From an uncultured Clostridia bacterium (GTDB lineage: Bacteria; Bacillota; Clostridia; Christensenellales; UBA1242): a stretch of DNA of 47,515 nt. The number at the start of each line of letters is the position of its first letter. Position 1 is the stretch's first letter. The position numbers and the translations under genes are program-made. Below the pieces are notes generated by a model that was given only the letters and a program-made list of their open reading frames with translations, was not told where the DNA came from and did no database searches. This document shows positions 1 through 47,515 of this stretch, piece by piece. The stretch spans positions 1-47,515 of the forward strand of contig CALVTR010000010.1 in NCBI GenBank assembly GCA_944362965.1, in the 5' to 3' direction.

Positions 1-236
1 AAGATACAGATAAATTCTGGCTCTTATCATATTATGAAGCCTACACCTTATTGAGCGGGAATGCCACAACAAGTAGTGATACAGATAGAGAGTGGGGAAA
101 TAACTACTGGCTCCGTTCACCTAGTTCGTCTTATAGTAATAGTGCATATAGTGTTTATCCGTCAGGCACTCTCGGTAGTAATACTGTCAGCTACCACAAG
201 GATGCGGTGCGAGCAGCTTTCAAATTTTCGATATAG
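1..236 (+). CDS. C-terminal end of a DUF6273-type surface protein (5' truncated)
   Basis: The reading frame is open from the window edge (frame starting at base 3) to a TAA at 234-236, so only the last 77 residues are visible. They carry the WLRSP core, a run of Ser/Tyr/Asn, VYPSGTLGS, and a C-terminal VRAAFKFSI that matches the usual GVRPAFxl end of DUF6273 domains, common in large secreted proteins of gut Clostridia. The G of the usual GVRP motif is replaced by A-V-R-A-A. No transmembrane or sorting signal lies in this part. Family assignment is by motif memory; N-terminal architecture is unknown. Confidence 0.6.
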   Translation, partial: DTDKFWLLSYYEAYTLLSGNATTSSDTDREWGNNYWLRSPSSSYSNSAYSVYPSGTLGSNTVSYHKDAVRAAFKFSI

Positions 237-286
237 CACTTAAGTTTTAAATTAAATTAAACGAAAATTTGAAACTCTAAAAATTT

Positions 287-392
287 ATTAAAAACAATCT
301 TAATGCGTTAAAAATTCATTAAAAAACATCCTTAGTGCATAAAAAACAATAAAAACATTCTAAATGCTTTTTGCAAATAGAATGTTTTTATT
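287..392. repeat. Three imperfect ~30-bp direct repeats ending in a terminator hairpin
   Basis: Three tandem units begin near 287, 318 and 348 (attaaaaacaatcttaatgc, attaaaaaacatccttagtg, aataaaaacattctaaatgc). The third unit forms the left arm (348-362) of a perfect 15-bp inverted repeat whose right arm is 378-392, followed by T-rich sequence. The hairpin probably terminates the upstream gene; the repeats may be duplicated terminator halves. Confidence 0.6.
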
Positions 393-420
393 TTGTATTG
401 TTTTCAAATTTTGATATAAT
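393..420 (+). promoter_or_regulatory. rsmD promoter, predicted leaderless
   Basis: TTGTAT (393-398), 16-bp spacer, TATAAT (415-420). The ATG is at 427, seven bases after the -10 box, and no Shine-Dalgarno precedes it, so transcription should start at or next to the A of the ATG. Confidence 0.6.
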
Positions 421-426
421 AATTTT

Positions 427-996
427 ATGAGAGTGACGGCAGGGAAGTTTAAAGGCAGAACGCTAATAGACAATAAATTTCAGCATATCAGACCTACAGC
501 TGATATGGTTAAACAGGCAATATTTAATAAGCTTGCATTTTCTATTGCTAATGCAAAAATATTAGACCTATTTTGCGGCACGGGTGCTCTTGGCATAGAA
601 GCACTAAGCCGCGGTGCAAGGGAAGTTGTCTTTGCAGATAGTGATAGCCGCAGCATAAATCTTACCAAAGATAATCTCAAAAAAATTGGTGCAGACTCTG
701 GCTATAAGGTGATAAAATCAAGTTATGAAAAAACTCTAGCTCTTTTAGTAGGCGAGCAGTTTGATATAATAATATTAGACCCACCATATCAAAGCGGCGT
801 GTATGAAGATTGTTTAAAAAAGATAGCAAACCATAATTTACTTTCGCCGTCGGGTATAATTGTTTGCGAACATGATGCAAAAGACACCTATGACTATTCG
901 CCCTTTATCGTGACAGATGAAAAGAAATACGGCATCAAAAAAGTGACTTATTTACAAATATCTAATGATGAAAATAAAAAAAGTAGTTCAACATAG
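427..996 (+). CDS. rsmD: 16S rRNA (guanine(966)-N(2))-methyltransferase RsmD
   Basis: 189 aa, usual length for RsmD. It methylates the exocyclic amine of G966 in 16S rRNA using S-adenosylmethionine, in the cytoplasm. The start MRVTAGKFKGR is the typical RsmD N-terminus, the SAM-binding loop LDLFCGTGALGIEAL is at residues 47-61, and the catalytic DPPY motif is at 118-121. The usual partner coaD does not follow; the next gene is convergent. The gene has its own promoter placed so close to the ATG that the mRNA looks leaderless. Assignment is firm. Confidence 0.95.
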   Translation: MRVTAGKFKGRTLIDNKFQHIRPTADMVKQAIFNKLAFSIANAKILDLFCGTGALGIEALSRGAREVVFADSDSRSINLTKDNLKKIGADSGYKVIKSSYEKTLALLVGEQFDIIILDPPYQSGVYEDCLKKIANHNLLSPSGIIVCEHDAKDTYDYSPFIVTDEKKYGIKKVTYLQISNDENKKSSST

Positions 997-1070
997 CAAA
1001 ATATTTGGTATGAAAAATTACAGGCTAAATACCTGCAATTTTATTTTAAAATGTTTTGTTGCCCCACCAA

Positions 1071-1799
1071 CTATATTTTTGGTTCAAAGCCTTCAAAAAT
1101 CACATTGTCGCAATATTTCACAACTTTCAAATATTCACTCTGACTTGTGATTGTCCACACAAGAAGTGGCATTTTTTTATATTTCCTAACAAACCTGTTA
1201 GGCACGCGTTTTGCTTCATAACTGATAAAATCAGGTTTTGAAATTTTCTTATTTAAAAGCATTCTTTTAAGCGCAAATTTCTTGATAAAAGAAAGTTTTT
1301 CACCTTTAAAGAATCCTGCAAGTTGCCCACGAAGAATATTCGGTGCATGTTTATAAAAATATTCAAGCACATAAGGATTAAAAGATTGAACGGCATATTG
1401 CCCTTTGTAATCTTTTAGCATATCAATAACTTTCTTTTCAAGCTCACCAACCTTGCCTTGATTTTTTATTTCAATAAGAAGTGGAACTTTGCCATCAACA
1501 AGTTTAAGCACTTCTTCAAAAGTTGGTATCTTTTCTTTGTTATCTTTAAAAGTCAAGATATCAAGGTCAGATTTATTTAAAAACTTGATATAGCCATCAT
1601 TGTCTGTAACTCGCGAAAGGCTCTCATCATGAAACACCACAACAGTGCCGTCAGCGATAAGTTGCACGTCAAGTTCAATAGGATAGCCTTCATCAATAGC
1701 ACGAGAAAAAGCCGAGATAGAATTTTCAGGGTGCTCCTTATCATGAAGACCACGATGAGCTATAGGAGTTTCAACAAGCCACGAATTAAATAAATCCAT
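1071..1799 (-). CDS. Glycerophosphodiester phosphodiesterase
   Basis: 242 aa from the ATG at 1799. A GTG at 1808 is also in frame, but it lies inside the Shine-Dalgarno (AAAAGGTGG, five bases before the ATG), so the ATG is chosen. The protein hydrolyses glycerophosphodiesters to glycerol-3-phosphate and an alcohol. The GDPD signature is intact: HRG at 15-17, PENS at 24-27, ELD at 42-44 (metal site) and HD at 57-58. No signal peptide is visible, so it is probably cytosolic, like UgpQ rather than periplasmic GlpQ. It lies downstream of the repeat protein on the same strand with a 129-nt gap. Confidence 0.9.
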   Translation of the reverse strand: MDLFNSWLVETPIAHRGLHDKEHPENSISAFSRAIDEGYPIELDVQLIADGTVVVFHDESLSRVTDNDGYIKFLNKSDLDILTFKDNKEKIPTFEEVLKLVDGKVPLLIEIKNQGKVGELEKKVIDMLKDYKGQYAVQSFNPYVLEYFYKHAPNILRGQLAGFFKGEKLSFIKKFALKRMLLNKKISKPDFISYEAKRVPNRFVRKYKKMPLLVWTITSQSEYLKVVKYCDNVIFEGFEPKI

Positions 1800-1928
1800 T
1801 TTTACCACCTTTTATTGATATTTTATGCAAAAAAATAGAAAATAAAATAAAATTATATATTAAATTAAAATTTTATATTAAAATTATAGCATATAAAAAT
1901 AAAAAAACAAAATAATTAAGGCTAAGAT

Positions 1929-3257
1929 TTATTGTAATTCGCCATTTTCTGCATCATAATTTGCAACAATATTATTATTTTTAAAGAATGTATCAATTAT
2001 TTCAATTTCTTTTTTAGAAGAAAGTGGATAAAGTTTCATAAGTTCATCAGTTGAAACACCATATCGTTTGCTAAATGCATCTTCATGTTGAAGAATATTA
2101 TTTATTTTTATTTGACTTTCTTTTTCAAATTGATATCTAGCATACAGTTTTTGCTCACTAAAGAAATATGCATTTCTGCCTAAAAAAAACTTTTTTGTCA
2201 TTCCTTCATTCATGCAAATTGCATATCTTAAGATAAGGTTTCTGCTAGGAATTGTTAAAATCTTAGGTGAAGAGATTATATCATTTTTGTCAAAACCGAG
2301 TGCTAAAATTTGGTCAATTCTGTTTTCACCATTTTCAAGATTACGATCAAGCATAGACATATCTCTAAGTAGAAGCGTTTTAAATTCCTTATCGTCAAGT
2401 CCAAAGGCTTTTTTATAAAATTCAGCTTTTTGTGAAACAGAGTCTATATTAAGTTCAAGAATAGAAGGTGAATTTAAAAAGCAGCGAACAAATTCTTTTC
2501 GTGTTAGCCCAAATTGTTTTTCATAAAAATTTGCTTTTTCAAGAATCAACTCTTCACTTAAATTAAAAATTGTAGGTAATTTATAGAAAATTTTATTGAA
2601 TTGCTCTTTTGATATGCCAAAAGTGTTGATATAAAATTGTCGCCTTTTTAAAATAGTCTGTGGATTGAATGCAAAAATGGAAGGCGAAATAAGCATATTT
2701 TTGCCTATTTTTTCAATACTTAAGCCAAATTCACCTGTAAGCAAATCAATTTTTTTCTCTATGTTTTTGATAGGATAATTTACAATCGCAGGGAATCTTT
2801 TAAATATTTTTGATATTTGCTCTATCGAAAAACCAAATTTTTGCATATAAAAATCAATTTTAGATTTAACAAAATCATGTCTTAATCCCAAAATAGCAGG
2901 ATTTAACCTGAAAACCTTGTTGAATTGCTTGCTATTAAGCCCTAAAGTAATTCTATAATATTTCACTTTTTTTAAAATAGTTTCATTATCATTTACAAGA
3001 ACTCTTGGCCCATGTAAAACTATTCTCTTGATTTCGCTTTTTGGAATGTTAAAATTTTCACTCAAAAAACCTATTTTATCTTCGATAGTGCTAGGCTGTA
3101 ATAATAAAATAGAAGGCGCCAAAGATAGCGTGCTTGCAAGTCTTTTATCGTCAAGGGCAAAATAATTCTTTATAAATAAAGCTCTTTCTCTTAACACATT
3201 TTTATCTACCTTAATAGGTAATTCATTTAATAAAATATTTTCATCATATGTATTCAT
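1929..3257 (-). CDS. mTERF-like 36-residue helical-repeat (solenoid) protein
   Basis: 442 aa. From residue 48 to about 335 the protein is a regular repeat of exactly 36 residues: the key Pro (variant Met in the eighth copy) falls at 48, 84, 120, 156, 192, 228, 264 and 300, with a ninth degenerate unit near 331. The consensus is P-x-I-L-x(6)-I-x-x-K-x-x-F-Y-x-x-x-F-G-x-x-x-x-x-F-x-K-I-F, i.e. two or three helices with a central FGLS/GLS turn. This is the pattern of the mTERF motif of mitochondrial and plastid transcription-termination factors, which bind nucleic acid through such a solenoid. mTERF proteins are known mainly from eukaryotes, so the resemblance is notable; function here is not known. 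No signal peptide or membrane segment. The promoter (TTGACT-N16-TATAAT) and AGGAGA RBS give a leader of only about 12 nt. Confidence 0.65.
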   Translation of the reverse strand: MNTYDENILLNELPIKVDKNVLRERALFIKNYFALDDKRLASTLSLAPSILLLQPSTIEDKIGFLSENFNIPKSEIKRIVLHGPRVLVNDNETILKKVKYYRITLGLNSKQFNKVFRLNPAILGLRHDFVKSKIDFYMQKFGFSIEQISKIFKRFPAIVNYPIKNIEKKIDLLTGEFGLSIEKIGKNMLISPSIFAFNPQTILKRRQFYINTFGISKEQFNKIFYKLPTIFNLSEELILEKANFYEKQFGLTRKEFVRCFLNSPSILELNIDSVSQKAEFYKKAFGLDDKEFKTLLLRDMSMLDRNLENGENRIDQILALGFDKNDIISSPKILTIPSRNLILRYAICMNEGMTKKFFLGRNAYFFSEQKLYARYQFEKESQIKINNILQHEDAFSKRYGVSTDELMKLYPLSSKKEIEIIDTFFKNNNIVANYDAENGELQ

Positions 3258-3276
3258 AAAAAATCTCCTATTTGAT

Positions 3277-3304
3277 ATTATATCTCAAATTTAAAAAAAG
3301 TCAA
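3277..3304 (-). promoter_or_regulatory. Promoter of the mTERF-like repeat gene
   Basis: On the minus strand TTGACT, a 16-bp spacer and TATAAT (plus-strand 3277-3282) precede an AGGAGA RBS at plus-strand 3264-3269 and the ATG at 3257. Confidence 0.6.
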
Positions 3305-3380
3305 TAGGGTCATAAGCGAAAATGTAGGCAAAAAGCAAAAAAAATGTCAATGATAACAAGCAAATGATTTAATAAAATAA

Positions 3381-3409
3381 TTGATTTATTTACCTAAAAT
3401 ATGTATAAT
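3381..3409 (+). promoter_or_regulatory. lepA promoter, predicted leaderless
   Basis: TTGATT (3381-3386), 17-bp spacer, perfect TATAAT (3404-3409). The lepA ATG is at 3417, eight bases after the -10 box, without any Shine-Dalgarno. Confidence 0.65.
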
Positions 3410-3416
3410 TTTAAGC

Positions 3417-5225
3417 ATGGATAGAATAGATAAAATAAGAAATTTTTGTATAGTTGCACATATTGATCATGGTAAGTCCACACTTGCCGATAGACTGATT
3501 GAACGCACAGGAACGCTTGCAAAACGAGACATGCAAGACCAACTTCTTGACAGCATGGATATAGAGCGAGAAAAGGGCATAACAATTAAACTGACTCCAA
3601 CACGTATGATTTATCACTATCAAGGTGAAGATTATGAGCTTAATTTGATAGATACTCCGGGACACGTTGACTTCACCTACGAAGTGTCACGTTCACTCGC
3701 TGCCTGTGAAGGTGCAATTTTGATTGTTGACGCATCTCAAGGCGTTGAAGCTCAGACGCTTGCAAATGCCTATCTTGCAATAGACAACAACCTTGACATT
3801 TTGCCGGTGATAAATAAAATTGACCTTCCAAGTGCACGTCCAGAAGAAGTGAAGAAGGAGATTGAAGACGTTGTAGGCATTCCAGCCATGCACGCTCCCT
3901 GCATTTCAGCTAAAGACGGCACAAATATAGACCAAGTGCTTGAAATGATAGTCAAAGAATTTCCTTCGCCAAAGGGTGATGAAAACGGAAAACTGAAATG
4001 TTTGATTTTTGACAGCTATTACGATAATTTTAAGGGTGCAATTTGCCTTATAAGGGTGTTTGATGGAAGTGTTAAGGTTGGCGATAAAATAAAGATGATG
4101 CAAACGGGCAAGGTGTTTGACGTCACAGAAGTTGGAATTTTTGTTCCATTTTCAAAACCTATTGAAAGTTTGAAGGCAGGTGACGTTGGCTATCTTGCAG
4201 GTTCTATCAAAAATTTAAGTGATGTTGAAGTTGGCGACACTATCACAAGTGCAACGAACCCTATAGACTCGCCACTTCCGGGATACAAGAAGGTTCAGCC
4301 TGTGGTATTTTGTGGAGTTTTTCCTGTTGACGGAGCAAAGTATAATGAACTTAACGATGCTCTTGAAAAACTTAAACTCAATGATGCGTCCCTTGAATTT
4401 CAACCTGAAGTATCTCAGGCGCTTGGCTATGGCTTTAGATGTGGATTTTTAGGGCTATTGCATCTTGAAATAATCACCGAAAGAATAGAACGTGAGTTTA
4501 ATCTAGATATAATCACAACCGCACCAAGTGTATACTACCGCGTGCACAAAACTAACGGGGAAGTGGAAGAGCTTTCAAATCCGTCGTCTCTTCCATCGCC
4601 AACAGAGATTAATTATATTGAAGAGCCTGTTGTAAAGGCAAGCATTTATACTCCACCCGAATATGTTGGTGCAATCATGGAGCTTTGTCAAGATAAACGC
4701 GGAGTGTATAAAGATTTAACCTATCTTGACACAAACAGAGTGAAAGTGAACTATGTTCTTCCGCTTGGAGAGATTATTTTTGATTTCTTTGATAGCCTTA
4801 AGTCTCGAACAAAAGGCTATGCATCTCTTGATTATGAAATGGCAGGGTATGAGCGAAGCGACCTTGTGCGAGTTGACATTCTGCTTAATGGAGAAAAGTG
4901 TGACGCTCTTTCAATAATTGTTCACAAAGATAAAGCATACGCTCGTGGCAGAGCTCTCACCGAAAAGCTTAAAAAGATTATACCACGTCAACTCTTTGAA
5001 GTGCCAATTCAAGCGGCAATCGGCTCAAAAGTTATTGCACGCGAAACTGTGTCAGCTATGAGAAAAGATGTGCTTGCTAAATGCTATGGCGGTGATATAA
5101 CAAGAAAACGTAAACTTCTTGAAAAACAAAAGGAAGGTAAAAAGCGTATGAGAAAGATTGGCTCAGTTGAGATACCTTCAGAAGCATTCATGTCAATACT
5201 CAAGCTTGACGATGAAGATAAATAA
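3417..5225 (+). CDS. lepA: Elongation factor 4 (LepA) GTPase
   Basis: 602 aa from the ATG at 3417, the usual LepA length. An in-frame start 36 bases upstream overlaps the promoter -35 box and is unlikely. LepA is a translational GTPase acting on the ribosome. Motifs in order: P-loop AHIDHGKST at 14-22, the switch I threonine in the EREKGIT segment, DTPGHVDF (G3), NKID (G4), and the LepA-specific C-terminus rich in Lys/Arg ([17 protein letters not shown]). It is monocistronic or lies upstream of hemW, as in many Bacillota, but a cloverleaf element separates the two here. Confidence 0.97.
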
Positions 5226-5328
5226 AAAATGTGATTGTAACAAATATGGCTTGGTGTGTTAAGTTTTAATATTTTTATGAATTTTTGATATTTTTATAGA
5301 TTTTAGTATAAAACTGATTTATCTAATC

Positions 5329-5458
5329 GCTGGCGGAAGAAAAATTTTTAGGCTTAAAAATTTTTAGCAAAAGCCGCATAAAAGATTGCTGAAAGATACC
5401 ATTTTCCTTTTCTCGGCTTTTGCTGCTCGCGTGCAAGCACGCGAGCCCTTCCGCCAGC
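5329..5458. repeat. Cloverleaf (four-way-junction) palindromic element A
   Basis: Outer perfect 11-bp inverted repeat GCTGGCGGAAG (5329-5339) / CTTCCGCCAGC (5448-5458). It encloses three hairpins packed end to end: 5340-5350/5355-5365 (11 bp, loop GGCT), 5366-5376/5414-5424 (11 bp, AGCAAAAGCCG, 37-nt loop) and 5425-5434/5437-5446 (10 bp, GCTCGCGTGC, 2-nt loop). Junction linkers are 0-1 nt. It occupies the lepA-hemW gap (5226-5530). A further imperfect hairpin (AAACCC...GGGTTT, about 5469-5501) follows before the hemW RBS. Same architecture as elements B-E but different sequence. Confidence 0.85.
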
Positions 5459-5530
5459 ATTGTTTAAAAACCCAGCCGCGTCACAAAGAAAGGGCGGGTT
5501 TGTCGTCAGAGTTTACAAAAAGGTGGTTTT

Positions 5531-6679
5531 ATGTTAGCAGTTTATATTCATATTCCATTTTGCGAAAGGAAATGCAATTATTGTGCATTTTCTTCTTTTG
5601 CATGTATTGATAAAGAAAAAGATAGATATATCTCGTCACTACTTAACGAAATTGAAAATTTTGATTTTAAAAATTTTGAATTTAATAGCAACCTTTTATG
5701 CGTAAACAGAACAAAAACAACATCTTATGAAGTGGATACAATATATATAGGTGGCGGAACTCCAAGTCTACTAACTATTGAAGATTTGACAAAAATTTTA
5801 AATAAAATTAAAGAAAAATTTAAAATTTCTTCAAATTGCGAGATAAGTATTGAATGTAATCCAAATTCATTGACATATGAAAAGGCATGCGGATATAAAA
5901 ACTTGGGCATAAATAGGTTGTCACTAGGCATTCAAAGTCTAGATGACGAAGAACTCAAATTTATCGGCAGATTACATAACTCTTCACAGGCACTTGACGC
6001 GATCGATATGGTAAAAAAGGCAGGAATAAAAAACATAAGCTGTGATATGATAATAGGACTTCAAAATCAAACGCCTGAGACGTTTAAAAATCAACTTGAA
6101 ACACTTATCAAAAAAGATATAAAACATATCTCAACCTATATGCTTCAAATTGAAGACGGCACACCACTTGCAAAATTTGCTTCACACAATGCGGACTTTT
6201 TGCCAAGTGAAGATGAAAACGCTTTTGTTTACAAACAAGCGTCGGCATTTTTAGAAGAACATGGTTTCAAACGGTATGAAGTGTCAAATTTTGCTAAGCT
6301 TGGCTATGAAAGCAGACATAATTTCAAGTATTGGACAGGTGAAAACTATATAGGCTTTGGTCTTTCCGCCCACTCCTATATTGATGGAATAAGATATGCA
6401 AATGCAAACAATTTCGCAGATTACTACAGCCGAAAACTTGCCTTAAAGGAGACACTATCAAAACAAGAACTTATTGAAGAGCATCTCATGCTTGGCTTAA
6501 GATGTGCACGCGGTGTAGATTTGGAATATTTGCAAAAACTAGGCAAAAATATAGAAAATAATGAAAATTTCAAATATTTTCTTGAAAAAAACGTTATTTT
6601 TAAGGTTAAAAATAAATTTTTCTTAAATCCTGATTATTATGAAGTAAATAATTATGTTATAGTCAAACTTATGTCTTAG
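5531..6679 (+). CDS. hemW: Heme chaperone HemW (oxygen-independent coproporphyrinogen oxidase-like radical SAM protein)
   Basis: 382 aa, RBS AAAGGTGG seven bases before the ATG. The N-terminus carries the radical-SAM motif C11-x3-C15-x2-C18 followed by A-F; the Phe after the last Cys, in place of the fourth Cys of true HemN, marks the HemW branch. GGGTPSLL and the IGLQNQTPETF segment are also typical. HemW inserts heme into target proteins rather than oxidising coproporphyrinogen. It sits downstream of lepA as in Bacillus, but hrcA/grpE/dnaK do not follow. Confidence 0.92.
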   Translation: MLAVYIHIPFCERKCNYCAFSSFACIDKEKDRYISSLLNEIENFDFKNFEFNSNLLCVNRTKTTSYEVDTIYIGGGTPSLLTIEDLTKILNKIKEKFKISSNCEISIECNPNSLTYEKACGYKNLGINRLSLGIQSLDDEELKFIGRLHNSSQALDAIDMVKKAGIKNISCDMIIGLQNQTPETFKNQLETLIKKDIKHISTYMLQIEDGTPLAKFASHNADFLPSEDENAFVYKQASAFLEEHGFKRYEVSNFAKLGYESRHNFKYWTGENYIGFGLSAHSYIDGIRYANANNFADYYSRKLALKETLSKQELIEEHLMLGLRCARGVDLEYLQKLGKNIENNENFKYFLEKNVIFKVKNKFFLNPDYYEVNNYVIVKLMS

Positions 6680-6687
6680 ATATATGA

Positions 6688-6716
6688 TTGACAAAATAAA
6701 GCTATTATATTAAAAT
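6688..6716 (+). promoter_or_regulatory. Promoter of the membrane LRR protein gene
   Basis: TTGACA (6688-6693), 17-bp spacer, TAAAAT (6711-6716), starting just after the hemW stop; RBS GGAG precedes the ATG at 6736. Confidence 0.65.
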
Positions 6717-6735
6717 ATCTTTATGGAGACAAGCA

Positions 6736-7776
6736 ATGGAAGATAATAAAAATGATTTTGAAGAGTTTCTTAACAACAGCTCATACAACGAGATGAATTA
6801 TGATAGCGAAAGTCTAAAGCCGCATGCAGAACAGAGTAGCACTGAAGCTCAGCAGTCTAATACTGAAACACAAACAAACTTAGAGCAGTCAAACGACCCT
6901 TATGCCAACCTTGACTATAACGAAGCTCTAGACATGGTTATTAACAACTTTAAGAATAGCAAAAAGTCAAAGCCACAAAAGGAAGAAAAGAAAAAGAAAG
7001 AAAAGCCACAAGAGCAATACTATCAAGAAGAACGCAAGAAAAGCCCACTAAAAACTATTTTGGTGATACTAGCCGTGCTTGTGGTAGCGGCGGCAATAGC
7101 ACTATGCGTCTATTTCTTTGCACTCAAAGATAATGGCGGAAGTCAAACAAATGAATATAACATATATACAAATAATGACGCCTTAGGCACTGCAAGTGGT
7201 CAGCTTTCAGAAGACGGAGAAGAGCTCACTTTAACTGCAACGCCTAATGGACAAAGCATATTTATTGGTTGGGCTCAGGGCAGCGAGAGCGGTAATATCG
7301 TCTCAGAAGATGCTGTTATCACAGTTGAATATAGCGAAGATACTTCTTATTATGCAGTTTTCAACTTGACAACCGAACTCCATAGTTACAGATATATAGA
7401 ATACACAATATATATGGAAGCAGGGTATGCAGTAGTCACAGGCACAAGCGATGAAGATTTAACAGAACTAACCCTGCCAAATGTTGTAAATTATGAAGGA
7501 ACAAACTTTAAAGTTTATAAGGTCGCCGCAAATGCTTTTTCTGACAGCAATTTAACAAGGGTGAACATCTCAAACAATCTCTATAGAATTGAAGACCACG
7601 CTTTCTATAACTGCTCAAACCTTGCTGTTGTAAGCTTGGGCGATGGCAGTAATTTGAAGGTAATTGATGATTACGCTTTTGCAAACTGCACAAGCCTTGA
7701 AAGAATAAATCTTCCAGCAAACGTCACAACTTCAAACACCGCCTTTGAAAACTGCCCACTTTTAACAGAAGAATAA
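6736..7776 (+). CDS. Membrane-anchored BspA-type leucine-rich-repeat protein
   Basis: 346 aa with a single membrane segment in the middle of the chain (about 105-130). The first ~100 residues are acidic then Lys-rich (75-95) and should be cytoplasmic (type II topology). The outside part has an InlB-like beta-repeat at about 138-207 (LTLTATPNGQSIFIGWAQG...YYAVF) and then BspA/LRR_5 repeats at about 245-346 with the usual AFxNCxxL cadence (HAFYNCSNL, YAFANCTSL, TAFENCPLL). Such domains mediate surface binding in gut and oral bacteria; the ligand cannot be told. Own promoter; followed by two membrane-protein genes. Confidence 0.75.
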   Translation: MEDNKNDFEEFLNNSSYNEMNYDSESLKPHAEQSSTEAQQSNTETQTNLEQSNDPYANLDYNEALDMVINNFKNSKKSKPQKEEKKKKEKPQEQYYQEERKKSPLKTILVILAVLVVAAAIALCVYFFALKDNGGSQTNEYNIYTNNDALGTASGQLSEDGEELTLTATPNGQSIFIGWAQGSESGNIVSEDAVITVEYSEDTSYYAVFNLTTELHSYRYIEYTIYMEAGYAVVTGTSDEDLTELTLPNVVNYEGTNFKVYKVAANAFSDSNLTRVNISNNLYRIEDHAFYNCSNLAVVSLGDGSNLKVIDDYAFANCTSLERINLPANVTTSNTAFENCPLLTEE

Positions 7777-7856
7777 AATTGAAATTTAAAAATATCTTTG
7801 ATTTATTTTTCTATTTTCAAATTATTTGTTTTACTAAATTATAAAAGGGGTTTATA

Positions 7857-8330
7857 ATGTTTAGAATAAAAAAAGTTCACATAGTTTTGTCGATTATATT
7901 TTTTCTTTTATTGCTTTATGTGACAGTAGCTTCCATTACTGATGCAATATCTCTTAGCTGGATTGCATGGCCAACTGTAGACACAGAGACGATAGATAAA
8001 GTCATTTTGTTTTCTTGGTTAATCTTTAGCTGGGGCATTTTAACTCTTGCTGTCATTGCTTTAAATTTGTATTTGAAAAACAAACTAAAGTGGCTAAAAG
8101 TGATTTGTCTTTTTGTTATGACAGTGCTGTTTTTGGTTTTTGCTTGCATAATTAAAACAGAACCATTCAGCAATATCAGTGGAACGGCCGAAACTATCGT
8201 GTTGTCGGAATTTTCAAATTATATGCTTGGTTTTGCCACTTGCTTTGTATATTTTGTGATTACGCTGATTGACAACATTTTTTCTTTGGTAAACGCAAAA
8301 AAGGTTGAGGTTGAAGATGGCAAAAAGTAA
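7857..8330 (+). CDS. Small integral membrane protein, four predicted helices
   Basis: 157 aa, RBS AAAGGGG before the ATG. Hydrophobic segments lie at about 8-30, 48-72, 79-99 and 121-145, with a charged C-terminal tail. Not recognised as a named family. The start codon of the next gene lies inside its 3' end (14-nt overlap), so the two are translationally coupled and the products may work together in the membrane. Confidence 0.7.
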   Translation: MFRIKKVHIVLSIIFFLLLLYVTVASITDAISLSWIAWPTVDTETIDKVILFSWLIFSWGILTLAVIALNLYLKNKLKWLKVICLFVMTVLFLVFACIIKTEPFSNISGTAETIVLSEFSNYMLGFATCFVYFVITLIDNIFSLVNAKKVEVEDGKK

Positions 8331-8811
8331 GCTTATTCAAATTGTTCTTTCGTTGTCCTTCTTTGTGATTTTTCTAGTAACATCATTCACTTTGATTATT
8401 ATCTCATCACAAGAGAAAATTGATTTGGACTATAGGGTTGTCAGCATTTCACAAGAAGGCGTTGATTATTATGTTAATTTTGAAATAACAAATAATTCAA
8501 CGAACAATGTTACAATAGATGGAATCACTTTTTATGGTTATGATGATAATGGAGATTTTGTAAGATCATACGCGTGGGATCAATCGTTTTTAAAAGGCGA
8601 GACAAAAAATTACGAAATAAATTTTGTTCATTCTAGTAATCCACCATTGTCTAATTTTGATGTCGATTTTGAAAATGTCCAAGTAAAAAATAAATTACCT
8701 ATGTTATATATTGGAGTAGGCTTTTTGCTTCCAGCCGTAATCTCAGGATATTTTGTTTTTGTAAGCATATATGGTAAAATAAAAAACAAAAAGAATTCTC
8801 AAAACCATTAA
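8317..8811 (+). CDS. Membrane protein with an extracellular beta-sandwich-like domain
   Basis: 164 aa from the ATG at 8317, which has GAGG six bases upstream; an in-frame TTG at 8305 lacks an RBS. The layout is a membrane segment at about 8-30, an outside domain of alternating strands (VNFEITNNSTNNVTIDGITF, about 48-118) like the FxxLxN-type accessory domains of Bacillota lipoproteins, then a second membrane segment at about 127-150 and a Lys/Asn tail. Function unknown. It overlaps the upstream membrane-protein gene by 14 nt. Confidence 0.7.
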   Translation: MAKSKLIQIVLSLSFFVIFLVTSFTLIIISSQEKIDLDYRVVSISQEGVDYYVNFEITNNSTNNVTIDGITFYGYDDNGDFVRSYAWDQSFLKGETKNYEINFVHSSNPPLSNFDVDFENVQVKNKLPMLYIGVGFLLPAVISGYFVFVSIYGKIKNKKNSQNH

Positions 8812-8826
8812 AACTAGCAAAATTAT

Positions 8827-8860
8827 AAAATGATAGCAATTTTAAAGCTATCATTTTTTA
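8827..8860 (+). terminator. Intrinsic terminator after the two-membrane-protein operon
   Basis: AAAATGATAGC (8827-8837) pairs with GCTATCATTTT (8847-8857), followed by further T residues. Confidence 0.8.
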
Positions 8861-8906
8861 TAAATCGTTGCAAATTCTTGTAAATTTTATATTGATATTA
8901 AAAACA

Positions 8907-8935
8907 TTGACTTTTCACCATTTAGTAAGTAAAAT
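8907..8935 (+). promoter_or_regulatory. Promoter of the GNAT gene, predicted leaderless
   Basis: TTGACT (8907-8912), 17-bp spacer, TAAAAT (8930-8935); the first methionine codon consistent with the domain is at 8943, eight bases downstream, with no RBS. Confidence 0.55.
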
Positions 8936-8942
8936 AAAAATT

Positions 8943-9410
8943 ATGGAAAGTTTTGAATATTTTAATGATTTTAAATCGGATGAATTTAAGAATATTTTTA
9001 CAGAATACTATCTTGGCGAAGGTATCACTTTAAGCAAGGATACAAAAGTTTTTGACGAGATAGAAAATTCAAGCAAAAAGCATGGAACAAAGTGCATTGT
9101 TTGCAAAAAGTCAAACAAAATTTTTGGCTTTATTTTGTTTAGAATTGTTAAACTTTGCGATGAGAAACATTTTTTTAAGTATAATTTCGGCTATATTGAA
9201 GAGCTTTATGTGGCAGAAAACGCAAGAAATAACCATGTTGCATCAAGACTTATAGAGCAATTTGAGAGCTATCTAAAACAAAATGGAATAAAAGCTATTG
9301 TTTTGACCGCAGAAGAAAAGGTATATGATTTTTATAAAAAACAAGGTTTTGAAGAAGATAATTCAATGTCTTGCAAAAATAAATTAAAATGTTTCACTAA
9401 AAAAATTTAA
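8943..9410 (+). CDS. GNAT-family N-acetyltransferase
   Basis: 155 aa from the ATG at 8943. The 75 bases of open frame upstream contain the promoter and are probably not translated. The GNAT core is seen as IEELYVAENARNNHVASRLIEQF (strand 4 and the acetyl-CoA loop, about 85-107), with the usual R/Q-x-x-G-x-G/A loop degenerate as ARNNHVAS, and strand 5 LTAEEKVYDFYKKQGF. Substrate cannot be predicted. Monocistronic. Confidence 0.75.
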   Translation: MESFEYFNDFKSDEFKNIFTEYYLGEGITLSKDTKVFDEIENSSKKHGTKCIVCKKSNKIFGFILFRIVKLCDEKHFFKYNFGYIEELYVAENARNNHVASRLIEQFESYLKQNGIKAIVLTAEEKVYDFYKKQGFEEDNSMSCKNKLKCFTKKI

Positions 9411-9462
9411 TGTAAATGGAATATTAAAAATAGATAGAGTGATAAAAAATTATAAAAATCAC

Positions 9463-9517
9463 TTGATTTATTTGCAAACTTGTGTTATACTATCAAAGTA
9501 AAGCAAATTTGCTTTAC
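9463..9517 (+). promoter_or_regulatory. ylxM-ffh promoter with a 20-bp perfect palindrome at the start site
   Basis: TTGATT (9463-9468), 17-bp spacer, TATACT (9486-9491). The palindrome GTAAAGCAAATTTGCTTTAC (9498-9517) begins at the predicted transcription start and ends two bases before the RBS (AGGAGA), so it is either an operator or an RNA hairpin able to reach the ribosome-binding region. Confidence 0.65.
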
Positions 9518-9527
9518 AGGAGAAGCT

Positions 9528-9821
9528 ATGAAAGTTGAAGATAAGGTGAGATTACTTAAACTTTTTGACCTATACGGAAGCCTGCTCAGCAAAGGTCAGC
9601 AAGAGATAATGTCGTGCTACTTAAATAACGACCTCACCATAAGCGAAATAGCCGTAAACTTAAACGTTTCTCGTCAAGCCGTCAATGACAGCATAACAAA
9701 AGGCGAGAGAAAACTTGATAGCTTAGAGAAAAAATTAAAACTTTGCCAGAGAATAGACGATTTAGAAAAACAACTTGAAAGTTTAAAAAATGCAAAGAAG
9801 GTAGATAAAAAGGAGAAGTAA
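9528..9821 (+). CDS. ylxM: YlxM-type putative HTH DNA-binding protein (UPF0122), SRP-associated
   Basis: 97 aa from the ATG at 9528 (RBS AGGAGA). The sigma-70 region 4-like helix-turn-helix is LTISEIAVNLNVSRQAV at about 37-53; the protein ends in a Lys-rich helix. YlxM precedes ffh throughout Bacillota and stimulates SRP in some species. Its TAA overlaps the ffh ATG (TAATG), so translation is coupled. The palindrome in its leader makes autoregulation conceivable. Confidence 0.9.
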   Translation: MKVEDKVRLLKLFDLYGSLLSKGQQEIMSCYLNNDLTISEIAVNLNVSRQAVNDSITKGERKLDSLEKKLKLCQRIDDLEKQLESLKNAKKVDKKEK

Positions 9822-11131
9822 TGGCGTTATTTTCATCTTTATCAGAGAAATTCAACCATATATTTTCAAAGTTGACAAAACGTGGCAGACTTACCGAACT
9901 TGAAATCAAGGAAGCAATGAGAGAAGTTCGTATAGCTCTTCTTGAAGCTGATGTCAACTATATGGTTGCAAAAGACTTTGTCAAAAACGTTTCAGAAAAA
10001 GCGGTTGGTGATGAAGTATTAAAAAGTTTAACCCCAGCACAGCAGGTTATTAAGATTGTCAGAGACGAGCTTACAACTCTCATGTCATCAAACAATCAAA
10101 AGCTTGCAGTGGCACCAAACCCACCAACAATCATTATGATGTGTGGTCTTCAAGGTGCGGGCAAAACCACAATGTGCGCAAAGCTTGGCGCATATTTAAA
10201 GAAGTCAGGCAAGAAGCCACTACTTGTAGCGTGCGACATCTATCGTCCTGCAGCTATAACTCAGCTTCAAGTTGTCGGCAAACAAGCAAATGTTGAAGTG
10301 TTCGAGCGTGGCACTCAAAACCCTGTAAAAACTGCAAAGCAGGCAGTTGAACATGCACTGAAGCAGGGGCTAGACACAGTTATAATTGATACCGCAGGCA
10401 GACTTCACATAAATGAAGAGCTGATGGACGAGCTTAAAAACATCAAAAAAGAAGTCTCTCCAACAGAAATCTTGCTTGTTGTTGATGCAATGACAGGTCA
10501 AGATGCAGTCACTGTTGCCGAAGCTTTCAATAAAGACCTTGACATCACGGGCATAATCCTGACTAAACTCGATGGTGATACTCGTGGTGGTGCGGCTCTT
10601 TCAATCAAAGCCATAACAGGCAAGCCTATCAAATTCACAGGTGTGGGCGAAAAGATTGGCGACATAGAGCCTTTCTATCCAGACCGAATTGCCAGCCGAA
10701 TACTTGGCATGGGCGACGTGCTTTCACTTATTGAAAAGGCACAGGAAGCGGTCAGTGAAGAACAAGCAAAAGAGCTTGAAAAGAAGTTCCGTGAAAACTC
10801 ATTCACTTTTGATGACTACCTTGCTCAGCTTGAAAGCATCAAAAAAATGGGTAATTTAAAAGACTTGATTGCAATGATACCAGGACTTGGCGGAAAAGTT
10901 AAAAATCTAGACATTGATGAACGTCAGCTTCAAGTCAACAAGGCAATAATTCAGTCAATGACGCCGCAAGAACGCCGCAATCCTGATATAATCAAGGCAA
11001 GCAGGCGTCAACGTATTGCAAAGGGCAGCGGAACATCTATTCAGCAAGTAAATCAGCTTTTAAAGCAATTTGAGCAATCAAAAGAGCTGATGAAACAAAT
11101 GAAAAGTGGCAAATTTAGAAAAATGTTCTAA
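9821..11131 (+). CDS. ffh: Signal recognition particle GTPase Ffh (SRP54)
   Basis: 436 aa. Binds signal sequences and the SRP RNA and delivers ribosomes to FtsY at the membrane. The N domain is followed by the G domain with P-loop GLQGAGKTT at 109-117, DTAGRLH (G3) and TKLDGDTRGG (G4 region). The C-terminal M domain ends with a Met/Gln/Lys-rich stretch (about 330-436) as expected for signal-peptide and RNA binding. Start overlaps the ylxM stop. The SRP RNA gene is not in this window. Confidence 0.97.
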   Translation: MALFSSLSEKFNHIFSKLTKRGRLTELEIKEAMREVRIALLEADVNYMVAKDFVKNVSEKAVGDEVLKSLTPAQQVIKIVRDELTTLMSSNNQKLAVAPNPPTIIMMCGLQGAGKTTMCAKLGAYLKKSGKKPLLVACDIYRPAAITQLQVVGKQANVEVFERGTQNPVKTAKQAVEHALKQGLDTVIIDTAGRLHINEELMDELKNIKKEVSPTEILLVVDAMTGQDAVTVAEAFNKDLDITGIILTKLDGDTRGGAALSIKAITGKPIKFTGVGEKIGDIEPFYPDRIASRILGMGDVLSLIEKAQEAVSEEQAKELEKKFRENSFTFDDYLAQLESIKKMGNLKDLIAMIPGLGGKVKNLDIDERQLQVNKAIIQSMTPQERRNPDIIKASRRQRIAKGSGTSIQQVNQLLKQFEQSKELMKQMKSGKFRKMF

Positions 11132-11240
11132 AAGATAGCTTTAAATGGCTAAATATGATTAAAAATATAGCGAATATTATCGTATATCCCGTTTAAGCAT
11201 AGCTTAGGCGTTAAGATATAAATTTTTAAAGGAGGAAAAC

Positions 11241-11492
11241 ATGGCAGTTAAAATCAGACTTACAAGAATGGGCGACAAGAAATCACCATTTTACAGAGTA
11301 ATCGTTGCTGATTCAAGAGCTCCAAGAGATGGAAAGTTCATTGACATACTTGGAACATACAATCCACTCACAGACCCAGCTACAATCAACATCGACACTG
11401 AAAAAGCAAGCAAGTGGCTCAAAAATGGCGCAACTCCAACTGACACAGCTAAGCAAATTCTTGTTCGAAGTGGCGTAATTGAGAAAAAATAA
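11241..11492 (+). CDS. rpsP: 30S ribosomal protein S16
   Basis: 83 aa, strong RBS AAAGGAGG. The start [19 protein letters not shown] and the GTYNPLTDP segment are diagnostic for S16. First gene of the rpsP-khpA-rimM-trmD operon; the 109-nt gap after ffh holds no clear terminator, so read-through from ffh is possible. Confidence 0.97.
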
Positions 11493-11539
11493 TAGATTTA
11501 TAGGGAAGTTAAGTTTTACCTATAACAATAGGAGTTAAT

Positions 11540-11770
11540 ATGAAAGAACTTGTAGAATATATCGTAAAAAGCCTTGTAATTGATGAAAACAGTGTAAGCG
11601 TCACAGAAACAGAAGACGAAGGCGCAGTTGTTGTCCACGTCTTTGTTGCTCCAGACGATATGGGCAGAGTGATAGGAAAAGCTGGAAAGATTGCTTCTAG
11701 CATAAGAACAATCGTTCAGTCAATATCTTCAAGACAACATAAAAAAGTTGTTGTTAAGTTTGGAGAATAA
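11540..11770 (+). CDS. khpA: KH-domain RNA-binding protein KhpA (YlqC)
   Basis: 76 aa, the usual KhpA size. One KH fold with the GxxG loop in GRVIGKAGK (about 45-53). KhpA pairs with KhpB in several Bacillota to bind RNA and affect cell elongation. It sits between rpsP and rimM as normal; its stop is one base before the rimM GTG. Confidence 0.93.
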   Translation: MKELVEYIVKSLVIDENSVSVTETEDEGAVVVHVFVAPDDMGRVIGKAGKIASSIRTIVQSISSRQHKKVVVKFGE

Positions 11771-11771
11771 G

Positions 11772-12257
11772 GTGATTGAGATAGCAAAAATTTTAAAACC
11801 GCAAGGAATAAAAGGTGAAGTAAAAGCTTTGCCTTTAACTAATGTCCTTGCTGTTTTTAAATCACTAAAAAACGCCGTTGTTGGCGAAAAAGAAATGGAA
11901 ATTGAAAAAGTTTCACTTAGACAAGGGTTTTTATATATAAAATTTAAAAATATAGACACAAGAAATGACGCAGAGACGTTGCGAAATTTTATGATTAAAA
12001 TTGATAAAACTTTGATAGAAGAGAGCAAAGGCGATGACGAATTTTTAATTGACGATTTGATAGGCATGGTGCTTTATGACAAACAAGGCAACCTTGTTGG
12101 ACAAATAATGGAGATAGTCAATTACGGCTCATGTGATATTTTTATCATTGAAAAAGAAGGTCGAAGTTATCAAGCACCTTATGTTGACGATGTCTTTATC
12201 AAGGAAGGCGACAAGCTTGTTGTAGACGGCGAGAAACTTAAGGAGATTATGATATGA
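11772..12257 (+). CDS. rimM: 16S rRNA processing protein RimM
   Basis: 161 aa from the GTG at 11772, which follows GGAG (11762-11765) at six bases and gives the normal start (M)IEIAKILKPQGIKGEVKALP. An earlier in-frame start inside khpA is not supported. Two-domain protein: RimM N-terminal barrel and C-terminal PRC barrel (LIGMVLYDKQGNLVGQIMEI). It helps mature the 30S head with S19. Its last codons overlap the trmD ATG by four bases. Confidence 0.94.
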   Translation: MIEIAKILKPQGIKGEVKALPLTNVLAVFKSLKNAVVGEKEMEIEKVSLRQGFLYIKFKNIDTRNDAETLRNFMIKIDKTLIEESKGDDEFLIDDLIGMVLYDKQGNLVGQIMEIVNYGSCDIFIIEKEGRSYQAPYVDDVFIKEGDKLVVDGEKLKEIMI

Positions 12258-12922
12258 AAATAGATATCTTAACTCTTTTCCCTGAAAGTTTTTCATATCT
12301 CAATTCAAGCATCTTGAAAAGAGCTCAAGAGAGTGGGAAGATTGAGATAAATATCATAGATATACGTGCGTTTTCTTTAGATAAGCATAAAAAATGTGAT
12401 GATTATCCTTTTGGTGGCGGTGCTGGGATGCTTATGATGGTTCAACCTGTCTATGACGCGGTTAAAAGTGTGCAAGATGAAAATGCAGTTATTGTTATGC
12501 CGTCTCCGAGTGGCAAAACGCTTAATGTTGAAAGTGTCAAAGAGCTTTCAAAACTTGAGCATATAATTTTTATCTGTGGACACTATGAAGGGCTTGACGA
12601 GCGTATTAAAGATATCTTTCACCCAATAGAAATTTCAATAGGTGACTATGTGCTGACGGGTGGCGAGCTTCCAACTATGGTTATAGTTGATGCCGTGTCA
12701 CGTTTTGTTAGTGGGGTTATCAATGAAGAGAGTTTAAAAGAAGAAAGTTTCTCAAGCGGCTTGCTTGAATATCCGCAATATACAAGACCAGCGGACTTTA
12801 TAGGCTATAAAGTGCCCGATGTGCTACTCTCTGGCAATCATGCTGAGATAGAAAAGTGGAGAAAAGAAAAGTCACTTGAAAAAACAAAACAAATTCGTCC
12901 TGACTTGTTAAAGAAACTTTAA
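12254..12922 (+). CDS. trmD: tRNA (guanine(37)-N(1))-methyltransferase TrmD
   Basis: 222 aa. SPOUT-fold methyltransferase making m1G37 in tRNAs with G36-G37. Key segments: DIRAFSLDKHKKCDDYPFGG with the GGGAGM loop, ICGHYEGLDERI (SAM trefoil knot) and SIGDYVLTGGELP, followed by the C-terminal tRNA-binding domain. It overlaps rimM by four bases. In most Bacillota rplS comes next, but here a cloverleaf element and rbgA follow. Confidence 0.97.
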   Translation: MKIDILTLFPESFSYLNSSILKRAQESGKIEINIIDIRAFSLDKHKKCDDYPFGGGAGMLMMVQPVYDAVKSVQDENAVIVMPSPSGKTLNVESVKELSKLEHIIFICGHYEGLDERIKDIFHPIEISIGDYVLTGGELPTMVIVDAVSRFVSGVINEESLKEESFSSGLLEYPQYTRPADFIGYKVPDVLLSGNHAEIEKWRKEKSLEKTKQIRPDLLKKL

Positions 12923-13013
12923 TGCGGCTATCATAAAGTATTGAATTTATAAAAAATAGGTTTTCAAATTTTATCGTTTTAAATGCGGTTTTATTTATAA
13001 GTGAATTAAAGCG

Positions 13014-13033
13014 ACACGTTTTATTTAACGTGT
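13014..13033. repeat. Small hairpin abutting element B
   Basis: ACACGTT (13014-13020) and AACGTGT (13027-13033), 7 bp with a 6-nt loop, one base before element B. Confidence 0.6.
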
Positions 13034-13034
13034 G

Positions 13035-13120
13035 CCGAGAAGGCAAAAATTTTGCCCGCAAAATTTTTAGATTGCTTTGCAAAAGCAATCAAGTTTACCC
13101 ATAGGCAAACGCCTTCTCGG
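13035..13120. repeat. Cloverleaf (four-way-junction) palindromic element B
   Basis: Outer perfect 10-bp inverted repeat CCGAGAAGGC (13035-13044) / GCCTTCTCGG (13111-13120). Inside are hairpins 13045-13054/13059-13068 (10 bp, loop CCCG), 13070-13078/13082-13090 (9 bp, 3-nt loop) and a weaker third near 13093-13110 (GTTTaCC/GGcAAAC). It fills the trmD-rbgA gap (12923-13224), exactly where rplS would normally be. The rest of the gap is AT-rich with no gene. Confidence 0.8.
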
Positions 13121-13224
13121 AACCCAAAACCATCGCAAATTCAATAAAATTTATCAAAATCGCCATAAAAACACATAAAAAAACTAGAAAAAAGCTCGTT
13201 TTTTCTTTAAAAGGAGAGATAAAG

Positions 13225-14040
13225 ATGAAAATAAATTGGTTTCCGGGTCACATGACAAAAGCACTAAAAGACATACAAAAACAGCTAGCAAATGTCGACG
13301 TGGTGATTTATGTTTTAGATGCACGTGCACCTATATCATCTATCAATCCAAGTTTAAGCAAACTCTCACAGAACAAACCTGTGCTTTATGTGTTCAATAA
13401 AACCGACATTGCAGATTTCGAACGTGTCAAAACTCTTGCAAAACCATATAAAAGCGAAAATAGTGACTATGTGCTTCAAAACAGCACAATGTCAGGTAGC
13501 GGAAAAATAATCAAACAAAAAATTTTAAACCTTGCTCATGATAAAATTGAAAAGTTAAAAAACAAGGGTATAAGAGCGGTGATAAGAGCGATTGTTATAG
13601 GCGTGCCAAATTCAGGCAAAAGCACTCTTGTCAACAATCTTTGTGGCAAGGCTAAGACTGTCACAGGCAACCGACCGGGCGTTACAAAATCATCTCAATG
13701 GGTGTCACTAGGCGATAATATAGAACTTTGCGACACGCCCGGCACTCTCTATCCAAACCTTGCCGACCAAGAAGTTGCAAAGAAACTTCTTTTTATTGGA
13801 AGCATAAAAGATGAGATTATAGTTGATATTTGTGAGCTTGCTGAAGAATTTTTGAAGATGGCGTCAGAGCGATATCAAGAACTTTTAGTCAGCCGCTTCG
13901 GGCAGGATTTAACGTTAGATGCAATAGCAAGAAAACGTGGCTATAGATTGTCAAAAGATGAATATGACCTAGAGCGAACAGCACAAGCTGTCTTAGATGA
14001 TTTCAGAAAAGGCCGCATAGGGAAAATCACTTTAGACTAA
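13225..14040 (+). CDS. rbgA: Ribosome biogenesis GTPase RbgA (YlqF)
   Basis: 271 aa, RBS AAGGAGAG. Circularly permuted GTPase: the G4 motif NKTD precedes the P-loop GVPNSGKSTLVN and G3 DTPGT. The start KINWFPGHMTKAL is typical of YlqF. RbgA acts late in 50S assembly, for L16, L27 and L36 incorporation. It follows trmD as in Bacillus except that rplS is missing between them. No close RNase HII gene follows. Confidence 0.95.
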   Translation: MKINWFPGHMTKALKDIQKQLANVDVVIYVLDARAPISSINPSLSKLSQNKPVLYVFNKTDIADFERVKTLAKPYKSENSDYVLQNSTMSGSGKIIKQKILNLAHDKIEKLKNKGIRAVIRAIVIGVPNSGKSTLVNNLCGKAKTVTGNRPGVTKSSQWVSLGDNIELCDTPGTLYPNLADQEVAKKLLFIGSIKDEIIVDICELAEEFLKMASERYQELLVSRFGQDLTLDAIARKRGYRLSKDEYDLERTAQAVLDDFRKGRIGKITLD

Positions 14041-14113
14041 AAAACTATATTTTTTATTAAAAAATAATAGAAAAATAACATAAAAATTATAAAATTTTTA
14101 AAAGTAGGCTTAA

Positions 14114-14458
14114 ATGAAAGAATTAAACAAAGTTTTAGGTGTCAGCGGCGAAACGCTTGCTAGTAATTTCTTAAAGAAAAATGGCTATAAAATAATAGAG
14201 CGAAACTATAAAAATAAGCTTGGCGAAATTGATATCATAGCAAGCAATAAAAAGACGATTGTTTTTGTGGAAGTCAAAGCAAGAGACACTATTGTTTATG
14301 GACGCCCAAGTGAAGCGGTCAATTTTTATAAACAAAATAAGATACGCAAAGTTGCCCAGCAGTTTTTGCTTGAAAATAAGCTTAATGATTTTCCTTGCAG
14401 GTTTGACGTCATAGAAATTGTTGGAGATAAAATAATTCATATAGAAAACGCATTTTAA
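14114..14458 (+). CDS. yraN: YraN family protein (UPF0102, nuclease-like fold)
   Basis: 114 aa. Shows the restriction-endonuclease-like signature of the family: GEIDIIA with Asp, then VFVEVKAR (ExK). Its cellular role is unproven. It commonly lies downstream of ylqF/rnhB in Bacillota, which fits its place here. No strong RBS is seen before the ATG. Confidence 0.9.
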   Translation: MKELNKVLGVSGETLASNFLKKNGYKIIERNYKNKLGEIDIIASNKKTIVFVEVKARDTIVYGRPSEAVNFYKQNKIRKVAQQFLLENKLNDFPCRFDVIEIVGDKIIHIENAF

Positions 14459-14459
14459 G

Positions 14460-14482
14460 TGCATAGCAATATGCATTTTTTT
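14460..14482 (+). terminator. Terminator after yraN
   Basis: TGCATA (14460-14465), GCAA loop, TATGCA (14470-14475), then a T run. Confidence 0.8.
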
Positions 14483-14528
14483 GTTTTAAAAATAGAAACT
14501 TCGGCAATAATAATATAAAAGGTGGAAT

Positions 14529-15062
14529 ATGTCAAATTTATTAAGAAAACATAAAAACAAACTTTTTATATTTTTAATTGTATTTTTATTGAGTTTTTCA
14601 GCTATTTTTTTGCTGTCTTGCGAAAATTCCACACAGCTTCAATGTGCAACTATCTCTGAAATAACTTCAGCAGGAAGCGAAAATTATGCTGTGCGAATAA
14701 ATTTTTTAAATGATAGCAGGGTGGAAGAAAAATATGTTGACGTTCAGATAAAGTGTGATAAAACCTGTCAGCTTATCTTCTGGGAAGAAAATCAAGATAA
14801 AATAACACTTAACATTGATGATTATGATGAATGGTTTTCGCTGACGTCACTTATCTGCGAAGCGAAAGGGCAAACAGGGCAAGAGAGCTTTGAAAAATTT
14901 AAGGATGCCACAGGAAAAACATATCTTTTTAACTATGACGGAAACCTAGAGATAACCTTACGTGTTGTTGTGGGCGACGTTGAAGATAATAGTGCTGGCA
15001 CAGGGCAAATACTCGTTGGAAGCGAGCCAATTTCCGATCAGAAAACATTAAAAATCAAATAA
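14529..15062 (+). CDS. Putative lipoprotein of unknown function
   Basis: 177 aa, RBS AGGTGG. A Lys-rich N-terminus and hydrophobic stretch (about 11-30) end in the lipobox L-L-S-C, with Cys about residue 31, so the mature protein should be anchored on the outer face of the membrane. The rest is soluble, acidic and predicted mostly beta; it matches no family I recognise. Stands alone between two terminators. Confidence 0.7.
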   Translation: MSNLLRKHKNKLFIFLIVFLLSFSAIFLLSCENSTQLQCATISEITSAGSENYAVRINFLNDSRVEEKYVDVQIKCDKTCQLIFWEENQDKITLNIDDYDEWFSLTSLICEAKGQTGQESFEKFKDATGKTYLFNYDGNLEITLRVVVGDVEDNSAGTGQILVGSEPISDQKTLKIK

Positions 15063-15092
15063 AGGCAAAAAATTGCTTTTATTTTTTTTTAT
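15058..15092 (+). terminator. Terminator after the lipoprotein gene
   Basis: A short stem (AAAGGCAA/TTGCTTTT with one G-T pair) with an A-rich loop is followed by a long T run. Confidence 0.7.
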
Positions 15093-15143
15093 TTTATAGT
15101 ATATTATTATCATAAGATGTTTTTGTTTTAAAGGAGCAATTCA

Positions 15144-15809
15144 ATGATAAAGATAAAAAATTTATTTCTTCGTTATACCCGAGAGTTCTATGCTCTCTAT
15201 GATATAAACATTGATATCGCAGCTGGCGAAAGTGTGGCATTTGTCGGCGAAGATGAAAGCGGCAAAACTAGCCTTTTAAGAATACTTGCAAAACTTGAAA
15301 AACTCACTAAAGGGGAAGTTTATATCAAAGACATTCCACTTGATAAACTCAATTTCAAAACTGATATCAATGCAGGCTACGTGCCAGCAACCCCTGTGTT
15401 TTTAGAGAAAAAATCAGTTTACGAAAATTTCAAATATATCTTGAAAGGTTGGGAATACACAGATAAGGAAATTGAAAACAAGATAAACAGCACAATCATT
15501 GAATATTCGCTTGAAAAAATTAAGGATACAAAACTTAAAGATTTAACCCTTGAAGAAAAATATGTTTTGTCGCTTATAAGACTCACTTTAAGACCGAGCC
15601 TTGAACTTCTTATGATAGACAACATCTTTGATAAGCTTTCAGAGCCAACTAAGGAAGTTGTTTTTAATTTGATAAAACAGCTAAAAACCAAGAAAACAAC
15701 ACTAATCGTTGCAACCACAAAGGAAGAGATTGCAGATAGTCTATGCAAACGCAAAATATATTTCAAGGATGGTTCAATAGTCGACAATTTAGATGAAGGC
15801 AATAAATAA
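15144..15809 (+). CDS. Orphan ABC-type ATPase with degenerate catalytic motifs
   Basis: 221 aa, RBS AAAGGAG. Walker A is intact (GEDESGKT, 35-42). The signature loop that should read LSGGQ is LTLEEK (134-139). Walker B is LLMIDN, with Asn160 where the catalytic Glu should be, and the switch His is replaced by Thr (VATTK, about 190-193). The protein may therefore bind ATP but hydrolyse it poorly. No permease gene is adjacent, and no extra domain is present. It could be a regulatory or structural ABC subunit that pairs with an active partner. Confidence 0.8.
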   Translation: MIKIKNLFLRYTREFYALYDINIDIAAGESVAFVGEDESGKTSLLRILAKLEKLTKGEVYIKDIPLDKLNFKTDINAGYVPATPVFLEKKSVYENFKYILKGWEYTDKEIENKINSTIIEYSLEKIKDTKLKDLTLEEKYVLSLIRLTLRPSLELLMIDNIFDKLSEPTKEVVFNLIKQLKTKKTTLIVATTKEEIADSLCKRKIYFKDGSIVDNLDEGNK

Positions 15810-15814
15810 AAATG

Positions 15815-15840
15815 CAGCAGTTAAATACTGCTGTTTTTTT
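15815..15840. terminator. Terminator between the ABC ATPase gene and the convergent N/Q-rich gene
   Basis: CAGCAGT (15815-15821) pairs with ACTGCTG (15827-15833) and is followed by a T run; it may serve both convergent genes. Confidence 0.8.
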
Positions 15841-15849
15841 AATCAAATT

Positions 15850-16281
15850 TTACAAAATAATCTCATCACTTGGTGGGATTTTTTCTTGTGTGCTATCATC
15901 TTTGCTCTTATCTTCACTTTGACTTTTGCTTTGCCCTGTTAAAGCGGACATCATATCAGCAATAGATGCGTTTTTATTTCCACTCAGCAAAGATAGAAGC
16001 ATAGGCATCAAATTATTTTGATTGAATGGATTGCCGCTAGCCTGATTTGAAAACTGCTCTCCAGTGTTTGATGCAAAACTTTGAGCGTTTACATTGTTTT
16101 GTGTGTTATTTTGATTTTCTCCCGCTACAAACATCTCATCAGGGTAATAGGAAGAAGCGTTATTCTGCGAATTTTGTGTGTTTTGATTGTTTTGGCTGTT
16201 TTCCTGTGAAAAATTCTGAGCATTTGTGTTAAATCCGCCCATAAGCATTTTTGAAAGCATATCAAAAACAGAATTATCCAT
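15850..16281 (-). CDS. Asn/Gln-rich low-complexity protein
   Basis: 143 aa. Residues about 18-90 are almost entirely Asn, Gln, Ser and small residues with scattered aromatics, a composition like prion-like or phase-separating domains. Flanks are hydrophobic and helical: DNSVFDMLSKMLMGG at the start and LMPMLLSLLSGNKNASIADMMSALTG at about 91-116. The acidic Ser/Lys tail has no anchor. No family recognised. It is divergent from the small gene/subtilisin pair. Confidence 0.65.
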   Translation of the reverse strand: MDNSVFDMLSKMLMGGFNTNAQNFSQENSQNNQNTQNSQNNASSYYPDEMFVAGENQNNTQNNVNAQSFASNTGEQFSNQASGNPFNQNNLMPMLLSLLSGNKNASIADMMSALTGQSKSQSEDKSKDDSTQEKIPPSDEIIL

Positions 16282-16391
16282 ATTAAGTTATATTCAAAAG
16301 AAATGGAAAAGTTGATTATATAAAAAATCTTAATTTATTTTTATATGAAATTGTATTCGGCAGCGTGCATATACTAAGTTAGGAGCAGGTT

Positions 16392-16676
16392 ATGGGCAGA
16401 TTGTCAGATTTTAAATCAAATGAGAATAGTCAAAAAGACGATGTCAAGTCAAAAAAAGAAAGCATAACAGAAAAAGACGTTATGGACAAATACAATCAGT
16501 ATAAAGATATGTCGTCATCTCAGTTAAATAACGAGCTTTTCAAAGAAGTTGCAAAACAAAAACAAGCGGGCACTTTTGACTATGCAAGACTTGAAGGCAT
16601 GCTTGAAAGTTTGCGTGGTTCTTTAACAGAAGAAAATTATCAAAATATGAAAAGGATACTTGAAAGTTTGAAATGA
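16392..16676 (+). CDS. Small charged helical protein, coupled to a subtilisin gene
   Basis: 94 aa, RBS AGGAGCAGG. The N-terminal third is Lys/Asp/Ser-rich and probably disordered; the rest looks helical (KDVMDKYNQYKDMSSSQLNN, FDYARLEGMLESLRG). Its stop overlaps the start of the next gene (ATGA), so the two are translationally coupled. It may be a partner or substrate of that protease; no family recognised. Confidence 0.7.
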   Translation: MGRLSDFKSNENSQKDDVKSKKESITEKDVMDKYNQYKDMSSSQLNNELFKEVAKQKQAGTFDYARLEGMLESLRGSLTEENYQNMKRILESLK

Positions 16677-17827
16677 TAAACCAGAAAATAGATAAAACGC
16701 TACTCAATATTGTTGAATTTTTGCAGGACGACAAAAAGTCGCAGTGTATAGTCAGAGCGTACGATTACAAAAGATTAAAGTCAATTTTATTACATAGAAA
16801 GATTGAAATTTTAAATGAATATTTATTCATAAAATCTTTCAGAATTCTTGCAAATAGAAAGCAAATTAAAGACCTAACAAATTTAAGTCAGGTTAAATTT
16901 ATCTCATCAGTCAGCACGGCGTCAGTGCTTATGAATATTGCAAAAAGAATTCTTGGCAGTGATGATGTGTCGCTTACAGGCAAAAACGTGACGGTTGCAT
17001 TTATCGACACAGGCATTGTAGAACATGGTGATTTTTGCATAGGGGAGAGACGTATCAAATATTTTAAGGACTTTGTAAATAACAAAGAAAAACCCTATGA
17101 CGACAACGGACATGGCACCTTTGTTGCAGGGGTGTGCAGCGGAAATGGAGCTCTTTCTGGCGGCAAGTTTAGTGGCATAGCTCCAAGGTCTAATATAATA
17201 TCACTGAAGGCACTCAATGGGCTAGGCGAGGCATCAGCAGATAAGATTTTGAATGCTATGGAGTGGATATATCTCAATCATAAAGCGTATGATATCAAGC
17301 TCGTGTGTATGAGTTTTGGCAGTGACCCACTTGGGCTTAATGACCCAATAATGTCGGGCGCTGAAGCCTTGTGGAAGGAAGGGCTTGTTGTTGTGGCAGC
17401 GGCGGGCAATAGCGGACCTGAATTTCAAACTATAAAAAGTCCGGGCGTTTCAAGTCAAATAATCACAGTCGGCGGCTTTGACGACAACCGTATAGATTTA
17501 GATTCATTTAATGAAAATTTCTTTGAAGTGGCAGAATTTTCATCACGCGGGCCAGCCTTTTCGCGATATAAACCAGACCTTGTCGCGCCGTCAGTTGATA
17601 TAGTCTCCTGTGGCAGGGAAAAGGCATATACGGTCTTAAGTGGAACGTCTGTAGCAACCCCAATGATAGCAGGGCTTTGCGCACTTTTGCTCGAACAAAA
17701 CAGCAAACTAAAGCCAATAGAAGTAAAAAGACTTCTGCTAAGTTGCTGCAAACCAATTTCATATAATAAAAACCTAGAAGGCTTCGGCTACCCGCAATTT
17801 AAAAAAATAATAAAGAATACTCAATAA
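16673..17827 (+). CDS. Subtilisin-like serine protease (S8), cytosolic AprX-type
   Basis: 384 aa. The catalytic triad is complete: Asp112 in VAFIDTGI, His147 in GHGTFVAG and Ser326 in SGTSVATP, with oxyanion Asn246 in AAAGNSG. Residues 1-90 resemble a short propeptide or inhibitor-like domain (IVRAYDYKRLK...). There is no signal peptide, so it is probably intracellular, like AprX/ISP. Coupled by a four-base overlap to the upstream 94-aa gene. Confidence 0.88.
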   Translation: MINQKIDKTLLNIVEFLQDDKKSQCIVRAYDYKRLKSILLHRKIEILNEYLFIKSFRILANRKQIKDLTNLSQVKFISSVSTASVLMNIAKRILGSDDVSLTGKNVTVAFIDTGIVEHGDFCIGERRIKYFKDFVNNKEKPYDDNGHGTFVAGVCSGNGALSGGKFSGIAPRSNIISLKALNGLGEASADKILNAMEWIYLNHKAYDIKLVCMSFGSDPLGLNDPIMSGAEALWKEGLVVVAAAGNSGPEFQTIKSPGVSSQIITVGGFDDNRIDLDSFNENFFEVAEFSSRGPAFSRYKPDLVAPSVDIVSCGREKAYTVLSGTSVATPMIAGLCALLLEQNSKLKPIEVKRLLLSCCKPISYNKNLEGFGYPQFKKIIKNTQ

Positions 17828-17854
17828 ATTCGGCAAAATATGTCGAATTTTTTT
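17826..17854 (+). terminator. Terminator after the subtilisin gene
   Basis: AAATTCG (17826-17832) pairs with CGAATTT (17844-17850), followed by a T run. Confidence 0.7.
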
Positions 17855-17887
17855 AAATTAAAAATAAAATATTGTTCTTTAAATAAA

Positions 17888-17916
17888 TTGACTTAAAAAG
17901 TGATATCAATTATACT
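17888..17916 (+). promoter_or_regulatory. Promoter of the double-HEPN-motif gene
   Basis: TTGACT (17888-17893), 17-bp spacer, TATACT (17911-17916); the start codon is at 17961. Confidence 0.65.
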
Positions 17917-17960
17917 GAATTTATATAGAATTTAATTTAAAAAATCCAAAGGGAAGGTAT

Positions 17961-19877
17961 ATGAAAAGTGAAGCTATTTTTAAGTTGATTGAAAAGATCA
18001 ATAATAACAACAGCAAACAAAACAAGTTCACAAAAGAAGAACGCGATTTTTTGCTTGACTCTTTAAGAATTTTTCTCTTTTTAATCAAGTATCCAATGGA
18101 AGAAAATGAACGTCCGCTTGAGAAATTTGCTGTAGCATGTAAAGAAAAAAAGTTTTTTATTGGAAATATACTGCAAGATGGCACGGATTCTGAAGATTAT
18201 GGAAATCCGAAATTTAAAGCGTTTATTGAAGATGATTCAATCAAATCAATAGATATATTTAAACGAAATTTTTTAAATTTTTATGATTTTTATCATGTTT
18301 ATGAAAAGAGAGATAGAGTTATAGATTGTTTTTTAAAAATCGAACCAGCAAATGAACTTCGTAATGGCAGTTTAAATACCTTCAATAAATTTCTCTCAAA
18401 TTATAAATTCCCTACTATCTGCAGCAGGGAAAGAACAAAAGAATTGTTAAATAATCCAAAGGTTAAAGCGGGAGAAGAAAATTTATATTATGTTCCATTA
18501 GATATTTTTACATCAAACATATTATATAAAAGAGATATAGGAGGTTATAGTATTGCTTATCTATTGATTGATGGACAACTTGTCGCTAAAGGCTTTGTTG
18601 ATGATGGCTCGTATGCTGAATATAAAAATATCCATGCAAAACAACAAGGTTTTATGGTGATGAGAAGTGATGGCTCTATAGATGAAAAATTTAATTCCGC
18701 ACTTATAATCCAACAACTAAGAAACTGTATCGCAGGGCATGAAAGCTATATGGTATGCGACATAAACCAAAAATATTTTGATAGTTCTAACATAGTTTTT
18801 ATGACAAAAGAGAATGAACCAAGAGCTATAGTGGTCGATGATGTATTTTTAAATGTGATACATCAAATTATAGATTATGAAGATGATTTAGCTGAAAATT
18901 GGACAAAAGTTTTCAAGCCAAAAATACATACAAATCAAACAGTCAAGCAATATTTAGAAAACCTTTTTTACTATATTATCTGCCCAGATAAAAATGAAGA
19001 TAAATCCTTTTATATTGCAATGATATATCATCTGGACAAAGAATATAGCACCTATGACTATATAAACAATGCAGAAGTTTTAGAGTTTTTAAAGAAAAGT
19101 TTTCCTAATGCAACAATAGAAAGTAATAAAATCTGCAATACAAACTTGCTTGAAACCTTGCTTCCAAAAGATATAAAACCAAAGGACAATGAAAGTTGCA
19201 ATAATATTCAAGCTTCTTTAGACTTTTTGCTAGATTTTTATGACAAAAGTATATACACCCAAGAAGATATATTTAAGCTGAATGAAGATACAAAAGCCAT
19301 ACCTATACAAAAGTCAGGCATGCAGGATTTAGTCAATGAAACCTTAAAGATTATAACTGAAGATTCACATAAAGACAAAAACAAGGTATTAAAAAACAAT
19401 CTACTACTCCTGCAAAAACGTGAAGCGCTATTCTTTATTTGTTATTTTGTCTCTTATCTCAATATAGTTCAAAACAGATTTGTAGAAGAAATTAAAGGCG
19501 AAAAGGCACAAGAGGTTTTAGATGTTTTGGATTTTTCAAAATTTACAATCTATCCTAATTTTAAAGATGGCAAATACAGAAAAGGTCAAAGTTTAGAAGA
19601 CAAAATACGTATTGTAACTGCAATTAGAAATGCTCTTTGTCATTTTGATTTAAAGGTTGAGCTTGATGTGGGTGGTGATGGCACAGAATCACTTTTAAGC
19701 TTTTTTAGTCCGTCAAAAGGTGGCGGTTATTTTATTAAAGCAAAGGCGAAAGATTTTTTAGAAGTATTCACAGCAAAAGAGCTTTTCGAATACAGAGAGT
19801 ATGAAAGTCTTTCATTCAAAACCCTAGACGATTTTCTTTTATATATTAAAGATAAATTAAAAAATTTTCATAATTAA
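17961..19877 (+). CDS. Large protein with two HEPN-like RN...H motifs, candidate RNase
   Basis: 638 aa, cytosolic, RBS GGGAAGG. Two segments have the HEPN ribonuclease motif in its preferred form, Arg-Asn followed by His: LRNCIAGH (R254, N255, H260; R-x5-H) and IRNALCH (R556, N557, H561; R-x4-H). Each lies in a helix followed by the strand/loop pattern typical of minimal HEPN domains. HEPN proteins are usually RNases of toxin-antitoxin, abortive-infection or CRISPR systems, some with two motifs. Regions 1-230 and 300-500 match nothing I recognise. No antitoxin or CRISPR array is adjacent. The gene has its own promoter and flanking terminator-like structures, and separates a protease gene from murG. 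Function as an RNase is inference from the motifs. Confidence 0.6.
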   Translation: MKSEAIFKLIEKINNNNSKQNKFTKEERDFLLDSLRIFLFLIKYPMEENERPLEKFAVACKEKKFFIGNILQDGTDSEDYGNPKFKAFIEDDSIKSIDIFKRNFLNFYDFYHVYEKRDRVIDCFLKIEPANELRNGSLNTFNKFLSNYKFPTICSRERTKELLNNPKVKAGEENLYYVPLDIFTSNILYKRDIGGYSIAYLLIDGQLVAKGFVDDGSYAEYKNIHAKQQGFMVMRSDGSIDEKFNSALIIQQLRNCIAGHESYMVCDINQKYFDSSNIVFMTKENEPRAIVVDDVFLNVIHQIIDYEDDLAENWTKVFKPKIHTNQTVKQYLENLFYYIICPDKNEDKSFYIAMIYHLDKEYSTYDYINNAEVLEFLKKSFPNATIESNKICNTNLLETLLPKDIKPKDNESCNNIQASLDFLLDFYDKSIYTQEDIFKLNEDTKAIPIQKSGMQDLVNETLKIITEDSHKDKNKVLKNNLLLLQKREALFFICYFVSYLNIVQNRFVEEIKGEKAQEVLDVLDFSKFTIYPNFKDGKYRKGQSLEDKIRIVTAIRNALCHFDLKVELDVGGDGTESLLSFFSPSKGGGYFIKAKAKDFLEVFTAKELFEYREYESLSFKTLDDFLLYIKDKLKNFHN

Positions 19878-19890
19878 AATAGCTTTTTAA

Positions 19891-20949
19891 CTAATCATTA
19901 TCCTTTAATTCAACTTGCTTTATTAGTTCTATAATTTTATCACAAGCATCATTTTTTGCCATTTTTTCTGTATTTTTAATGTATTTTTCTTTATTTTTAT
20001 ATAAATTATTAAGTTTTAACACAAATAGGCTGTCATCATAATCTTCTTCAAGCAACAAATCTGCATAGCCCAAAGAAGAGAATAAATTTGCGTTTTCAAT
20101 CTGGTCGCCACGTGAACACTTCTTTGAAAGGGGAATTAAAAGCATGGGCTTTTTAAAAGTTAAAAATTCATTTATAGCACCTGAGCCTGCACGAGAAAGC
20201 ACAATGTCAGCATAGTCAAGATAGTCACCCATGTTGTCAGCATAGTCAACTTGAAAGTATCCTGCATGACTAATTTTTTTTGTGTCTTGCATGCCAGTTA
20301 TATGCACAACGTTGAAATTTTCAGTAAGCCTATCAATATTTTTTATAACCTTATCGTTTATAAACTTAGCTCCACTTGAGCCGCCAACAACAAGCAGATT
20401 GCCTTTAGATTTATCTAGGCTCTCATAAAACGCAAGCTTCTTTTTATTGCCCTTAAAAAGGGCATTTCTTATAGGTTGCCCAGTGAACACACATTTTTCA
20501 GAAGTTTTAGCTGTTTCTTCAAAAGCCGTGCACATAAAACTACAGCATTTAAGAATAATCTTGTTTGCAAGCCCCATGCTAAGGTCAGATTCATGACTAA
20601 TAATTGGAATTTTTAAACACTTTCCAGCAATAGCCACAGGCACGGCAACAAAACCGCCCTTAGAAAATATGCAACAAGGCTTAATCTCTTTTAAAATTTT
20701 TTTAGCTTCTCTTATAGCTTTCAAAAGCCTAAAAGGAATAAGCAAGTTTTTTAACGTCAATTTCCGCTCAAGCTTGACAGTGTCAATTTTGTGATAGATG
20801 ATGTCCTTGTCCTTTGCCACAATATCTTTTTCCATGCCGTTGCCGCCGATATAATGAATAGCGTAGTCTTTTTCCAACCTTTCTTTAACAGCAAGAGCAG
20901 GGTAGACATGCCCAGCCGTTCCGCCGCCAGTTAAAACAATAGTTTTCAT
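19891..20949 (-). CDS. murG: UDP-GlcNAc:lipid I N-acetylglucosaminyltransferase MurG
   Basis: 352 aa, usual length, RBS TAGGAG. Makes lipid II on the inner face of the membrane. The start KTIVLTGGGTAGHVYPAL is the MurG glycine-rich loop; GGSSGAKFIND and SRAGSGAINEF match the donor-binding motifs. It is outside the dcw cluster, alone on its strand, convergent to the HEPN-motif gene and divergent from gyrB. Confidence 0.95.
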   Translation of the reverse strand: MKTIVLTGGGTAGHVYPALAVKERLEKDYAIHYIGGNGMEKDIVAKDKDIIYHKIDTVKLERKLTLKNLLIPFRLLKAIREAKKILKEIKPCCIFSKGGFVAVPVAIAGKCLKIPIISHESDLSMGLANKIILKCCSFMCTAFEETAKTSEKCVFTGQPIRNALFKGNKKKLAFYESLDKSKGNLLVVGGSSGAKFINDKVIKNIDRLTENFNVVHITGMQDTKKISHAGYFQVDYADNMGDYLDYADIVLSRAGSGAINEFLTFKKPMLLIPLSKKCSRGDQIENANLFSSLGYADLLLEEDYDDSLFVLKLNNLYKNKEKYIKNTEKMAKNDACDKIIELIKQVELKDND

Positions 20950-21128
20950 AAAAATCTCCTAGTTGTATTTTACGCATCTTTAAACAAAATATGCCACAAT
21001 TCGACAATATTATGATTATTCAAAATTATGTATAAATATGCATAAGCATGAATTTTTATACAGCATCTTCAATTACAAAAACATAACTATTTTTTGTTAT
21101 AAAGATTGTATAAAAGGGGCAAAATCTA

Positions 21129-21157
21129 TTGTTAAAAAAGGCTTTTTATGTTATAAT
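21129..21157 (+). promoter_or_regulatory. gyrB-gyrA promoter
   Basis: TTGTTA (21129-21134), 17-bp spacer, TATAAT (21152-21157), about 31 bases before the gyrB ATG. Confidence 0.65.
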
Positions 21158-21188
21158 AATAAAAATATTTTGTAGCTTAGGAGTAAAT

Positions 21189-23141
21189 ATGTCAGAACAA
21201 AAATATGATGCAAAAGATATAGTTGTGCTTGAAGGACTTGAAGCGGTCAGACTTAGACCAGGTATGTATATAGGCACAACTGGCAGCAAGGGTATGCACC
21301 ATCTTTTATGGGAGATTGTTGATAACGCCATTGACGAAATTGCAAACGGCTATGGTGACACTATAACAATCACGCTCAACACCGATGGCTCTGCCACTGT
21401 TGAAGATAATGGTCGTGGGATTCCAGTTGATGAGCATCCAACTCTTCATAAATCAGGCGTTGAAGTTGTCTATACCACCTTGCACGCAGGCGGAAAGTTC
21501 AACACCGACAACTATAAGTTCTCGGGCGGGCTTCACGGCGTTGGTGCATCAGTTACAAACGCACTTTCAAAGTGGTGTAACGTCACAGTTTATAAAAATG
21601 GAAAAGAATATTATATCGGTTTCCATTCTTATACTGATGAAGATGGTAAAACACACAGCGGCGTGCCTGTAGAGCCATTAAAAATGGTTGGAAAAACTAA
21701 TAAAACAGGAACTAAGGTGACTTTCCTTCCAGATAGTGAAATGTTCGGCAATATAAAGTTCAACTTTGAAACTATCTGCAACCGAGCAAGAGAGCTTGCC
21801 TTTTTAAATAAAGGTTTGAAGATAAAACTTATTGACCTTAACACCGATAGGGAAGAAGAGTATCACTATGAAGGTGGTATAGCTGACTTTGTGCTGTATC
21901 TTGTTGAAGGCAAAAACAAACTATTCAGCAAGCCTGTATACTTTGAAGCGGAAGATAAAAATTTTGACCTTCAAGTTGCCTTTATCTATACAGATGGCTA
22001 CACAGAAAGCTCATTTTCATTTGTAAATAACATTCCAACAATCGAAGGCGGAACACATGAAACAGGCTTCCGCTCAGCTTTCACTAAGGTTATGAACGAG
22101 TATGCCCGTAACAATAATTTCTTAAAAGAGAAAGAACAAAACCTGCTTGGCGAAGACTTTAGAGAAGGCTTGACTGTTGTTTTAAATGTCAAGATGAATA
22201 ATGTTCAGTTTGAAGGACAAACAAAAACCAAACTTGGCAACCCAGAAGCTAAAACACTCGTTGAAAATTTGACAGTAAAAAATCTTTCAGAGCTTTTGAA
22301 AGACAAAAAGATGTCAACAACAGCGGAAATAATTGTCAATAAAGCAAAAGGTGCTGCAAAAGTGCGAGAAGCTGCCAAGAAGGCAAAGGAGCTTACACGA
22401 GCAAAAAACTCAGCCGAGAACTTCAACTTGGTTGGAAAACTTGCCGCAGCAACTTCAAAGAATAGAGAAAAGTCAGAGCTATTTATTGTGGAAGGTGATT
22501 CTGCGGGCGGCTCAGCAAAACAAGGACGTGATAGACGCTATCAAGCCATCCTTCCACTTAGAGGCAAACCACTCAATGCTGAAAAGAAGAGAATAGACCA
22601 AGTGCTTGCAAATGAAGAGATAAGAACAATCATCTCAGCACTCAACACAGGCATTGGCGAAGATTTTGACTTGTCAAGTTTAAGATATAATAAGGTTATA
22701 ATCCTAAGCGATGCCGACCAAGACGGTGCACATATTAGGGCAATTCTTTTAACCTTCTTCTTCAGATATATGCGAGAGCTTATCAATGATGGACATGTCT
22801 TTATAGGCCTGCCACCACTCTATAGGGTTGCAAAGAAAGGCTATGAAGAATATGTTTATTCTGATAAAGAGCTCCCTGAAGCTATAGCAAGAGCTGGACG
22901 AAACTACGATTTGCAGAGATATAAAGGTCTTGGCGAGATGAACCCTGAGCAGCTATGGGAGACCACTATGGACCCTGAAAAACGTAACCTTGTTCAAGTG
23001 ACGATAGAAGATGCGGCAGAAGCTGAAAAGATGGTCACAACGCTCATGGGCGATGATATTGAAGCAAGAAAACAATATATCAACGAGCATGCAAACTTTG
23101 ACCGAGAAGATGAATTTATGAAAAACTATAAGAAAATATAG
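21189..23141 (+). CDS. gyrB: Type IIA DNA topoisomerase subunit B (GyrB)
   Basis: 650 aa from the ATG at 21189 (RBS TAGGAG); an upstream in-frame start would overlap the promoter. GHKL ATPase motifs are EIVDNAIDE, DNGRGIPVDEHP and GGLHGVGASVTNAL. The TOPRIM motif is EGDSAGGSAKQGRDR, and the C-terminus is QRYKGLGEMNPEQLWETTMD. It forms the A2B2 enzyme with the gyrA product 93 bases downstream. GyrB and ParE are close; gyrase is favoured but see the subunit A entry. Confidence 0.92.
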   Translation: MSEQKYDAKDIVVLEGLEAVRLRPGMYIGTTGSKGMHHLLWEIVDNAIDEIANGYGDTITITLNTDGSATVEDNGRGIPVDEHPTLHKSGVEVVYTTLHAGGKFNTDNYKFSGGLHGVGASVTNALSKWCNVTVYKNGKEYYIGFHSYTDEDGKTHSGVPVEPLKMVGKTNKTGTKVTFLPDSEMFGNIKFNFETICNRARELAFLNKGLKIKLIDLNTDREEEYHYEGGIADFVLYLVEGKNKLFSKPVYFEAEDKNFDLQVAFIYTDGYTESSFSFVNNIPTIEGGTHETGFRSAFTKVMNEYARNNNFLKEKEQNLLGEDFREGLTVVLNVKMNNVQFEGQTKTKLGNPEAKTLVENLTVKNLSELLKDKKMSTTAEIIVNKAKGAAKVREAAKKAKELTRAKNSAENFNLVGKLAAATSKNREKSELFIVEGDSAGGSAKQGRDRRYQAILPLRGKPLNAEKKRIDQVLANEEIRTIISALNTGIGEDFDLSSLRYNKVIILSDADQDGAHIRAILLTFFFRYMRELINDGHVFIGLPPLYRVAKKGYEEYVYSDKELPEAIARAGRNYDLQRYKGLGEMNPEQLWETTMDPEKRNLVQVTIEDAAEAEKMVTTLMGDDIEARKQYINEHANFDREDEFMKNYKKI

Positions 23142-23234
23142 ATAAACAATTTTAAAGAAAATTAACAAAAATTTAATAAAAAAACAAAAAAAATAGTAAA
23201 AAACACGTAAAAACACTGAAAAATAGGAGAAATT

Positions 23235-25724
23235 ATGCAAGATAACAACTTTGAGCAGCAAAGAATGCAGTATGATAGCCAAGATGAAAATCAAGAAAAT
23301 GATGTTGATTTATCAGACGGACAAGATGGCACAGACGGCACAACCGGAATAATCTATAAAGATATGAGCGAAGTTCTGCATGACTCAATGATTCCATATA
23401 CCGAAACTGTTGTTATGGATAGAGCTTTGCCACGTGTAGAAGACGGACTAAAGCCGGTTCAAAGAAGAATACTTTATTCAATGCTAGAACTCAGTGTCAC
23501 TCCAGACAAGCCACACAGAAAATCTGCAAGAATTGTCGGCGACTGCTTAGGCAAATACCATCCACACGGCGATAGCTCGGTTTATGATGCTATGTGTCGT
23601 ATGGCTCAAAGCTGGGTAATGAGAGCACCACTTGTCGACGGACACGGAAACTTTGGCTCTGTCGACGGCGATAGCCCTGCTGCTATGCGTTATACAGAAG
23701 CAAGGCTCACTCCACTTGCTATGGAGCTTATGCGAGACCTAGAAAAAGACACTGTAAGGTGGAGTTTGAACTTTGATGACACTCTCAAAGAGCCAGACAT
23801 GATGCCAGGCAGATTTCCAAACCTTCTTGTCAATGGTGCAACAGGAATTGCGGTAGGTGTTGCAACAAACATTCCGCCGCACAATCTTGGCGAAGCGATA
23901 GACGGCGTAGTAGCCTATATAAACAATCCAAATATCAAAGTTGAACAACTTATGCGTTTTATAAAAGGTCCAGACTTTCCGTCAGGCGGCGAAATCATTG
24001 ATGCTGAAGGCGGACTTGAACAAGCTTATAAAACAGGCAAGGGCAAAATTCTCATAAGGGCAAAGGTGTCTGTTGAAAAGGCGGGTGATAAATGTAACCT
24101 TGTCATCACAGAGCTTCCATATCAGGTCAACAAAGCCCAGCTTCTTCAAAAGATTGCCGAGCTTAAGGAACAGAATAAGGACAAATATTCTGCAATCACT
24201 GAAATTAGAGATGAGTCAGATAGAACAGGTATGCGTGCCGTTATCAGACTTAAAAAGGAAGCTGACCCAAAGAAAATCCTAGAGCTTCTTTTCAAATCAA
24301 CCAACTTACAAATCTCATATGGTATCAATATGGTTGCAATCGCAGGCGGCAAACCAAAACAACTCAACTTGCTTGAAATTGTTTCATATTATGCACAGTA
24401 TCAAAGAGAAGTTATTGTAAGGCGAACAAAATATGACCTTAACATTGCAAAAGAGCGCGCCCATATTGTTGAAGGCCTTCTTATAGCAATAAAAAATATT
24501 GACGATGTTATAAAGATAATCAAAAAGTCAGCAACCACAACAGAAGCAAAACAAAGATTAAGAGACAAATTCAACTTGTCAGAGCGTCAAGCTCAGGCTA
24601 TACTTGATATGCGTCTTGCAAGACTTGTGCATTTGGAAGTTACAAAACTTGAAGAAGAACTTGCCGAGCTTAAGAAAAGAATAGCCGAGTATGAAGAAAT
24701 ACTAGGCTCTAAAAAACTTCAATATGACGTTGTAAAGAAAGAACTTACAGAGATAAAGAAAAGCTACAACAATCCGCGACGTTCTCAAATAGGTAGTGAC
24801 AGTGAAATTGTATTGACAGCTGTTACAGAAGATAGCGAAGACAACGACAAGGACTACGTTGTTGCAATCACTGCAGGCAACACAATAAAGAAGGTGACGG
24901 CAAAGAATTATTCAATGTCACAAAAGAATTTGACTGAAAATTCCACAATCAATGATGTTCCAATTCAAGTTGAAAACTTGTCGGGGGGCGACACAATTCT
25001 TATCTTCACAAGTCAAGGCAATGCCATAAAGACAACAGTATCACAAATCAAAGAATGCAAATGGCGGGATAAGGGCGTTTCACTTCTGTCAATAGATAAG
25101 TCTGTTGTTTTGAATGAAGTGCCAATCAAGATTATGAAGGCATCGCAGGAAGGCTCAATTCTATTTATGACAAAATATGGCATGGTCAAGAAGAGCGAAG
25201 CAAAAGAGCTTATAGTCAACAAATCCTTCTATCAAGTTTGCAAGCTTAATGACGGCGATGAGGTCAAGAATGTTGAAATAGATAAGAATGGTAAGTCTAT
25301 TCTTATGCTCACACGAAAGGGTATGTCGCTCAACTTTGATAAGGTAGACATCCCAACACAAGGTCGTATCTCTGGTGGGGTAAAGGGTATCAATCTAGAC
25401 GACGGCGACAGCGTCATCTTTGCAAAACAAGTTGATTTCACACATATTGTGGCGGTCACAGATAATGGCTATATAAAGAAAATTCCTGTCAAAGAATTTC
25501 CAATAGCACAGCGCTATCGCAAAGGACTTAAATATATAACCTTTGCAAAGAATTGTCAAAACGTATTCTATGCATGTGATATAACAGGCAACGCAACACT
25601 TGCAGTTGACTTCGGCTTAAAAATCTTGCCTATGGACACAAAGAAACTCCCAGAGACCGAGCGTCTTACAATAGGCAACGAGATTATCAAAAAGAACTTC
25701 TTTACAATCAACAAAATGTTGTAA
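23235..25724 (+). CDS. gyrA: Type IIA DNA topoisomerase subunit A (GyrA/ParC)
   Basis: 829 aa, RBS TAGGAGA. About 40 acidic Gln-rich residues precede the conserved start. The active site is in [10 protein letters not shown] with Tyr153. The quinolone region [10 protein letters not shown] keeps Ser114 and Asp118, the positions of E. coli Ser83/Asp87, so no classical resistance change is present. The C-terminal beta-pinwheel is present (repeats at about 530-829), but I cannot find the QRRGGKG GyrA box that gyrase needs for DNA wrapping; the corresponding region reads [13 protein letters not shown]. The enzyme may be a topoisomerase IV or a gyrase with a changed box. It is the only subunit A in the window. 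Confidence 0.88.
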
Positions 25725-25796
25725 TGCGATTGACAAAATTTTGTCATTTATTGACCGCAGTATAATAAACCTTTATATTGACAAAATAAATTATAT

Positions 25797-25847
25797 AAAA
25801 AGCACTTTGATATCCCGATTAATCGGTTTACTTCAAAGTGCTTTTTT
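25797..25847 (+). terminator. gyrA terminator with a nested palindrome
   Basis: AAAAAGCACTTTGA (25797-25810) pairs with TCAAAGTGCTTTTT (25833-25846). The 22-nt loop holds a perfect palindrome CCGATTAATCGG (25815-25826), giving a two-tier hairpin. A separate palindrome TGACAAAATTTTGTCA (25731-25746) lies just after the gyrA stop. Confidence 0.85.
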
Positions 25848-25944
25848 ATTTTAAATATTATTATACGGTAAATCAGTTCTATTGTAAAATTTTTAAGTAT
25901 TCACAGCATTTTTCTAAAAACTTTAAAAATATTTTTAAAAACAC

Positions 25945-25973
25945 TTGACAAATGCGTCCAAAATACGCATACT
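25945..25973 (+). promoter_or_regulatory. NrtR-like gene promoter with operator between -35 and -10
   Basis: TTGACA (25945-25950), 17-bp spacer, CATACT (25968-25973). The spacer holds GCGTCCAAAATACGCAT (25954-25970), an inverted repeat TGCGT-N7-ACGCA. The same 17-mer with one change occurs at 26831-26847. Confidence 0.7.
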
Positions 25974-25990
25974 ATATACGTGAGGTGAAA

Positions 25991-26644
25991 ATGGACATAA
26001 AAAATCCACTCTATAAAAATCAGGGGATACACGTGATAACGGCATTGTTCACAGTTGAAGATGGCAAGTTTAAGGTGCTTCTTATAAAAAGAAACAACGA
26101 GCCATTCAAAGATATGTGGATACTTGTTGGGGGAGCGTGCTATAACAACGAGACGGTTGAAGAAGCAATGAAACGTGAAATGTTTGAGAAAACAGGGCTT
26201 AAAAATATAAACACAACATTCTTTAGGGTATACTCAAACCCAAATAGAAGCCCGCTCATGCGTATGCTAGCCGTCGTCTATATTGGTGTGATTGACTGCA
26301 AAAAGGTGAGCATTCAGAAAAAGACCACAAAGACAAAAGATGCCGATTGGTTTTTGCTTGATAGAGTGCCACCACTAGGCTATGACCATAGCGAAATACT
26401 TAAAGATGCCACTGAGTTTTTAAAAGAGAAGATGTTTGACTCACAGATAATGAAAGGGCTATTTCCAAAGACCTTCACCTTGCCAGAGCTTTATAAAGCC
26501 TATCAAAGTATACTTGATAAAGGCCTTGATAGACGCAATTTCAGAAAACTTTTACTGTCAAGTGGCATTATAGAGCCAACAGGACAACTTGAAGCAACAT
26601 CAGGGAAAAAGCCAGCAAAATTATATAAATTTTGTGAAAAATAA
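25991..26644 (+). CDS. NrtR-like Nudix/winged-helix transcriptional regulator
   Basis: 217 aa from the ATG at 25991 (RBS GAGGTG). Residues 1-145 form a Nudix domain; its box reads GACYNNETVEEAMKREMFEK, with the REUxEE core changed to REMFEK, so hydrolase activity is doubtful. Residues about 150-217 form a winged-helix tail (FTLPELYKAYQSILDKGL, RRNFRKLLLSSGII, KPAKLYKF), the NrtR layout. NrtR senses ADP-ribose and represses NAD genes. The operator inside its own promoter and the matching one before the next gene suggest it controls both. Confidence 0.8.
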   Translation: MDIKNPLYKNQGIHVITALFTVEDGKFKVLLIKRNNEPFKDMWILVGGACYNNETVEEAMKREMFEKTGLKNINTTFFRVYSNPNRSPLMRMLAVVYIGVIDCKKVSIQKKTTKTKDADWFLLDRVPPLGYDHSEILKDATEFLKEKMFDSQIMKGLFPKTFTLPELYKAYQSILDKGLDRRNFRKLLLSSGIIEPTGQLEATSGKKPAKLYKFCEK

Positions 26645-26795
26645 TAAAAATTTAATTAAAAAACTTAAAAATTATCAAAAAAAATGTCGAAAATATTAAA
26701 AATAATTTTCACAAATAAAAATCTCGAAAATACCTTTAACCAAAATTTTATAAGTTTATATTTCCAATTTTTATTATTTTAAATTTTTTAAATAA

Positions 26796-26820
26796 ATGCT
26801 TAAATAAGCATTTTTAAAAA
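26796..26820 (+). terminator. Hairpin between the NrtR-like gene and the P-loop/CYTH gene
   Basis: AAATGCTTA and TAAGCATTT form a 9-bp hairpin followed by TT and A-rich sequence. It may be a weak terminator; the rest of 26645-26876 is AT-rich with no gene. Confidence 0.5.
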
Positions 26821-26830
26821 TAATATAAAA

Positions 26831-26847
26831 GCGTCAAAAATACGCAT
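26831..26847 (+). promoter_or_regulatory. Second NrtR-like operator
   Basis: GCGTCAAAAATACGCAT matches the operator at 25954-25970 at 16 of 17 positions and lies 30 bases before the ATG of the P-loop/CYTH gene. Its position suggests repression of that gene by the same regulator. Confidence 0.7.
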
Positions 26848-26876
26848 TTATATAAATAAATTAAAAGGAGAATATT

Positions 26877-27890
26877 ATGAGTAAAAAAACTATTGTAATC
26901 AACTTCACAGGCGGACCGGGAGCAGGTAAATCATTCATGGCAACAAGGCTTGTTTCCAATCTAAAGGAGCGGGGTGTAAGCTGCGAATATGTGCCAGAAT
27001 TTGCAAAGGACCTCGTATGGGAAGGCAGGCTTAGCGAGCTTAATGACCAACTTTATGTCCTAGCAAATCAAAATCACATGCTACTTAGAGTCAAAGACAA
27101 AGTCAACGTGATTGTTGTTGACAGCCCTATTATTTTAAGCATGTATTATAATAAGATAAGCAGTTATTATAATTCATCCGTCTTTGATAAATTGGTGCTT
27201 GAGTCATATAATAATTTTGATAATATTGTGTATTATGTTGAAAGAAATCATCCATATGTTAGGGAAGGAAGGTATCAAACTGAAGAAGAAAGCGACGTCG
27301 CGTGCCAAAAGATAAAGCAAATGCTTGATGAAAACAACATAAACTATCAAACAATAGTCAGCGGAAGTGAGTCCGCAGAAAAAATCACTGACTTTGTTGT
27401 TAAACTTCTTCAAATGTATGGGAATGAAAAGAAACAGCCAGAGTATGAAAGAAAATTTTTGCTAAAAAGTGCGGGCTTTTTAAAACTTGGCTTTCCTAAG
27501 AAACATATAGTGCAAAATTATCTAAATATTGGTCAAACTGAGAAAAGACTTAGAAAGGTTGGCAGCCGCTATTTTTTCACTGAAAAGCAGGGCAGCGGTG
27601 ACAGTCGTATTGAATATGAGAAAGAGATAACAAAAGATGAGTATAATTATTTCTTAACCCAATTTGCTAAGGGAAAGACCATAGAAAAAGATAGATATTA
27701 TATAAATCTTGAAAACACAAAATCTTGCGAAGTCAATCTGTTCTCATCTCCTAAGCCAATAAGACTTATAGAAGTTGAATTTGACAGCGAAGAGAGTATG
27801 CAAGCCTTCAATCCACCAAAGTGGTTTGGCAGGGAAGTGACAAGTGACGGAAAATATTACAACCATAATATAGCCTGCGAAAACTCATAA
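26877..27890 (+). CDS. P-loop (AAA_28, NadR/Ttd14-like) ATPase fused to a CYTH domain
   Basis: 337 aa, RBS AAGGAGA. Residues 1-180 are a P-loop kinase/ATPase with Walker A GGPGAGKS at 12-19 and VIVVDSP as Walker B, similar to the AAA_28 group that includes the ribosylnicotinamide kinase part of NadR. Residues about 187-337 look like a CYTH triphosphate-tunnel domain, starting EYERKFLL and rich in alternating strands with charged residues (KRLRK-like, IEYEKEI, RLIEVEF). The AAA_28-CYTH order recalls Ttd14. The shared NrtR-type operator points to a nucleotide or NAD-related job; the substrate is unproven. Confidence 0.72.
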   Translation: MSKKTIVINFTGGPGAGKSFMATRLVSNLKERGVSCEYVPEFAKDLVWEGRLSELNDQLYVLANQNHMLLRVKDKVNVIVVDSPIILSMYYNKISSYYNSSVFDKLVLESYNNFDNIVYYVERNHPYVREGRYQTEEESDVACQKIKQMLDENNINYQTIVSGSESAEKITDFVVKLLQMYGNEKKQPEYERKFLLKSAGFLKLGFPKKHIVQNYLNIGQTEKRLRKVGSRYFFTEKQGSGDSRIEYEKEITKDEYNYFLTQFAKGKTIEKDRYYINLENTKSCEVNLFSSPKPIRLIEVEFDSEESMQAFNPPKWFGREVTSDGKYYNHNIACENS

Positions 27891-27991
27891 AAAATCAATT
27901 ATTTATTGTTTTTTCTTATATTTTTAATATTTTTTAAGTATTTTTAAAAATTTTTCACTTAAATTTTAAATTTAATCTTATTTTTATCACA

Positions 27992-28024
27992 AAAAAACAA
28001 ATACAATTTTGTATTTGTTTTTTA
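27992..28024. terminator. Strong hairpin terminator in the 27891-28169 gap
   Basis: AAAAAACAAATACAA (27992-28006) pairs with TTGTATTTGTTTTTT (28009-28023). A and T tracts on both sides let it serve both convergent genes. The rest of the gap is AT-rich and holds no gene that I can see. Confidence 0.8.
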
Positions 28025-28169
28025 TTTTTATAAAAGATATTTGAAATAATAAAAATGTAATAAAAACATTTGATAAACTTAATTTTAAAATATATTTAGT
28101 TATAATTTTTATAATTTAATTAAGTTATATATAAAATAAATATTTTTAAGATAAATGCTCGTTATGGCT

Positions 28170-29834
28170 TTATGCTTCAATCTCTTCTTCATCATAATCA
28201 GTTTCGCTTTCCTGCATGCCAAGTTTTTCTTTGCGGAAGTCTTCTCGCTGCTTTGTTTTTTCTTCAACAAACTTGTCAATATCACTTTGCACTGTCAGCC
28301 CTTGCATCAAAGCAACTGCAGTCAGCCCATTTCTTAAAAGTTTCTCGGGCAGAGCAAGCGGTTTATTGAATTTTTGATATCTCTCTTTAAGACTTGCACT
28401 GTTTTCTTCAATTAGTTTTGTAAGACGCTTCCTATTGATTTCATAAGGGTTAATATTTTTGTAGTTCTTTCGTGTAGTATTGTCAACAACCATATTTTCA
28501 AGTGTATCAAAGATTTTAAATTTTATTCCTTCTGCTTTTTTGCGTAAGTCATCAAAAAGTTCTTTATGGCTTTCAACAAAATCATAATATCTTTTAATCA
28601 TTTCAGGGTCAAGATTATCAATGTCAATTTTATTAAAATAATCTTCAAATTCAGTTATCTCTGGGTGTTGCTGCAGCGTGCTCTTTGGATAGAGCATTGG
28701 CACGCTCAAATTTTCTGCCATTTCAAGTCCGTTATCTTTCAACATTTTTTTATATTGAAGCAAGTATTCTTGTTTCTTTTTTTGTTGTTCAAGTTCGTTC
28801 CTTTTACTGTCTTGCTCAATCTTACTGTCCATGTCATATTCTTCTTTGATTTGACTAGAAGTTTTTCCGCCTAAGACTTCACAGATAAGTTTTTCCGCAT
28901 TTTCTACATTTGAACTGATATATACCAAATACTCAGAAGGTTCTTCTTTGTGAATATTTTTGCTCTCATCATAGAAAATTGCACTTGCAAAGTCGTATTC
29001 ACTATCTTCTCCGTGAAATTTATAATCAAATATATCATCAGGATTAAGAAGCAAAAAATTAAATGTTGGCTCGCTTTCACTATCCTTCTTGCAGTCCCAG
29101 CAGGCATCATTATAGGTGAAGTTGTTTATTTGATAATATGGGTCTTTTATATAGACAATATTGTTCGCATGTCCGCCCAATTTTTCATGTCCTTCCTTTT
29201 GATAAACATTTAGACTTTGAGTAAAACAAATAAGTTCATCTTTTGTAAATTCTCTGTCGCATAAAAATTTAAGCAGGGAAGCAAAGCCAGAGCAAATCAC
29301 GTGGTCAGAGCTTAACACGCCCATCCAGTTTCTCATATCATTATTCATAAAGTTTTCATTTTCATTATAAACACGATTTGCAACATAATTATATACAACA
29401 AAAAATCTTTCAGCAACAGTAAGCCCACGCTCTTTGCCATTTTCTGAAATTTTAAGGCTATGAAGTCTATCTAAAAATTCATCAACTTTCTTTTTCGCAA
29501 TAACAAAATCTTTATAATTGCCACTGCCATCATTTAAAATAAGATTGCAGGCAATACCATCTTTGTAACATTTAAGAGCCATCGCTTTAAGCTTTTTAAG
29601 CTCACTTTCATCATCAATATAATCTTTATCAAGAGTAATGTCTGTTGCAACAATATGAAGTTTTGTATTTTTAATCAATTTTTTAAAATTTTCTATTTTT
29701 TGCATGAGATTGCTTGTGCTAGAACTTACAAGCCGAACACTATATTCTTCATCTTGTGCAATGATTTCATCAAGAGTGATTTTATCATATTTAATTTTAT
29801 TTTCATCTAAATCATAGTTTAAAAATTTCGCCAT
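28170..29834 (-). CDS. Large cytosolic protein with a transglutaminase-like core
   Basis: 554 aa, RBS AGGAGC. A papain/transglutaminase-fold core is seen at about 140-247: a helix before VICSGFASLLKFLC (Cys181), GHANNIVYI (His222) and YNDACWD (Asp243), giving a C-H-D triad. The C-terminal half (about 330-554) is Lys/Glu-rich and helical with coiled-coil segments (EQQKKKQEYLLQYKKML), and the tail is strongly acidic. No signal peptide, so it acts inside the cell. Fusion of this core to a long helical region is unusual; it could be a protease, deamidase or toxin-like enzyme. Promoter TTGACA-N17-TAAAAT on the minus strand. Confidence 0.65.
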   Translation of the reverse strand: MAKFLNYDLDENKIKYDKITLDEIIAQDEEYSVRLVSSSTSNLMQKIENFKKLIKNTKLHIVATDITLDKDYIDDESELKKLKAMALKCYKDGIACNLILNDGSGNYKDFVIAKKKVDEFLDRLHSLKISENGKERGLTVAERFFVVYNYVANRVYNENENFMNNDMRNWMGVLSSDHVICSGFASLLKFLCDREFTKDELICFTQSLNVYQKEGHEKLGGHANNIVYIKDPYYQINNFTYNDACWDCKKDSESEPTFNFLLLNPDDIFDYKFHGEDSEYDFASAIFYDESKNIHKEEPSEYLVYISSNVENAEKLICEVLGGKTSSQIKEEYDMDSKIEQDSKRNELEQQKKKQEYLLQYKKMLKDNGLEMAENLSVPMLYPKSTLQQHPEITEFEDYFNKIDIDNLDPEMIKRYYDFVESHKELFDDLRKKAEGIKFKIFDTLENMVVDNTTRKNYKNINPYEINRKRLTKLIEENSASLKERYQKFNKPLALPEKLLRNGLTAVALMQGLTVQSDIDKFVEEKTKQREDFRKEKLGMQESETDYDEEEIEA

Positions 29835-29851
29835 TTTTTGCTCCTAAAGTT

Positions 29852-29880
29852 ATTTTACAATAAAAATTCATATTTGTCAA
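29852..29880 (-). promoter_or_regulatory. Promoter of the transglutaminase-like gene
   Basis: Minus strand TTGACA (plus 29875-29880), 17-bp spacer, TAAAAT (plus 29852-29857), ahead of RBS AGGAGC and the ATG at 29834. Confidence 0.65.
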
Positions 29881-30043
29881 TAAGGGCAAATATATTAGAA
29901 TTGGAATAAAGGAAAGATGGGCGTCATACAAATATCATGTATCCTTCAAAATTCGACATTTTTAACAAATTTCATACATTTTCAAACAAATTTCTAATTT
30001 GATATTTTTTGAAGATATTTTATTATTAAAAGCGAGGTTTGCA

Positions 30044-30808
30044 ATGCCATTTTGCGTAATCAAATCAAGAACAATTAAAATTTTTTTAGCCATGCTTGCA
30101 GTTGTCATTTTGCTTTGTATTTCATTTGAAGGCGGGGCAGCGGCGCAGGTTTGGTTTGGCACGTCGTCAAGGCTTGTGCCTGTATACCGGGTTGATACCC
30201 AAGAAAAGCAGGTTGCGATATCTTTCGATGCTGCGTGGGGTGCAGATAAAACTCAAGAGATAATTGATATACTAAATGAATATAACGTCACGGCAACTTT
30301 CTTCTTGGTGGGCTTCTGGGTGGACGATTATCCTGAAATGGTCAAGGCAATAGACGAAGCAGGGCTTGAGATAGGCACTCACTCAAACACTCATCCCGAC
30401 ATGGTTAAACTTGACAAAGCCACAATCCTAAGCGAGCTTGAAACCTCAATTTCAAAGATAACGGCAATTACTGGCAAAGAAGTCAAAGTTTTCAGACCGC
30501 CTTATGGCTCTTATAACAACACACTTATAAATGCGTGCGAAGAGCTTGGGCTTCAAGCAGTTCAGTGGGACGTTGACACTCTTGACTGGAAAGGGCTTTC
30601 AGCAAGTCAAGTGACAGATAGGGTGATGAAAAATGTGCAGAATGGGTCAATAATTCTTATGCACAACAATGCAGACAATGTATGTGATGCTCTTAGACTT
30701 ACTCTTGACTGGCTCACAATGAAAGGCTATAAAGTGACGAGCGTTGGCGAGCTTATCTATAGCGAAGACTTTACAATAGATGCAAATGGAGTGCAACATA
30801 AAAATTAA
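30044..30808 (+). CDS. Polysaccharide deacetylase (NodB domain), PdaB-like
   Basis: 255 aa from the ATG at 30044, preceded by GCGAGG; a start 45 bases upstream has no RBS. An uncleaved signal or anchor lies at about 10-32. The NodB motifs are complete: AISFDAAWG (metal Asp), THSNTHP (H-x3-H), RPPYGSY, QWDVDTLDW and LMHNN. It removes acetyl groups from peptidoglycan sugars. The DAAWG form and the GFWVDDYPEMV segment resemble the sporulation deacetylase PdaB; a sporulation role is inference. Followed 11 bases later by the SSB-like gene. Confidence 0.85.
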   Translation: MPFCVIKSRTIKIFLAMLAVVILLCISFEGGAAAQVWFGTSSRLVPVYRVDTQEKQVAISFDAAWGADKTQEIIDILNEYNVTATFFLVGFWVDDYPEMVKAIDEAGLEIGTHSNTHPDMVKLDKATILSELETSISKITAITGKEVKVFRPPYGSYNNTLINACEELGLQAVQWDVDTLDWKGLSASQVTDRVMKNVQNGSIILMHNNADNVCDALRLTLDWLTMKGYKVTSVGELIYSEDFTIDANGVQHKN

Positions 30809-30819
30809 AAGGAGAAAAT

Positions 30820-31491
30820 ATGAACAATACTATAGCATTAAAGTCAAATAATAGGGGACAATTAGTTGGCAAATTGGTATCAATGGATGGTAAATTTGAT
30901 GTGGAAGGTGAAAAATTCTATGAAGGAAAACTTGAAGTTGAAAGATTGTCAGAAACTGTGGATATCTTGCCTTTCACAATTTCAGAAAAACTAATTAAAG
31001 CATATGATTTAGATTTAAAAGTAGGGCAAGAGCTTGCTCTCGGCGGTGAGCTACGCTCTTACAATCGCGTTATTGATGGCAAAAGCAGACTTATACTTTC
31101 ATTTTTTGTAAAGGAAGTGCTTTCACCTGAGAACCTGCCTGAGAACAATACAAACACTTTAAAACTTGTTGGATATATTTGCAAAGAGCCTGTCTTCCGA
31201 ATAACACCTTTTAATAGACAAATTTGTGATGTGCTTATTGCTGTCAATAGACCTAATTTCAACAAATCAGATTATTTGCCTTGTATCTTCTGGGGTAGAA
31301 ATGCCTGCCTTATGCAAAATCAGAAGGTGGGAACAAAGGTAAATCTTGTTGGAAGAATCCAATCAAGAACCTACAAAAAAGAGATTGCAGATGGCGAGTT
31401 TGAAGAGCGAACTGCCTATGAAGTTTCAGGGCAGAAATTATCAATAGAAGAGCAAGAGAACGAAGACTCTTCAAGCGAACTTGGTGCATAG
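30820..31491 (+). CDS. Single-stranded DNA-binding-like protein with two OB folds
   Basis: 223 aa, RBS AAGGAGAA. Two OB-like halves are seen: residues 1-105 (NRGQLVGKLVSMDGKFDVEGEKFYEG...) and 110-210 (NTLKLVGYICKEPVFR..., ICDVLIAVNRPNF, CIFWGRNACLM, GTKVNLVGRIQSRTY). The second half is the more typical SSB fold. The tail is acidic but lacks the DDIPF-type end. It probably binds single-stranded DNA; whether it is a main SSB or an accessory one cannot be told. Confidence 0.75.
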   Translation: MNNTIALKSNNRGQLVGKLVSMDGKFDVEGEKFYEGKLEVERLSETVDILPFTISEKLIKAYDLDLKVGQELALGGELRSYNRVIDGKSRLILSFFVKEVLSPENLPENNTNTLKLVGYICKEPVFRITPFNRQICDVLIAVNRPNFNKSDYLPCIFWGRNACLMQNQKVGTKVNLVGRIQSRTYKKEIADGEFEERTAYEVSGQKLSIEEQENEDSSSELGA

Positions 31492-31557
31492 TATTTTGTA
31501 ATTTAATAGTTATTTTTAATATATAAAATTATTGCTTGATTTATTTAATAAAAAGGC

Positions 31558-31655
31558 GGCGAGAAAACTGCGAATTTTTAAATAAAAATTCGCTCAAGAA
31601 AAACCAAAGTTTTTCTTGAATTTAAAACTTCAAGTTTTAAATAAATTTTCTCGCC
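31558..31655. repeat. Cloverleaf (four-way-junction) palindromic element C
   Basis: Outer perfect 10-bp inverted repeat GGCGAGAAAA (31558-31567) / TTTTCTCGCC (31646-31655). Inside are three perfect hairpins: 31570-31580/31583-31593 (11 bp, GCGAATTTTTA), 31594-31604/31609-31619 (11 bp, TCAAGAAAAAC) and 31620-31630/31632-31642 (11 bp, ATTTAAAACTT). The bases just before the outer arm (AAAAAGGC) also match the right flank, allowing a slipped outer stem. It lies between the SSB-like and ABC exporter genes. Confidence 0.88.
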
Positions 31656-31660
31656 TTTTT

Positions 31661-31691
31661 AACGCTAAAAAATAGTGCATTTTTTAGCGTT
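31661..31691 (+). terminator. Terminator just after element C
   Basis: AACGCTAAAAAA (31661-31672) pairs with TTTTTTAGCGTT (31680-31691), followed by more T residues, eight bases before the -35 box of the next gene. Confidence 0.85.
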
Positions 31692-31698
31692 TTTTGTA

Positions 31699-31727
31699 TT
31701 GACAAAGCCCTATTTATCTGATAAAAT
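31699..31727 (+). promoter_or_regulatory. ABC exporter promoter
   Basis: TTGACA (31699-31704), 17-bp spacer, TAAAAT (31722-31727); ATG at 31757. Confidence 0.7.
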
Positions 31728-31756
31728 AAATTTGTTTTTTAAAATAGGGGGTGTTA

Positions 31757-33706
31757 ATGGAAAATGAAAAAGAAAATCAAATTAAAAATGGACAAGAAAA
31801 TTTACAAAAATTAGATAAAAAATCACAAAAAAATGCAAAAAAAGAAGAAAAATTAAAGACAAAACAGCAAAAAATGTCTCGAAAAGAGAAAAAAGCCTAT
31901 AGAAAGGCAAACAATATTCCAACCTTATGGCACTACCTAAAAAATTATAAATTACACATATTTTTCTATATATTTTTCACGCTTGTCATGATTGTTTCAA
32001 GTATTTTCAACACAATCATTGCAGCAAATGCTATTGCAGACGTCACAGAAGCAATATCTGCAAGTGGAGCTGCGGCAGCAGAACTCTTTAGAAAGGCAAT
32101 TATAGAATTTATGATTGTGTTATTATTGTTCATTCTTGAACGCGTGCTAACCTTTGTTTTAAACACAATATATCTCAAATTTTCAACAAAAATAATCTCT
32201 CAAATGAACAACGACCTTGCCTATCAAGCTTTTAAATTTTCAGCAAGCACTTATTCAAATAACAATACAGGCACCTTTGTTCAAAGAATTGTCAATGACC
32301 CAAACAGAATGATTAATCAACTAGTCAGTGTCGTAGACCTTTTTGCGGGTGCGGTACAAGCACTTATAATTTCTATTTACATAATCACAATAAATTATAT
32401 CATAGGTCTAATTCTTGTCGCTGGAATGATAGCAAACTTTATAGTAGAAAAGATAAGACTTAAATTACGCGGTAGAAACATCAAAATAGCAAATAAAAAA
32501 TACGACAAAATAAATTCACTCACAACAGAGATAGTCAAGAGTGAACGTGATGTCAAATCACTAGGGCTTGAAGAAAAACTTAAACTCACAACAGAGCGTT
32601 ATTATAATGACTATAATAATTTTAATTATAAACGCTCAATGCAAAATCAGTCATTAAATCAACTGCGAAATCTAATATATATTCTAGTTTCAATGGGAGC
32701 GTTAATTTTGGGTGTTGTGCTTCTTGAAAAAGGGCTTTTGGTTTTCGCATCATACATGATTATCTATTCAAATAGAAGCAGTTTTAACACTTTCATTATG
32801 CAAACAAGTGCAATGCTTGATATAAAGAATGAGGTTACAATCTATGGACAGCGAATATTCGATCTTTTTGACAATAATAAATTTTCAGAGGAAAAGTTTG
32901 GAGATGTCGACCTTGAAAATGTTAAAGGTAAAATAGAATTTAAAAATGTAAGCTATGGCTATATAGATAAACTTAAAGATAAAGACGACTTAAATAAGGA
33001 AGATGAGAATAGTGAAATTGTGAAAAATAAAAGCGTGTTTCAAAATCTATCCTTCATCATTGAACCAGACACAACCGTTGCCTTTGTAGGCAAGTCGGGC
33101 AGCGGCAAGTCAACGATACTTAGCTTGATGTCTAAAATGTATGAAGTTGACAGCGGACAAGTGCTGATTGACGATGTCAATATCAATGACCTTTCAAAAG
33201 AAACTCTCAGAAAAAATATTTCACTTGTCAATCAATTCCCTTATATCTTTGATATGTCAATAAAAGAAAACCTTTTGCTTGCAAAAGCTAATGCAACTGA
33301 CGAAGAACTTGAAGAAGCTATTAAAAAGTCTTATTTAAAAGAGTTTATAGATTCTCTTCCAGCAGGCATAGAAACCATTGTTGGGGAGAGCGGCATCAAA
33401 CTCTCAGGCGGACAGCGTCAACGACTTGCGATTGCAAGGGCAATGTTAAGAAAATCAAGCATAATACTCTTTGATGAGTCCACAAGTTCACTTGATAACC
33501 TAGCCCAAGAGCATATTAAACAAAGCATTGACGATATGAAAGGCTCAAGCACTATAGTTATAGTTGCCCATAGACTTTCAACGATAAAAAATGTTGATAA
33601 AATATATTTCTTAGACGAAGGCGAGATTATAGATAGCGGAACATTTGAAGAATTATTTGATAAAAACGAAAAGTTTAGAAGAATGTTTCTTGCTGAAGAT
33701 ATCTAA
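31757..33706 (+). CDS. ABC exporter, fused permease-ATPase half-transporter
   Basis: 649 aa from the ATG at 31757 (RBS AGGGGG); a GTG two codons upstream abuts the RBS. An unusual Lys/Gln-rich cytoplasmic N-terminus (about 1-50) precedes a type 1 exporter membrane domain with six helices (about 65-345). The nucleotide-binding domain has Walker A GKSGSGKST, signature LSGGQ, Walker B IILFDESTSSLD and the switch His in VAHRLS. It should work as a homodimer exporting lipid, peptide or drug; the substrate is unknown. No partner half-transporter is adjacent. Confidence 0.9.
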   Translation: MENEKENQIKNGQENLQKLDKKSQKNAKKEEKLKTKQQKMSRKEKKAYRKANNIPTLWHYLKNYKLHIFFYIFFTLVMIVSSIFNTIIAANAIADVTEAISASGAAAAELFRKAIIEFMIVLLLFILERVLTFVLNTIYLKFSTKIISQMNNDLAYQAFKFSASTYSNNNTGTFVQRIVNDPNRMINQLVSVVDLFAGAVQALIISIYIITINYIIGLILVAGMIANFIVEKIRLKLRGRNIKIANKKYDKINSLTTEIVKSERDVKSLGLEEKLKLTTERYYNDYNNFNYKRSMQNQSLNQLRNLIYILVSMGALILGVVLLEKGLLVFASYMIIYSNRSSFNTFIMQTSAMLDIKNEVTIYGQRIFDLFDNNKFSEEKFGDVDLENVKGKIEFKNVSYGYIDKLKDKDDLNKEDENSEIVKNKSVFQNLSFIIEPDTTVAFVGKSGSGKSTILSLMSKMYEVDSGQVLIDDVNINDLSKETLRKNISLVNQFPYIFDMSIKENLLLAKANATDEELEEAIKKSYLKEFIDSLPAGIETIVGESGIKLSGGQRQRLAIARAMLRKSSIILFDESTSSLDNLAQEHIKQSIDDMKGSSTIVIVAHRLSTIKNVDKIYFLDEGEIIDSGTFEELFDKNEKFRRMFLAEDI

Positions 33707-33765
33707 GAAGATAGAAATAATAGTAATAGCAAAAGCAAGAAATAGTCCTAAGGATTATTTGAAAT

Positions 33766-33872
33766 GGGCGAAAAACAAAAAACACGAAAAAATCGCGTTT
33801 TTTAATGCAAATTTTTTTAAAAAATTTGCATTTTTTGTTTTTTAGGCTTAAAAAACAAAAAGTTTTTCGCCC
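33766..33872. repeat. Cloverleaf (four-way-junction) palindromic element D
   Basis: Outer perfect 11-bp inverted repeat GGGCGAAAAAC (33766-33776) / GTTTTTCGCCC (33862-33872), extendable to about 15 bp with G-T pairs. Inside are hairpins 33777-33786/33794-33803 (10 bp, one mismatch), 33804-33817/33819-33832 (14 bp, AATGCAAATTTTTT) and 33133-type arm 33833-33844/33849-33860 (12 bp, loop GGCT as in element A). It lies between the convergent ABC exporter and DUF4186 genes. Confidence 0.87.
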
Positions 33873-33945
33873 GTTTTTACACGCCCACACTTTACTAAAA
33901 ATTTACGTTTATCTCCCGCACAAAGTAAATCTATAAAATGCGGTT

Positions 33946-34308
33946 TTAATTTTTATTTTTTATTTGCTCTTCAATCCATGCCATAATAAGCTTGACAACA
34001 AAGTCAATTTCATAATCACTAAGCTCTTTATGCTTAGGAATGTGATGCCACTTTTCAAGACAGCCGCGGCAGCAGGTGGCAGTTGCGTGCTGCGCGATAA
34101 AAACAGGGTGCCCACGCATAGGTGTTTGCTTGCCATCGTTTACAATTTCACTAGGTGCAAGTCGTTTTGCTATAAAATCATAGGCATGCCTTTTTATTGT
34201 GCCAAGCCCTTTTTGACCTATATATTCAAAATCTTTTTCTTTAAGTTTAAATCTGCTTCTAAAGGTTGATTTCTTTAAATCTTGCAAAATTTCTTGATAA
34301 TTTTTCAT
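33946..34308 (-). CDS. DUF4186 family protein
   Basis: 120 aa. The conserved DUF4186 features are present: FRSRFKL, the HAYDFIAKRLAP segment, GHPVFIAQHATATCCRGCLEKWH with paired Cys and His that look like a metal site, and an IDFVVKLIMAWI C-terminal helix. Function is unknown. It is divergent from mtaB. Confidence 0.85.
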   Translation of the reverse strand: MKNYQEILQDLKKSTFRSRFKLKEKDFEYIGQKGLGTIKRHAYDFIAKRLAPSEIVNDGKQTPMRGHPVFIAQHATATCCRGCLEKWHHIPKHKELSDYEIDFVVKLIMAWIEEQIKNKN

Positions 34309-34386
34309 AATGATAGCCTTTTATAGTTAAATTATAGCATAAAAAATTAAGAAAAATGTTGAATTTAATTTAAAATCATTTTATTG

Positions 34387-34415
34387 TTGCAATTTCTGCT
34401 GATTTTTGATAAACT
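34387..34415 (+). promoter_or_regulatory. mtaB promoter, predicted near-leaderless
   Basis: TTGCAA (34387-34392), 17-bp spacer, TAAACT (34410-34415). The ATG is at 34425 without an RBS, leaving a leader of two or three bases at most. Confidence 0.5.
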
Positions 34416-34424
34416 ATTTCCGCT

Positions 34425-35726
34425 ATGAAAATATGTGTTATGACACTCGGGTGCAAGGTCAATAAGTATGAAAGTGATGCACTTATTTATAATTTAGGCT
34501 TGAAAGGCTATGAAACGACAGAGAAATTAGAACCTGCCGATGTTTATGTTATAAACACATGTGCTGTGACAGGAGAGGCTGAGAAAAAATCACGGCAGAT
34601 GATTGCACGCTGTAAGAAATTTAATCCGCAAGCTAAGTTTTTTGTATGCGGCTGTGCAAGTCAAAAGAATAGCCAGCAGTTTATTGAAAAGGGTGTAGAC
34701 TATGTTTGCGGTGCTGCTGGGAAAATCAAAATATCAGAGCAAATTGACAAACTTGCAAGCGGTGACAAGAGAAGACTTAAAAATCATGTTCGGCTTGCAA
34801 AGCTTCCTAAGGACTATGAAGATGACCTTTTTGCAAAGCAGTCACGCACTCGTGCATATATAAAGGTGCAAGATGGTTGCAACAATTTTTGTTCATACTG
34901 CATAATACCATATTTAAGAGGACGAAGCAGGTCACGCGGAATTTTTTCAATCATAAATGAAGCCGCCTCGCTCAGTGATGATATAAAAGAGATAGTTCTC
35001 ACAGGCATCAATGTGACCGACTATAAAATAGACGGCAAGCCGTCACTGCTTACACTGCTAGATGAGCTAGACACCTTCGGCAAACGTCTCCGCCTTTCAT
35101 CTATGGAAGAAAGTTTAGTCACTGAAGATTTTGTGCAAGGACTAAGCAAACTAAATAACTTTTGTCCGCATTTTCATCTTTCACTTCAAAGCGGCTCAAA
35201 CAGCGTGCTAAAAAGAATGAACCGCCACTATACTGCTGAGCAGTTTAAAGCATCAGTTGAGTTGATAAGAAAATATTTTCCACTTGCTGGTATTACAACC
35301 GATATTATTGTAGGTTTTCCAAACGAGAGCGAAGAAGAGTTTGAAGAAACCTATAACTTTGCAAAGGAAGTGGCTTTTTCTCAACTACATATCTTTCAAT
35401 ACTCAAAACGAGAAGGCACAGTGGCTGCAAAACTCTATAAAGACCTGCCGCCACAGATAAAACAAAGCCGCTTTGAAAGGCTAAATGAACTAAATGAAAA
35501 GCTAAAACTAGATTTTATCAAGAAGAATAAACAGGGCGAAGTGCTTATTGAAGAAAAGGTGGATGGTTTCTATACAGGCTATACAAAAAATTATATAAGG
35601 TGCTATATAGAAGATAATAGCGCTCTTCAAAAATATGGCAATCTTATAGACAAGATTGTTTCTGTTAAGATAAAAGAGCCTTTTAAGGATGGTGCAAAAG
35701 CAAAAATCATTGATATCAAGGGCTAA
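34425..35726 (+). CDS. mtaB: tRNA t6A37 methylthiotransferase MtaB
   Basis: 433 aa. Radical-SAM enzyme converting t6A37 to ms2t6A37 in tRNAs reading ANN codons. The N-terminal UPF0004 domain begins MKICVMTLGCKVNKYES with its cluster Cys residues (GCK, NTCAVTGEAEKKSRQ, CGCASQ). The radical-SAM motif C-x3-C-x2-C is in QDGCNNFCSYCIIP, and a TRAM-like tail follows (EEKVDGFYTGYTKNYIRC). The LGCKVNKYE start separates MtaB from MiaB. mtaB followed by rpsU is a common Bacillota order. Confidence 0.95.
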   Translation: MKICVMTLGCKVNKYESDALIYNLGLKGYETTEKLEPADVYVINTCAVTGEAEKKSRQMIARCKKFNPQAKFFVCGCASQKNSQQFIEKGVDYVCGAAGKIKISEQIDKLASGDKRRLKNHVRLAKLPKDYEDDLFAKQSRTRAYIKVQDGCNNFCSYCIIPYLRGRSRSRGIFSIINEAASLSDDIKEIVLTGINVTDYKIDGKPSLLTLLDELDTFGKRLRLSSMEESLVTEDFVQGLSKLNNFCPHFHLSLQSGSNSVLKRMNRHYTAEQFKASVELIRKYFPLAGITTDIIVGFPNESEEEFEETYNFAKEVAFSQLHIFQYSKREGTVAAKLYKDLPPQIKQSRFERLNELNEKLKLDFIKKNKQGEVLIEEKVDGFYTGYTKNYIRCYIEDNSALQKYGNLIDKIVSVKIKEPFKDGAKAKIIDIKG

Positions 35727-35756
35727 AAAACAAATAAATAAATTTTTCAAAAATTC

Positions 35757-35785
35757 TTGACAATGGACTATTAAATTTATATAAT
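35757..35785 (+). promoter_or_regulatory. rpsU promoter (perfect consensus)
   Basis: TTGACA (35757-35762), 17-bp spacer, TATAAT (35780-35785). Confidence 0.75.
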
Positions 35786-35821
35786 AGTAAGGAACTTTAA
35801 AATTAGAAGGTGGTGAGAAAT

Positions 35822-36004
35822 TTGACAACTGTTAAAGTAGGCGAAAACGAAAGTCTTGAAAGTGCTTTAAAGAAATTTAAAAGAAAATGCCAAAAAGACG
35901 GAATTATCGGCGATATTAGAAGAAAAGAAGCTTACTATAAGCCTAGCGTTGCTAAGAAAATGAAAAGAGAAGCCGCTCGTAAACGTGCTAGAAAGAGAGG
36001 CTAA
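35822..36004 (+). CDS. rpsU: 30S ribosomal protein S21
   Basis: 60 aa from the TTG at 35822, which follows AAGGTGGTGA at a normal distance; two GTG codons (35810, 35813) lie inside that Shine-Dalgarno. The resulting start (M)TTVKVGENESLESALKKFKRKC and the basic tail KREAARKRARKRG are typical of S21. In this genome it is followed by rplS. Confidence 0.94.
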   Translation: MTTVKVGENESLESALKKFKRKCQKDGIIGDIRRKEAYYKPSVAKKMKREAARKRARKRG

Positions 36005-36065
36005 AATCTCACAAAACCTTGTGTTAGGATGCACATTATAAAATTTTATTAAAAGGAGAAAAACA

Positions 36066-36416
36066 ATGGCTAACATTATTGACCAAATTGAAAAGGAAAA
36101 TATGAAAGAGTCAGTTCCTGAATTTAATATCGGCGACACAGTTAGAGTTGGTGTTAAAATCAAGGAAGGTGACAAAGAAAGAATCCAGGGCTATGAAGGC
36201 GTAGTTATTGCTCGCAAGAATGGTGGTTCAAGAGAAAGCTTCACTGTTAGAAAAATCTCTAATGGCGTTGGCGTTGAAAGAACATTCCCACTTCACTCAC
36301 CACTTGTTGCAAGTATTGAAGTTGTCCGAAAGGGTAAACCAAGAAGAGCAAAACTCTACTACGTAAGAGAACTCACAGGAAAAGCTGCAAAAATCAAATC
36401 TGCAGACAACAAATAA
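36066..36416 (+). CDS. rplS: 50S ribosomal protein L19
   Basis: 116 aa, [59 protein letters not shown] and [10 protein letters not shown] are diagnostic for L19. It normally sits between trmD and rbgA; here it has moved about 23 kb to follow rpsU. Confidence 0.97.
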
Positions 36417-36424
36417 TTATAAAA

Positions 36425-36455
36425 ACCTTATGCTTAGCCGCATAAGGTATTTTGT
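36425..36455 (+). terminator. rplS terminator
   Basis: ACCTTATGC (36425-36433) pairs with GCATAAGGT (36440-36448), followed by T-rich sequence. Confidence 0.8.
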
Positions 36456-36535
36456 TTTATAAGGTTTTTATATAAAAAGTTTTTATTTTATGTGGTATTT
36501 TAAATCATTATAAAATGTTTTTGACTTTCTATTGC

Positions 36536-36659
36536 GGCGAGACTTGCAAAAAGCCGGAGCATAAACATGCTCCGGCTTTTTCGTTTGTTAAATCGCAGAT
36601 TTAACAAACAGATATGCCCGCCCGCATCACTGCAGGCGGGCATATCAGCAAGTCTCGCC
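36536..36659. repeat. Cloverleaf (four-way-junction) palindromic element E
   Basis: The cleanest copy. Outer perfect 12-bp inverted repeat GGCGAGACTTGC (36536-36547) / GCAAGTCTCGCC (36648-36659). Inside are three perfect hairpins: 36548-36562/36567-36581 (15 bp, loop AAAC), 36583-36594/36598-36609 (12 bp, loop GCA) and 36611-36622/36635-36646 (12 bp). The four arms meet with 0-1 unpaired bases. Its right end coincides with the stop codon of the XRE gene. Arm 1 would also act as a terminator. Confidence 0.92.
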
Positions 36660-36868
36660 TATTTTAAACCCAAGATATCATCAGCTGAACAATCAATAAT
36701 TTCACATAGCTTTGCAAAAGTGGCAAGAGAAGGAAGTATCCGTCCAGATAGATACTGCGATAGGGTAGGCTTTGATATGCCAAGCTCTTTTGCTATCTCA
36801 GTTTTGCTCTTTCCGCAATGTTCAATCTCAAATTTAAGGTTCTTTTTGATGATATCTTCCTTATTCAT
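36659..36868 (-). CDS. XRE-family helix-turn-helix repressor
   Basis: 69 aa, a single HTH_XRE domain: KTEIAKELGISKPTLSQYLSGRILPSLATFAKLCEIIDC. There is no effector domain. It is divergent from a secreted-protein gene, and two perfect TTAGG-N5-CCTAA operators lie in the shared promoter region, so it should repress that gene and itself. Its own -10 (TATAAT, plus 36876-36881) ends eight bases before the ATG with no RBS, predicting a leaderless mRNA. Its stop overlaps element E. Confidence 0.85.
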   Translation of the reverse strand: MNKEDIIKKNLKFEIEHCGKSKTEIAKELGISKPTLSQYLSGRILPSLATFAKLCEIIDCSADDILGLK

Positions 36869-36881
36869 AACATTATTATAT

Positions 36882-36931
36882 TAGGAAATACCTAATTTTA
36901 GTTGACAATTAGGCATTGCCTAACTATAATA
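36882..36931 (+). promoter_or_regulatory. Divergent promoter region with two TTAGG-N5-CCTAA operators
   Basis: Rightward promoter TTGACA (36903-36908)-N17-TATAAT (36926-36931). Operator 1 TTAGGAAATACCTAA (36882-36896) lies next to the leftward -10. Operator 2 TTAGGCATTGCCTAA (36910-36924) fills the rightward spacer. Centres are 28 bp apart, on nearly the same face of the helix. Confidence 0.8.
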
Positions 36932-36951
36932 TGTAATGAAAGGAGAAAATT

Positions 36952-37788
36952 ATGAGTTTAAAAGTAAAATTGATTTCTAGCATTTCGTCATTCATATTGA
37001 CTTTATGTCTTTTGATTGTGGGTGTATGGACAGCAGGCACTCAAACAATAAACTTGAAGGGCAGCGTTAATTTTAATATAGAAGATTCAACATTTTATAT
37101 CAAAGATATACGTATAAATTGTGATGATTTGATAGGTGAAGGGTCCACAATAGAAAATTTTATGCCGGGTTTTGTTAACAATAGTTTTGAACTTAACTTA
37201 GGCACAATCACAAGCACCACAGGCTCCGTCGCAGTGCAAATTGATATCGTCAACACAACGGGAACTGTTTACAGTGCAAGCAGTCAGTCTAGCATATCGA
37301 ATGCAACTTTATCTGTCAGCGGAACAATAGAAGGAGACAATGTTCCACTCGAAAATGTTGCCACTTATAACGATATCTCCGGCACAATACAAATAATCAT
37401 CCAAACAACCGATTTATCGTCAATAAATTTAGATAATATCACTATAGAGCTAAATGAAAAGAGTGGCTATACTGCAACAATAAATATTGTAGATGATAGT
37501 ATCCATCAATATTCTTCTGAACTTGGTGTTGCAATCAACAACTCATCCGATGTGACAGGTTTTAATGAATTTGAAAGTTTTGACCAGTGGCAAATTATTC
37601 TTTATAATGTAGAAACTATTGCTATAACAAACTCTAGAAATGTAACCATAAGAGCCACAGATTATTATACTATCAATTTATCTTCAAACGCAGGTTTTAG
37701 CGGAACACTTGACAGCAACGCCTCGGACTTTTTGGGTTGGTATACTCTAACGCAAGATACAACTTTTACTATAACAATTTCTTATTAA
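36952..37788 (+). CDS. Secreted protein of unknown function under XRE control
   Basis: 278 aa, RBS AAAGGAGA. Signal peptide-like N-terminus: basic MSLKVK then a hydrophobic segment (about 8-27) and VGVWTAGTQ. The mature part is Ser/Thr/Asn/Ile-rich with predicted beta strands and almost no Lys or Cys (NIEDSTFYIKDIRINCDDLIG is the only Cys region). The tail (about 225-278) is an InlB-like beta unit ending FLGWYTLTQDTTFTITISY. No family recognised; XRE-controlled matrix proteins such as TasA are only a loose parallel. Terminator follows at 37816. Confidence 0.7.
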   Translation: MSLKVKLISSISSFILTLCLLIVGVWTAGTQTINLKGSVNFNIEDSTFYIKDIRINCDDLIGEGSTIENFMPGFVNNSFELNLGTITSTTGSVAVQIDIVNTTGTVYSASSQSSISNATLSVSGTIEGDNVPLENVATYNDISGTIQIIIQTTDLSSINLDNITIELNEKSGYTATINIVDDSIHQYSSELGVAINNSSDVTGFNEFESFDQWQIILYNVETIAITNSRNVTIRATDYYTINLSSNAGFSGTLDSNASDFLGWYTLTQDTTFTITISY

Positions 37789-37815
37789 AAATTGTTAAAT
37801 CAATATAAAAATCAC

Positions 37816-37853
37816 AAAAATACATGGAATTTTAATTTTCCCATGTATTTTTT
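37816..37853 (+). terminator. Terminator after the secreted-protein gene
   Basis: AAAAATACATGG (37816-37827) pairs with CCATGTATTTTT (37841-37852). Confidence 0.8.
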
Positions 37854-37970
37854 ATAAAAAACAAAAAACAGAAAATAAAATCAAATATTTTTATTTTTCT
37901 TATCTTTTAACAAATTAAATCTCTTTCCATACACTGATAATAGGGGCGTGTGTGATTTTAAGAGGAATAT

Positions 37971-39674
37971 ATGGCTTTTTTGCAGCGTTATACAACAATA
38001 GAGCGTGGTGGTTTGCGTTTTATAGGCAATACTCTTGGACTTAGCAAAATCTCAAATGCATTATCAGCAGGTGCACTTGGCTCAATCGGTGCTTTCACGT
38101 CACTGAATAACACCCAGCTTTCAAACTTCCCAGTGGGAACAACTGCAAGTTATTTGCAAAATGGTTCAAGTGCAATTCTAACACTTCCTATTGGCAGCTC
38201 GGTGCTTCATGCCGAGCTTGTATGGGGTGGACTATATCAATCTCAAACCCAAAATATAGCAAATGTGATAGATAACCCTGTCACACTTGTTGCAAATGGG
38301 GTGTCAAGCAGTATTTCGCCTGATGCAACCACTTCGCAAAACTTTTTAATCCCAAGTCAAGGCGGATTTAATTTAGGTTTTTATGTTCGAACGGCAGACG
38401 TCACCAATATCGTTTCAAGTTCGCTAAACGGCACATATTCGGTGCTTGGCGTTCCGGCACTTTTAATTGCAAACGACAATCAAACCACGCAAACAAACCA
38501 TGCGGGGTGGACTCTTGCAATAGTATACAAAAATGACAATGAAATAATAAGAAACTTGACCTTGTGGGTAGGTGGTGCGGTTGTAGGGCCGGGCACTCCT
38601 GTCAGCGATACAACCTTAACAGATTTTTCAACTCCTGCCGCTTTGCCAATCTCTGGCAAGGTGTTTATCAGTGCACAAGAAGGTGATGCTGTGCTTACTG
38701 GCGACCAATTCCTATTTGGAAGGGATGCAGGCTCACTTGCTGTAATCTCAGGTCCAAACAATCCGGCAGACAACTTCTTTGCCTCACAAATAAACAACGA
38801 AAATGGACTTATTGACACGATGGGCACATTCGGCTTAAGAAATGCCAATGCCGCCGCAGGCACTGGTATAAGTGCGGGCAGACAGGGCTGGGATATCACA
38901 GCGGTTGATATCTCATCTGAGCTTGAGCCCCTTCAAACAAGCGCACTATTCAGGTTTACAAGCTCTGGTGACCTATATGTGCCAAACGCACTTGCAACTC
39001 AAATAGACTCACTTGGTGCTTCGCTTACAGTAACAAAATCGGCTTCGGCTGATGCAGTTTTTGTTGGTCAAAGTGTGGAATACACCATCCAAGTTACAAA
39101 CACAGGGCAACTTGATGCAACAAACGTCTCGCTTGCCGACCCAATTCCAACAGGACTCAGCTTGTTGAGTGGTTCGATTGAAGTGGACGGCGTTTTACAG
39201 CCTGACACTTTCCCAGTATCACTCGGCACAATTACGCCAAGTCAAACAAAGACTGTGACATATTCATTAAGGGCAATAACGCTTCCACTTACCAATCCGG
39301 CAGTAAATACTGCAACAGTAAGCTTTGAGTTTGAACCTTTCCCAAATTTCACTGTAAACCTAGACCAAACAAGCAACCCTGAATCAGTATTTATATTGGA
39401 AGAGGCAGTCAACAACGTCAAAATTGTTGACAAAGCGGTTGCTTTAAGCGGTGAAATATTGACCTATACAAGTTTTATCACAAACAATGGCAACCTAAAC
39501 GCAATAGATTTTGTGTTCACCGATTCAATTCCAGTCGGCACAACCTTTGTTGCTGATTCTGTTTCGGTTGACGGAGTGAATATGCCTGGCGAGAACCCAG
39601 AAAATGGAATAAATATAGGTGATTTAAATATTGGTCAAGTAAAGACAATAACTTTTCAAGTTCAAGTAAATTAG
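37971..39674 (+). CDS. DUF11-repeat surface protein, part 1
   Basis: 567 aa, RBS AGAGGA. No signal peptide. Residues 1-350 match the head domain of Bacillota DUF11 proteins (RYTTIERGGLRFIGNTLGLS, ILTLPIGSSVLHAELVWGG, WTLAIVYKND). Two DUF11 beta domains follow at about 355-465 (VTKSASADAVFVGQSVEYTI) and 480-567 (VDKAVALSGEILTYTSFITN). Such proteins are thought to be adhesins or spore-surface components. It ends with TAG in frame with the next gene, three codons before that gene's ATG. Base composition is less AT-rich than that of its neighbours. Confidence 0.8.
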   Translation: MAFLQRYTTIERGGLRFIGNTLGLSKISNALSAGALGSIGAFTSLNNTQLSNFPVGTTASYLQNGSSAILTLPIGSSVLHAELVWGGLYQSQTQNIANVIDNPVTLVANGVSSSISPDATTSQNFLIPSQGGFNLGFYVRTADVTNIVSSSLNGTYSVLGVPALLIANDNQTTQTNHAGWTLAIVYKNDNEIIRNLTLWVGGAVVGPGTPVSDTTLTDFSTPAALPISGKVFISAQEGDAVLTGDQFLFGRDAGSLAVISGPNNPADNFFASQINNENGLIDTMGTFGLRNANAAAGTGISAGRQGWDITAVDISSELEPLQTSALFRFTSSGDLYVPNALATQIDSLGASLTVTKSASADAVFVGQSVEYTIQVTNTGQLDATNVSLADPIPTGLSLLSGSIEVDGVLQPDTFPVSLGTITPSQTKTVTYSLRAITLPLTNPAVNTATVSFEFEPFPNFTVNLDQTSNPESVFILEEAVNNVKIVDKAVALSGEILTYTSFITNNGNLNAIDFVFTDSIPVGTTFVADSVSVDGVNMPGENPENGINIGDLNIGQVKTITFQVQVN

Positions 39675-39683
39675 GAGATAAAA

Positions 39684-40454
39684 ATGATTATACCAAATCA
39701 GTCTAGCGTAAGCTTCCTGTCTGTTTTGCCTGACGGAACAACTGTCCCAGGGCAGAGAGATAGCAATATAGTTACAACAGAAATAATATCAGTCACATTC
39801 AGCAAAGTTAAATCAACACCTACAGCATTTATCGGCGAAGGCGACAGCACAACCCAAACAATAGTTTTAACAAACAACACAAATTATGTTATAAAGAATC
39901 TGTTTTTCAATGATACCTTAGCAGCTGGAGCCACGCACGTTCCGTCAACTGTTATCATTGATAACGTGGCATACCCTGGCTATGATATTGTTGCGGGCTT
40001 CTCTCTTCCAGACCTTGCAGTAGGGGCAAGCACAACCATAGTTTACACGGTTGTTGCCGACAATCCAAAGACACAAGACACTGTTGACAACTACGGCACA
40101 GTCAACTACAGCGTAGACACACCGCTTGGCACACGTGATTTCACTGAAAACACCAACACTGTAACCTTCGCAGTTATTTCTACTAGCTTTAATGTTGTCA
40201 AGAGCGTGGATAAGGCAGTGGCAGTGAAGGGTGAAATACTCAATTATAGGTCAGTTATAACCAACACAGGCAGTCAAAACGTGACAAATGTGGTGTTCAC
40301 AGATGTGCTCGATGCAAATCTTACCTTTGTAACAGATTCAGTTAAAATAAATAATGTTACATATCTTGGGTATAACCCTATAAGCGGTTTCGCACTTCCT
40401 GATATAGCTCCAGGTGGCAGCGTAACAGTTGATTTCCAAGCACTTGTAAACTAG
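39684..40454 (+). CDS. DUF11-repeat surface protein, part 2
   Basis: 256 aa. The RBS GGAGA overlaps the upstream stop (TAGGAGA). The protein begins in the middle of a domain linker (NQSSVSFLSVLPDGTTVPGQ, then SNIVTTEI), which in long DUF11 proteins connects consecutive repeats, and then has two DUF11 domains (about 35-165 and 170-256). It is in the same frame as the upstream ORF, so read-through of one TAG would fuse them into a chain of about 827 residues. No signal peptide. Confidence 0.78.
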   Translation: MIIPNQSSVSFLSVLPDGTTVPGQRDSNIVTTEIISVTFSKVKSTPTAFIGEGDSTTQTIVLTNNTNYVIKNLFFNDTLAAGATHVPSTVIIDNVAYPGYDIVAGFSLPDLAVGASTTIVYTVVADNPKTQDTVDNYGTVNYSVDTPLGTRDFTENTNTVTFAVISTSFNVVKSVDKAVAVKGEILNYRSVITNTGSQNVTNVVFTDVLDANLTFVTDSVKINNVTYLGYNPISGFALPDIAPGGSVTVDFQALVN

Positions 40455-40461
40455 GTGACTT

Positions 40462-40746
40462 ATGAGAATAATAAACAATTCATCAAACGTCACAGTATCG
40501 GTGCAGGGCATACCGTCGTCATTTAATAGCAACATTGTTCAAACTGTGGTAAATGACCCTGTAGTGCCACCAACACCACCAACAATCTGCTTCTTCTTTG
40601 ACTTTGATTGTGGATGTTTTTTCAATCCGTGCGACAATTTTAATGACTGCTTCGATAGAAGATGCAATCCGTGCTTTAGAAATTGCAATAGAAGATGCAG
40701 AAATTGTGGATGTCAACAAAAGAAATTTTGTAAAAGAAGATGTTAA
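40462..40746 (+). CDS. Small Cys-rich protein at the end of the DUF11 set
   Basis: 94 aa. Residues 1-32 repeat the linker type of the preceding protein (INNSSNVTVSVQGIPSSF, SNIVQTVV). A Pro/Thr spacer leads to a tail of about 53 residues with 13 Cys and many Arg, Asn, Phe (CDNFNDCFDRRCNPCFRNCN and onward). It starts seven bases after the previous stop, in another frame. The tail could be disulfide cross-linked or bind metal and anchor the DUF11 proteins, as Cys-rich spore-coat proteins do; this is inference. Confidence 0.7.
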   Translation: MRIINNSSNVTVSVQGIPSSFNSNIVQTVVNDPVVPPTPPTICFFFDFDCGCFFNPCDNFNDCFDRRCNPCFRNCNRRCRNCGCQQKKFCKRRC

Positions 40747-40764
40747 TTTAACTTTTCCCGTGAC

Positions 40765-40797
40765 AAAAATGCCGACCTTAAACAGGTCGGTATTTTT
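40765..40797 (+). terminator. Terminator of the DUF11 operon
   Basis: AAAAATGCCGACCT (40765-40778) pairs with AGGTCGGTATTTTT (40784-40797), with one G-T pair. Confidence 0.85.
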
Positions 40798-40804
40798 AAA
40801 AGGC

Positions 40805-40833
40805 TTGCGAAAAGCTTATAAATTTGCTATAAT
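40805..40833 (+). promoter_or_regulatory. Promoter of the divergent subtilisin-like gene
   Basis: TTGCGA (40805-40810), 17-bp spacer, TATAAT (40828-40833). Confidence 0.65.
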
Positions 40834-40866
40834 AAACCTATAAAATTTTTTTTGATTGGAGTTTAT

Positions 40867-42030
40867 ATGAATTATTGGACACATGATGAGTATAGCAAGT
40901 TTATCACATCACTATATGAGATTCCTAAGAATATAACAAACGAATGGATGGACTCAGTGCTTTCAGGCAAAGAAAAGTATAATGGTGCAAGCTTTGCCTC
41001 ACGTTTTTCACATTTTGGCGTTTGCTATAGGGACTTGCGAGATTGCGATTTAAGTAAACTTGATAAAAGCCATCTTAAGAAGCTAGCCTTCAATTCAAGC
41101 ACAATATTCCCAAGTGCTGATAAGTTGCCTAGCGATTTTAATCCTAAGGAAATTCTCTCAAATGGGAAAAATCCTATGCTTGGAATAAAAGACTTGCACG
41201 CAAGTGGTATAGATGGCAGGGGAATAACAGTGGCAGTCATTGATTTTGGCTTTCAAGATAGCGGGCATGTTGAATTTGCAGGTTCTAATATAGAAGTTGT
41301 CGACCTTTTTGGTGATACTGACTACCACTTTCATGCGGATGGTGTGCTATCAAATCTTTGCGGACAAAATATAGGCGTTGCACCAAAAGCAAAGGTTTAT
41401 CATTATAACACATATCAAGGACATGGTGAAAAAGTAGACAAGGCTACACTCAAAATTTTGAGTGATATTCTAGATAAAGTTAAAAGTGGCATAAAAATTC
41501 GCGTGGTAAATATCAGTGCACCGCTTTCAAGAGATAGCAGACTTTTAGGACAAAATATGCCTGATGAGCAGCGGCTTAAACTTAAAGAAGAGATTGAAAA
41601 ACCATTTTTATCTATAATTGAACAGTTAAAAACACTTGGCTGCGAAGTTGTGTCGTCAGAGCGTTTTTCTCAAACCTTCTCATGTTGCGATGTGGATTTT
41701 TCCACAAAAAAACTTGACAAACCTGAGTGGCTAAAAACAAAGAGAGCCTATTCAGACTTTGTTTGTTTTGTCTCAGGCGGCAGGGTAATACCAGAGTTTA
41801 CAAGTAAAGATGGCTATGAATATGAGACAACAGGGGCTTATAGCTGGACAATTCCACAAGCTATAGGTATGTATTGCCTTGCATTGCAAGAAAACAACAA
41901 TCTCACATGGGAAGATTTTGCTAAGATATGCAAAGATACTTCCACTTTGCAAGATGGCGTGCGTCTTGCCAGCCCTAAGCAAATAATAGAGAAGGCAAGG
42001 CAAATGCCAATGGAAAATGGAAATTGCTAA
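40867..42030 (+). CDS. Divergent subtilisin-like (S8) protein
   Basis: 387 aa from the ATG at 40867 (RBS TTGGAG). A helical region (1-100) precedes an S8-type fold: Asp126 in VAVIDFGF, His156 in HFHADGVLS, GVAPKAKVYHY after it, and Ser326 in GAYSWTIPQAIG, the counterpart of GTSMATPxxAG. The usual oxyanion AAGN motif is not found; the corresponding strand reads CEVVSSERFS. The triad looks present but activity is uncertain. No signal peptide. It follows the DUF11 operon with its own promoter and may process those proteins. Confidence 0.75.
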   Translation: MNYWTHDEYSKFITSLYEIPKNITNEWMDSVLSGKEKYNGASFASRFSHFGVCYRDLRDCDLSKLDKSHLKKLAFNSSTIFPSADKLPSDFNPKEILSNGKNPMLGIKDLHASGIDGRGITVAVIDFGFQDSGHVEFAGSNIEVVDLFGDTDYHFHADGVLSNLCGQNIGVAPKAKVYHYNTYQGHGEKVDKATLKILSDILDKVKSGIKIRVVNISAPLSRDSRLLGQNMPDEQRLKLKEEIEKPFLSIIEQLKTLGCEVVSSERFSQTFSCCDVDFSTKKLDKPEWLKTKRAYSDFVCFVSGGRVIPEFTSKDGYEYETTGAYSWTIPQAIGMYCLALQENNNLTWEDFAKICKDTSTLQDGVRLASPKQIIEKARQMPMENGNC

Positions 42031-42044
42031 ATTAAAAAATATAG

Positions 42045-42071
42045 AAAAAGCCCAAAATTTTCGGGCTTTTT
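42045..42071 (+). terminator. Terminator after the subtilisin-like gene
   Basis: AAAAAGCCC and GGGCTTTTT flank an AAAATTTTC loop. Confidence 0.85.
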
Positions 42072-42237
42072 AATGTTTTTATAGCTATTTTTATTTAAAA
42101 AATCATTTTTTGCATCAAAAACCATTTGAAAAAGCATTTTGATATGATATAATAATACTTGTCAAAAATAAAAACTTGACTTTAGTTTTGTATAAATATT
42201 GACAACCAAAAACCATTGCTCATATCAAAACACCCCG

Positions 42238-42305
42238 TGTTCCCATAGTAAAGTGGATATTACAAGCCCCTCCTAAGTAAATAATCTGTCATAGATAAAA
42301 ATCGC
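42238..42305 (+). pseudogene. Decayed tRNA-Arg(CCT)-like copy
   Basis: This stretch shares the order and core of the intact tRNA 190 bases downstream: CCCATAGTAAAGTGGATAT against CTCATAGGTAAATGGATAT, and the same CTCCTAAG anticodon loop. The anticodon stem does not pair (AGCCC against GTAAA), and no proper T arm or CCA end is seen. It lies in the 42031-42671 gap, which otherwise holds a terminator, the intact tRNA and no protein gene. Confidence 0.55.
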
Positions 42306-42386
42306 TACAATGCCCTAAAATACTGGTGTTTATAGGTGAACAGAATAAGTAACAAAGGTGTAAATGGAAAAAAGTTGGAAAAAAAC

Positions 42387-42415
42387 TTGCAATTTTAAAG
42401 AAAAAGATGTATAAT
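42387..42415 (+). promoter_or_regulatory. tRNA-Arg promoter
   Basis: TTGCAA (42387-42392), 17-bp spacer, TATAAT (42410-42415). Confidence 0.7.
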
Positions 42416-42427
42416 TAAGTAAAGAAT

Positions 42428-42502
42428 GACCTCATAGGTAAATGGATATACCGCATTCCTCCTAAGAATGTATTTCTCGTTCAACTCGAGATGGGGTCAC
42501 CA
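42428..42502 (+). tRNA. tRNA-Arg (anticodon CCT)
   Basis: Full cloverleaf by hand: acceptor GACCTCA (42428-42434) with TGGGGTC (42492-42498), D stem GGTA/TACC, anticodon stem CATTC/GAATG (42454-42458/42466-42470) with loop CTCCTAA and anticodon CCT at 42461-42463, T stem TCTCG/CGAGA with loop TTCAACT. Discriminator A, and CCA is encoded. Reads AGG codons. tRNA-Arg(CCT) genes are frequent integration sites, and a mobile-type module follows. Confidence 0.95.
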
Positions 42503-42503
42503 G

Positions 42504-42540
42504 AAAATCATAACACAAATCGTGTTATGATTTTATTTTG
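42504..42540 (+). terminator. tRNA-Arg terminator
   Basis: AAAATCATAACAC (42504-42516) pairs with GTGTTATGATTTT (42522-42534), then T-rich. Confidence 0.85.
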
Positions 42541-42671
42541 ACATTTTTTCAATTTACTGGCTTTCATTTGGCAAATATGATATACTAAATAAAAGAAATG
42601 TTTTCCTTCCTTTATACTTGTATATAGATGTAGATATCACCCTAAACTTTTTAATCAAAAAAGAGGTAGAA

Positions 42672-43673
42672 ATGAAAGTTGAATTAAGAGAAAATATCAA
42701 ACCTTATTACTTTGCTGAAATAGATAGTGATGTTGTTTTTGATTGGAGACTAACATCCAATGCAATTATATTAAATGTGAAACAAAACAAAATAAGCAAA
42801 AGCAAAAAAGAAAAACAGAAATTTCAAGAATTTGTTGATGCTTATACAGCAGACATTGGTAATCTTGTCTTGACTGAGAATGAAGAAAAATTGTTAAACT
42901 CAATAAGCGACCATAAAGATTATGCCTCAATTAAAAGATCGCAAGCAGAACTTAGGAAGCGAATTAGTTATAATTTCCCCGATAATTCAAAATGGATAGG
43001 CTTTTCATTAACTTACGAAAAGGACAAGGCAAGAACGGAACATACGAAAGTATCAAAGGATTTTGAGAATTTTATTAAAAGCCTTAGACTTGAATATGAA
43101 CCAACATTTGGTACTATCGACTATGTTTATATGAAGGAACGACGTGAAGACCTCACCTATCATATTCACGGCATTCTGCTAGCCAAACAATGTAAAGGAA
43201 CATTTAAGATAGTTAAGAAAAGAAAAAATAAAAAAGAGAAAAAAGGAATTTATGACATTTGGAACAAAGGTTGGGTCGATGTTCAATGTGGTAAGAAAAT
43301 AAGATCTGCATACACATACTTATTGCCACATAAAACAAATTCAGTAAATATATTTGCAAGAAAAATGAACGGGAAATTGATTAGACTCATCCTTATGCCT
43401 AAAAAGAGCAAAATCTATAACTATTCCAAAGGTATTGTCCCTGCTCCAAGTGGTAAGATTGATAAAAAATCGTTAGAGCCATTTCTTAACAAAATAAGAA
43501 ATATTGGAAGAACAAGGTATAACTCTTTCTATTCTAGTAAAAACAAAAAGTATATAAGAGATTACTATCAAGAATTTGTATTTGATTTAGATATATTCTC
43601 TGAAGAAGAAAGAAAAATGTTATTAGAAATGTTAAAAAAGAGGACAAACAAAAAATCTTCAAAATCATTATAG
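42672..43673 (+). CDS. HUH-type replication initiator or relaxase-like protein
   Basis: 333 aa from the ATG at 42672 (RBS AGAGGT); an earlier in-frame start has no RBS. Rolling-circle Rep motifs in order: motif 1 KWIGFSLTYEKD (about 107-118), motif 2 YHIHGILLAK with the metal pair His164 and His166, and a later SAYTYLLPHK that could supply the nicking Tyr. A Lys-rich insert separates motifs 2 and 3. Such proteins nick and ligate single-stranded DNA for plasmids, ssDNA phages or integrative elements. With no integrase nearby the element may be a remnant or may use the tRNA differently. Exact family not identified. Confidence 0.65.
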   Translation: MKVELRENIKPYYFAEIDSDVVFDWRLTSNAIILNVKQNKISKSKKEKQKFQEFVDAYTADIGNLVLTENEEKLLNSISDHKDYASIKRSQAELRKRISYNFPDNSKWIGFSLTYEKDKARTEHTKVSKDFENFIKSLRLEYEPTFGTIDYVYMKERREDLTYHIHGILLAKQCKGTFKIVKKRKNKKEKKGIYDIWNKGWVDVQCGKKIRSAYTYLLPHKTNSVNIFARKMNGKLIRLILMPKKSKIYNYSKGIVPAPSGKIDKKSLEPFLNKIRNIGRTRYNSFYSSKNKKYIRDYYQEFVFDLDIFSEEERKMLLEMLKKRTNKKSSKSL

Positions 43674-43755
43674 CAAGTTATAGAACCCTTATAGAGCATT
43701 ATGGAACTATTATAAAATCATTAAAAATTATCAAAATTGTCAAAAATATGACTGC

Positions 43756-43780
43756 AAAACCCCTAAAAAAAGGGTTTTTT
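43756..43780 (+). terminator. Terminator after the HUH gene
   Basis: AAAACCC and GGGTTTT around an A-rich loop, then a T run (to 43780). Confidence 0.8.
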
Positions 43781-43873
43781 AAAAAAATTTGTACAAAAGT
43801 ATGATTTTTTTGGTGAGCAAACGGCACTTTTTATGTACCTTATATAGTGACGACTATAACAAGGGGGAAATAT

Positions 43874-44179
43874 ATGTTTGACATTTTTAAAGATAAATTA
43901 GCCTTTCTTATAGAAGAACAAAAAGCAACAACGGAAAAGTTGCGTAGAGAGATGCTCGCCACCTATACCCCAAAACAACAAGAGTTAGCCAGAAAAGCAA
44001 AACTTGAATATTGGAAACTTACAGTGTTGCAAGAGTTGGTGGATTATGAAAAGACAAAACTAAATATCTTGGCACTAATTTTTGGTCAAGACAAGTTAGT
44101 TGAAGATGTTGATTCTTTTTGCGAGGACTTGAAACAAAAAATGAAAAATGAAAAACCTAACAATAAAAATTACAAATAA
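43874..44179 (+). CDS. Small helical protein of the mobile-type module (1)
   Basis: 101 aa from the ATG at 43874 (RBS AAGGGGG). Almost wholly helical and charged, with heptad-like regions (FLIEEQKATTEKLRREML, KAKLEYWKLTVLQELVDYEK). No domain recognised. Its place between the HUH gene and another small gene suggests an accessory plasmid- or phage-type function. Confidence 0.6.
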   Translation: MFDIFKDKLAFLIEEQKATTEKLRREMLATYTPKQQELARKAKLEYWKLTVLQELVDYEKTKLNILALIFGQDKLVEDVDSFCEDLKQKMKNEKPNNKNYK

Positions 44180-44284
44180 TTACACTGATTCAAACTTGTG
44201 GTATAAATTAAGGGAATATTGCCGAACTTGAATTTTACTTTTTGTATTGAGGATGTTAATGTACTTGTGTTAAGGAGGCAATCT

Positions 44285-44557
44285 ATGACAAAACAAGAAT
44301 CCGAAGTACTTGAAAAGTTTGCAAATGAAGAAGTAAAAAGTGCCAAATTGTTTCGAGTTTGGCATAAAGTTGAAAAAGCAGAAAAAGACTTTTTAGACAA
44401 ACTTACAGAAGAGCAAAGAACACTTTATGAAAATTACCGTTCAATAGAAATGGAACGAGATAGCATACAAATTGATGAGGCTATTCTTTTTGGATTCAAC
44501 TATGCAAAATCGTGGTTTCAAGAACTTTTAGGCATTAAAAGAGAAAACGATAATTAA
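44285..44557 (+). CDS. Small helical protein of the mobile-type module (2)
   Basis: 90 aa from the ATG at 44285 (RBS AAGGAGG). Helical, with the pattern LTEEQRTLYENYRSIEME then EAILFGFNYAKSWFQELLG, a layout often seen in short proteins of Bacillota mobile elements. Function unknown. After its TAA the same frame stays open for 34 more codons (to 44662). Confidence 0.6.
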   Translation: MTKQESEVLEKFANEEVKSAKLFRVWHKVEKAEKDFLDKLTEEQRTLYENYRSIEMERDSIQIDEAILFGFNYAKSWFQELLGIKRENDN

Positions 44558-44662
44558 AATGCCGTCCTGGGCTTACCAGTGGCTCTCTGGTGGCACGAAG
44601 CATATTTCTGTGATAAAATACTCGATGATTACAGAAAAGTGCTTAAAATGGCTAAAAAATAA
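44558..44662 (+). pseudogene. Possible remnant of a coding tail
   Basis: In the frame of the preceding gene, the bases after its stop encode LPVALWWHEAYFCDKILDDY and a Lys-rich end before the next TAA. There is no start codon or RBS for it. It reads like protein sequence but may be chance. Confidence 0.2.
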
Positions 44663-44692
44663 AACAACGAGATTTTTCATTGTTTTACTTTG
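44662..44692. terminator. Hairpin between the small gene and the convergent XRE gene
   Basis: AAAACAA and TTGTTTT flank a T-rich loop; it overlaps the end of the XRE gene. Confidence 0.5.
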
Positions 44693-44987
44693 TTTTATAT
44701 AAATTTAAAATTGCATTCTTTTGATTTTCATCAAGTTTTGAAAAGTAGTCTAAAAGTTCCTTATCTTTTTTGTAGGCTAGCATATCTCTATGGAAGAATT
44801 CTTCTGGTGTGCTACCACATATCTCAATGATTTCAAGCAGAACTTGAATTGGAACTGCATACTCGCCCGCTTCCAGTTTCGTGATATATGTGGAATTTTT
44901 GCCTAATTGTAGGCTCAATTCTCTTGCCGACAAATGACATCTATCTCTCAACTGCCTTATGCGTAGAACAATATCTTTATAGTCCAT
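44685..44987 (-). CDS. XRE-family transcriptional regulator
   Basis: 100 aa from the ATG at 44987, six bases after GAGGTG; an in-frame GTG at 44996 is part of that RBS. The N-terminal HTH_XRE domain is RDRCHLSARELSLQLGKNSTYITKLEAGEYAVP (about 13-45), followed by STPEEFFH and a helical tail. It resembles the immunity repressors of mobile elements and closes the module on its right side, in the opposite direction to the Rep gene. Confidence 0.85.
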   Translation of the reverse strand: MDYKDIVLRIRQLRDRCHLSARELSLQLGKNSTYITKLEAGEYAVPIQVLLEIIEICGSTPEEFFHRDMLAYKKDKELLDYFSKLDENQKNAILNLYKTK

Positions 44988-45167
44988 ACATTGCACCTCT
45001 AAATCTTATACAAATATTATAATTGACAAAAGTTTTCGTCTATATGCTTTATAAATGACAAAATCAACTAAAAAGCATATTTTTGAAGATTTGTAAGTCA
45101 AAATATTGACTTATAACGCAATATTATTTATAATATATATGAGATATATTGCTTTTTGGAGGGTGAA

Positions 45168-46955
45168 ATGAAAGTAAAGAAAATAATACCAATGTTGGCA
45201 CTTGTGTGCGTTATGATGTTCGGTGGAATATTTTTAACGGCCTGTGGTGGCGGAAATAGCCTTACAATCAACTTTGAGAGCAATGGTGGAACAAGTTGCA
45301 GTTCTATTGAATACACCCAAGACAGCACCCTTAAAATGCCAAATGACCCTACAAGAGAAGATTATTTATTTGGTGGTTGGTATGAAGATAACACAACTTT
45401 TGAAAAGGAATTTAACCAAGCAAACATAAATTCATATTTAGAAAACGATTCCCTAACCTTATATGCAAAGTGGCTTAAAAAAGTCAATTTAGTATTTATT
45501 AGTGATGATAATTTTGACAATATCTATCTTGATAGTTTAGATATAGAACTTCCTACCCCAATGCGAGATGGCTATACTTTTGATTGCTGGTGTATAGACC
45601 AAGAACTAACAAAACCTTATACCACAGAAACTATTGTTGAGCCAAATAACTTAAATGAAGTATGCTTATATCCTAGATGGAAAGAAACAAAAGTAATTTA
45701 TTATTATAATGATATAGATGCTATTTTTGAAAAAGTGAGTGACAGCGTTGCGGTAGGAGAAAGCATAACCCTTTATCAGCCAAAGGTTCCATATTATCAT
45801 TTTGATGGTTGGTTCTATGATTCTGCTTATACCGAGCCAGTTCCAAATAGAATTAGCAATGATATGCTAAAAAGCGAAAACAATGTGCTATATGCAAAAT
45901 TTACCGAAAAAGAAATTGAGTCAATTAACGTTATAGGAACTATTAAAACTGAATATGAGTATGGAGAGTCATTTGATGTTGGCACTGCTAAATTACTTGT
46001 TCATTATATAGACGAGCAATTTGAAGATGAAGTGGTTGAAATAACAGATGATATGCTTATAGGTTTCTATCCTCAAGACATTGGGTATGAAAATTATTAT
46101 CAATACAACCACGAACCTGATATTGATGAAGCATATTATGGTTCAGTAAATTTCCGCATTTTAAATCATAATGGAACACAGATAGCAAGAACAACTAACG
46201 GTGTTGGTTATAAAGTAAAAACCGATATTGAAACATTTACTTTAAATAAAGATATTGTTTATGAATTCGGCGAATATATATCTCTTGCAGAGAAAGGTAT
46301 TGTGGTTTCTTATACTGATGAACAAGGCGAAAAAACAGAACCATTGACTGATACAAATTTAAATTATTATTTTACTGATCTTTCTACTAATAAAATTGGA
46401 ACATTTACATTTTCTCTTCGTTTTCATTATAGAACCCTAGAGTTTGAATACACTGTAAATGATGCCAACATAATAAGTGGTTATGTGGAAAAAAGATCTT
46501 CTGATGACCCAATCTTATTAAATTCTCGAACATCTTTACTAGACCAAGAGATATATTTAATCAATGAAGATACAAATGTACACATTCGCTATGATGGGCC
46601 TATTCAAGATCAAATAGTTGAAGATATAGATACAACAATTGCAGGTTGGGGAACTGCAAAAATAGTTATAAATGAGCGTGAAATATTTATAGATTATTAT
46701 GTTGTAGATTTAAATCAAATTCAAGAATTAAGAATTGCAAAATCTTATAGACTTCAAGAAACTGTCGAATATGGTTTTGATGCTATTATAACTATGGAAG
46801 ATGACACAATGTTTGAGCATTATTTTAGTTATACAACATTCTCTGACGATGATTATATTATTGAAAATGTTGACACCTCAACCCCTGGCATAAAATATGC
46901 AAAAGTATATTTCTTTGGGAAAGTGTTTGAGGTTGAATATATGGTTAAAGAATAG
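45168..46955 (+). CDS. InlB-repeat lipoprotein, copy 1
   Basis: 595 aa from the ATG at 45168 (RBS GGAGGG). Signal peptide with lipobox L-T-A-C (Cys26), so lipid-anchored outside the cell. Three InlB B-repeat (Listeria-Bacteroides) units follow: about 34-105 (FESNGGT...FGGWYED...LYAKW), 107-170 (DGYTFDCWC...LYPRW) and 175-245 (YHFDGWFYD...LYAKF). After these come Ig-like beta domains in series (about 247-360, 365-430, 435-595) with the Big-type GESFDVGTAKLLVHYIDEQ pattern. Likely an adhesin. The next gene is a close paralogue 1888 bp downstream. Confidence 0.8.
   Translation: MKVKKIIPMLALVCVMMFGGIFLTACGGGNSLTINFESNGGTSCSSIEYTQDSTLKMPNDPTREDYLFGGWYEDNTTFEKEFNQANINSYLENDSLTLYAKWLKKVNLVFISDDNFDNIYLDSLDIELPTPMRDGYTFDCWCIDQELTKPYTTETIVEPNNLNEVCLYPRWKETKVIYYYNDIDAIFEKVSDSVAVGESITLYQPKVPYYHFDGWFYDSAYTEPVPNRISNDMLKSENNVLYAKFTEKEIESINVIGTIKTEYEYGESFDVGTAKLLVHYIDEQFEDEVVEITDDMLIGFYPQDIGYENYYQYNHEPDIDEAYYGSVNFRILNHNGTQIARTTNGVGYKVKTDIETFTLNKDIVYEFGEYISLAEKGIVVSYTDEQGEKTEPLTDTNLNYYFTDLSTNKIGTFTFSLRFHYRTLEFEYTVNDANIISGYVEKRSSDDPILLNSRTSLLDQEIYLINEDTNVHIRYDGPIQDQIVEDIDTTIAGWGTAKIVINEREIFIDYYVVDLNQIQELRIAKSYRLQETVEYGFDAIITMEDDTMFEHYFSYTTFSDDDYIIENVDTSTPGIKYAKVYFFGKVFEVEYMVKE
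45225..45376 (+). repeat. 152-bp exact repeat, copy 1
   Basis: Identical to 47113-47264. It spans the lipobox and most of the first InlB repeat; sequence on both sides is clearly diverged. Confidence 0.9.
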
Positions 46956-47010
46956 GATTACTAAAAATTTTAATAATTAAATTCATATATATTGAGCAAC
47001 TAACTATAAA

Positions 47011-47039
47011 TTTACTTTTAGTTAAATTTGATGTATAAT
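47011..47039 (+). promoter_or_regulatory. Promoter of lipoprotein copy 2
   Basis: TTTACT (47011-47016), 17-bp spacer, TATAAT (47034-47039). Confidence 0.55.
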
Positions 47040-47055
47040 ACAGCAAGGAGTTGAA

Positions 47056-47515
47056 ATGAAAAGTAAGAAAATTTTATCAATGTTGGCGGTTATATGCCTT
47101 GTTTTGTTTGGCGGAATATTTTTAACGGCCTGTGGTGGCGGAAATAGCCTTACAATCAACTTTGAGAGCAATGGTGGAACAAGTTGCAGTTCTATTGAAT
47201 ACACCCAAGACAGCACCCTTAAAATGCCAAATGACCCTACAAGAGAAGATTATTTATTTGGTGGCTGGTATGAAGATAACGGAACTTTTGAAAAGAAATT
47301 TGACCAAACAAATATGGATACATATTTAGATAATAATTCCCTAACCCTATACGCAAAATGGCTTAAAAAAGTAAATTTGGTATTCTTAACAAATGGTGGT
47401 AGTGAGTGTAGTGAAATGCTATTGGAAAGCCTTGGCACTGAACTCCCTACACCAACAAAAGATGGTTATGTATTTGCTGGTTGGTATCTTGATAATCAAA
47501 CATTCTCACAACCAT
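47056..47515 (+). CDS. InlB-repeat lipoprotein, copy 2 (runs off the window)
   Basis: 153 codons are visible, starting at the ATG at 47056 (RBS AAGGAG). Signal peptide MKSKKILSMLAVICLVLFGG with lipobox L-T-A-C, then the first InlB repeat, nearly the same as in copy 1, and a second unit (LVFLTNGGSECSEMLLESLG...DGYVFAGWYLD). The second repeat is a better match to the family consensus than the one in copy 1. Truncated only by the window edge. Confidence 0.85.
   Translation, partial: MKSKKILSMLAVICLVLFGGIFLTACGGGNSLTINFESNGGTSCSSIEYTQDSTLKMPNDPTREDYLFGGWYEDNGTFEKKFDQTNMDTYLDNNSLTLYAKWLKKVNLVFLTNGGSECSEMLLESLGTELPTPTKDGYVFAGWYLDNQTFSQP
47113..47264 (+). repeat. 152-bp exact repeat, copy 2
   Basis: Identical to 45225-45376. 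Confidence 0.9.

What the first reader, a model, noticed from the sequence alone, without database searches (positions are those of the whole stretch)
36536..36659. Family of intergenic four-way-junction elements; clearest copy (E)
Five elements (5329, 13035, 31558, 33766, 36536) each have a 10-12 bp perfect outer stem enclosing exactly three hairpins with almost no unpaired junction bases. Sequences differ, so the fold rather than the sequence is kept; only a purine-rich GGCGA-like outer arm followed by an A run recurs. In element E all four stems are perfect (12, 15, 12, 12 bp). I recall a published Holliday-junction-like candidate motif (HOLDH), but cannot test membership. As DNA these could extrude as cruciform junctions; as RNA they could be structured 3' ends.
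Basis: partly seen in the sequence, partly recalled or inferred. Interest (0 to 1): 0.85.

Follow-up and report, generated by a model that had tools for sequence, protein, structure and literature searches.

The report
Four-way-junction DNA repeats between genes
A bacterium related to uncultured gut Clostridia carries dozens of short sequences between its genes, each able to fold either strand of its DNA into the same near-perfect cross shape although the letters differ from copy to copy, which suggests that the DNA shape itself is what is being kept and perhaps copied around.

Summary
A covariance model trained mainly on copies outside the window ranks exactly the five elements as its ten best matches (both strands; next best E 0.36). 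I count at least 69 places in the 1.37-Mb genome. In 723 kb sampled, strict criteria give 31 four-way junctions and no three-way or five-way; shuffled sequence gives no four-way. In the alignment 96% of cells pair; covariation is 0.97 against 0.23 shuffled.

G-T pairs are only 1.4% and show no strand bias; terminator hairpins of the same genome have 7.4% on the sense strand and 1.2% on the other. So the constraint looks DNA-level. Elements are intergenic, mostly absent from the syntenic gaps found, present in 7 of 36 congeners, and amplified here. The three-hairpin core occurs in both orientations inside matching flanks.

Best reading: a MITE-like family of DNA palindromes whose kept trait is a nearly fully paired Holliday-like junction. 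No mobilising enzyme or target duplication was found. HOLDH is not supported. One element is identical in two species, so host function remains a live rival.

The parts
36536..36547 (.). element E, left outer arm (12 bp stem with 36648-36659)
36548..36581 (.). element E, hairpin 1 (15 bp, 4-base loop)
36583..36609 (.). element E, hairpin 2 (12 bp, 3-base loop)
36611..36646 (.). element E, hairpin 3 (12 bp, one mismatch, 3 bp more)
36648..36659 (.). element E, right outer arm; its last base is also the last base of the stop codon of the HTH gene on the - strand
5329..5458 (.). element A (outer 11 bp; middle hairpin with a 37-base loop)
   Evidence: model R2 48.3 bits
13035..13120 (.). element B (outer 10 bp; third hairpin weak)
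   Evidence: - strand only; model R2 41.3 bits
31558..31655 (.). element C (outer 10 bp; hairpins 10, 11, 10 bp); the same gap in two relatives holds another four-way element
   Evidence: model R2 62.4 bits
33766..33872 (.). element D (outer 11 bp; 33761-33877 with pairs extended on the + strand)
   Evidence: model R2 43.8 bits
36066..36416 (+). neighbour: ribosomal protein L19 gene (anchor for the orthologous gap)
   Evidence: TIGR01024
36659..36868 (-). neighbour: small helix-turn-helix gene, convergent with rplS, also present beyond the element-free gap of G008
   Evidence: PF01381

Best explanation
These are copies of one family of miniature, non-coding, MITE-like mobile DNA elements, about 86-137 bp long, seen so far in one genus of uncultured Clostridia and amplified to at least 69 places in this genome. 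Inferred: the DNA shape is what is recognised. When a strand is exposed (replication, extrusion), it folds into the junction; a structure-reading enzyme (a junction resolvase, a tyrosine recombinase or a hairpin-processing nuclease; not identified) cuts or joins at the outer arms, which copies or moves the element and lets the core flip. Copies that lose the junction are not propagated, which would keep the shape while the letters drift.
For: Four-way architecture far above chance: 31 four-way against 0 three-way and 0 five-way; shuffled 0 four-way. Alignment of 74 model matches (both strands of most elements): 96.2% of cells paired against 55.2% shuffled, covariation 0.973 against 0.226 shuffled and at most 0.191 with partners slid. 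One strand per element, 38 elements: 1442 Watson-Crick, 15 G-T, 13 A-C, 45 other, 43 gap cells. G-T 20 of 1397 pairs in 32 non-redundant elements, 16 when folded on the other strand, against 57 of 766 in sense folds of 73 terminator-like hairpins, whose antisense folds give 8 of 658; Fisher p 3e-12 and 5e-9. In 21 tandem-gap elements: 8 G-T on the sense fold, 14 on the antisense fold. 0 of 32 overlap a called gene by more than 30 bases, with 83% of the sample called as coding by my own ORF scorer. Absent from syntenic gaps: A in 6 of 6, B in 13 of 13, D in 2 of 2, E in 1 of 1 loci found. Distribution by model: this genome 61 matches; 6 of 36 congeners with 1-3 matches each (those of G044 weak, E 0.004 and 0.009); 0 of 24 other genomes of the order. 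Flip: L190 and L191 cores 88% alike as reverse complements, 51% directly, with left and right flanks 92% and 98% alike in the same direction; L015 against L200 (read as reverse complement) 87% and 52%, flanks 90% and 90%.
Against: No mobilising enzyme identified: Y1 transposase and the IS110 C-terminal domain gave no match here; a reverse transcriptase fragment and seven tyrosine-recombinase matches show no tie to the elements; DDE transposase families were not searched. No target-site duplication: direct repeats at the edges of 32 elements are no more frequent than with edges re-dealt among elements. The only syntenic gap without E (G008) aligns well to the right of the element but not to the left, and the flank-joined search gave no clean empty site. 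The gap-C element is identical over 94 of 94 bases in two species whose surrounding DNA is 82% identical, which looks like host-level conservation. Some near-identical copies are carried along with larger similar flanks, so copy number overstates transposition. Two measures do not exceed their shuffles: pairs with a change on both sides (41 of 41, reached by 120 of 500 shuffles) and further pair types (52 of 500); and that alignment was fitted to the model's structure.
Confidence: 0.55

Rival explanations
1. Host elements with a chromosomal job: binding sites for a junction-binding or architectural protein, kept by selection on the host, with gain and loss between species.
For: The gap-C element is 94 of 94 identical in G008 and in the genome of L056 although the surrounding 4.9 kb is 82% identical (0.82^94 is 8e-9). 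No second full copy was found in either: the best other place is a 77% match over 69 bases in G008, besides matches of 23-30 bases. Gap C keeps a four-way element, with other hairpins, in three genomes.
Against: 29 of 36 congeners show none by model (68 candidates scored per genome), 16 of these 29 also none in one 18-20-kb piece folded. 4 of the 5 window elements are absent from the syntenic gaps found. Neighbours are ordinary and varied genes.
Confidence: 0.25
2. Structured RNA 3' ends or two-way transcription terminators.
For: C is preceded by an A run and followed by a T run, D and some others are followed by T runs; D and E lie between convergent genes. A published survey found that 230 of 250 palindromic RNA candidates could form terminators (PMC8040213, section 8 read).
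Against: Of 29 non-redundant elements with both neighbours called, 21 lie in tandem, 5 in convergent and 3 in divergent gaps. Terminators do not need three hairpins in a closed junction (established knowledge).
Confidence: 0.08
3. No selection on shape: repair or replication errors copy one hairpin arm onto the other (hairpin-templated correction), so any inverted repeat stays perfect, and the family spread by ordinary recombination.
For: Nearly perfect Watson-Crick arms, loops mostly 3-4 bases, core inversions between arms, long-arm copies in repeat-rich islands.
Against: It does not explain why there are three hairpins in a closed junction: strict criteria give 31 four-way and no three-way or five-way. 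It may act together with the best explanation.
Confidence: 0.1
4. Member of, or relative of, the HOLDH RNA motif.
Against: No Rfam family matches the window at gathering level and HOLDH is not among the six matches up to E 10. HOLDH is described as an RNA with a kink turn (PMC8191799, passages); the stems of E have no bulge of that kind. That HOLDH is among the 4227 models was not verified by a call.
Confidence: 0.01

Closest known systems
REPINs and REP sequences (PMC3116915 and PMC3733652, passages seen)
   Same: Short intergenic palindromic mobile DNA, amplified in some lineages; hairpins with compensatory changes in the REPIN spacer; a folded single strand proposed as intermediate
   Different: REPINs form one long hairpin from two conserved inverted REPs, with a GTAG tag and RAYT (Y1) transposases. 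Here the fold is a closed four-way junction, the arms themselves vary, and no Y1 transposase matches in this genome
Prokaryotic MITEs, with ERIC, BOX, RUP, RPE (review PMC10969869, passages seen)
   Same: About 100-200 bp, non-coding, inverted ends, intergenic
   Different: MITEs have terminal inverted repeats and direct repeats tied to a source IS; here terminal sequence varies with pairing kept, no excess of direct repeats, no source IS identified
Integron attC sites (PMC8618304, passages seen)
   Same: Recognition of a folded DNA strand with very little sequence constraint, the best precedent for shape-read DNA
   Different: attC sites are hairpins that belong to gene cassettes and an integron integrase; here three hairpins in a closed junction, no cassette arrays shown
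Palindromic repeats M1/M2 of pithoviruses (PMC10664404, passages seen)
   Same: Intergenic palindromic repeats colonising a lineage; junction-cutting and hairpin-cutting enzymes proposed as helpers
   Different: Different host; palindromes with long terminal inverted repeats and putative TA duplications
Parvovirus terminal repeats with flip and flop forms (recalled, no call)
   Same: Stem plus inner hairpins found in both orientations
   Different: Ends of a viral genome, three-way, nicked by Rep; no such protein tested here
Mitochondrial double-hairpin elements (search listing only)
   Same: Dispersed mobile hairpin elements
   Different: Two hairpins, organelles (recalled); not compared in sequence

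Membership tests
HOLDH RNA motif | match to the family's covariance model | tested here: inconclusive
   no HOLDH match in the window up to E 10; presence of HOLDH in the library not verified
HOLDH RNA motif | kink turn (bulge next to G-A pairs) | tested here: not met
   stems of E are Watson-Crick helices with one 1x1 mismatch; kink turn of HOLDH from PMC8191799 passages
REP/REPIN | RAYT (Y1) transposase in the genome | tested here: not met
   PF01797 no match in this genome; it rings in 5 of 14 control genomes
REP/REPIN | GTAG (or CGTC) tag and conserved REP stem sequence | tested here: not met
   outer arms vary and no common tag is seen by eye in the listed elements
MITE | short, non-coding, inverted ends, dispersed copies with presence/absence differences | tested here: met
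MITE | target-site duplication | tested here: not met
   edge direct repeats of 32 elements as with re-dealt edges; duplications are said to fade with time
MITE | cognate transposase or IS with the same ends | tested here: inconclusive
   no Y1, no IS110; DDE families not searched
Integron attC | folded hairpin site of a cassette with an integron integrase | tested here: inconclusive
   three hairpins, 0-2 unpaired junction bases in 27 of 32; seven tyrosine-recombinase matches not examined further
Intrinsic terminator | strand-specific RNA hairpin with U run after a gene | tested here: not met
   G-T 8 sense, 14 antisense in 21 tandem elements against 57 of 766 and 8 of 658 in terminator-like hairpins

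The most novel reading that the evidence does not exclude
A mobile DNA family whose unit of selection is a shape: a folded single strand forming a complete Holliday junction that a structure-specific enzyme reads with little regard to sequence, so that letters drift under strict Watson-Crick pairing and the core flips like a viral terminal repeat.
Probability: 0.3. Interest if true: 0.92.

Novelty: new variant of a known kind. Interest (0 to 1): 0.76.

Why it matters
Covariation is normally read as proof of RNA structure. That gives a simple test for other 'structured RNA' candidates, and a natural set of dozens of different four-way junctions on which structure-reading enzymes can be tested. 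If an enzyme copies DNA by junction shape, it would be a new principle for small mobile elements and a possible tool with little sequence requirement.

Tried and rejected
Rfam at gathering level and to E 10: nothing credible; the two chance hits over or beside E are NrrF and Thr_leader, far below their cut-offs. Y1, IS110 C-terminal, reverse transcriptase, tyrosine recombinase and SbcD families: none marks this genome apart from its congeners; SbcD has a weak match here as in 16 of 22 congeners, so loss of hairpin cleavage is not supported as the explanation (one search took this genome alone, searches took 12 congeners). Phage collection with one element and plasmid collection with another: no match. 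Flank-joined search for empty sites: no clean case; edge duplications: none beyond chance. First alignments of divergent copies were misregistered and not used; the model was started from one close subfamily (A4, one of five rows partly misaligned) and widened by search. Rows of A5 and A6 include both strands of most elements; the one-strand count removes this. Search of 297 genomes of the order matched only this one, but scored only 14 candidates per genome and is a weak negative. One search scored 150 of 2891 first-look candidates and one search scored 68 per genome, so whole-genome counts are lower bounds. In one search five gap lengths of 1 (A: L153; B: L140, L143, L146, L148) come from extrapolated edges, and its loci are not shown to be all distinct species. 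Named and unnamed sets overlap (L059 and L141 look like the same contig by length). The 69 places merge model hits and fold hits; four loci held in reverse were left out of the fold part. Hairpin order labels rest on A+T content and are arbitrary for some elements. Literature: searches (HOLDH; such repeats; double-hairpin elements; attC) gave no description of such a family; I saw listings, and passages of the papers named above; the paper that defined HOLDH is not held.

Full report
What is there. Element E at 36536-36659 folds on either strand into an outer 12-bp stem and three hairpins of 15, 12 and 12 bp. A covariance model built from other copies (only C of the window was among its training rows) ranks the five as its ten best matches in the window on the two strands, E-values 2e-11 to 6e-4, next best 0.36.

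How many. With the window and 34 stretches of this genome (723,232 bases, 53%, one strand folded), criteria of 7 or more pairs per stem, at most 2 unpaired junction bases and loops up to 6 give 31 four-way junctions, no three-way, no five-way; the loosest criteria give 37 four-way and 4 three-way; one shuffle of the same sources gives 0 four-way at all four settings and 5, 2, 1 and 0 three-way. The model over the whole genome finds 79 matches, which I count as 46 places, with 150 of 2891 candidates scored. Merged with the fold scan this is at least 69 places, 12 neighbouring pairs of which lie within 1 kb.

Anatomy. In 32 non-redundant elements the median length is 97 bp (86-137). Unpaired junction bases: none in 3, one in 18, two in 6, three in 4, five in 1, and they lie mostly beside the middle hairpin (36 of 47 bases). 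Of 96 hairpins 85 have loops of 3 or 4 bases when folded alone. The outer arm often reads like GCGAGA or GCGAAT, one hairpin is usually A+T-rich and one richer in G+C, so the copies seem to share ancestry as well as shape.

DNA, not RNA. In the aligned set 96.2% of cells pair against 55.2% after shuffling, and the covariation score is 0.973 against 0.226 after shuffling and at most 0.191 with partners slid. All 41 pairs have changes on both sides, but that count is reached by 120 of 500 shuffles and the number of pair types by 52 of 500, so these two say little. An RNA under selection tolerates G-U on the transcribed strand. These elements have 20 G-T in 1397 pairs when folded on the fetched strand and 16 on the other; in the 21 elements that lie in tandem gaps, 8 on the sense and 14 on the antisense fold. 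The control works: 73 terminator-like hairpins of the same genome have 57 of 766 on the sense strand and 8 of 658 on the other (tests). Both sets were found by folding that allows G-U, which can inflate it on the strand searched.

Where it sits and how it spreads. None of the 32 overlaps a called gene by more than 30 bases, with 83% of the sample called as coding by my own scorer; gaps are tandem 21, convergent 5, divergent 3, and 3 at stretch ends. In the syntenic gaps that could be found, A is absent in 6 of 6, B in 13 of 13, D in 2 of 2 and E in 1 of 1; gap C holds a four-way element in 2 of 2 but with other hairpins. By model, 6 of 36 congeners have 1-3 matches and 0 of 24 other genomes of the order have any; the fold scan adds a seventh congener, G005. 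Named relatives are mostly labelled uncultured Clostridia. Of 31 named loci folded (L054-L073 and 11 more), four hold a tight four-way junction: three of the seven closest (L054, L056, L059) and one looser hit in L081. Close copies sit in partly different surroundings, and in two flank families the core occurs in both orientations: L190 and L188 against L191, and L015, L016, L188, L190 against L018 and L200. In L190/L191, L015/L018 and L015/L200 both flanks agree; in the other opposed pairs one flank or both agree less well. Edges show no direct repeats beyond chance.

Against a purely selfish reading. The gap-C element of G008 is identical over 94 bases in the genome of L056, where the surrounding DNA is 82% identical, and neither genome shows a second full copy. 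Either this copy has been recruited, or such elements have a job.

How it most likely works. Shown: shape kept at DNA level, four-way form, intergenic position, presence/absence differences, flipping, local amplification. Inferred: a structure-reading enzyme acts on the folded strand. Not found: the enzyme, a target duplication, direct movement. Y1 and IS110 domains gave no match; the genome has one reverse transcriptase fragment and seven tyrosine-recombinase matches, where the 12 congeners in that search have 1 to 9. Genes next to elements are ordinary (tilS, a radical SAM protein, release factor 1, LRR proteins, a RecD2-type helicase, a prophage terminase).

Known or new. The nearest kinds are REPINs, MITEs and attC sites; each fails, or is unproven on, a defining feature (see the membership table). 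The literature searches listed under Tried and rejected gave no description of a family kept as a four-way junction; the library holds open-licence papers only. I file it as a new variant of the miniature mobile palindromes, with a minority chance that reading of a complete junction shape makes it a new kind.

Noticed in passing
L013:9000-9960, L006:1240-1840, L015:18850-20000, L188, L191, L194: Long intergenic islands are mosaics of many other short palindromic modules (for example AAACCAAATGTTTGACGG, GCGGATTATCCGC, GGCTTAGCCAC) in varying order and orientation, often with two four-way elements; the 12 close pairs lie 172-790 bp apart.
   Followed up: partly
L194, L190, L188, L191, L005:7840-7880, L013:9480-9530, L016:190-240: A shared sequence TATACCCCCC..CAACCC..GTCAA.CAAATTT follows many elements or islands and may mark the end of a larger repeat.
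   Followed up: no
L005:7640-7805 and five more places: One subfamily of copies; at least three (L008 and those in L156, L157) lie upstream of genes with similar 5' ends. The start of the gene at window 36952-37788 is similar in DNA; it has no Pfam match.
   Followed up: partly
L168:12146-12240 and 15015-15104: Two elements lie on either side of a RecD2-type helicase gene (12736-14973) and one small gene.
   Followed up: no
L018:7670-7803 beside L018:8033-9457: An element lies next to a phage terminase large subunit gene, so a prophage region seems to carry one too.
   Followed up: no
window 30820-31491: The gene upstream of element C carries an SSB (single-strand binding) domain at residues 112-206 of 223.
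   Followed up: no
G008:C26:9694-9758: A second, 77% similar partial relative of the gap-C element about 10 kb away in G008.
   Followed up: no
L054:5754-5869: A relative has a four-way element at the right edge of the gap that holds D here, but behind a different sequence and with other hairpins.
   Followed up: partly
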